Source: an uncultured Ignavibacteria bacterium (GTDB lineage Bacteria; Bacteroidota; Ignavibacteria; Ch128b). Taken from it: 33,188 nucleotides of DNA. Position numbers and translations under genes: made by a program. The DNA is taken from assembly GCA_937944105.1 (NCBI GenBank), contig CALDZP010000004.1, positions 1-33,188 of the forward strand, read 5' to 3'. The notes beneath the pieces were generated by a model. It had not been told where the DNA came from and searched no databases. It saw nothing but the letters and a program-made list of their open reading frames with translations. Below are positions 1 to 33,188 of this stretch, in pieces (position 1 is the first letter of the stretch; every line of letters begins with the position of its first letter).

Positions 1-10
1 TCCATTTAGC

Positions 11-124
11 AGTCATTGCGAGGAGTGAAACGACGAAGCAATCTTTCACAAAAAAAAACAATTTGAGAATTGGTCATTCAACCAGAAAAGATTGCTTCCC
101 CGCCTTTGGCGGATCGCAATGACT
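11..124. repeat. Hairpin repeat unit L1 (about 114 bp, inverted-repeat ends)
   Basis: The unit begins with agtcattgcga and ends with its exact reverse complement, tcgcaatgact. A second nested pair is gaagcaatctt against aagattgcttc, so the whole unit can fold into one long stem around an AT-rich centre. A 12-base linker (gtttcatttagc) separates it from the next unit, and the tail of the same linker is visible at bases 1-10, so the array probably continues to the left. No ORF lies inside. It looks like a non-coding MITE-like or REP-like element. Confidence 0.85.
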
Positions 125-136
125 GTTTCATTTAGC

Positions 137-251
137 AGTCATTGCGAGGAGTGAAACGACGAAGCAATCTCTCACAATAGAACAAAATGAAAATTGGTAA
201 TTCAACCAGAAAGGATTGCTTTTCCGATTTTCATCCTAACTCGCAATAACT
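137..251. repeat. Hairpin repeat unit L2 (degenerate second copy)
   Basis: This is a direct repeat of the preceding unit with a period of 126 bases. The left half (agtcattgcgaggagtgaaa) is identical, while the right arm has decayed to tcgcaataact. Its interior shares ttcaacca and cgattttcatc with the repeats near the right end of the window, so all belong to one family. Confidence 0.8.
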
Positions 252-549
252 ATTCCTTGAATTAATCATTCTGATAAATCGTAAGCTGAAACAAAACCAT
301 GTTTTTCGTTTTTCATATAAAGACGAAAAAAATCGCTACAGTTAAATAGACAAAATTAGTTTTTAGATATTTCGAAAATATTGATTTTAAAGTGTGTTTT
401 GCTTTGTATTGATTTATTCTTATTTAAAATGAGTCCTCGCTGATATAGTCAAAGTTGAGAAAAAATGTTTCATAAGCAAATCTTATTAAAATAAGACATC
501 ATTCAAACAAATTAAATAGTTCATCCATTCGAATAAAAATTAAACAAGC
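252..549. other. AT-rich intergenic stretch downstream of malQ
   Basis: No ORF with coding character was seen. The only structure noticed is a short tcttat/ataaga palindrome around 481-496, too weak to call a terminator. The stretch separates the 3' end of malQ from the repeat units. Confidence 0.6.
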
Positions 550-2046
550 TCATCTTTCAAAAATCTCAACAAAGCTTTTCATTTCATCGATTAGTTTATC
601 AGTAATTTGTTCCCACTTAAATCGCCATGACCAGTTGCCATCTGGTTTACCTGGAAAGTTCATTCGAGCTTCAGAACCAAGTCTTAAAAAATCTTGCAAG
701 GGAATAATCACAATATCAGCAACAGAAGAATAAGCAAGACGAATTAAATCTTTGCATACATCGTTACCATCTGATCCAGTATATTTCATAAAAAATTCTT
801 TTGTATCAGTTCCGTCATTTTGAATTGATTGCCACCAACCAAGAGTTGTATCATTATCGTGAGAGCCCGTATAAACTACACAATTTTTAACATATCGATG
901 AGGTAGAAATTTTTTTTCACCATTTGTGCCAAAAGCAAATTGAAGAATTTTCATTCCTGGAAAATTAAACTTATCCCTTAATTCGTATACCTCAGGAACT
1001 AAGATCCCCAGGTCCTCGGCGATAATTGGAAGTTTACCAAAATACTTTTCCAGAGTTGAGAAAAATTTTTCGCCAGGACCTAAAACCCATTCACCAGTTT
1101 CAGCAGTTGGTGCATCACCCGGAATTTTCCAATAATTATAAAAACCACGAAAATGATCAATTCTAATTATATCAGTCATCTTAAGTAAAGATGAAATTCT
1201 ATCACGCCACCATTTATAATCATCTTTTTCCATTAAATTCCATCTGTAATGTGGATTTCCCCATCTCTGTCCAGTAGGTGAGAAATAATCTGGAGGAACA
1301 CCAGCAATGAAAAGCGGTTTACCATCGGGACTTACTTCGAAAAGATCACGATTTACCCAAACATCAGCAGAATCAAAAGCAACAAAAATTGGTAAATCTC
1401 CAATGATTTTAATTCCTTTTGAATTAGCATAAGATTTTAATCCAATCCATTGCTGAAAGAAAAGGAATTGAATAAACTTATGAAATTTAATTTCTTCATT
1501 CAGTCTATTTCTGAAATAGTTAACAGCTTCTGATTTTCTTTGAGATATTTCAGAATCCCATTCATTCCATGGTTTACCTTCAAAGTATTCTTTGATGGCA
1601 ATAAAAAGAGCAAATTCATCAAGCCAATCTTTTTCTTTTTCACAAAATTCTTCGAAAGATTTTTTGATTTTTATATTATCTTTTTTTTCAAATCGTTCAT
1701 AAATTTTTTCCAGAGTTTCATATTTATATTCAATTACATTTCCATAATCAACTTTATCTTCTGGCAGATTGGGTATATTCTTTAAAATTTCTTTATCTGC
1801 AATTCCATCATCCACGAGTTTTTGAAAACTGATTAAAAGTGGATTACCAGCAAAAGCAGAAAGACATTGGTAAGGTGAATCACCAAAACTTGTTGGTCCA
1901 AGTGGAAGTATTTGCCAGAGCTTTTGTTTGGTTTCAGCAAGAAAATCTATAAACTTATAAGCATCAGGTCCTAAATCACCAATTCCAAATTTGGATGGCA
2001 ACGATGTTGGATGCAATAAAATACCGGCTGATCTTTCAAATTGCAT
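550..2046 (-). CDS. malQ: 4-alpha-glucanotransferase (amylomaltase, GH77)
   Basis: The protein is a cytoplasmic disproportionating enzyme that moves alpha-1,4-glucan segments between maltooligosaccharides and releases glucose, in maltodextrin or glycogen turnover. The 498-residue length fits compact bacterial MalQ. The N-terminus carries the family signature RSAGILLHPTSLP and a DSPYQ loop. Catalytic residues are visible: the nucleophile Asp297 in IRIDHFRGF, the acid/base Glu344 in IIAEDLG, and the stabilising Asp397 in TGSHDND. An ATG five codons upstream (2061) is in frame but has no ribosome binding site. The ATG used here has GAGG five bases upstream, and the resulting N-terminus matches the usual family start. 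The gene stands alone. The ROK sugar kinase about 20 kb away could phosphorylate the released glucose, but that link is inference. Confidence 0.95.
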   Translation of the reverse strand: MQFERSAGILLHPTSLPSKFGIGDLGPDAYKFIDFLAETKQKLWQILPLGPTSFGDSPYQCLSAFAGNPLLISFQKLVDDGIADKEILKNIPNLPEDKVDYGNVIEYKYETLEKIYERFEKKDNIKIKKSFEEFCEKEKDWLDEFALFIAIKEYFEGKPWNEWDSEISQRKSEAVNYFRNRLNEEIKFHKFIQFLFFQQWIGLKSYANSKGIKIIGDLPIFVAFDSADVWVNRDLFEVSPDGKPLFIAGVPPDYFSPTGQRWGNPHYRWNLMEKDDYKWWRDRISSLLKMTDIIRIDHFRGFYNYWKIPGDAPTAETGEWVLGPGEKFFSTLEKYFGKLPIIAEDLGILVPEVYELRDKFNFPGMKILQFAFGTNGEKKFLPHRYVKNCVVYTGSHDNDTTLGWWQSIQNDGTDTKEFFMKYTGSDGNDVCKDLIRLAYSSVADIVIIPLQDFLRLGSEARMNFPGKPDGNWSWRFKWEQITDKLIDEMKSFVEIFER

Positions 2047-2347
2047 AAAAACCTCATTCAATAAGTTTGAATTATGTCTTTTGTGATAAATAACAGAATT
2101 TATTTTTCGTCAGGATAAATTTTCAGCTACACTTTATTCGATTTACAAAATTAATTATTCCTGGAATATTTTATTGCTAAGAAAGTAATTTTACTCAATT
2201 TTCAACTTTATTTTCGATGATCACATAACTTACCGAATTTGAATACTTTATAATTTTCAGAATAAATTTTTGTTGAAGTTTTTCATACTTCTGAAATCAA
2301 AAAAATTTTCCAAGAAAAATTTATCTTTGAAAAACACCTAGAGAAAT
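2047..2347. other. Divergent intergenic region between malQ and the DUF1684 operon
   Basis: About 300 AT-rich bases must hold the promoters for both directions. A TATCTTTG box at 2322-2329 matches the Bacteroidota -7 consensus TAnnTTTG and sits just before the downstream ATG. No TTG -33 box lies at the expected 19-21 base distance, so the promoter call stays weak. No ORF or clear hairpin was seen. Confidence 0.35.
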
Positions 2348-2980
2348 ATGAAGAGAGTAATTTTATTTATCATCACAATTTTTATTTTTATTTCCTGTAA
2401 TAAACAAAAAGTAGATCCAGAATATTTAAGAGAAATTACAAAATACAGATTAGAAAAAGATGTGAGTTTTAAAAACGATCCTGATTCACCATTTAATAGA
2501 GATAAAACAATCAAATTTACAGGACTTAAATATTTTGAAGTTAATCCAGACTTTGTCTTTAAATCGAAATTATATCGTTATGCAATTCCAGAAACAGTAA
2601 TTGTATTAGGTACTAAAGGTGAAGAACGCACTCAGATTAAGTATGGTTATTTTCAGTTTAATTACAAAGGCAAAACATATAAAATTAATGTCTACAAGTA
2701 TCCTGAATCATCAATTAAAGAAGGAAAAGAATTTTTAAGAAGTTATCTTATTGTTTGGTTTCGTGATTTGACAACTGGAGATGAAACATATGAAATTGGT
2801 CGTTATCTTGATATCGAACCAGAATCATCTGATCCAGATTATCTATATAATCTTGATTTTAATAAGGCATATAACCCTTACTGTGCTTATACTCCAATTT
2901 ATTCCTGTGCTATACCGAGAGAAGATGATTTTATTAACCTCAGAATAAAAGCAGGTGAGAAAAAATATCACAATAAATAG
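2348..2980 (+). CDS. DUF1684 family lipoprotein
   Basis: This is a 210-residue exported protein. The N-terminus is a lipoprotein signal (basic MKR, a hydrophobic run, then FISC with Cys17 as the lipidation site). The body shows the DUF1684 pattern: a KFTGLKYFEV segment, then GRYLDIE, then FNKAYNPYCAY and a C-terminal IKAGEK. DUF1684 proteins are widespread in Bacteroidota and Actinobacteria and have no established activity, so no function is assigned. It is the first gene of a tight operon with a secreted alpha/beta hydrolase (8-nt gap) and an S9 peptidase (14-nt gap), so it probably acts in the periplasm or at a membrane surface with them. Confidence 0.85.
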   Translation: MKRVILFIITIFIFISCNKQKVDPEYLREITKYRLEKDVSFKNDPDSPFNRDKTIKFTGLKYFEVNPDFVFKSKLYRYAIPETVIVLGTKGEERTQIKYGYFQFNYKGKTYKINVYKYPESSIKEGKEFLRSYLIVWFRDLTTGDETYEIGRYLDIEPESSDPDYLYNLDFNKAYNPYCAYTPIYSCAIPREDDFINLRIKAGEKKYHNK

Positions 2981-2988
2981 GTTTGGCT

Positions 2989-4008
2989 ATGAATCATTTA
3001 AAAATTTTCAGCTTAATCTTTTTCTTTTTAATAAGTGGAATAATTGCTCAGCAAAAATTTGCCGACTTAGGTGATTTTCAATTAGAAAGTGGCGAAATTA
3101 TTTTTGATTGTAAAATTGGATATCGAACTTATGGCAAATTAAATGAAGAAAAATCTAATGCTATTTTATTTGCAACATGGTTCGGTGGCACAAGTCAGAT
3201 GCTCGGGAATTTAGTTGGTGATGGAAATGATAAACTATTGGACTCAACGGGCTTTTTCATTATTTGTGTTGATGCACTGGGCAATGGAATTTCTACATCT
3301 CCCTCAAACAGTCAGAAGCAAAAAAATGAGAATTTCCCTGCTTTTACTATGCGTGATATAGTTAATGCTCAATTCAGGTTATTGAAAGAGCATCTTGGTA
3401 TAAAAAAACTTTTTGGTGCTGTTGGTGGTTCTATGGGAAGTATGCAGGTACTTCAACTGGCAGTATCATATCCGGATTTTGTTGAAAAGGTAATTGCCTA
3501 TGTTCCAACTCCATGGTCAAGTTCTTATGATATGCTTTTATGGTCAACTCGCGAACAATTAATAACATCAGCTCATAAATGTGGAATGAGTGAAAAAGAA
3601 ATTTTCAGAACCATTAACATGTTGACCCAACTTGTTGCTAGAACACCGGATTGGTATGTAAAAAATAATCCACGAGAAAAATTTAATGAAATCTTGAAAG
3701 GTTTCGATAAAGATGCACCTACACACTGGAACAGTTATGATTATCTCTACCAACTTCGTTCAATGATTTCGCATGACATTTCAAAAGGATTTAAATCTAA
3801 AAATGACTTACAGTCTCACATTAAAGCAAAGTTATTTCTAATCATAGCTACTCAGGATCATATACTTCATCCATCTTCTTCTCTTGAATTTGCGGAAATT
3901 ATGAATTGTGAAAAACTAATTCTAGATAGTGACTGCGGACATCTTTCTGTTAATTGTCAACTTGACAGTGTAAGAAAAGAAATCAAAAAATTTTTAAACA
4001 AAAATTAA
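2989..4008 (+). CDS. Secreted MetX-like alpha/beta hydrolase
   Basis: The 339-residue protein follows the homoserine O-acetyltransferase (MetX) plan: LESGEIIFDCKIGYRTYG near the N-terminus, a GGSMGSMQ nucleophile elbow with Ser148, Asp290 in TQDHILHP and His318 in DCGHLS. Unlike MetX it starts with a signal peptide (hydrophobic stretch ending near IIAQQ), so it should work outside the cytoplasm. The MetX tunnel motif is also altered (ATWFGGTSQ where MetX usually has H-x-LTG-x-SH). A methionine-pathway role is therefore unlikely; esterase, acyltransferase or peptidase activity are all possible. The start is the ATG preceded by AGG seven bases away; an in-frame TTG six bases upstream is less likely. 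It is the middle gene of a three-gene operon. Confidence 0.8.
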   Translation: MNHLKIFSLIFFFLISGIIAQQKFADLGDFQLESGEIIFDCKIGYRTYGKLNEEKSNAILFATWFGGTSQMLGNLVGDGNDKLLDSTGFFIICVDALGNGISTSPSNSQKQKNENFPAFTMRDIVNAQFRLLKEHLGIKKLFGAVGGSMGSMQVLQLAVSYPDFVEKVIAYVPTPWSSSYDMLLWSTREQLITSAHKCGMSEKEIFRTINMLTQLVARTPDWYVKNNPREKFNEILKGFDKDAPTHWNSYDYLYQLRSMISHDISKGFKSKNDLQSHIKAKLFLIIATQDHILHPSSSLEFAEIMNCEKLILDSDCGHLSVNCQLDSVRKEIKKFLNKN

Positions 4009-4022
4009 AAGTGAGGTAAAAA

Positions 4023-6068
4023 ATGAAGTTCAATAAAAATATTATACTACAGATTCTTTTAATATTATTTGTTTCTACATTGAGCTACTCTCAGGTAGAT
4101 ACAATCATCACACCTTACAATGTTGTAAAAATTAAATCAATTGGAGAGGTGGCTTTATCACCAAATGGTAAATTGATTGCTTACACAGTAATTGTTCCAA
4201 GAGAAGTTAATGATGAACCAGGCTTTGCATATCGTGAGCTTTATCTGATGAATAATGATGGTAGTAATAAAAGATCTTTTATAACTGGAAAGGTAAGTAT
4301 AGGGAATATTACATTTTCACCAGATGGAAAATTTATTGCATTTACTGGCAGGTTTGAGAATGATAAATCAACTCAAGTTTATGTAATTCCTATCGATGGT
4401 GGAGAAAAATTTAAATTATTTGAAACCCCTGAGAGTGTAATTCAATTCAAATATTCACCCGATGGAAAGACAATTTATTTTACTTCACAGGAAGCTGTAC
4501 CTGATAAAATTAAAAAATTAAGAAATAAAGGCTTCAATCAAATCATTTACGAAGAAGACTGGCAACATATAAATCTTTACAAATATGATCTTGAAAAGAA
4601 AAAAATTGAACAACTAACAAGAGATTGTACGGTATTTGAGTTCGTTGTTTCAAATTCTGGTAAATATATAGCTGCAGCAATTGCACCAAGAAATCTTGTT
4701 GATGATTCCTACATGTTTAAAAGGCTTCATCTAATTGATTTATCTAATAATCAAAAAGAACTTTTAATTGATAATCCTGGTAAACTCGGAAATTTTGAGT
4801 TTAGTCCAGATGATAAATATTTAGTCTTCAATTCTGCTGTCGATATAAATGATCCAGCCTCAAGTAGTATGTATGTGGTTGAAGTACCGAATAAAGAAAA
4901 AAAATTTTCTGAACTTCGAAATTATTCTGAAAAATTTGAGGGAACAGTTAATTGGGTTGGATGGAAAGATAATCAAACTTTACTTTTCACAGCAGAAGAG
5001 GGTGTATATATTCCCCTAAGTGAACAGGGTTTGAATTCTCCAAATCGTAAATTAATTACTCCTGCAAACACAGTTGTTAGAAAAGTAATTTATGATCAAG
5101 TATCAAAAAAATATTATCTGGTAATTAGTAAGTTCAATCATCCTAATGAGATTTATTCTTTTGATGTAAAAGGAGGATTCAAGAGACTTACAAATGTTAA
5201 TCCGTGGCTTGAAAATGTAAGATTTGCAAGACAGGAAGAAGTAAGATACTTTGCTCGAGATGGATTAGAAATTACAGCTGTTTTAATTTATCCATTGAAT
5301 TACGAGCCAGGTAAAAGATACCCATTAATTGTAAATGTGCACGGTGGACCGGAAGCAGCTGATCAGAATGGTTGGGTAACTTCATATGGCAACTGGGGAC
5401 AAATGGCAGCGGCTCGAGGTTATTTTGTGTTTATGCCAAATTATAGAGCTAGTAACGGTCGAGGTGTTGAATTTTCAAAAATGGGCCAAAAAGATCTTGG
5501 TGGAAAAGAGTTTGACGATGTTATTGATGGAATTGATTATTTAATTGATCGAGGTTTTGTAGATAAGGATCGTGTTGGTATTGGCGGTGGAAGTTATGGT
5601 GGTTATTTCTCTGCATGGGCCGCAACTAAATACTCCGATCGATTTGCTGGGGCGGTGATGTTTGTTGGGATTTCAAATCAAATCTCAAAAAGAGGAACAA
5701 CTGACATTCCATACGAAGATTATTATGTTCACTGGAGAATCTGGTCGTGGGAAGATTTTGATTTAGTTTGGGATAGAAGTCCACTCAAGTACGCAACAAA
5801 TTGTAAAACACCAATATTGATTCTGCACGGCAAAGATGATCCTCGTGTAAGTGTAACTCAGTCAATGGAAATGTATCGGGCATTGAAAATTTTGAATCAA
5901 GCACCTGTAAGACTGGTTTTGTACCCCGGTGAAGGACATGGAAATGCAAGAACTCAATCTCGATTAGACTTTGCAATTAGAACATTAGAATGGTTTGATT
6001 TTTATGTGAAAGATAAAAATCCTTTTGACAAAATTCCGGATAAGTATGTTGACTATAAAATTGAATAA
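4023..6068 (+). CDS. Secreted prolyl oligopeptidase family (S9C-type) peptidase
   Basis: The 681-residue serine peptidase has a signal peptide (residues 1 to about 23, ending LSYSQ). A beta-propeller of WD40/TolB-like blades with repeated FSPDGK motifs fills roughly residues 30-400. The C-terminal alpha/beta hydrolase domain carries the triad Ser524 (GGGSYGGY), Asp606 (HGKDDPRV) and His639 (GEGHGNAR). It lacks the DWVYEEE motif of dipeptidyl peptidase IV, so it fits the acylaminoacyl-peptidase/DPP5-like branch, which removes blocked residues or dipeptides from the N-termini of short peptides. GAGG lies just upstream of the ATG. It ends the DUF1684 and MetX-like operon. The exact specificity cannot be read from the sequence. 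Confidence 0.93.
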   Translation: MKFNKNIILQILLILFVSTLSYSQVDTIITPYNVVKIKSIGEVALSPNGKLIAYTVIVPREVNDEPGFAYRELYLMNNDGSNKRSFITGKVSIGNITFSPDGKFIAFTGRFENDKSTQVYVIPIDGGEKFKLFETPESVIQFKYSPDGKTIYFTSQEAVPDKIKKLRNKGFNQIIYEEDWQHINLYKYDLEKKKIEQLTRDCTVFEFVVSNSGKYIAAAIAPRNLVDDSYMFKRLHLIDLSNNQKELLIDNPGKLGNFEFSPDDKYLVFNSAVDINDPASSSMYVVEVPNKEKKFSELRNYSEKFEGTVNWVGWKDNQTLLFTAEEGVYIPLSEQGLNSPNRKLITPANTVVRKVIYDQVSKKYYLVISKFNHPNEIYSFDVKGGFKRLTNVNPWLENVRFARQEEVRYFARDGLEITAVLIYPLNYEPGKRYPLIVNVHGGPEAADQNGWVTSYGNWGQMAAARGYFVFMPNYRASNGRGVEFSKMGQKDLGGKEFDDVIDGIDYLIDRGFVDKDRVGIGGGSYGGYFSAWAATKYSDRFAGAVMFVGISNQISKRGTTDIPYEDYYVHWRIWSWEDFDLVWDRSPLKYATNCKTPILILHGKDDPRVSVTQSMEMYRALKILNQAPVRLVLYPGEGHGNARTQSRLDFAIRTLEWFDFYVKDKNPFDKIPDKYVDYKIE

Positions 6069-6100
6069 GCTCAAATTAAATTTTTGATTTGATAAATTTT

Positions 6101-6164
6101 AATTGCAATGGCACAGAGTTATGTTTTAGAAAATTTTTTTTGAATCTCTGTGACCATTGCAATT
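6101..6164. terminator. Long hairpin between convergent genes
   Basis: aattgcaatggcacagag at 6101-6118 pairs with ctctgtgaccattgcaatt at 6146-6164 with one bulged base, around an AT-rich loop. It lies between the 3' ends of the S9 peptidase and the oppositely oriented M14 peptidase, where a bidirectional terminator is expected. The flanking T-tracts are broken, so it could instead be a REP-like palindrome. Confidence 0.5.
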
Positions 6165-6186
6165 TTATTAAATTAAAAATGACCTT

Positions 6187-8766
6187 TTAATTTAAACCTG
6201 CTGAATGAATTGCGTTAAACAGAAACTTGAAAGTTCCAAAAGTTTGATGTCGATTCTGAACCTTAACTCCAAGTAACACCACATTCCCCTTCTTCTGTTT
6301 TATATTTACAATCGCTGCACGATTATAAAGATAATCTTCACCTAAAAGGAATCCTGATTTTAATAAATCCTTTGTCGGGAATCTTGCTACAATACTTCTA
6401 TCGTATTGACCAAATGGTATTGTAGTTGCAAAAGCAATGTTGTTATTCATATAAGCAATAGCTTCTTCTTCAAAACCATATCCAATAGGATTATTATTAT
6501 CAACTGAAATTCTAATCAAAGAACCCGGGCAGAAAAATTCATCGCTCTTAACATTTTTTAAGATATTCGTTACACGAAGTCCTAAATCTTCAATAGCAAA
6601 GTTACACGCTTCACCTAAAGTTATTACAGTACCACCGTCTTTTTCAATAAATGTTTTAAGATTTTCGACTCCAGTTTTACCAATTCCACTATCATATTCT
6701 GGTGGTTTAGGTCGATTAAACCTCGCATTTTCACCAGTAAATTTACCCTCTTTAATCAAATCAGCGCTCATATCAGGAATTATAATTACATCATACCGGT
6801 CTTTTAATCGTTTAGTTTTAAATTCTTTATTATCCATCGTGACAAAATCAAATTCAAAATTTTCAAGAAGCAATCTTGTCCATCCTTCATCCATGTTCGC
6901 AGTGTAAGGTTTGTAAAGCCCTATTCTAACTTTTTTGATTTGTTTTAATATTTTTTGATCGATATGTTCTAATGAATTTATTTCGATGTGTAGTTCATCA
7001 GCTAAATTATCAACAACCTTTAGCGTTTGTGAATTTACTGGAAATATTACAGAACCTTGATTAAAAATTTTGTCATTCAATAAAATCTTTTCTGTATTCC
7101 AATAAACAGGAATGTTTAGTTTATGAAGTCGATTAATCAATTTACTGTTTATATTCATTCCCGATTTAACAATAAAATATTTTCCCGATTTTGATGAAAC
7201 TTTACCTTCACTATAATTTGGACCATTTAAATAATCAACTTCAATTTCAAATGGTTTATTAATCGTAAAAAATTTAACTCCCATTAAATAAGGTAAAGTC
7301 CAGCCAGCAACATCGTAAGGTTGGATGGGAGGTTCTTTTTTAGATTTTCTCAAATCAGGATAGTATTGCTCTTCAAATAAATCTTTCACATATCTTCCAT
7401 ACGGTTGAGCTAAGAAAATCACATAACTATTGGCAGGATAAATTACATTATCAACCTTAAAATCTTCTTTTGAAAAATGAACTTCCACTCCACCCAATTG
7501 CAATATTTCAATCATTTTGGAGACAGTAACAGGATCATTTTGTTCTCGTGGAATAACATAAGCAAATGGATTTCCTAATTTACCTTTTTCAACGGCATCT
7601 TTTCCCATCAGATAATAATCGAATAAAATATCTTCTTTATATTGAGATGCAATATCTATTAAACTGAATGTTAAAGCCAATTCATAATTTACAATATCTC
7701 TCAAACGCCACCATCCTCCTCGCCATGGATTTGGATAATTTGTTCGAATATCATATGGAGTAATTTCTGGAGTAGCTTTTATTTCTGATGGGTCAATATA
7801 AACAGGACTTGCAATATTACAACTTGCCACTTCTGAAAGTAAAGCAATCTGATTATGCCATAATCCACAATCACTCGCAGGACCCTGCCACCAACCTTCA
7901 AAAATAGCCTGATCAATTATTCCGTTATAACCTTGCTTTTCAAGCTCAAGAGCTGTGATTCCACCTATAACTTTTTGCCATCGCCAGATATACGGATGTA
8001 CATTTGGATTTAATGGATCTTTGTATGGAACCAAAAAAAGTCTTGCCCCACTACTCCCCATTTGATGTTCATCAAGCCATATTTGTGGTATCCACTTACG
8101 ATATGCAATTTCTATTACATTTCTTGTTTCAGGTAAATTGAACATAAACCAATCACGATTATTGTCATGACCTGCATAAACATGATAAAGCCAGGGCATT
8201 GGACTTGATTCATATTCAGTTCCTAAATATTTGTTATACCAGTTGACAATCATTGTTGTACCATCTGGATTAATTGATGGCATGATTATAAATATCACAT
8301 CATTTAGTGCTTTGTTAGTTTTTTCTGGTGCTGTTTTTGTTATCAATTTATAAGCTAATTCCATTGACATTTGTGAAGAAGCAATTTCAGTTGAGTGAAT
8401 ATTACATGTGACAAGTACAACAATTTTTCCTTCTCTTGAAAGTTGCCTTGCAATCTCATCGTTCAATTTTCTTGGATCAGATAACTGTATCGATATTTGT
8501 CGATACTTTTCCAGATTTCTAATGTTTTCCTCAGAACTGATGATTGCCATGAACATATCTCGCTGTTGCACTGTTTTACCAATCTCTTCATAAATAAGCA
8601 TTTTTGAGTTGGCAGCAAGATGTTTGAAATAATTCTGGATTGTCTCATAGTCTGCAATTTTATAGTCAGCACCGACAGGGAAACCTAAAAATTCTTCGGG
8701 TGATTTAAGTTGAGCAAAAGAAACCTGAAAAATTAAAAGACAAAAAAGAAATGAAAATTTTTTCAT
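6187..8766 (-). CDS. Secreted M14 zinc carboxypeptidase family protein
   Basis: The 859-residue exported metallopeptidase has a signal peptide, MKKFSFLFCLLIFQVSFAQ. The catalytic domain (about residues 40-330) shows the M14 zinc set: His124 and Glu127 in NIHSTEIASS, and His234 in DEHQMG. Substrate-binding residues are NPDG near 166 and Asn203-Arg204 in DNNRDW, and Glu312 in LSEVA is the likely general base. The long C-terminal half is not classical carboxypeptidase. Residues 640-760 resemble the glutamine-amidotransferase-like fold often attached to this subfamily (RIGLYKPY...DVIIIPD), which may bind substrate. It removes residues from peptide ends outside the cytoplasm; specificity is unknown. 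The gene stands alone, convergent with the S9 peptidase. Confidence 0.9.
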   Translation of the reverse strand: MKKFSFLFCLLIFQVSFAQLKSPEEFLGFPVGADYKIADYETIQNYFKHLAANSKMLIYEEIGKTVQQRDMFMAIISSEENIRNLEKYRQISIQLSDPRKLNDEIARQLSREGKIVVLVTCNIHSTEIASSQMSMELAYKLITKTAPEKTNKALNDVIFIIMPSINPDGTTMIVNWYNKYLGTEYESSPMPWLYHVYAGHDNNRDWFMFNLPETRNVIEIAYRKWIPQIWLDEHQMGSSGARLFLVPYKDPLNPNVHPYIWRWQKVIGGITALELEKQGYNGIIDQAIFEGWWQGPASDCGLWHNQIALLSEVASCNIASPVYIDPSEIKATPEITPYDIRTNYPNPWRGGWWRLRDIVNYELALTFSLIDIASQYKEDILFDYYLMGKDAVEKGKLGNPFAYVIPREQNDPVTVSKMIEILQLGGVEVHFSKEDFKVDNVIYPANSYVIFLAQPYGRYVKDLFEEQYYPDLRKSKKEPPIQPYDVAGWTLPYLMGVKFFTINKPFEIEVDYLNGPNYSEGKVSSKSGKYFIVKSGMNINSKLINRLHKLNIPVYWNTEKILLNDKIFNQGSVIFPVNSQTLKVVDNLADELHIEINSLEHIDQKILKQIKKVRIGLYKPYTANMDEGWTRLLLENFEFDFVTMDNKEFKTKRLKDRYDVIIIPDMSADLIKEGKFTGENARFNRPKPPEYDSGIGKTGVENLKTFIEKDGGTVITLGEACNFAIEDLGLRVTNILKNVKSDEFFCPGSLIRISVDNNNPIGYGFEEEAIAYMNNNIAFATTIPFGQYDRSIVARFPTKDLLKSGFLLGEDYLYNRAAIVNIKQKKGNVVLLGVKVQNRHQTFGTFKFLFNAIHSAGLN

Positions 8767-9279
8767 CTTAACTCTCTCTTTTTTTTACTGATATTTTTTT
8801 GAAACTACTAAAAATTTCAAAAATTTGATGATAAAATTTGTGAAAGAGGTTTTATAAAAATCTAACTTTCTACATAAGCAAATTTTTTACACTTCGCAAA
8901 ATGAAAACAATTGAATTTTTTATCGACAGGAATTTTTGAAAACTATTGGCAATAGAAGTGAATTTTGTTGGTCACTTCAACTCCGCTCAATAACACACAC
9001 AATTGGTTGCCAGGCAGAGCCGAGGCAACCAATTATTTTGCTGAACCTGAATTTATTTTTTTAAGGTATGTCATCTCAACTCCGCTCAGTGACCTGATTT
9101 GAATGTTGCCGAGTACTCTACATATGTTGTCGGGCGGAATCGAGACAACCGATGTTTTTTGTGACAGTGAAAGCTATTTAAGGACAAGGTCACCTCAACT
9201 CCGCTCGATGACCGATTTTTGATGATACCCGATAATTGAAATTAGTTTATTACTACTTAAAATTTGAGAATTAAAAATC
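8767..9279. other. Intergenic region holding the alternating palindrome array
   Basis: No gene was seen. The part next to the M14 gene (8767-8960) is AT-rich and should contain its promoter, but no convincing -33/-7 pair was found. The part next to aroK holds the palindrome array listed separately. Its stems may also stop aro operon transcripts, which would otherwise lack an obvious terminator. Confidence 0.6.
8970..9213. repeat. Alternating array of two palindromic repeat families (A-B-A-B-A)
   Basis: Unit A (gtcac-ttcaactccgctca-gtgacc, with self-complementary ends) occurs at 8970-8994, 9070-9094 and 9188-9213. Between these lie two B units. B1 at 9001-9034 is a perfect 11-bp stem, aattggttgcc against ggcaaccaatt. 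B2 at 9125-9149 is gttgtc against gacaac. Both families have a G+C-rich centre unlike the surrounding DNA. Such short interspersed palindromes are, from general knowledge, common in intergenic DNA of Bacteroidota relatives. In RNA each unit would form a stem-loop. Confidence 0.85.
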
Positions 9280-9786
9280 TTACATTCCAATGAAATTAAT
9301 TATTTCTTCAGCACATTTTTCAAGTGGCATAGTGGATGTATTGACCTTAAAGTCAGCATATTCTTCGTATAATGGAATACGTCTTTGATATGTGATGCTC
9401 AAATCATCTTCTGCATCAAGCGTTGGATTTAACTTTGGTCGATCAGGATCATTTAGTATTCTTTGTTTTATGTCCTTAAGACTTGCTTGAACATAGACAA
9501 TATAACCGTTCTTTTTAAGATTGTCTATATTCGATGGATTTTCAACTGCCCCGCCACCTGTATCAATTACAGAATTATCTTTTTCAGAGACCTGTTCAAT
9601 AATTTTTGATTCAACATCTCTGAAATAGTTCCAACCCTTCTCCGCAACTATTTCCCTGATTTTTTTACCTTCTTTTTCTTCAATTAATTTATCAATTGTA
9701 TAGAGTTCCATTTGAAGTTTTTCTGATAGTAACTTGGCAAGTGCTGTTTTGCCAGCTCCACGAAATCCAATTAAGACAATATTCAT
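9280..9786 (-). CDS. aroK: Shikimate kinase
   Basis: The 168-residue cytoplasmic P-loop kinase converts shikimate to shikimate-3-phosphate. Visible motifs are Walker A GFRGAGKT (7-14), Arg56 in YFRDVE, the shikimate-binding TGGGAV (GGG 77-79), Arg116 in the DPDRPKLN lid and Arg136 in RRIPLYEEYAD. Two positions are unusual. The family's D-x-D motif reads YTID, so the first Asp (Mg-associated in characterised enzymes) is Thr30 while the shikimate-contacting Asp32 is kept. The GE pair before FR is GW (Trp52). The start overlaps the aroA stop as ATGA, implying translational coupling. It is the last gene of the shikimate operon, which makes the assignment secure despite the substitutions. Confidence 0.93.
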   Translation of the reverse strand: MNIVLIGFRGAGKTALAKLLSEKLQMELYTIDKLIEEKEGKKIREIVAEKGWNYFRDVESKIIEQVSEKDNSVIDTGGGAVENPSNIDNLKKNGYIVYVQASLKDIKQRILNDPDRPKLNPTLDAEDDLSITYQRRIPLYEEYADFKVNTSTMPLEKCAEEIINFIGM

Positions 9787-11021
9787 ATTTTATATGCTTC
9801 TCTTAATTTGTTGAACTCTGACCAGAAATTTGTAAAAGATTTTTTTACACACTCAGGATTTTTAATTTTTATACCAGGAATTTTTAATTGAACAATAGCA
9901 AAACTCATAGCTAAACGATGATCGTTATAAGTTTCAATTTCAGCAGGAACATAACTTTCGGATGGTATAATTTCTAGAAAATCTTTGCCCTGATTTACCA
10001 TAACTCCAATTTTTTTTAACTCTGTTGAAAGTGCTGAAATTCTATCCGATTCTTTATAACGCAAATTTTCAATATTCTTGATTAGTGTTTTACCTTCGGC
10101 AAAAATTGAAACTACAGCAAGTGCTGGAACAGAGTCAGGTGCATCGTTCATATCTACTGAAACGCCTTTTAATTTTTTCCCTGTAAGTATAACATAATTT
10201 TTGCCCCACCTAATAGTACAACCCATTCTCTTGAGAATTTTAATGAATTTGATATCAGCTTGTAAAGAGTTTTTATTAATTCCATAAACTTTAATTGATT
10301 TTTTTAATACAGCAGCTGAACCAAAAAAATATGTTGCCGAAGAAGAATCTCTTTCAATATTAATTTCTGCAGGTTTTAATTTCAAGTCACTTCTTAAATA
10401 AAATGTTTTAAAATTTTGTTGATAAACTTTGACACCAAATTGATTTAATGTATGAAGAGTCATCTTAACATAAGGTAATGAAGACAAGTCATTGTCAGAT
10501 TCAACTGTGAAGTCTTTGCCCAGCACAGGCATAATTAAAAGAAGAGCAGATAAAAACTGGCTACTTATTTTTGGATTAATTATGACTTTTTTAGGGGAAA
10601 AATTACCACCCGCAATTTTCACCGGTGGAAAGCCATTTTTTGAATCAATTTTTACATTCAATTGTTTTAATGCTTCAACAAGGTCACCAATTGGTCTTTG
10701 AAGCATTCTTTTTGAACCTGTGATTATCACTTCACCATGATTTAATACAGATAGAGCAGTTAAAAATCTAAAAGTTGTCCCGGCATTTCCACAATAAATT
10801 TTTGTTTTCTTCTTTGAAAATTTTCCACCATTGCCATTAACAATTACATTATCACCATCGATGTCAATTTTAACACCCAATTTTCTCAATCCTCGAATCA
10901 TATAAATTGTATCTTCACAAAAAGGAAAGTTTCTCAAAAAAGATTTGCCATCTGCAAGCGCAGCTAAAATAAGACAACGATTTGCGTGACTTTTTGAGCC
11001 CGGTGGTATAAATTCAAACAT
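9783..11021 (-). CDS. aroA: 3-phosphoshikimate 1-carboxyvinyltransferase (EPSP synthase)
   Basis: The 412-residue enzyme joins PEP to shikimate-3-phosphate to give EPSP, the glyphosate target step. Motifs in order are PPGSKSHANR (6-15), GNAGTTFRFL (78-87), QRP (108-110), SSQFLS (152-157), Asp295 in NDAPDS and Glu323 in YKESDR, and YNDHRLAM (364-371). The Asp295-Glu323 spacing of 28 equals that of catalytic Asp313 and Glu341 in the E. coli enzyme. The N-terminus is short, with only six residues before PGSKS. The ATG lies 2 nt after the aroDE stop without a strong ribosome binding site, so coupled translation is likely. Its stop overlaps the aroK start. Confidence 0.97.
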   Translation of the reverse strand: MFEFIPPGSKSHANRCLILAALADGKSFLRNFPFCEDTIYMIRGLRKLGVKIDIDGDNVIVNGNGGKFSKKKTKIYCGNAGTTFRFLTALSVLNHGEVIITGSKRMLQRPIGDLVEALKQLNVKIDSKNGFPPVKIAGGNFSPKKVIINPKISSQFLSALLLIMPVLGKDFTVESDNDLSSLPYVKMTLHTLNQFGVKVYQQNFKTFYLRSDLKLKPAEINIERDSSSATYFFGSAAVLKKSIKVYGINKNSLQADIKFIKILKRMGCTIRWGKNYVILTGKKLKGVSVDMNDAPDSVPALAVVSIFAEGKTLIKNIENLRYKESDRISALSTELKKIGVMVNQGKDFLEIIPSESYVPAEIETYNDHRLAMSFAIVQLKIPGIKIKNPECVKKSFTNFWSEFNKLREAYKI

Positions 11022-11023
11022 GA

Positions 11024-12490
11024 TTAAAATTGCTTATCGTAATTCTCTAATAAAAACTTTCTTGCTTTTCTAACCGAAAGATTTTTACCTGTAAAAATTT
11101 TGAATTGATGTATTGCTTGTCGAATAAAAAATTCGAAACCGTTTATCATTTTGATTTTTTTTGAATTTGAAATAGAAATGAGTTTTGATTCTTTGAAGTT
11201 TAAGTCTAAATCTACAACAAGCTTAATTTTATTCATAGAAAAAATTTTTTTTGCAAGATTCAAAGCGAATAAATTGTTTCCCGGTGTAGTGTTAATTAAC
11301 ACATCAATTTGTTCGGGAAGTTTATTTTTATTTTTGATTACCTGAATTTCCATCTCTTCTGCAAGCTTTTTTGCTCTTTCAAAATTTCTATTAATAACAA
11401 AAATTTCATTATTGAATTTTTTTAGTGTATAAATAATCGTTCGGGCTGAACCACCAGCTCCAATAACGAGCACTTTCGAATTTTGAAGTTTCTTTTCTCC
11501 TTTGACAATTTCCTTAAATCCTAAATAATCCGTATTAAACAAAATTGGTTTCGAGTCTTTAAAAATTGCAGTATTCGCTGAACCAATTTCTTTAATAATT
11601 TTTGATGAAATATTTGGAATTTTAAGTATCTCTTCTTTAAATGGAATAGTAATACTAATTCCTCGTATATAATTTTTGAAATACTGTATAAAATTTTCTA
11701 AATCGTTGACCAAAAAATTCAAGTAAATTGCATTAGAACCAGTTTCACTAAATCCGAAATTGTGAAAAAGCCAGCTCTTGCTTTGTTTCAATGGATTACC
11801 AGCTATCCCATAAATTCGAGTTGAAGGATAAATATTTTTAACTCTAAAAATTTTTGTAAGTAATTCCAGTGAAATTTGACCTGAAGCTGTCGCTGAATCA
11901 GATTTAAAGGATGAATAGCAAAACAAGGAACCATGTTTATAAGCTAGTATTCTTGCAGATTTTCCGTATTCACCCATACAATGAGCTATTAGTGGAATCG
12001 ATTTTCTATTTGCAATTTCAAGCAGTTTTAATATAGTATAGTTATCATCAAATGAATTTGCGTAAGTAACAATTTTGTAATATTCCGCTGAAATTTTTCT
12101 TGAATAATCGAGTATTTGAATTAAATATTTGAGCCTGGGTGTTTTTTCATAGTTATGATAAGAAAGAATTAATCTGGTTTTTTTTATTTCTTTCTTTAAC
12201 TTATTGATAAAATTCCTTCCAAGATTTATATCTATATCAATGTAATCTACATCATGTTCAATGGCTATTCGATATTTCTTTGATGCATCTTTTAATTTCG
12301 AATAAGAAAAATTGTTAATTCGATATGTGAAAATTTTCGGAAAAGATGTGGAGTTTAAAATTTTTATTAGTTCTTTGTGATTAATTCTTTCGCCACGAAT
12401 TTCTAAAAGGTCAGCACCAAACTTGTGACCATACTCAATAACTTTTTTAATTTCACGATATGATTTAGGTTGATAAGATAAGACTATCAT
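11024..12490 (-). CDS. aroDE: Bifunctional 3-dehydroquinate dehydratase / shikimate dehydrogenase
   Basis: The 488-residue fusion catalyses two consecutive shikimate steps. Residues 1 to about 215 are a type I (Schiff-base) dehydroquinase: His112 in LSYHNY is the general acid/base, Lys139 in YYKIVTYA the Schiff-base lysine, and HCMGEYGKSAR (170-180) the substrate loop. Residues about 222-488 are an NADP-type shikimate dehydrogenase: substrate-binding YGIAGNPLKQSKS, Lys285 in TIPFKE, Asp321 in NTDYLGF, the dinucleotide loop GAGGSA (344-349), and Asn367-Arg368 for the cofactor 2'-phosphate. The domain order is that of the plant and chlamydial fusions. Both active sites look complete. The gene sits 2 nt from each neighbour, between aroB and aroA, which is exactly its place in the pathway. 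Confidence 0.96.
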   Translation of the reverse strand: MIVLSYQPKSYREIKKVIEYGHKFGADLLEIRGERINHKELIKILNSTSFPKIFTYRINNFSYSKLKDASKKYRIAIEHDVDYIDIDINLGRNFINKLKKEIKKTRLILSYHNYEKTPRLKYLIQILDYSRKISAEYYKIVTYANSFDDNYTILKLLEIANRKSIPLIAHCMGEYGKSARILAYKHGSLFCYSSFKSDSATASGQISLELLTKIFRVKNIYPSTRIYGIAGNPLKQSKSWLFHNFGFSETGSNAIYLNFLVNDLENFIQYFKNYIRGISITIPFKEEILKIPNISSKIIKEIGSANTAIFKDSKPILFNTDYLGFKEIVKGEKKLQNSKVLVIGAGGSARTIIYTLKKFNNEIFVINRNFERAKKLAEEMEIQVIKNKNKLPEQIDVLINTTPGNNLFALNLAKKIFSMNKIKLVVDLDLNFKESKLISISNSKKIKMINGFEFFIRQAIHQFKIFTGKNLSVRKARKFLLENYDKQF

Positions 12491-12492
12491 AA

Positions 12493-13575
12493 TTAATGAT
12501 TATATGCAAGTTCTATAATTTCCGGCGCAACAATTTTGTTGTAATCACATTTTCCAATTTTACGCAATAGTGAAAATGTAATTTGATCATTAATTCTTTT
12601 TTTGTCATAACTCATTTTTTCGAGAGCTTTTTCAAACTTATATTTTTTTCTGTATTGCTTATCAAGTTTTAATTTATCGACAATATATTGAATTCTAAAT
12701 AAATCTACTTCATTAAATTTATTTTGTATATGTGAAATATAACTCTCAACTATTATTCCTTCGGCAACTGCAAAACCATGTTTTAATTTATATCCGCTTA
12801 ATGATTCAATGGCATGACCAACTGTATGACCAAAGTTTAATATTTTTCTTAAATTTTTCTCTTCAGGATCTTTTTCAACAATTTTCGCTTTTACCCTGAT
12901 TGATTCTTCAATTAACTTTTTTATTACATTATCTTTTCGAGCAACAATAGAATTTAAATTTGATTCTAAAAAATCAAATCCATCTGGAGAACCAATTAAT
13001 AACGATTTTAAAATCTCAGCAACTCCATTCATATATTCTTCTTCTGGCAGAGTATTAAGAAAATTAAAATCAATAAACACAAGTGACGGCTGATGAAAAG
13101 TTCCTATTAAATTTTTAGAATGTCTCGTATTTATTCCAGTTTTACCACCAATTGAACTATCAACCTGTGCTATTATAGTTGTTGGTACCTGTACATATCT
13201 AATTCCTCTCAAAATTATTGAAGCTAAAAATCCAGATATATCTCCAACAACTCCTCCACCAATAGCAACAATTAAAGTATTTCGTGATGGTTTATAATCG
13301 ATGATTTGGTTTTCAAGTTCATCCCTAACTTTTTGAGATTTACTTTTTTCTCCTGAAGGAATTATGATAAGCTCGAAATTTTTTGAGGATTTAATTAACT
13401 GATCGTGAAATTTGTTTTTGTAAAGGTTATAAACATTCTCATCTGTTATGATGATAGATTTATCAGGATTTAATTTATTATTTATTAAATCTCTTAATTT
13501 TCCTAAATGATTTTCACCTGTAATTATCGAGTAGGATATATTCTTCAGGGATTTTAATGAGAGTTGAAATTCCAT
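12493..13575 (-). CDS. aroB: 3-dehydroquinate synthase
   Basis: The 360-residue NAD- and zinc-dependent cytoplasmic enzyme cyclises DAHP to 3-dehydroquinate. Visible motifs are SGEKSKS (74-80), the NAD-binding GGGVVGD (106-112), VPTTIIAQVDSSIGGKTGIN (130-149) and NLIGTFHQP (155-163). Zinc ligands are Glu187 (NGVAEILK), His250 (NFGHTVGHAIE) and His266 (LKHGFAVAEG). The length is normal for the family and no key residue is missing. It begins 2 nt after aroF ends and stops 2 nt before aroDE begins. Confidence 0.97.
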   Translation of the reverse strand: MEFQLSLKSLKNISYSIITGENHLGKLRDLINNKLNPDKSIIITDENVYNLYKNKFHDQLIKSSKNFELIIIPSGEKSKSQKVRDELENQIIDYKPSRNTLIVAIGGGVVGDISGFLASIILRGIRYVQVPTTIIAQVDSSIGGKTGINTRHSKNLIGTFHQPSLVFIDFNFLNTLPEEEYMNGVAEILKSLLIGSPDGFDFLESNLNSIVARKDNVIKKLIEESIRVKAKIVEKDPEEKNLRKILNFGHTVGHAIESLSGYKLKHGFAVAEGIIVESYISHIQNKFNEVDLFRIQYIVDKLKLDKQYRKKYKFEKALEKMSYDKKRINDQITFSLLRKIGKCDYNKIVAPEIIELAYNH

Positions 13576-13577
13576 AA

Positions 13578-14588
13578 CTATAATTTTCTTCCTACAGCCT
13601 CTGCAACTTTTTTTGCACGAGCAAGCAAGTAATCAAATTGTTCAAGTCTTATTGCCTGTTCTGAATCAGAATATGCCAGGTCAGGTTCATGATGTACTTC
13701 AACAATCAATCCATCTGCACCAGCAGCAATTGCAGCTAAACTAACTGGAATAACAAGATCCCTTTTACCTGTAGCATGACTTGGATCAACAATTACTGGG
13801 AGATGAGTTCTCTGTTTGATTGCTGGTACTATGCTTATATCAAGTGTATTCCTTGTAAAATCTGAAAATGTTCTGATTCCCCTCTCACATAAAATTACAT
13901 TTTTATTACCGCCCATTAAAATATATTCAGCACTGAATAAAAATTCTTTCAAAGTTGCCGAGTAGCTTCTTTTTAATAAAACTGGTAGATGCGCTTCTCC
14001 AACTGCTTTAAGTAAATTTATGTTGTGCATATTTCTTGCACCAATCTGAATTATATCAACAACTTTTTCGAATTCATTTATATCATGATGATCCAGAATT
14101 TCAGAAATAACCATCAAACCTGTTTCTTCTTTTAATTCTTTTAACAGTTCAAGTCCCTTATAACCTAAGCCTTGAAATGAATATGGACTTGTTCTAAACT
14201 TAAATGCACCTGCTCTAATTATTTTAATTCCAGATTTTTTTAAGTGATTTGCTATTCTGAATAGTTGTTCTTTGGATTCAATTGAGCAAGGACCAGCGAT
14301 AACTGTTAAATCTTTACCGCCTATAGTAACGTCACCAACTTTAATTTTGGTTTCAAGGTTATTAATATTTTTATATACTAATTTAAAGTCCTCGTTTAGT
14401 GAAACTACATATTCAACCTTTGGAAGAGATTTAAAGATTTCAGAATTGATATCATAACTTGGTTGAGTAAGTATAACCGTTTTATCTTCATTTTTAAGAA
14501 TAGAAAATTCCAGTCCGAGTTTTTGTATGAGCATTAATACTTTTTCAATTTCTTCATGCTTTGCGTCTTGATTCATTACTATAATCAT
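13578..14588 (-). CDS. aroF: DAHP synthase, type I-beta with N-terminal ferredoxin-like regulatory domain
   Basis: The 336-residue enzyme condenses PEP with erythrose-4-phosphate, the committed step of aromatic biosynthesis. Residues 1 to about 70 form the small ferredoxin-like domain found in the Thermotoga maritima enzyme, where it mediates feedback inhibition by tyrosine and phenylalanine. The barrel follows with metal-ligand Cys101 in AGPCSIES, RTSPYSFQGLG, IQIGARNM, LLKRSYSAT, LCERGIRTF, DPSHATGKRD and IVEVHHEP. No chorismate mutase domain is fused. GGTGA precedes the ATG. As first gene of the five-gene shikimate operon it places the regulated enzyme at the promoter-proximal end. Tyr/Phe control is inferred from domain architecture. 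Confidence 0.96.
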   Translation of the reverse strand: MIIVMNQDAKHEEIEKVLMLIQKLGLEFSILKNEDKTVILTQPSYDINSEIFKSLPKVEYVVSLNEDFKLVYKNINNLETKIKVGDVTIGGKDLTVIAGPCSIESKEQLFRIANHLKKSGIKIIRAGAFKFRTSPYSFQGLGYKGLELLKELKEETGLMVISEILDHHDINEFEKVVDIIQIGARNMHNINLLKAVGEAHLPVLLKRSYSATLKEFLFSAEYILMGGNKNVILCERGIRTFSDFTRNTLDISIVPAIKQRTHLPVIVDPSHATGKRDLVIPVSLAAIAAGADGLIVEVHHEPDLAYSDSEQAIRLEQFDYLLARAKKVAEAVGRKL

Positions 14589-14703
14589 TAATTCACCTTT
14601 TTAATTTCAATTAATTTTATATTTGCATTGTTATATCGTCGAAAAATTCAAAAAATTTTTCTCAAATTATTAAGAATAAATACAAAATTAAAGACAGGTT
14701 TAT

Positions 14704-15537
14704 ATGGACACTAAAATTCTACATGTAGGACATAGCCCCGATCCTGATGATGCTTTTATGTTTTACGGGCTTGCATTCGATTTTGTAAAAATCGATGATT
14801 ATAAGATTAAACATGTTCTTGAAGATATTCAATCTTTAAATATCAGAGCAATGAAAGGTGAACTTGAAATTACAGCTATTTCCGCTCATGTTTATCCTTA
14901 TGTTGAGGATAAATATTACATTATGCGAACTGGTGCAAGCATGGGAATTGGATATGGTCCTATTGTAATAAGTAAGATGGATCTCGATTTAAATAATTTG
15001 AAAAATAAAAAAATCGCTCATCCTGGCGATTTTACTACTGCGACTTTACTTGCTAAAATTTACATCGACGATTTTATTCCAGTTGCTATGCCATTCGATG
15101 AAATTATGAATGCCGTCGAAAGTGGTGAAGTTGACGCTGGTATCGTTATTCACGAAGGTCAAATAACTTATGAACAACTTGGCTTTAATAAAATTGTTGA
15201 CTTTGGTGAATTATGGCAAAAAGAAACTGACCTTCCATTACCACTCGGTCTCGATGTTGTGAGAAAAGATCTTGGTCTCGAAATGGCTCAATTGATCTCC
15301 TGCAAATTAAGAGAATCAATTGAATACGGTTACAAAAATCTTAATGATGCTGTAAATTATGCACTAAAATTTGGTAGAGGATTGGATTTTCAGCTCGGTG
15401 AAAAATTTATAAAGATGTATGTGAATGATTTAACAATTGATATGGGTAAACAAGGCGAAGAAGCTCTAAAACTTTTATTCGATAAAGCTTATCGGAAAGG
15501 ATTAATCAAAAATCCCGTCAATGTCTTTTTAGTATGA
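14704..15537 (+). CDS. MqnD-like protein, probable 1,4-dihydroxy-6-naphthoate synthase
   Basis: The 277-residue protein has the periplasmic-binding-protein-like fold of MqnA/MqnD, cytoplasmic enzymes of the futalosine route to menaquinone. MqnD converts cyclic dehypoxanthinyl futalosine to 1,4-dihydroxy-6-naphthoate. Support comes from the length, the GYGPIVIS segment (84-90) and IHEGQITYE (149-157) with His150, equivalent to the MqnD catalytic His. The N-terminal signature reads HSPDPDDAFMF where characterised MqnD has FSPCPNDTF, so a sister family within MqnA/MqnD/SBP is possible. There is no signal peptide, which argues against a transporter binding protein. It is transcribed divergently from aroF across 115 bases, and chorismate is the starting compound of the futalosine pathway. 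Confidence 0.75.
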   Translation: MDTKILHVGHSPDPDDAFMFYGLAFDFVKIDDYKIKHVLEDIQSLNIRAMKGELEITAISAHVYPYVEDKYYIMRTGASMGIGYGPIVISKMDLDLNNLKNKKIAHPGDFTTATLLAKIYIDDFIPVAMPFDEIMNAVESGEVDAGIVIHEGQITYEQLGFNKIVDFGELWQKETDLPLPLGLDVVRKDLGLEMAQLISCKLRESIEYGYKNLNDAVNYALKFGRGLDFQLGEKFIKMYVNDLTIDMGKQGEEALKLLFDKAYRKGLIKNPVNVFLV

Positions 15538-15627
15538 AACAATTCATCTGTATTATTCGTCATAATTCATTAAAATTAAAAGGTAATAACAAATTCTTGA
15601 ATCATTAACAAATCAATGGAGTACCAA

Positions 15628-17781
15628 ATGAATAAGAGAAATTCTACTCAAATTTTTCTAACATTTTTAATCGCTTTACTTTTTTTAGCAGGTTGTTCTA
15701 CCACAAAAGATTTTGTTTATGAAAAGCAACCAGGTTTTGAAAAAGTAAAAGCAGGAACTTTTGATAATGGTAAGATGTGGACATTTGACTTTCCTCCAGT
15801 TAAGTATTTTGAATCGCAATATAATTTTTCACCAACTGATGAATGGTTTGAAAAAGCTCGACTTGCAGCTTTAAGATTACCAGGTTGTTCTGCTTCATTT
15901 GTTTCTGAAGATGGATTAGTAATGACAAATCATCACTGTGTGAGAAGCGCACTTGATCAGGTTAATCAAGAAGGAGAAAATTTACCTGAAACCGGATTTT
16001 TTGCCCGAACTCTGGAAGAAGAAAGAAAAGTACCTAATCTTTACATTGATCAACTTGTTCTTATCGAAGATGTAACTGATCAGGTTAAAACGGCTTTTGA
16101 ATCTGGAAAAAATGATGAGGAAAAAGTCCAAAATCGTCAAAATAAAATAAGAGAACTGGAAAAAGAATATTCTAAAAGAACCGGGTTAATATGTAATGTA
16201 GTTACATTCTTCAATGGTGGTAAATATTCAATGTACGGGTATAAAAGATATACTGATGTCCGTTTAGTTTTTGCTCCTGAAACTCAAGTTGCTTACTATG
16301 GTGGTGATTATGATAATTTTACTTATCCAAGATATGATTTAGATGTTGCTTTCTATCGTGTTTATGATGAAAATGGAAATCCACTGAAAACTAAAAATTA
16401 CTTCAAGTGGAATAAAGATGGAGCAAAAGAAGGTGATTTAATTTTTGTAATTGGAAATCCAGGAAGAACAAACAGGCTATACACAGTAGCTCAACTAAAT
16501 TTCCTCAGGGATTATGCTTATCCATATCAACTGGATTTATTAAAAGGATTAGTTGATATTTATTCAGAGTACTTGAAAAAACACCCTGATCAAAAATTGA
16601 AATATCAATCAATGTTGTTTGGATTTTCAAATTCATTAAAGGCTATCACAGGATACCACGGAGGCTTAAAAGATCCTTACTTAATGGCAAAGAAAATTGA
16701 TTTTGAACAAAACTTTCGAAATACAATTAACTCAAATGCACAATTGAAAACCAAATACGGAAAAATCTGGGATGAACTAGCTGAATTTCAGAAAGAAAAA
16801 GCGAAGTACTTTTATAAAGTCAACGCTTTGAATTTAAGAGGCAGAGCGGGTAAATCCCTTTATTTCCAGATTGCTTCTGATTTAATTGAATATGCTGAAC
16901 AGGTAAAATTACCGAATGAAAAAAGAGCACCAAAATATCATGATTCTGTTCTGCTAAATACAAAAGAAAAATTAGTTCCCAAAAATATTGATCATGAAAT
17001 CCAGCTTGCAACTCTTACTTTTCAATTAAAAGATTTGAAAAATGCCTTTGGTAACGAATTAAAGGAATTAAATGAGCTTTTAGCTGGACTCGCACCTGAC
17101 GAAGCTGCTGTAATGCTGGATGGTAAAACAATTGTTTTTAATAACGATGAAGTTGCAAAACTTCTCGATAATCCAGAACAAATTCTTAAATCGCAAGATC
17201 CTTTCATTAAGTTTGTACTCGGGACTAAAAAATACGCAGAGGATTTAAGTAAAAAATATCAAGAAATTCAGCAAAAAGAGCAGGCAAAAGTTCAATTGCT
17301 TGGTAATGCAATTTATGATGTATATGGAACTTCACTTCCACCAGATGCAACTTTCACTTTAAGAATTTCTGATGGTGTTGTAAAAGGTTATGAGTACAAT
17401 GGAACAATTGCTCCACCAATTACAACTTTCTATGGCATGTATGATAGATATTTTTCATTTAAAGGGTACCCAGATTGGGATTTACCCGAAAGATGGAAAA
17501 ATCCACCAGCAGAATTTGATTTAAGTACTCCAATTAATTTTGTCTCTACAGCAGATATTATCGGTGGGAATTCTGGAAGTCCTCTTGTAAATAAAAATCT
17601 TGAAGTTGTTGGTCTTGCATTTGATGGAAATATTGAAAGTCTTCCAGGCAACTTTATCTTCGATGATACAAAGAATCGAACAGTTGCAGTTCATACTGCT
17701 GGAATGACAGAAGCACTTCAAGATATTTATGGTGCTGCAAGAATTGTTAATGAATTACTAAATGGAAAAATAGTCGAATAG
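15628..17781 (+). CDS. S46 family dipeptidyl-peptidase lipoprotein (DPP7-like)
   Basis: The 717-residue exported serine peptidase releases dipeptides from peptide N-termini. The signal ends in a lipobox, LFLAGC, with Cys23, so it should be membrane-anchored. The chymotrypsin-like domain carries TNHHC (His102/His103), Asp239 in PRYDLDVAF and Ser649 in GGNSGSP, the S46 triad, with the long helical cap characteristic of the family between them. The residue 18 after the Ser is Gly667 (AFDGN). At this position DPP7 has Gly (hydrophobic P1) and DPP11 has Arg (acidic P1), so DPP7-type preference is inferred. The chosen ATG has GGAG six bases upstream; an in-frame ATG 12 bases earlier overlaps that site. 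A strong terminator follows. Confidence 0.94.
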   Translation: MNKRNSTQIFLTFLIALLFLAGCSTTKDFVYEKQPGFEKVKAGTFDNGKMWTFDFPPVKYFESQYNFSPTDEWFEKARLAALRLPGCSASFVSEDGLVMTNHHCVRSALDQVNQEGENLPETGFFARTLEEERKVPNLYIDQLVLIEDVTDQVKTAFESGKNDEEKVQNRQNKIRELEKEYSKRTGLICNVVTFFNGGKYSMYGYKRYTDVRLVFAPETQVAYYGGDYDNFTYPRYDLDVAFYRVYDENGNPLKTKNYFKWNKDGAKEGDLIFVIGNPGRTNRLYTVAQLNFLRDYAYPYQLDLLKGLVDIYSEYLKKHPDQKLKYQSMLFGFSNSLKAITGYHGGLKDPYLMAKKIDFEQNFRNTINSNAQLKTKYGKIWDELAEFQKEKAKYFYKVNALNLRGRAGKSLYFQIASDLIEYAEQVKLPNEKRAPKYHDSVLLNTKEKLVPKNIDHEIQLATLTFQLKDLKNAFGNELKELNELLAGLAPDEAAVMLDGKTIVFNNDEVAKLLDNPEQILKSQDPFIKFVLGTKKYAEDLSKKYQEIQQKEQAKVQLLGNAIYDVYGTSLPPDATFTLRISDGVVKGYEYNGTIAPPITTFYGMYDRYFSFKGYPDWDLPERWKNPPAEFDLSTPINFVSTADIIGGNSGSPLVNKNLEVVGLAFDGNIESLPGNFIFDDTKNRTVAVHTAGMTEALQDIYGAARIVNELLNGKIVE

Positions 17782-17810
17782 TTTCTTGATTTAATTTTTT
17801 TTCTTCTCAT

Positions 17811-17857
17811 AAAAGGATGTCATCTTTAAGTTATTAAAGGATGACATCCTTTTTTTT
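17811..17857 (+). terminator. Rho-independent terminator of the S46 peptidase gene
   Basis: aaaaggatgtcatc at 17811-17824 pairs perfectly with gatgacatcctttt at 17840-17853 and the stem runs into a continuous T-tract. It starts 30 bases after the peptidase stop codon. Confidence 0.93.
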
Positions 17858-18656
17858 ATAATGCTGATCATTTTTAATTCAATGTTTGATAATACCATTT
17901 TGATAATGCCTTCTTCTGGTTAAACCAACAATTACTAAAAATAGCAGTAATTTTAAATAAAATAATCCTTAACTCATTTATCTTATTGTTTCAATGAGAT
18001 TAATTGAAAAGGCAATCGATCGGATAAATATTAAAAACACATCCTAAAAATGGTTAATATATTCAATCAAGATTAAGTTGCTTTTTTTGTTTCCTTAAAT
18101 TCTAATTCAAAGCTAAATAAAAGCAATAACACATGTCTATTAATTTAATGTCATATCGAACATGTTTTGATATCAAAAAAAATCATTCTAAACTTAAATA
18201 AGTATAAAAAACCTCTCTAAGCATCATCCAAAGCTTTATTCAGGATCTAAAAACTGTAAATGTCGTCCTGAACTTGTTTTGTAATCTAATTTACATTCAA
18301 TTCCTTCGGAGTTGTTTTTATGTGAATCTCCCCTTAAGAGCTTGTCAAAAAATGTCATCCTGAACTTGTTTCAGGATCCAGATCCTCAAATTGTCCTTCC
18401 GAATTTGTTTCAGAATCTAAAACCTAACAACATCATTATAAACTTAATTCAGGATCTAAAATCTTAAAGTATTTTTTCAAACTCCTTTAGGAATTTAGAA
18501 ATGTTATACTGAATTTATCGCAGATACAGTTGGGAAGAGACCATGATACCAGTAAATTGGGAAAGGATAACAATTTTATAAATGAAAATTTGATTTAAGT
18601 TAAAAAGTTATCATTATTTAATTTGAAAAGAATCCTGAAAAAAAATTCAAAAAAAT
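17858..18656. other. Gene-free intergenic DNA with decayed palindromes
   Basis: About 800 bases hold no ORF with coding character on either strand. The first part is plain AT-rich DNA and the second half is occupied by the degenerate palindrome family listed separately. The region separates two convergent units (S46 peptidase and the NYN/lptD/ROK operon), so it needs no promoter. No hairpin with a T-tract was found directly after the NYN gene. Confidence 0.6.
18149..18527. repeat. Cluster of about eight degenerate palindromic repeats
   Basis: The core unit is tgtcat-cctgaacttgtttcagg-atc. One intact copy lies at 18353-18378, where cctgaa pairs with ttcagg around cttgt. Decayed copies are readable near 18149-18174, 18183-18206, 18222-18248, 18261-18287, 18392-18418, 18431-18457 and 18501-18527. 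Spacing is irregular (roughly 35 to 90 bases) and all copies point the same way. The family is intergenic and non-coding; similar palindromes are common, from general knowledge, in Bacteroidota-related genomes. Confidence 0.75.
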
Positions 18657-19136
18657 CTATTGTTCCCCTTTCTCACGCTTTTCGAACATTCTTAACCAAT
18701 ATTCTATTTCTGATTTACTTAATTGATCAGGTTTATCGCTAGTCTTTATATTTTTATTGTTAATCATATCTATAAAATCATTTGATGAAACTAATTTACA
18801 TTGATATAATCTGGCTTTGTTACTTAATTGCAAATCATTAGTGACTACTACTATTCTTTTTTTGTTTTTTGATTTTTCTATTGTAATGATAATGGTCTCA
18901 TCAGCAGTTTTATTTTTTGCGTATTTTACATTAACATTATTGCTGACTTTTATAAATGAATGTACAAAATCAAATCCATCAAAAAATATTGTAACTTTAT
19001 TTCCTGTGTCTTTGAAATGGTCAACAACTTTCTGTATAAAAAAATTTTTTGCATTTTCTTGATTATCAGAAAACATTTTTGACCAATCATGATGAGCATG
19101 AATCACATTATTCCCATCAATTAAATATTCTAACAT
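18657..19136 (-). CDS. NYN/PIN-like nuclease domain protein (YacP-like)
   Basis: The 159-residue cytoplasmic protein opens with YLIDGNNVIH, the hallmark of NYN-domain (YacP/Rae1-like) ribonucleases. The acidic metal-binding set is visible: Asp7, Asp53 (IFFDGFD), Asp79-Glu80 (KTADETI) and Asp101 (VVTNDLQLS). YacP-type proteins bind RNA, and the Bacillus member Rae1 cleaves mRNA on the ribosome; the target here is unknown. The start is the ATG with AAGG eight bases upstream. It lies 10 nt after the lptD stop, and the in-frame upstream start at 19166 would overlap lptD. The polar, charged C-terminal tail (from about residue 120) is not recognised. Confidence 0.82.
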   Translation of the reverse strand: MLEYLIDGNNVIHAHHDWSKMFSDNQENAKNFFIQKVVDHFKDTGNKVTIFFDGFDFVHSFIKVSNNVNVKYAKNKTADETIIITIEKSKNKKRIVVVTNDLQLSNKARLYQCKLVSSNDFIDMINNKNIKTSDKPDQLSKSEIEYWLRMFEKREKGEQ

Positions 19137-19146
19137 GACAAATTCC

Positions 19147-21675
19147 TTATCTTGTGAATATTCCACCCTGTTTGGTGATTTTCAAATCCTGAAGTTGTGG
19201 AGCTTTAACTCTTATCTCTAACCTGTATCCGCGATAAAATCCAGTCGGATACCAATCAAAATTCATATTCCAGCAATGCAGATCTCTTGATATTCTAACA
19301 GTTGGCGCAGTTAATTTTTTTTGTTCAAAATCATATCCCCCATTGACTGAAAATTTCCATTGAGTTGTTAGATTGAAACTTAAAGCAAAATTCATACTGG
19401 CAGATTTTATAACATAATTTGGATTAGTTTTACTTTCTGAATAAGAAAATCCAAGTGACAGATTCCATGGAATTGAATAATCAGGTATTTCTTCTCTTCT
19501 TTGTAGATAAAGATTAGTAGGGAAAGCTTCTACTTGTTCAAGAGTATCCTTAAATTCTTCCGAAGTTTTTTCTCTTTTAGATTTTATTTGTTCACCCGAT
19601 AAAGACAAATTAAAACTCAAATAAAAATTAGTTAATCGAGCTAAACCAAGTCCTTCATTAATCATAAATTTGTTAATACGCCTCTGTTTTTCAATATCAA
19701 AGACATAAGGATCATAAGTCAATCCACCATTAACACTAAAATTATTTCCAACATTAGAATAAAAACTTATATTCAAATTAGAAAGCTTAAATTCACTGGC
19801 TGCAAAATTATATGAAATTCCTGCACTCAGATTCATCAATTGAATTTTTCTATCCTGTTGAGAAGTATCAGATTTAGCAGGTTTTAATTTCATTTCAAAA
19901 TTGTTACCAATATTTAAGCCAAGGCTTTGAACTTCTCCTACCCCAGGGCCACCAAAAATTTCTCGTTCATAAAAACTGTATTGAATAATTTCTCCTTTTG
20001 AGTTAGCATAAGAACCAAAGTAACCCCAAAATGGTTTGGAAAAATCTGGTTGATATGAATAATTTATTGATGGAGTTAAAGTATGACGAAATGCGGTAAT
20101 ACCCAAAATATTTGGTCGCATAATTCCATAAAGTTTTGTGTTAATTCCTGTGCTAAATCTGAAAGTTCTCACAGCACTGATCTTTTTTATATCATTAGTA
20201 ACAATTGAGTCCTGACCGGTAGAACTTAAATAGGCAACTTTTTCAATTCTCTTGTTATACCAATTTTCTGTGTAATTGAATGAGTTTGAAATATTGAAGT
20301 AACCAATCTTATTAGAAATAAATATAGAAGCATTATGATTTACACCACCCCGAATCTTTATATTTCGAGCAATGATTTCTCTTCTATTTGAAAGTTGCAT
20401 TCCATAATTAATACCAATTTTCTCATACCATTGTTCTTCTAATAATCCACCTTCTTTAATTTTCTTTTTAATATCTTTCTTAAATGGATAAAAAGGTTGA
20501 AATGAAAGTCTTAAATCTGGTAAATTCTCTCTTATGTCTCCTGTCCTTAAATTTTGATTTCTACTGTAGTAAAGTGAAATACTTATTCCTGCATCTTCAA
20601 AATTTTTAGAATAACTTGCAGATGAATTTATCTGATCGTTAAGGATTTCAGTGAGAGAAGAACTTTTATTTTGAAAATAAGAATTAGAAAGAAAATTTAG
20701 ATTAACATTAATTCTGGAAGTTGGATCAATCTCCTGATTGTGACCGAAAAAAATTCGGTATTCCTTTCTTTTAATATAATCAGGATCCTGAGGTTCACCG
20801 TAATCATTATTAACATAGGAAAGTTCAAGTTGACCATTAAAATCATATCTTTTAACATACCTATATCTCGTGTTTATAGCGTATCCTCCCTTTGTATAAA
20901 GATCTCCAAAAATTGCTAAATCCATATAATTACTTATTGCCCAAAAATATCCAATATGAGATAAATATCTTCCAAAATCCTGACGATATCCAAATGCTGG
21001 AGTAATTATACCACTCCTTCTTCCAGATTGATTTGGAAATACAGCAAACGGTAAAGGAATTGGAAATGGAATATCTGCAGCATAAAACCATATCCACTTT
21101 GCAATAATTTGCTCTTGATGTATGATTTTCATTTCCGGACTAAAAAAGTAAAAATGTGGTTCATCGGCTGTACAGGTTGTGTAAATTCCATCTCTCACCA
21201 GATATGTTTTGCTTTCAATTTTCTTAATCTTTTCACCATAATATTTTTGTCCATCCGATTCAGTCTGAGCATGTGAAATTGAACCCTGTTGAGTTTTGAA
21301 ATTGTATTTAATTTCAGTTCCTTTATAAATTTCACCAGCATCTTTTAATATCGGTGGATTGATAAGTATAGATTTATTTGTATCAACTGAATCTTTTCCC
21401 AGAACTCCAAAAGATCTAAGCACATTCGAATTCCAATCGATTTCAATTTGTGCTGAACTTAATTCCATTGTTTTATATTTAATATTCGAATTCCCATACA
21501 AAAACATTTTACGATTTTTTATGTCATAGATTATGGTATCAGATGAAGAATAAAAAATTACATCATCAATACCGGATTTTTTCTTTAAAGTATCTTTTTG
21601 AATTAATGTATCCTGTTGAGCGAATAAAAAATTTATATAATAAATAAATACCAGAATAAGTTTTAAAAATTTCAT
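19147..21675 (-). CDS. lptD: LptD-family LPS-assembly outer-membrane protein
   Basis: The 842-residue exported protein has a signal peptide ending near FLFAQQ, an OstA/LptA-like jelly-roll region (about residues 40-170), and a long beta-barrel region rich in alternating aromatic strands to the C-terminus. The periplasmic part includes YGNSNIKYKT and a pattern of converting an unmodified to a modified substrate typical of OstA folds; PFPIPLPFAVFPNQSGRRSG marks entry to the barrel. Exactly two cysteines are present, Cys168 (YTTCTADEP) and Cys801 (LHCWNMNFDW), placed to tie the N-terminal domain to the barrel. It should insert lipopolysaccharide into the outer leaflet. Its start overlaps the ROK stop (ATGA). 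The other Lpt genes are not in the window. Confidence 0.88.
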   Translation of the reverse strand: MKFLKLILVFIYYINFLFAQQDTLIQKDTLKKKSGIDDVIFYSSSDTIIYDIKNRKMFLYGNSNIKYKTMELSSAQIEIDWNSNVLRSFGVLGKDSVDTNKSILINPPILKDAGEIYKGTEIKYNFKTQQGSISHAQTESDGQKYYGEKIKKIESKTYLVRDGIYTTCTADEPHFYFFSPEMKIIHQEQIIAKWIWFYAADIPFPIPLPFAVFPNQSGRRSGIITPAFGYRQDFGRYLSHIGYFWAISNYMDLAIFGDLYTKGGYAINTRYRYVKRYDFNGQLELSYVNNDYGEPQDPDYIKRKEYRIFFGHNQEIDPTSRINVNLNFLSNSYFQNKSSSLTEILNDQINSSASYSKNFEDAGISISLYYSRNQNLRTGDIRENLPDLRLSFQPFYPFKKDIKKKIKEGGLLEEQWYEKIGINYGMQLSNRREIIARNIKIRGGVNHNASIFISNKIGYFNISNSFNYTENWYNKRIEKVAYLSSTGQDSIVTNDIKKISAVRTFRFSTGINTKLYGIMRPNILGITAFRHTLTPSINYSYQPDFSKPFWGYFGSYANSKGEIIQYSFYEREIFGGPGVGEVQSLGLNIGNNFEMKLKPAKSDTSQQDRKIQLMNLSAGISYNFAASEFKLSNLNISFYSNVGNNFSVNGGLTYDPYVFDIEKQRRINKFMINEGLGLARLTNFYLSFNLSLSGEQIKSKREKTSEEFKDTLEQVEAFPTNLYLQRREEIPDYSIPWNLSLGFSYSESKTNPNYVIKSASMNFALSFNLTTQWKFSVNGGYDFEQKKLTAPTVRISRDLHCWNMNFDWYPTGFYRGYRLEIRVKAPQLQDLKITKQGGIFTR

Positions 21676-22634
21676 TTCATTCTAAGATTACTTAAAACAA
21701 GTGATGCCGCACCAAGAATTCCAGCTTTATTTTTTAATTGTGCAGATAATACTTTTACATTTTTAACAATATTTTTTACACCATGTTCTTTAATTGAATT
21801 CTTAATAGAATTAAGTAAAATTGGACCAGCATTTGATATTCCACCACCAATGATAAAATGCTTAATATCAAGTGTATTAGCGATGTTTGCAAGTCCAATC
21901 CCGATATAAAAACCAGTTTCCCTCAATATCTTAATCGCTAATTGATCACCTTTTAATGCTGCATCATTAATCACTTTAGGTTCAATTTTTTCAAGATCAT
22001 GTTCAACAAGTTTTAAAATTAACGAGTCGGGATATTCATGAAGTTTATGAATAGTTCTTTGTTTTATGTAACTATTTCCGGCATAAGCTTCTACACATCC
22101 TTTTTTGCCACACTTACATAAAGGACCTGAATAATCAATGGTAATATGCCCAATTTCACCGGCTCCACCACTTTCACCTCTAAATAATTTTCTATTGATT
22201 ATTATTCCACCACCAACACCAGTTCCAAGTGTTACCATCACAAAATTTGTTAATTCTCTACCCCGACCGAAATATAATTCACCTAATGCAGCACAATTGG
22301 CATCATTATCTATGAAGATGGGTAAGCCAAATTTAGTAAGTGTCTTTCTAACTTCGACTTTTTTCCAGTTAGCAAAATTTGGTGCAGAAGTCACTATTCC
22401 ATTTTCTACATCAACAACCCCTGGAAATCCAATTCCAATTCCCGAAAAATCATTAAGAGAATATTTATTAAATATTTGAATGATACCAGTTTCAACTTGT
22501 TTTAAAACTCTTTTTGGATTTTCATAAGCAAATGTCGGTAAGGAAATCTCACTTAAAATTCTATTATCCTTAACCACACCAAATTTAATTGATGTACCGC
22601 CAACATCAATTCCAAGAATTAATTTTTTCTTCAT
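21672..22634 (-). CDS. ROK family sugar kinase (probable glucokinase)
   Basis: The 320-residue cytoplasmic kinase of the ROK family uses ATP to phosphorylate a hexose. Motifs are the ATP-binding DVGGTSIKFG (10-19), catalytic Asp111 in IDNDANCAALGE, the second phosphate loop LGTGVGGG (136-143), GAGEIGH (158-164 region) and the zinc cluster CKCGKKGCVE (173-182). No DNA-binding helix-turn-helix precedes the kinase domain, so it is an enzyme rather than a NagC/XylR-type repressor. Glucose is the likeliest substrate by family resemblance, but N-acetyl sugars cannot be excluded. It is first of a three-gene operon with lptD (4-nt overlap) and the NYN gene. A TAAATTTG box about 25 bases upstream could be its -7 element, without a matching -33. 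Confidence 0.9.
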   Translation of the reverse strand: MKKKLILGIDVGGTSIKFGVVKDNRILSEISLPTFAYENPKRVLKQVETGIIQIFNKYSLNDFSGIGIGFPGVVDVENGIVTSAPNFANWKKVEVRKTLTKFGLPIFIDNDANCAALGELYFGRGRELTNFVMVTLGTGVGGGIIINRKLFRGESGGAGEIGHITIDYSGPLCKCGKKGCVEAYAGNSYIKQRTIHKLHEYPDSLILKLVEHDLEKIEPKVINDAALKGDQLAIKILRETGFYIGIGLANIANTLDIKHFIIGGGISNAGPILLNSIKNSIKEHGVKNIVKNVKVLSAQLKNKAGILGAASLVLSNLRMK

Positions 22635-22697
22635 TGAATTTTATCCAATTTAATACACAAATTTAATTAAAAGTGATCGACAAAGATTAAAAAAGAA

Positions 22698-23537
22698 TTA
22701 ATGTCGAATTATGTTCAGGAATTTATCAATATTATATAAATGATATAGATGATCTTTAGCCGTATCACCATAAAAACCAAAAACTCTAAAATTTCCATTA
22801 ATTGCATAATATTTTTGAACAAAATTATGATCGAACATCCTTTCAGAAAAAATTTTTTCTGTTGAAGTAGAATCAATCAAATATTGAGCGGTCTCTGTTG
22901 TGCTTGAATATCCTTCAGGAATTATTTCTGAATGAGTTAGAATAAAATGTTTCTTAAACTTTGTGGCGTCTCTTGCAAACCTTAAAAAGTCTTTCATTTG
23001 AGCAGAATTAATCAATCTATCACTATCAACCTGTACATAATCGGTATGAAGACCATCAAGTATTATGATACCATCGACTTTTTCATAATACCTATCATGC
23101 CGAATAATTTCTCTAATTGCACCATAACCTGCACTAAATGATGTGAGAAAGAGTTTTATTTTTTTATGATAATAAGATTTTCCTGTCAATGTTTTAATAG
23201 TTTCAATAGCTTCAATAAGAATAGAATCCAGTAAAGTTGAGTCAGAGAAAGCTTTTTGGTAAGGACTGGAAAAAATCCCAAGATGAATAGTAATCAAAAT
23301 AGCTCTCATTCGTGATTTAAGAAACCCATCATGAACAGTTGACGATTTACCATGGAAATGAATAAAAAGAATTAAAGTGTCAGAGGAATCATTAAAATCT
23401 GAAGGGATAAAAAGCTCACCCGTTTTCAAAGAATAAATTTTATGCGTATTTATTATTTGCCCCCACAAAGAACAGAAAAGAAGAAAATAAATTAGAAAGG
23501 TAAAATTCTTGATATTTTCAATTAAATATCTTTTCAA
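22698..23537 (-). CDS. Secreted alpha/beta hydrolase of unknown specificity
   Basis: The product is a putative exported esterase-like protein of about 279 residues. The N-terminus is signal-peptide-like (KRYLIENIKN, a hydrophobic stretch, then LWGQ). The body has HFHGKSST (oxyanion-type HG), a nucleophile elbow TSFSAGYGAI, an Asp in ILDGLHTDY and a possible catalytic His in RMFDHNFVQ. I do not recognise a named subfamily. The start is uncertain: there is no in-frame ATG near the N-terminus. I chose the TTG giving a clean signal peptide; a GTG at 23588 would add 17 residues and reach almost to the divergent promoter. Neither has a well-spaced ribosome binding site. The gene lies 63 nt upstream of the ROK operon and may be cotranscribed. 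Confidence 0.7.
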   Translation of the reverse strand: MKRYLIENIKNFTFLIYFLLFCSLWGQIINTHKIYSLKTGELFIPSDFNDSSDTLILFIHFHGKSSTVHDGFLKSRMRAILITIHLGIFSSPYQKAFSDSTLLDSILIEAIETIKTLTGKSYYHKKIKLFLTSFSAGYGAIREIIRHDRYYEKVDGIIILDGLHTDYVQVDSDRLINSAQMKDFLRFARDATKFKKHFILTHSEIIPEGYSSTTETAQYLIDSTSTEKIFSERMFDHNFVQKYYAINGNFRVFGFYGDTAKDHLYHLYNIDKFLNIIRH

Positions 23538-23602
23538 ACCTTCACAAAGATAATTTTTATGGCACCATAAATTTAAGATAAATAACACCTTTATAAAAAA
23601 AC

Positions 23603-23633
23603 TTGAATTTAATTTTTCACAAATATAAGTTTG
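23603..23633 (+). promoter_or_regulatory. Bacteroidota-type promoter of the DJ-1/PfpI gene
   Basis: TTG at 23603-23605, a 20-base spacer and TAAGTTTG at 23626-23633 match the Bacteroidota primary sigma consensus (TTG-N19-21-TAnnTTTG). The box is followed by aaaaaaaGGAG and then the ATG at 23650, giving a very short leader. Confidence 0.65.
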
Positions 23634-23649
23634 AAAAAAAGGAGTTTCT

Positions 23650-24228
23650 ATGCCTTCAAAAAAAATTTTAATGCTTGTTGGCGACTTCGTTGAAGATTAC
23701 GAAGTCATGGTACCATTTCAAGCCCTGCAAATGGTTGGACACACTGTTCATGCAGTTTGTCCTGGTAAAAAAGCAGGAGAAAAAGTACGTACTGCCGTCC
23801 ATGATTTCGAGGGTGATCAAACTTACAGTGAAAAACCCGGTCACAACTTTTCATTAAATGCAACCTTTGACAATATTAACCCTTCGGATTATGATGCTTT
23901 AGTAATTCCAGGTGGAAGAGCACCAGAATATATCCGACTTAATTCAAAAGTAATTGAAATTACAAAACATTTTATCGAAAAAAATAAGCCAATTGCTGCC
24001 ATCTGTCATGGGGCACAGTTACTCGCAGCAGCTGGTGGAGTAAAAGGTAGAAAAGTATCCTGTTATCCAGCCGTTGGACCGGAAGTGAACGCCGCAGGTG
24101 GGGAATATCAGGACATACCTGTGGATAAAGCCTTTGTAGATGGAAACTTAGTAACAGCACCAGCCTGGCCAGCGCATCCTGAATGGTTGGCAAAATTTTT
24201 GGAAGTATTAGGTACCAAAATATCCTGA
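23650..24228 (+). CDS. DJ-1/PfpI family protein
   Basis: The 192-residue protein has the class I glutamine-amidotransferase-like fold of DJ-1/PfpI. Visible residues are Glu15 in GDFVEDYE (activating acid), [10 protein letters not shown] (85-94) and the nucleophile elbow AICHGAQLL with Cys119 followed by His120. Family members have been reported as proteases, chaperones or deglycases of glyoxal-modified proteins; which applies here cannot be read from sequence. A cytoplasmic location is likely (no signal peptide). GGAG lies five bases before the ATG, under a strong promoter, and a strong hairpin terminator follows, so it is a single-gene transcript. The 3' half is visibly richer in G+C than the neighbours, consistent with high expression, strong conservation or transfer. 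Confidence 0.92.
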
Positions 24229-24279
24229 GATATAAAAATTGACCTATTTATTAAATAAAATTGATTAAAAGTTTAAAAA

Positions 24280-24307
24280 AAAAGAACCGCCTGTAAGCGG
24301 TTCTTTT
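24280..24307. terminator. Bidirectional Rho-independent terminator
   Basis: aaaagaaccgc pairs with gcggttctttt around a six-base loop (ctgtaa), with A-rich sequence on one side and T-rich on the other. It sits between the convergent DJ-1/PfpI gene and rlpA and can serve both strands. Confidence 0.93.
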
Positions 24308-24328
24308 ATTGAATATTTAATTTGTTTT

Positions 24329-24835
24329 TCAATATGATTTGCTCTCAACTATTTCTATGGAATCAGTAATTTGAACTAATTCGACTTTTAAGTTTCTAAC
24401 ACCAGGTTGAATGATTCCAAGAGCCCTGGCTGAGGCATAGGAAAGATCAAGATCTCTGCCTTCAATATAAGGTCCTCGATCGTTAACCCTAACAATAATA
24501 GATTTATTATTTTGAGGATTTGTAAGCCGCAGAAGAGTCCCAAATTTAAGGCTTTTATGTGCAGCAGTTAGTTCAAATTGATTATAAATCTCACCATTTG
24601 CAGTTGTTTTACCATGGAATCCAGGTCCATACCAGCTTGCTTTCATGATTCCAAGGGGCTTGTAAATAATTACAGGAACCATTTGAGTGAATTGTTGGTC
24701 CTGTATCTGGTTCTTTTCTACCAAATTTGTCTTTGACTTTGCAATTTCCACGGTATCGGTTTCATTTATAACATACGAAAAACCAAGTAATGATATCAGA
24801 ACCAGAATTAAAATTATTCTATCAACGAACTTCAA
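24329..24835 (-). CDS. rlpA: RlpA-like septal-ring/lytic transglycosylase protein
   Basis: The 168-residue exported protein has one double-psi beta-barrel domain (residues about 65-150). RlpA motifs are ASWYGPGFHGKTTANGE (66-82), AAHKSLKFGT with His93, VNDRGPY with Asp119, and RDLDLSYASARALG. His93 and Asp119 correspond to the residues needed for glycan cleavage in Pseudomonas RlpA. No SPOR domain is present, so recruitment to denuded peptidoglycan must differ. There is no lipobox Cys; a signal or anchor segment spans residues 7-22. Translation starts at TTG: GGAGG lies four bases upstream, the ATG overlapping that site reads into a stop, and the next in-frame Met is inside the protein. A good promoter precedes it. 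Confidence 0.92.
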   Translation of the reverse strand: MKFVDRIILILVLISLLGFSYVINETDTVEIAKSKTNLVEKNQIQDQQFTQMVPVIIYKPLGIMKASWYGPGFHGKTTANGEIYNQFELTAAHKSLKFGTLLRLTNPQNNKSIIVRVNDRGPYIEGRDLDLSYASARALGIIQPGVRNLKVELVQITDSIEIVESKSY

Positions 24836-24888
24836 ATATCCTCCATTAATTAGTTATTGATTAATTTATTTATCCCTTAGTTGCTATT

Positions 24889-24919
24889 CAAAGATATACA
24901 AGGTATCCTTAATATCCAA
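24889..24919 (-). promoter_or_regulatory. rlpA: Bacteroidota-type promoter of rlpA
   Basis: Read on the minus strand, TTG (24917-24919), a 20-base spacer and TATCTTTG (24889-24896) match the TTG-N20-TAnnTTTG consensus. The predicted leader to the rlpA start is about 45 bases and contains the GGAGG ribosome binding site at 24840-24844. Confidence 0.62.
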
Positions 24920-25312
24920 TAGATTTATTGCTTGTGTTAATTATTTTGCTTTTCAAATAATATTCACATTATAGACATAGATTAATTTCATAATTATAAA
25001 ATCAGAGGTCTTGGTAAGAAGGATGTATTCATTTTTAATGGAAGTATTAAAAAAGGAAGAGTTTCCTTTTGTTAAATTTTAGAAAGCCAAAAACAAAAGA
25101 AAACTTTTTTGAGCAATTATAAAAAATATTTAAAAATGTCCGTATTTGAGTAATTTAAAAAAGTGTTGAATGCAATACCAATTATTTCATTAAATCTATT
25201 TTTGTAACATTTTCAAGTTTTAATTCAGTGTTAAGATTAAATCTGAGGCTTGAAAATTTTTAGAATATTTCAGACCAATAGATGATTTTACAAATTTGTA
25301 TTTGGGAGAGAT
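24920..25312. other. Intergenic region between rlpA and the histidine kinase
   Basis: AT-rich DNA without a recognisable gene. The one structure seen is aaaaggaa/ttcctttt at 25051-25070, an eight-base stem with a four-base loop. On the minus strand it is followed by a short T-run, so it may end the histidine kinase transcript about 240 bases after its stop. That call is weak. Confidence 0.4.
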
Positions 25313-26437
25313 TTATTTTTGCAGTTCATAATCTGGAATTGATATTGTAAACTCTGTGCCAAAACCATCTTTTGAAATGAAAGAAACCTTACCCTTTAGA
25401 AATCTTTCAGTCAATAGTTTTATGCTGTAAGTACCTAGACCTCTACCTTTACCTTTTGTGCTAAAAGACCTTTTAAATATTTGTAATTGCACCTCTTCAG
25501 GCATTACTTGTTCATTGTGAATTTTTATTATTGTTTCTGTTCCAGATTTGATCGTCTGAATTTTAACCCTTGAGCCAGGTGTTGAAGCTTCTATGGCATT
25601 TTTCAAAATGTTCAAGATTACTCTTCTTAAGATAGTTTTATCAGTTGTTAATTCTAAAAAAGCATTTGATTCATTTAAAATGATAACATTTTTAGAATCA
25701 ATCTGGATTTTATATAGTTCCAAAAGTTCGTTTATAACATCAGCTAGAAAAAATTTCTCGATATTCATTTCAAGTATTCCTGACTCTGCATATGAAATTA
25801 TTCTCTGGCTATTAACTTCATCAACCAATATTTTCATAAAATTAAGAGCTGTTTTTATGAGTTCATTCTTTTCAAACTCATTCGACTCAGAAAAATACAT
25901 TTGCAAAAAACCTATTACCCCATTAGCAGTATTTAAGATATCGTGATAAAAAATTCTTTCCATCATTTCCCGTCGTTTTTCATGGCTGATATCTATCAAA
26001 GTAAAAATTGAAAATTTTTCATTCCCGATTATTTTGGGATATGTCCATACTCTAAAATCATATGCGTCGTCTTCGAATGTCAGAATTTTACATTCTTGTA
26101 TGTCTTCTCTACCAGCAAGACTGGCAGCAATAGCGTGAGCTGCACCGCATGTTCTGCAAAATTGTGTAGTTCCACATCCTGCATTTTGATTCGAATATTT
26201 ACATTTAAAGATTTCTCCTGGTCTCAATCCTATGATATTATTTTTTAAAGAGTCAGAAAAACTCTGCAGTAAAGCTTCATTATAATAAACAATTTGTCTT
26301 AGTGAATTTAAGATCAAAATAGGAAATGGAATTTTTTCTACTAATTCCCTGAATATTTCATCTTTTACCACAAGCGATCTTTGTTTTTCGATTACTTCTA
26401 TTGGGAATCTTTCAGCAGGTAAATATTCAGTGTACAT
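25313..26437 (-). CDS. Orphan sensor histidine kinase with cysteine-rich PAS domain
   Basis: The 374-residue protein has no transmembrane segment, so it should sense a cytoplasmic signal. Residues about 25-150 form a PAS domain with a cysteine set in GLRPGEIFKC (Cys79), AGCGTTQFCRTCG (Cys88, Cys94, Cys97), and Cys116 nearby. The spacing suits metal or Fe-S binding, or thiol redox sensing; that is inference. The phosphoacceptor is His165 in YHDILN. The ATPase domain has an N box (NILKNAIEA) and a glycine box (GKGRGLGTYS), where Thr-Tyr replaces the common L-x. No response regulator is adjacent. The chosen ATG has AAGGG upstream; a TTG seven codons earlier is in frame but overlaps that site. 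It is divergent from the S9B peptidase across 75 bases. Confidence 0.88.
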   Translation of the reverse strand: MYTEYLPAERFPIEVIEKQRSLVVKDEIFRELVEKIPFPILILNSLRQIVYYNEALLQSFSDSLKNNIIGLRPGEIFKCKYSNQNAGCGTTQFCRTCGAAHAIAASLAGREDIQECKILTFEDDAYDFRVWTYPKIIGNEKFSIFTLIDISHEKRREMMERIFYHDILNTANGVIGFLQMYFSESNEFEKNELIKTALNFMKILVDEVNSQRIISYAESGILEMNIEKFFLADVINELLELYKIQIDSKNVIILNESNAFLELTTDKTILRRVILNILKNAIEASTPGSRVKIQTIKSGTETIIKIHNEQVMPEEVQLQIFKRSFSTKGKGRGLGTYSIKLLTERFLKGKVSFISKDGFGTEFTISIPDYELQK

Positions 26438-26512
26438 TTTTTTCCCTTCAACTTTCAATACAATATAAAAAAATCATAATTTAGATTTTGAAAAATAAAA
26501 ATTGGAGTCGAA

Positions 26513-28699
26513 ATGAAAAGAACTTTAATTTTCTTGTGCTTATTTATTTTTGTCTTTAATTCTTATTCCCAACCTGTAAATAAAAAATTTACACTTGAAG
26601 AAATCTGGAGTAGCTCAAAATTCTCTTCTCAGTCTTTAAGGCTGGTAAAATGGATTGACTCTGGTAATAAATTTACATTTTTAGAAATCGATCCTAAAAC
26701 CCGAACGACAAATATTATGCTTTACGATGTTAAATCTAAGAGCAAAAAACTCTTTCTCAGTTCCGATGAGCTAAAAATTGACAAAGAGTCTAAATTTACA
26801 ATAATGAATTATGAATTTTCTCCTGATCAAAATTACATTCTATTTACAGGTCTTTTACCTGCCCGTTCAATTAAAAGTGGTGGAAATATTTTTCTGTATA
26901 ATAGAAACACAAAAGAGTTTTACGAAATAGAAACTAATGGGAATGTAATGAATGTGAAATTCTCCCCTGATAGCAAAAAAATCGGTTATGTGAAAAATGA
27001 TAACATCTACATTTACGATATTTCAAGCCGAACAGAAAGACAATTAACATTTGATGGAAATGGAATCATAATTAACGGACATTTTGATTGGGTCTATGAG
27101 GAAGAATTTTCAATTATAGACGGATGGATATTTTCTAACGATGGAAAACAAATTGCGTTCTGGCAACTTGATCAAAGTCCTGTTCCAGAAATTGAAATTC
27201 AACAGTTTGATTCACTTTATTTTAATTCTATTAAGATGAGATATCCAAAAGCTGGTTCTCCTAATTCAATTGTCAAAATAGGTGTTATTAATCTTGATGA
27301 TGGAAAAATTAATTTCATGGATCTGGGAATCGAAACTGACATTTATATACCAAGAATTTATTTTACTAAAAGAGAAAATGAACTTGCATTGATAAGATTA
27401 AATCGTCTCCAAAACAAACTTGAACTTTTACTTGGAAATACTATAACAGGAGAAACTAAAGTAATCTACACAGACACAGATTCGTGCTGGGTTGATGTCG
27501 AGAATCTTGAGGTCCATTTCTTAAACGACAAAAAACATTTTCTAATCACTTCTGAAAAAGATGGATTTAAGCACATTTATTTATATGACTTTTCAGGAAA
27601 CTTAAAAAGGCAAATTACTCGTGGCAACTGGGAAATTGATAAACTCGTTGATGTTGATGAAAAGAATGAACTTATTTACTTCACAAGTGGATTAGGTAAT
27701 CCTCTTGTTCGTAATCTTTATAGAATTAAATTTAATGGTAAAGATTTAACTCGCATCACTAATTTTGATGGTACCAACTTCATTAATTTCTCACCAAATC
27801 TAAAAAACTTTATTGTAACAAATTCTTCAACCAGATCAGTACCAAAAATTTATTTAGCGGATGTTTCAGGTAAATTAAATGAATTACTAATTGATAATAA
27901 AAATTTAGAAACCACTCTTAGTGAATACCCTTTTTCTAAACCTGAGTTTTTGACATTTACAACAAGTGATGGCATGACTCTAAATGCAATGATGATTAAA
28001 CCCGTTGATTTTGACCCAGAAAAAAGGTATCCCGTACTTTTTTATAACTATTCTGGACCTGGCAGTCAAATCGTGCGTGATATCTGGGGAGGTGCGCAAT
28101 TTTTGTGGCATCAGATGCTTGCTCAAGATGGTTATATAATTTTTATGATTGATAACCGTGGAACTGGTGGAAGAGGAAAATCTTTCAAAAATATAGTTTA
28201 TAAAAATTTAGGTCATTGGGAAGTAAATGATTTAATTGAAGCTGTAAAATTTTTACAATCATTACCTTATGTGGATAAAGAAAGAATTGGAATATGGGGA
28301 TGGAGTTATGGTGGTTATATCTCTGCATTAACAATTTTAGAAGCAAATGAATTTTTCAAAACCGCTATTTCGGTAGCGCCAGTCACAAATTGGAAATTTT
28401 ATGATACGATTTATACTGAAAGATATATGTCAACGCCTGACTTAAATCCAGAAGGATATGAAAAAAGTGCAGTTACCAACAAAGCTGATAAGTTAAAAGG
28501 AAAACTTCTTTTAATTCATGGCACAGCTGATGATAATGTTCATTTTCAAAATACTGTGGTTTTAGTGGATGAATTAATAAAGGCTAATAAACAGTTTCAG
28601 GTGATGTTTTATCCCGGCAAAGATCATGGAATCAGTGGTGGTAAAACAAGACTTCAATTGTTTACATTAATAACTAATTTCATAAAAGAGAATCTTTAA
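26513..28699 (+). CDS. Secreted dipeptidyl peptidase IV-like S9B peptidase
   Basis: The 728-residue serine peptidase has a signal peptide (MKRTLIFLCLFIFVFNSYSQ). The beta-propeller (about residues 40-480) contains DWVYEEEFS, the double-Glu loop that binds the substrate N-terminus in DPP IV and defines S9B. The hydrolase domain has Ser598 in WGWSYGGY, Asp673 in HGTADDNVHF and His705 in KDHGISGG, all matching DPP IV. It should release X-Pro or X-Ala dipeptides from peptides in the periplasm or at the surface. GGAG lies upstream of the ATG. It is a separate paralogue of the S9C-type peptidase earlier in the window, not a recent duplicate, since the two share only the fold and triad motifs. Confidence 0.95.
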   Translation: MKRTLIFLCLFIFVFNSYSQPVNKKFTLEEIWSSSKFSSQSLRLVKWIDSGNKFTFLEIDPKTRTTNIMLYDVKSKSKKLFLSSDELKIDKESKFTIMNYEFSPDQNYILFTGLLPARSIKSGGNIFLYNRNTKEFYEIETNGNVMNVKFSPDSKKIGYVKNDNIYIYDISSRTERQLTFDGNGIIINGHFDWVYEEEFSIIDGWIFSNDGKQIAFWQLDQSPVPEIEIQQFDSLYFNSIKMRYPKAGSPNSIVKIGVINLDDGKINFMDLGIETDIYIPRIYFTKRENELALIRLNRLQNKLELLLGNTITGETKVIYTDTDSCWVDVENLEVHFLNDKKHFLITSEKDGFKHIYLYDFSGNLKRQITRGNWEIDKLVDVDEKNELIYFTSGLGNPLVRNLYRIKFNGKDLTRITNFDGTNFINFSPNLKNFIVTNSSTRSVPKIYLADVSGKLNELLIDNKNLETTLSEYPFSKPEFLTFTTSDGMTLNAMMIKPVDFDPEKRYPVLFYNYSGPGSQIVRDIWGGAQFLWHQMLAQDGYIIFMIDNRGTGGRGKSFKNIVYKNLGHWEVNDLIEAVKFLQSLPYVDKERIGIWGWSYGGYISALTILEANEFFKTAISVAPVTNWKFYDTIYTERYMSTPDLNPEGYEKSAVTNKADKLKGKLLLIHGTADDNVHFQNTVVLVDELIKANKQFQVMFYPGKDHGISGGKTRLQLFTLITNFIKENL

Positions 28700-28804
28700 G
28701 AAAGAACATTTATTTGAAGACTGGAATTAAATTTTTTTATATTTTATTTTATAGTTAAATCTACATTACATCAACATTAAGTTAAAACAAAAAGTGAGGG
28801 TCAT

Positions 28805-29416
28805 ATGAAAAAATTAATTCTTATTGTTTCTTTCTTCTTATTTATTTCAAGTTCTTTTGCTCAATTAAATTATGGTTTTAAAGGTGGATTAAATTTTGCA
28901 ACTTTTGGTGGTTCTGATGCAAGAGAGGCCAAAAGCGTTACCAAATTTCAATTTGGTACTTATGTTAAATACTCACTTCCTGTTTTATTCGGCTTTCAGG
29001 CTGAAGCACTTTATTCAATGAAAGGTGCACAAGCTAAAACAACAGATGATGCTGGAAATAACTGGACAATTTCTTATAACTTAGATTATTTAGAGATTCC
29101 AGTATTAGTACAGCTTAGTATACCTCTGGCAGTACCGGTACCTGTTACTCCTTACATTGAGGTAGGTCCTTCTTTAGGAATAAATCTTTCCTCTAAGGCT
29201 AAACTTGAAACAGTAGGATTTTCACAAGAAAAGGATATCAAAAATGACATGACCAGTACGGATTTTGGACTCGCATTAGGTTTTGGACTGGACATTCTGA
29301 AAAAATTTGGTGTTAATTTGAGATATACTTTTGGATTTAATACTATTGATAATACAGCCAACCCCGACGACTTAAAAAATAGTTTAATAGCATTAACTCT
29401 TTACTATGGATTATAA
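28805..29416 (+). CDS. PorT-like outer-membrane beta-barrel protein
   Basis: The 203-residue protein has a signal peptide (ending SSSFAQ) and an eight-strand-type barrel of the outer membrane protein beta-barrel (PorT-like) family. Family features are GFKGGLNFATF after the signal, DYLEIPVLVQL in the middle, PYIEVGPSLG, then DFGLALGFGLD and LRYTFGFNTID near the end. Such proteins are abundant in Bacteroidota; most have no known function, and membership does not imply a type IX secretion role. GAGGG lies four bases before the ATG. A possible promoter is TTTG at 28713 with TATATTTT 22 bases later, a little too widely spaced. A strong terminator makes this a single-gene transcript. Confidence 0.87.
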   Translation: MKKLILIVSFFLFISSSFAQLNYGFKGGLNFATFGGSDAREAKSVTKFQFGTYVKYSLPVLFGFQAEALYSMKGAQAKTTDDAGNNWTISYNLDYLEIPVLVQLSIPLAVPVPVTPYIEVGPSLGINLSSKAKLETVGFSQEKDIKNDMTSTDFGLALGFGLDILKKFGVNLRYTFGFNTIDNTANPDDLKNSLIALTLYYGL

Positions 29417-29452
29417 AGTTTAAAGGTGAATTATTTGTTAATGAATTTTATC

Positions 29453-29487
29453 AACCTGTCCTGATTATTTAGGACAGGTTTATTTTT
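29453..29487 (+). terminator. Rho-independent terminator of the PorT-like gene
   Basis: aacctgtcct at 29453-29462 pairs perfectly with aggacaggtt at 29471-29480 around an eight-base loop and runs into tattttttta. It begins about 37 bases after the stop codon. Confidence 0.92.
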
Positions 29488-29589
29488 TTAATTTCATAAA
29501 AGATATTAACAGATAATATTATAAATGGGACTCATTCATGAAAAAATATTTTCAATAAAAAATTTATACCATTAATGAGGTATTTATCA

Positions 29590-32500
29590 ATGATTAAAAT
29601 TATTTTCGGCTTGATTTTCTTAAGTCAAATTTTACACTCTCAAAGTTTCAATCAGGAAGTTAATTATAAAATTGATGCTGAATTACTTCCGGATTCAAAA
29701 ATATTAAAGGTAAATTCTTTAATTGATTACAAGAATAATTCACCAGATGAATTAAAAGAGATATTTCTCCACATTTATTGGAATATTTACAGTGCAAATA
29801 GTTATGCACGAAAATTAGCAGAACTACAAAAGGACTATTATTCACAGCAAACAACTGATGTGGTAATTAAAAAAGTCTTATTAAAACAAAACGAAAATAA
29901 TATTGAAAATACTTTTGAACTGGATAACACTGTAATGAGAATACCACTGATACAACCACTTAAAACTGGACAATCGCTAAAAATTGAAATTGAACTGGAA
30001 GAAGAAATTCCACCTGAAGGTTTAAGAATGGGATATCACAAACGGTATTTTTCGATTGCTCACTGGTTTCCATCTGTTTGTGTTTATGATAAATTTGGCT
30101 GGCACAAAGACCAATATCTTGGAACCGGGGAATTTTTTGAAGAAATTTCGAATTTTGAAATTAATCTCACTTTACCCGAAACATACCTTGTTTTTCATAC
30201 CGGAGATTTAATAAATCCTGAAGAGGTTTATAATGAATCAATTTTGAGAAATCTGGAAGTCGCAAAAAAATCTGACACAACAGTTAGAATTTTTACTCCA
30301 ACTTATAAGATTCAAATTAATGACGAAAAGAAGAAGACGTGGAAATTTAAAGCTAATAATGTTCGGACTTTTGCCTTTGCCTGTTTCGAAGATTATTTGT
30401 GGGATGCGTCAAATCAAGATGGAATTCTTGTTCACACAGTTTATCCCGAAATATTAGAAAATTTTTATAAAAACGAGGGGATGAAAGCAGCAAAACACGC
30501 AATCAAGTTCTTCTCTGAAAAAATCGGCCCTTACATTTACTCTCAGATGTTTGTAACTGTTGGTGGCTCGAGTGGAGGTATGGAATATCCCGGAATTGTT
30601 TTTATGGGTCGGGGTCAAATTGGTGGAATTTTATCTTATAACACTGCATCTGTCATCATTCACGAAATTGGTCACAACTGGTTTCCAATGATGTTGAATT
30701 CAAACGAAGTCGATTATGCATTTATGGACGAAGGTTTTAATACTTTTTTCACAACTCTTGCAACGGAAGAATTATATGGCAAAGAAAAAAATAGATTCAA
30801 ACTGGAAGGATTTCTTTCAAAATTGTTTAATAACTCAAATGTAAGAACTGGCGATTACAGTGAAGTAATTCAATACCTTCAATCCGGTTATACTGAACCT
30901 ATCATGACTCATTCTGATAGATATGAACAAACCTTAGCTTATGTTGTCAATTCTTATCCACGAACTTCAATGAATCTTTTTATGCTACAGTATATAATGG
31001 GAGAGAAAGCCTTTGATGAATTGTGGCAGGAATATTACAAAAGATTTTTGCTAAAGAAAATTTATCCAGAGGATTTTTTCAATCTTGCAGAAGAAATTTA
31101 TCAGAAACATAATGGTAGAAAATCTTTAAGGTGGTTTTTTGATCAATGGTTTTATAAAGATTATACTTTAGACTTAGTCATTAAAGAATTTAATGTGAAA
31201 GAAAAGGAAGGAAAATTTCAAACCACTATCAGTGTTTCAAATAACGGACGAGCTTTAATGCCTTGCGATGTCGAAATAGAATTTGACGATGGTAGTAAAG
31301 AATCAATTTTTTTTGATGTAGAAGAATTTTCAAAAGGTGTTCAAGTTGCAACCAAAACTTTAACATTTAATAAAAAACCTGTGCAAGCAGAAATCAACCC
31401 AGATAAAAGATTACTTGATGTGAACCGTTTGAATAATACTTCAAAAATTTTACCACCAATTAAACTTGTTTCAAAACCAATCATTAATCTGGTAAACGAA
31501 CCATTTTACTATAACATTTTTTATTCTCCTTATTTATGGTTCAATAACTACGATGGGTTGAAATTCGGATTTAAATTCGAAGGAAAATATAATGTAGATC
31601 AAAGACAATTTGATCTCAGTTTATTCAAAGGATTAAGGAGAGGAATAAATTCATTTGGAGGAGATTTTAATATCAAGGACAAACTTAATTTTCTTGGACC
31701 GCTTGCATACGGTTCTTTCAGATTTTTTAACTATGAAGGTAGAAGAGGAATTCAATTAAAGATAAATAAAACTTTTGCGAGAAGTTCTGGTCGTAATCCA
31801 CAATTCTATGTTAGTTTTTCCGCAAATTATTTCGATGCATTTGATGATACATACTTTGATAAAAACAAATTTGACATCGGTAAGATAATGAATTTTACCA
31901 ATGGTTCTTACTTTCTAAAAAACATAGCCCAAAGAAAATTTCTGTATTCAATTAATCAATTTTCATATGTCAATAACTGGGAATTTTTTAAAACTAAATT
32001 TGATGTTTATTACGAAGCAGGAATAGTTAAAGAAAATGAAAACATTTTTTATAATACAAGTCAAAATTCTCATAGAATAAGTGTTTCAAATCAAAATGTA
32101 CTTTATCAGAAATTAAGTTTTTCTTTTGTTCAAGATTTTAAACCAAATATTTTATTAACTTCATTGAGATTTAGACAATTTGTGGGAGTAACTCCGAAAA
32201 AGCTTCCTAAAGCAAAGGAATTTTACATCGCCAGTGTAAATCCAGTCGATGAATTTAATCTTCTACTTTATAGAACTTATGGAATTTTTTCCAGAAATTT
32301 CATAAGTAGTCACTCCGTTCCCAATGGAGATGGTTTTATGAGAGGATATTTTAGAGATAATATATCAGATGATTTGATTACCACTTTTAATGGTGAGATT
32401 AATTTTGCAAGGACCTTTTCTTATTTCGGTGTACCTGGAAAAATTTTTTCTGTCTTAAATCCTAAATTTTTCTTTGACATTGGAAATGTCTGGGCAAACG

Positions 32501-32727
32501 AAAAGGAAATTAAATTAAAACCTCTTAAAGCTGATTGGGGTATTAGTCTTTCCTTAGTCCCCGAATTCGACGGACGAATAGCAACAGAACTTAATAAAAT
32601 TAACCCATTCAGTGATCTAGGGATCAATGACTTAAGAATTGATTTCCCGTTATTCGTAAGTCACCCACCTCAAGGTGAAAATAGATTTCAATTTAGATGG
32701 TTGCTTGGATTACGAACGGTTTTTTAA
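29590..32727 (+). CDS. M1 family metallopeptidase fused to an Omp85-like outer-membrane barrel
   Basis: The 1045-residue exported protein starts with a signal peptide (MIKIIFGLIFLSQILHSQS). Residues about 20-530 are an M1 gluzincin: the exopeptidase loop GGMEYP (329-334), zinc ligands in HEIGHNW (His358, His362) and Glu381 in FMDEGF, 18 residues on, as the family requires. A beta-sandwich follows to about 625, ending INPDKRLLDVNRLNN. From about 638 to the end, some 400 residues of alternating strands look like a barrel. They include MRGYFRDN (Arg918-Gly919-Tyr920) and FFDIGNVW, two Omp85-like signatures, and end in a terminal Phe. No POTRA repeat is evident. The ATG chosen has GAGG nine bases upstream; an ATG five codons earlier overlaps that site. 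Peptidase identity is firm; the Omp85 link is inference. Confidence 0.92.
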   Translation: MIKIIFGLIFLSQILHSQSFNQEVNYKIDAELLPDSKILKVNSLIDYKNNSPDELKEIFLHIYWNIYSANSYARKLAELQKDYYSQQTTDVVIKKVLLKQNENNIENTFELDNTVMRIPLIQPLKTGQSLKIEIELEEEIPPEGLRMGYHKRYFSIAHWFPSVCVYDKFGWHKDQYLGTGEFFEEISNFEINLTLPETYLVFHTGDLINPEEVYNESILRNLEVAKKSDTTVRIFTPTYKIQINDEKKKTWKFKANNVRTFAFACFEDYLWDASNQDGILVHTVYPEILENFYKNEGMKAAKHAIKFFSEKIGPYIYSQMFVTVGGSSGGMEYPGIVFMGRGQIGGILSYNTASVIIHEIGHNWFPMMLNSNEVDYAFMDEGFNTFFTTLATEELYGKEKNRFKLEGFLSKLFNNSNVRTGDYSEVIQYLQSGYTEPIMTHSDRYEQTLAYVVNSYPRTSMNLFMLQYIMGEKAFDELWQEYYKRFLLKKIYPEDFFNLAEEIYQKHNGRKSLRWFFDQWFYKDYTLDLVIKEFNVKEKEGKFQTTISVSNNGRALMPCDVEIEFDDGSKESIFFDVEEFSKGVQVATKTLTFNKKPVQAEINPDKRLLDVNRLNNTSKILPPIKLVSKPIINLVNEPFYYNIFYSPYLWFNNYDGLKFGFKFEGKYNVDQRQFDLSLFKGLRRGINSFGGDFNIKDKLNFLGPLAYGSFRFFNYEGRRGIQLKINKTFARSSGRNPQFYVSFSANYFDAFDDTYFDKNKFDIGKIMNFTNGSYFLKNIAQRKFLYSINQFSYVNNWEFFKTKFDVYYEAGIVKENENIFYNTSQNSHRISVSNQNVLYQKLSFSFVQDFKPNILLTSLRFRQFVGVTPKKLPKAKEFYIASVNPVDEFNLLLYRTYGIFSRNFISSHSVPNGDGFMRGYFRDNISDDLITTFNGEINFARTFSYFGVPGKIFSVLNPKFFFDIGNVWANEKEIKLKPLKADWGISLSLVPEFDGRIATELNKINPFSDLGINDLRIDFPLFVSHPPQGENRFQFRWLLGLRTVF

Positions 32728-32847
32728 GGTGAATATTTTTTATCGATTTGTTTAGATTTTAATAAACCAGAAAAACTAATTTTTAAAATAATTCAAAGTT
32801 TAGGAATAAGAAATCATTTTCTTATTTACCAATTATTGTTTTGAACA
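32728..32847. other. AT-rich spacer after the M1 gene
   Basis: With the adjoining repeat array, this forms a 461-base stretch without a gene. No hairpin terminator with a T-tract was seen directly after the M1 stop. The tandem hairpins downstream might serve as the transcript end. Confidence 0.5.
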
Positions 32848-33188
32848 CGATTTTCATCTGGACTCACAATGACTGTTTCACTCAGTAGTCATTGCGAGTC
32901 CCAATCCAAATCGGGACGAAGCAATCCTTCCAAAAAAAACGAAAATGCATTGTAGGTATTTTTAATTCAACCACAAAGGATTTCTTTGTTTCATAAGCAA
33001 TGACTGTTTCACTCAGTAGTCATTGCGAGTCCCGATCCAAATCGGGACGAAGCAATCTTTCCAAAAAAACGAAAATGCATTTTGAGTATTTTTAATTTAA
33101 CCACAAAGGATTTCTTTGTTTCATAAGCAATGACTGTTTCACTCAGTAGTCATTGCGAGTCCCGATCCAAATCAGGACGAAGCAATCC
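32848..33188. repeat. Tandem array of hairpin repeats (right-end copies R0-R3)
   Basis: Two full copies (32887-33005 and 33018-33135) and a third cut off by the window end (33148 onward) repeat with a period of 130-131 bases, separated by gtttcactcagt. A remnant right arm (32848-32874, tcacaatgact) shows an older copy. Each starts agtcattgcga and ends agcaatgact. Next to the left arm is a nested hairpin, gtcccgat-ccaa-atcgggac, which replaces the ggagtgaaacgac segment of the left-end copies. The orientation is the same as at the left end of the window. Confidence 0.85.

Follow-up and report, generated by a model that had tools for sequence, protein, structure and literature searches.

Arrays of head-to-head palindromic repeats at contig ends of an Ignavibacteria genome, a probable variant of the CGTC REPs

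The window analysed here is the whole of contig C4, from first to last base (33,188 bases), in the genome of an uncultured Ignavibacteria bacterium, hereafter G000. Between two terminal repeat blocks the window carries ordinary genes, among them 4-alpha-glucanotransferase, lptD, peptidases, and a shikimate pathway cluster. The latter is compact (9280-14588), and its ORF at 11024-12490 is a fused type I dehydroquinase and shikimate dehydrogenase. Two other intergenic repeats also occur in the window. Three copies of a different palindromic repeat, approximately GTCAYYTCAACTCCGCTCRRTRAC, lie at 8971-9229 with spacings of 99 and 119 bases, and three copies (77-95% alike) of a third repeat, around TGTCATCCTGAACTTGTTTCAGGATC, lie at 18258-18410.

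The terminal blocks consist of tandem units (Table 1). A preliminary description of the window had reported such units at both ends, in the same orientation and joined by specific linkers, and all of this was borne out, including the linker sequences. It had also given the units complementary ends, agtcattgcga and tcgcaatgact. These are present in left unit 1, but the right arm of left unit 2 is imperfect (tcgcaataact), and the complementary ends of the right units are confined to agtcattgc and gcaatgact. Aligned together with its linker, left unit 1 matches left unit 2 at 73.6% identity, and Tandem Repeats Finder resolves the right array into 2.5 copies of period 130 with 95% matches. Comparison of left with right units gives identities of 66.4% and 68.1% and a longest exact common run of 16 bases; the two blocks are different subtypes and would make an unfavourable pair for recombination. 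The long stems that the units had been expected to form are predicted by folding. As RNA, the left units reach z scores of -5.7 and -3.9, and two right stretches of 125 bases reach -4.6 and -3.8, with 0, 0, 0, and 1 of 200 dinucleotide shuffles, respectively, folding equally well. As DNA, left unit 1 and right unit 2 give z scores of -5.65 and -3.42 against dinucleotide shuffles. A scan of the window with Rfam returned no family at gathering score.

Table 1. Repeat features of the window, and places of the repeat along the contigs of G000.
Feature	Position	Strand	Description
Left unit 1	11..124	+	114 bases; AGTCATTGCGAG, insert GAGTGAAACGAC, GAAGCAATC, spacer, GATTGCTTC, insert CCCGCCTTTGGCGG, ATCGCAATGACT
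Linker between left tandem units	125..136	+	gtttcatttagc; 14 bases if counted from TGAC to GTCA
Left unit 2	137..251	+	115 bases; degenerate right arm CTCGCAATAACT
Lone right arm opening the right array	32863..32874	+	CTCACAATGACT
Right unit 1	32887..33005	+	119 bases; other subtype, left insert is the hairpin TCCCAATCCAAATCGGGAC
Linker between right units	33006..33017	+	gtttcactcagt
Right unit 2	33018..33135	+	118 bases; 94.7% identical to right unit 1 over one repeat period
Right unit 3	33148..33188	+	cut by the contig end at 33188
Contig-end repeat places (28)	C3, C4 (two), C6 (two), C11, C12, C17, C33, C34, C35, C38, C39, C41, C42, C45, C46, C49, C54, C58, C73, C76, C78, C80, C84, C88, C94, C95
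Interior repeat places (10)	C1, C11, C17, C25, C27, C33, C44, C46, C73, C76

Copies of the repeat are numerous elsewhere in G000. The exact half-element, defined as GTCATTGCGAG and GAAGCAATC separated by 6-30 bases, occurs 99 times. With inserts of 8-30 bases the pattern matches 69 times, or 44 times when a leading A is required, and the reversed pattern used as a control has no match in the genome. The preliminary description had conceded that copies spread evenly over the genome would make its bracketing of the window a coincidence. The abundance of copies comes near to that case. The copies are clustered at contig ends. Of 38 repeat places counted by hand, 28 come to within about 700 bases of a contig end, whereas end zones of this size make up 4.9% of the assembly (binomial p ~7e-29). 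Some of the tallied places are single partial matches (e.g., C1, the interior place of C11, and the end of C17), and the list of 38 may be incomplete, as 40 of 88 first-look candidates were scored. The window is thus bracketed by repeats because the assembly broke inside their arrays, so that contigs end there, and what had been described as a bracketing of the window is an assembly effect and not biology. For similar cases this serves as a warning that repeats flanking a window on both sides may mark no more than the point where an assembler stopped.

The unit is a head-to-head pair of half-elements, each built as GTCATTGCGAG, an insert that is often a hairpin, and GAAGCAATC, in which the arms are fixed and the inserts are swapped. 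In full, its order is AGTCATTGCGAG, insert, GAAGCAATC, spacer, GATTGCTTC, insert, CTCGCAATGACT. Each half-element is an imperfect hairpin (ATTGC...GCAAT) with a short inner insert or an extra hairpin, so that the unit of about 114-119 bases comprises two half-elements in opposite orientation, and the units themselves run head to tail. The left insert is either GAGTGAAACGAC or a hairpin (AGACAGCC..GGCTGTCT, TCCCGAT..ATCGGGA), and the right insert is either short (GCTCCG) or a hairpin (CCCGCCTTTGGCGG, TTTCCCGAT..ATCGGGA). Among 71 distinct parses of left and right insert, GTGAAA with the short form (16), GTGAAA with CCGCC (11), and AGCC with the short form (11) are the most frequent and others are rarer; the parses include both strands, and some of the remainder are the same units read from the other strand. 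Linkers between TGAC and GTCA measure 14 bases in 82 counts and 15 bases in 14 counts, again with both strands counted. Of 51 dimers of 70-159 bases in the G000 stretches, 48 fall at 100-129 bases, and some arrays contain extra right halves at a spacing of 41-52 bases.

The inserts form stems more often than shuffled inserts do. Stems of at least 4 bases occur in 16/23 distinct inserts from relatives of the same class, 12/60 from named genomes, 26/74 from viral contigs, and 16/33 from G000, against shuffled fractions of 0.154, 0.073, 0.096, and 0.144, respectively. The motif C-GNA-G is found in 18/23, 21/60, and 21/74 distinct inserts of class relatives, named genomes, and viral contigs, for which the maxima over 500 shuffles are 9, 12, and 12. 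Part of this excess is compositional, since the reversed-order control GANGC also exceeds its shuffle mean (7/23, 11/60, and 14/74, against 3.5, 4.8, and 5.5). In DNA, tandem G-A mismatches are favourable, and d(GCGAAGC) forms a mini-hairpin of unusual stability.

A correlation with gene ends was a further suggestion of the preliminary description. Interior arrays with at least four arm matches lie between convergent genes in three of six cases and between unidirectional genes in the other three, and the weaker interior places (two or three arm matches) lie between divergent genes in two of three cases and between unidirectional genes in one. Flanks are therefore mixed 3′ and 5′, and a general 3′-end rule for gene position is not supported in G000. 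Six of 35 repeat clusters in G000 overlap an ORF of at least 90 codons; these are putative frames opened by the repeats themselves.

The family is very widespread among bacteria and patchy across genomes. None of five genomes of the same genus or family contains an exact half-element with an insert of 8-30 bases, of which G000 has 69. With this insert range, 14 of the 61 genomes in the set of relatives carry at least one half-element, and with inserts of 6-30 bases so do 70 of 395 genomes in a sample of the phylum, G000 being included in both counts. The richest genome of that sample is G065, with 241 exact half-elements, followed by G000. Many of the listed copies on the 3.93-Mb contig C1 of G065 (L404-L410) have a partial second left arm a few bases upstream. 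Judged by record title, the half-element is also present in Bradyrhizobium, Chloroflexota, Patescibacteria, Cyanobacteria, Omnitrophota, Rickettsia, and others. Among the matches listed in a scan of named genomes, which covered the best 80 of 114 stretches and is no census, titles include alpha- and gammaproteobacteria, Desulfobacterales, Campylobacterales, Bacteroidota, Armatimonadetes, Gemmatimonadetes, Zixibacteria, Sedimentisphaerales, Chitinispirillales, and others. The E. coli genomes searched gave no match. For comparison, CGTC repeats were placed in five phyla in their 2013 description (PMC3733652), and a 2025 survey that takes in every kind of REP reports them from 16 taxa of bacteria and archaea (PMC12306157).

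Matches also occur on 20 of 72,556 plasmid records (13 over at least 80% of the query) and in 21 of 50,697 named phages (3 over at least 80% of the query), and several IMG/VR contigs hold 3-7 copies. Phage genes were examined in four of these viral contigs, which are phage-like by PHROGs: L294 encodes a portal, major head, and tail fibre protein, L315 and L282 a portal and major head protein, and L300 a head protease and head proteins. The spread of the family is patchy and probably horizontal, and phages are a plausible vehicle for its spread over many phyla. An empty site in a close strain was looked for and none was found; genomes from the genus of G033 are too divergent for this comparison, with about 70-77% identity between aligned flanks, and there a filled and an empty state were seen solely for another repeat family. 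That different family (CCTCATCCCCCCAGCC...) fills an intergenic site at L244:1211-1301 (G033:C6), and about 22 bases lie between the aligned flanks in G042.

Viral contigs reveal a strand rule that is new and lies outside the window. Where a contig has at least two single half-elements at least 400 bases apart, all are on one strand in 15 of 18 contigs (expected 7.0, p ~1e-5), in a test for which 60-base flanks were at most 55% identical. With the elements masked, the CGTC strand of single half-elements coincides with the C-rich strand in 45/58 contigs of the discovery set and in 25/27 at an absolute GC skew of at least 0.10; without pieces shorter than 2.5 kb these counts are 43/56 and 24/26. 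A replication set was tested after the rule was seen, and consisted of 40 earlier unused viral loci and further IMG/VR loci. It gave 69/96 overall and 28/32 at the same skew threshold, which had itself been seen in the discovery data. After 9 loci from contigs already used and pieces below 2.5 kb were dropped, 225 of 242 loci were kept over both sets, and in 152 of them the single half-elements show a net orientation (56 discovery, 96 replication). Discovery and replication sets together (L280-L399, L411-L532) include 58 contigs at an absolute skew of at least 0.10, and 52 of these obey the rule. Among the matches listed from the open-access literature (best 8 of 23), no publication on strand asymmetry of such repeats in phages was found by title.

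Viral contigs are not all independent, and one cluster unites 48-57 of them. When contigs with common DNA (at least 70% identity over 400 bases) are merged, 39/44 clusters at an absolute skew of at least 0.10 follow the rule, as do 18/21 of those without a discovery contig (p 0.0015). The strictest merging, by proteins (40% over 150 residues), leaves 18/22 clusters on the C-rich strand (p 0.004); its replication-only clusters give 8/10 (p 0.11), too few for significance. Gene direction does not explain the rule. Relative to the strand that holds most genes, elements are antisense in 18/43 and 30/69 gene-biased contigs. They are on the C-rich strand in 11/12 and 9/10 contigs whose genes are also there, and still on the C-rich strand in 15/22 and 20/24 contigs whose genes are on the G-rich strand. 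Composition predicts the opposite of what is seen: in controls with shuffled words, the C-rich strand was hit in 615/2894 tests for GCGAGGA and in 983/2129 for AAGCAAT.

Bacterial contigs do not follow the rule, with 24/53 and 8/19 on the C-rich strand; the few contigs at an absolute skew of at least 0.10 give 6/10 and 1/2, and those at 0.06 give 7/19 and 4/9. A replichore strand bias in bacteria, which a run of plus-strand copies in G065 had appeared to suggest, was rejected, as the reversed pattern gave interleaved minus-strand copies over the same range. The run was a listing artefact (about 100 of 241 places), and plus- and minus-strand copies are interleaved along contig C1 of G065.

By the usual convention the leading strand is the G-rich one, which would make the C-rich strand the leading-strand template; this relation comes from bacteria and is assumed here for the phages. 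Two mechanisms could then generate the rule. Hairpin DNA in single-stranded form might insert into one of the two replication strands, in the manner of IS200/IS605 elements, whose target is the lagging-strand template (PMC6006769), or the more stable hairpin might be lost when it is on the lagging-strand template. Both insertion and loss fit the strand rule, and the data do not separate the two. Half-elements of CGTC type may, as a tentative proposal, colonise phages so that the CGTC strand falls on the C-rich strand regardless of gene direction, the hairpin entering or escaping deletion on one replication strand only. If true, this would make them a hairpin element of single-stranded DNA that phages carry from one phylum to another, and would offer a handle on how these orphan repeats move. 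For a superfamily in which the 2013 description found no dedicated transposase (PMC3733652), the phage strand asymmetry, seen in a second set, is a concrete and testable clue that points to single-strand DNA and replication direction.

The most likely history is a horizontal arrival of the elements in the form of single-strand hairpin DNA that some enzyme would have mobilised in trans. Similar arms could then have allowed local multiplication through unequal recombination or slippage during replication, processes that would also swap inserts between units. A mobilising enzyme was sought in a survey of Y1_Tnp and among the 25 largest protein clusters, which are unannotated, at 160 element-bearing loci, and none was found. 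The single-strand mechanism is weakened for chromosomes, because bacterial contigs have no strand bias and the strands in G065 are interleaved.

Other origins for the repeats are less probable than a variant of the CGTC REPs, which are not known to have a transposase. One is that they are REPINs moved by a RAYT (a Y1 HUH transposase) of the same genome. Head-to-head palindromic dimers with a short unpaired tag do resemble REPINs, Y1_Tnp is common in the set of relatives (50/61 genomes), and one RAYT of G024 has a dimer about 0.8 kb away. However, Y1_Tnp is present in 11/14 element-bearing and 39/47 element-free genomes, which shows no association, and that one dimer is the only one within 1 kb of 14 RAYT loci in five element-bearing genomes, the others being 1.4-3.7 kb off. 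Furthermore, the sole Y1_Tnp match of G000 lies inside another repeat family. A link to Y1/RAYT transposases was rejected because neither Y1_Tnp presence nor RAYT proximity is associated with the elements, in agreement with what has been published on CGTC repeats (PMC3733652), and an origin as REPINs is considered unlikely. A profile built from 11 of 30 Y1 seeds had no match in 80 loci, a result of little weight.

As a separate observation on contig C48 of G000 (L078:7523-9910), the Y1 transposase domain is in frame within a 796-aa ORF, open at the stretch end, where it lies between translated repeats (TGIPAC/ILACENSN, VTQAFLPV). The preceding ORF, of 1163 aa, also has VTQAFLPV repeats.

Somewhat less probable again is a classical MITE family, that is, non-autonomous remnants of a DDE-type IS with terminal inverted repeats AGTCATTGCGA...TCGCAATGACT, moved by an IS transposase. 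Terminal inverted repeats of about 11 bases, a body of about 115 bases, and mostly intergenic positions would suit such a family, and as anatomy the phrase "MITE-like hairpin repeats in tandem" in the preliminary description is apt. However, no opposite half lies within 150 bases of 63/125 half-elements in named contigs and 95/147 in viral contigs, in counts that miss partners with more than one arm mismatch. Since half-elements often stand without a partner, the two ends seem not to be needed together. No transposase was recognised among the 25 largest protein clusters, themselves unannotated, of the 160 element-bearing loci, and CGTC REPs are described as having only fortuitous associations with transposase genes (PMC3733652). 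The nearest known kind is a CGTC REP dimer and not a classical MITE with a transposase-bearing parent. Finally, it is highly improbable that the two blocks delimit a real 33-kb unit undergoing amplification or excision through recombination, the scenario envisaged for direct repeats in the preliminary description; they do share one orientation, but both sit at contig ends where other contigs end alike, their units are only 66-68% identical with no common run beyond 16 bases, and the interval carries ordinary chromosomal genes such as the shikimate pathway cluster, lptD, and peptidases.

In the reading preferred here, which is judged likely, each block is a cluster of palindromic elements paired head to head, which represent a variant form of the CGTC-REP type and whose arrays stop assembly. 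The repeats of the window would accordingly be a variant of an already known repeat kind, situated at contig ends. CGTC REPs were described by Di Nocera, De Gregorio and Rocco in 2013 as families CGTC-1 to CGTC-4 whose unpaired tag is CGTC, often TGTC or CCTC, and as not associated with transposase genes (PMC3733652). The comparison that follows is with the text of this description. A literature search with GTCATTGCGAG and related strings yielded no bacterial-repeat paper, judged by title, among the matches listed (8/8; best 20 of 34).

Several traits are shared with CGTC REPs as there described. Both are short palindromes in which an unpaired tag precedes a stem beginning with AT, form mostly head-to-head dimers, are mostly intergenic, are patchy over species, and lack a dedicated transposase (PMC3733652). 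Head-to-head dimers predominate in G000, and no dedicated transposase was found nearby, with Y1_Tnp surveyed directly and other transposases covered only through unannotated protein clusters. The AT stem start (GTC-ATTGC...GCAAT) is present in every copy, but it was built into the search pattern and is not independent evidence. In other traits the fit to the published family is imperfect. The tag base gives a mixed picture: before GTC it is C or T in 102/106 copies from named genomes, as in the CGTC/TGTC tag, whereas in G000 it is A (65/97) or T (30/97). The published tail of three bases is mostly CCA; in G000, CTT or TTT follows AATC in 92/97 copies, and in named genomes CAG or CAT (equivalent to CCA when counted from the stem) follows in 51/106. 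In contrast to the published loops of 4-5 bases, inserts in G000 measure 6-20 bases and are often full hairpins, although arm boundaries may differ between the two descriptions. Tandem clusters, called rare for CGTC REPs, are formed by the G000 units (PMC3733652).

Two further systems invite comparison. The Rickettsia elements RPE-4, RPE-6, and RPE-7 have the motif ATGAC, the reverse complement of GTCAT, in common with the repeats described here (PMC3767692), and CGTC-1 and CGTC-4 of R. conorii have been equated with RPE-6 and RPE-4 (PMC3733652). However, RPEs are known for insertion inside protein genes (PMC3767692), while the arrays here are mostly intergenic. REPINs and BIMEs, which are built from GTAG REPs and linked to RAYTs, likewise consist of paired inverted hairpins spread through a genome, but they have a GTAG tag and a linked RAYT gene (PMC3116915, PMC2817692), in place of which the repeats described here have the tag (A/C/T)GTC and no RAYT link.

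Follow-up and report, generated by a model that had tools for sequence, protein, structure and literature searches.

The window analyzed here, a stretch of 33,188 nucleotides from an uncultured Ignavibacteria bacterium, carries near its end a single intact open reading frame (29575-32727, forward strand) for a predicted fusion of an M1 aminopeptidase unit with an Omp85-type barrel. Residues are counted from the start at 29575. The original prediction placed the start at 29590, an in-frame ATG five codons downstream that is preceded by GAGG, and its residue numbers are therefore five lower; that choice remains plausible, and the upstream start is equally so. The features discussed below are as follows.

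26513..28699, forward strand: DPP IV-like S9 peptidase, upstream neighbor (annotation, context only)
28805..29416, forward strand: small outer-membrane barrel (PF13568), upstream neighbor (annotation, context only)
29453..29480, forward strand: terminator-like hairpin with a T run, between the upstream barrel gene and the fusion gene (sequence scan)
29575..32727, forward strand: M1 aminopeptidase-Omp85-type barrel fusion P0001, 1050 aa (ORF calling, full-length homologues)
29575..29640, forward strand: putative Sec-type signal sequence, residues 1-22, followed by Gln23 (from the sequence itself)
29644..31440, forward strand: M1 aminopeptidase unit, residues 24-622, including a beta-sandwich at 534-607 (Pfam, module border, confident part of the model)
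30574..30591, forward strand: GGMEYP, residues 334-339, GxMEN-like site for the substrate N-terminus (homologue alignment, sequence)
30661..30675, forward strand: HEIGH, residues 363-367, zinc-binding and catalytic motif (homologue alignment, sequence)
30730..30732, forward strand: Glu386, third zinc ligand of HEXXH-x18-E (homologue alignment, sequence)
31447..32724, forward strand: predicted Omp85-superfamily barrel tail, residues 625-1050, with the first predicted strand near 645 (profile comparison, strand pattern, motifs)
32341..32349, forward strand: RGY, residues 923-925, within MRGY 922-925, loop-6 motif (profile alignment, motif tests; role in PMC7644211)
32470..32493, forward strand: FFDIGNVW, residues 966-973, strand-13 F-x-D-x-G motif with Asp968 (profile alignment, motif tests; PMC7644211)
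32635..32724, forward strand: last two predicted strands, RIDFPLF ... FRWLLGLRTVF, ending in Phe (sequence, homologues, low-confidence model)

On inspection, the signal sequence is hydrophobic and has no lipobox Cys; the C-terminal residue of the protein is Phe. The DPP IV-like gene adjoins the fusion gene in one congener and not in the other. We considered an operon with this gene and rejected it as weak, because the neighbor is kept in that congener only and the terminator-like hairpin intervenes, although such hairpins occur across the region in a number near chance. LptD is encoded 8 kb from the fusion gene in the window and in one congener, a proximity that is not specific. The window also encodes an S9 peptidase (4023-6068) and an M14 carboxypeptidase (6187-8766) besides the DPP IV-like peptidase (26513-28699), which suggests a peptide-degrading lifestyle. 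The presence of a glutaminyl cyclase, sought through PF04389, was uninformative since that family occurs everywhere.

The M1 unit and its border

Peptidase_M1 (PF01433) is the sole Pfam family matched by the whole fusion protein, at residues 304-525 (E=5e-16, 59.4 bits against a curated cut-off of 27.7). The complete M1 active site that had been read from the window is present, with GGMEYP, HEIGH and Glu386 all in place; furthermore, the HEXXH-x18-Glu zinc site, GGMEYP and Tyr461 are conserved in 19 homologues. By these intact residues the protein would be an active zinc aminopeptidase. A full-length structure prediction based on 17 sequences is confident across most of residues 25-622, and the best PDB matches of the modeled unit are IRAP and ERAP1, which are eukaryotic, and PepN; together these results place the end of the M1 unit near residue 622.

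A comparison of 89 M1 units, taken from this genome and from related ones, gives a sharp module border at residue 622. Tail-less units with a closed frame mostly end no more than about 22 residues from the border, two of them extending 43 and 132 residues, whereas tailed units run 350-450 residues past it. The tail-less M1 metallopeptidases (about 640-700 aa) have the same M1 unit, including the C-terminal beta-sandwich seen here at 534-607, and terminate where the barrel of the fusion starts. One such paralogue, 33% identical, is encoded on contig C78 of the same genome.

The segment directly before the barrel is part of the M1 unit and not a POTRA domain. The original prediction had noted no obvious POTRA, and indeed none was detected in 19 full-length members at E up to 10. 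Membership of the Omp85 superfamily is associated with at least one POTRA, and the fusion has none; POTRA domains are stated for most Omp85 members, the WD40, Metallo and noNterm groups being described without them.

Kinship of the tail to Omp85 barrels

Searched as a single sequence against Pfam, the window tail matched no barrel family, PF01103 included, and a profile search of the PDB with the tail returned no outer-membrane protein, its top match being a chance one to Cdc13. Two homologues (L010 and L011) exceed the PF01103 gathering cut-off and two further ones reach E=0.002. The proposed check against PF01103 thus failed for the window tail alone and succeeded for its family. A tail profile built from 13 sequences was compared with Omp85 sets and with control barrel sets. 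It matches the BamA-type Omp85 barrels of related genomes at 95.3% (E=2.4e-8, with 61 columns matched locally) and the WD40-type Omp85 barrels at 97.5% (E=5e-12, 285 columns), the latter value rising to 98.0% with the addition of lone barrels; as these E-values are pairwise, their absolute size weighs less than the contrast to the controls, namely TonB receptors (2.0%), FadL (0.7%) and the reversed profile (1.7%). Plain HMM searches between tail and Omp85 agree in both directions. In the WD40-type alignment, RGY stands opposite RGY and FFDIGNVW opposite FVDAGSAW. That the tail family is an Omp85-superfamily barrel is well supported by these sequence profiles, and the Omp85-like character first proposed from one protein holds at the family level (95-98% for Omp85, at most 2% for controls, reciprocal HMM matches).

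The motifs of Omp85 proteins are (V/I)RG(Y/F) in loop 6 and (F/G)xDxG in strand 13, and the salt bridge between their Arg and Asp occurs in all Omp85 structures (PMC7644211). The window tail carries MRGY at 922-925 and then FFDIG at 966-970. Correctly ordered and spaced RG[YFW] and F-x-D-x-G are present in 12 of the 13 near tails and in 15 of the 18 lone barrels, as against 0.6% of shuffled tails, and the pattern of the tail is therefore beyond chance. The order and spacing first noticed, RGY with FFDIGNVW some 45 residues on, are thus present and rare in shuffles.

Loop-6 Arg-Gly-Tyr and the strand-13 Asp are regarded as essential in Omp85 proteins. RG[YFW] occurs in none of 21 distant fused tails, and the strand-13 Asp is missing from most of them. 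M1 fusions whose barrel-like tail has no loop-6 Arg-Gly-Tyr, and in most cases no strand-13 Asp either, were observed at L169-L176, L179-L180, L187-L191 and L193. Raw counts for the loop-6 Arg and strand-13 Asp are 32 with both, 18 with neither and 8 discordant; we discarded their covariation as evidence, as the tree offers only three independent contrasts, and give the counts as description only.

An alternating strand pattern had been seen over about 400 residues, and a strand-alternation score agrees with it: the tail lies 5 sd above a local shuffle and the M1 unit 0.4 sd. BamA-type barrels score 3.8 sd and FadL barrels -0.4, and we take the score as supportive because FadL, a true barrel, fails the same test. 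By eye, the tail would have 11 strands before RGY and five after it, which corresponds to the Omp85 layout; the low-confidence full-length model likewise has about five strands after RGY. Of the two structure predictions, that of the tail alone, made from an alignment of two tail sequences that is too shallow, reached a pLDDT of 27, and the full-length model from 17 sequences resolved the M1 unit only, with pLDDT below 50 over most of the tail. Omp85 barrels are closed, with 16 strands and loop 6 in the lumen; the strand pattern agrees with such a layout, and from it we infer that the tail may form a closed 16-strand barrel.

One may also hypothesize that the tail is an outer-membrane barrel of a different type, or consists of beta-sandwich domains in series, with motifs that arose by chance. 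The empty single-sequence and PDB searches with the window tail would agree with this, as would the distant fused tails devoid of the hallmark motifs. However, the profile match is specific to two Omp85 sets, with none to the TonB or FadL sets, and two members pass the Pfam cut-off; we regard a tail outside Omp85 as very improbable.

Distribution and relatives of the fusion

The fusion is old and widespread in the phylum. The tail is present on 43 of the 81 M1 units placed on a tree, and tailed M1 proteins span at least 19 of the phylum's family codes and also occur in a Candidatus Kapabacteria genome (L036). Gain and loss of the tail on this tree take 2-3 changes versus about 27 in shuffles, which indicates an old fusion largely inherited as such. 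The suspicion that the architecture goes unremarked among M1 peptidases was justified, since Pfam and NCBIfam name the M1 part only. Tail homologues in other genomes are free of stops; homologues were found in 158 of 395 genomes, a figure that also covers lone barrels and other Omp85 proteins and does not give the number of fusions. No relatives of the fusion were found in the viral contigs searched, and the plasmids searched yielded matches to the M1 unit only, none covering 80% of the query.

The same barrel family exists as lone barrels (L148-L165; 99.9% over 352 columns), 18 loci of 404-443 aa in other families of the phylum, most of them in one family. They bear no Pfam or NCBIfam name, and two of them (L148 and L151) are located between a NUDIX gene and an acetate kinase gene. 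Unlike the fusion, these barrels and the published noNterm Omp85 proteins, to which they may correspond, have no enzyme attached.

Tandem arrangements were also observed. At L015, a separate 445-aa frame (2-1336, forward strand) lies just upstream of a tailed M1 gene and matches the tail profile at E=6e-27; it is probably the end of a second, tandem fusion, with a neighboring M1 match in the same genome (G015). Chitinophagaceae also have tandem M1 genes (L054:6403-9198, L056:7632-10454 and L057:7445-10339); the C-terminal part of the second gene product, about 430-450 residues long, is of another kind, with no match to the tail profile or to Pfam.

A probable tethered peptidase and its place among enzyme-Omp85 proteins

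Omp85 barrels have both ends in the periplasm, and a domain at the N-terminus should therefore lie there too unless it is transported. In the case of PlpD, the type Vd prototype, the enzyme domain is reported to stay in the periplasm (PMC11116518), and the same logic would make the M1 unit periplasmic; the enzyme is probably periplasmic in both proteins. We thus favor, as the likely though by no means certain reading, an aminopeptidase located in the periplasm and tethered to the outer membrane through an Omp85-type barrel without POTRA, where it would trim peptides, probably for catabolism. The barrel would hold the M1 unit directly, through a linker of about 20 residues, and its presumed orientation would position the unit at the periplasmic face of the membrane. 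There, the tethered zinc enzyme may trim peptides present in the periplasm. Peptide catabolism is the simplest guess as to its role, by analogy with the periplasmic peptide breakdown by such enzymes described in Bacteroidetes (PMC10653852) and from the DPP IV-like neighbor, a neighborhood whose conservation is weak. Pyroglutamate capping is thought to protect exported proteins in the Bacteroidetes periplasm (PMC10653852), and the fusion bears on which enzymes attack free N-termini there.

The original prediction was of a type Vd-like, self-anchored peptidase that the barrel might also translocate and display. Self-anchoring survives; transfer of the M1 unit to the cell surface, or its release, we consider unlikely. 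The enzyme precedes the barrel as in PlpD, for which such display was once proposed, and a linker of 20 residues need not on its own prevent passage. In PlpD, however, the enzyme domain was detected in the periplasm alone (PMC11116518), a 16-strand barrel is unlikely to carry a folded unit of about 600 residues, and no cleavage site or partner was identified. A role in outer-membrane protein quality control, in which the tethered peptidase would trim or remove misassembled proteins near BAM, could be suggested by the kinship of the tail to Omp85 barrels and by BepA, a known periplasmic metallopeptidase acting at BAM (PMC8423444). M1 enzymes, however, act by trimming N-termini, unlike BepA, an endopeptidase of unfolded proteins; the fusion has no POTRA with which to dock on BAM; and no genetic link to bam genes was seen, LptD at 8 kb being unspecific. 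We find this role improbable, and judge in the same way the idea that the barrel is a port or sensor at whose mouth entering peptides are processed by the M1 unit. The window clade does retain both residues by which the lid is held inside Omp85 lumens, the Arg of loop 6 and the Asp of strand 13, and the same barrel also occurs as a protein of its own, but this Arg-Asp lid-lock is missing in many lineages, with many related fusions lacking both residues, and there is no evidence of a channel. The broader proposal of a further phylum-wide Omp85 subfamily, with a barrel that acts as port or sensor rather than as passive anchor and is coupled to an aminopeptidase so that peptides or proteins crossing or leaving would be processed at the periplasmic mouth, is likewise doubtful. 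Related fusions that keep or lack the Arg-Asp pair nevertheless constitute a natural test of the purpose of loop 6.

The fusion may be compared with several known systems. Leukotriene A4 hydrolase, ERAP1, IRAP and PepN share the M1 fold and active-site motifs of the fusion and, unlike it, have no outer-membrane barrel. The 2014 survey of Omp85 proteins by Heinz and Lithgow distinguishes ten subfamilies, including patatin, WD40, 'Metallo' (PF00149) and noNterm, and none with M1 (PMC4104836). We found no published description of an M1-Omp85 fusion in the literature on peptidases or enzymes combined with Omp85 or outer-membrane barrels, a scope outside which most subscription papers lie. With the fusion, a superfamily known above all for protein insertion and transport gains a peptidase-Omp85 architecture that is old and common within one phylum.

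By profile, the closest barrel is that of the WD40-Omp85 proteins (PMC4104836; here L181, L182, L192, L195 and L197), at 97.5-98.0% and with RGY and FxDxG aligned. Like the fusion they have no POTRA, and some carry a Peptidase_MA domain with HExxH; they differ in having an N-terminal PD40/WD40 propeller and this Peptidase_MA domain where the fusion has its M1 unit. The genome of the window encodes one such protein on contig C7 (L197:2042-4699, reverse strand) which, like its relatives L181, L182, L192 and L195, combines a Peptidase_MA-like HExxH domain, a PD40 propeller and an Omp85-type barrel. These probably belong to the published WD40-Omp85 group, whose description omits the peptidase motif.

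Patatin-Omp85 proteins (PlpD, 'type Vd') resemble the fusion in that a single polypeptide has an enzyme ahead of its Omp85 barrel. Their enzyme is a patatin lipase, with POTRA between it and the barrel, whereas the fusion has an M1 peptidase in place of the patatin-like enzyme and no POTRA in between. A PlpD-like protein of 914 aa, with the patatin motifs GGGARG and GTSFG followed by an Omp85 barrel, is encoded on contig C3 of the same genome (L198:2438-5179, reverse strand). With patatin-Omp85-like and Peptidase_MA-like/propeller/Omp85 proteins both encoded there, enzyme-Omp85 fusions appear to be a theme of this genome. Together, the fusion and PlpD support the view that Omp85 barrels have been put to new use as carriers of enzymes on the periplasmic side of the outer membrane. 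On the best reading, the M1 peptidase-Omp85 protein is a new variant of this enzyme-Omp85 theme, absent from the ten published subfamilies.
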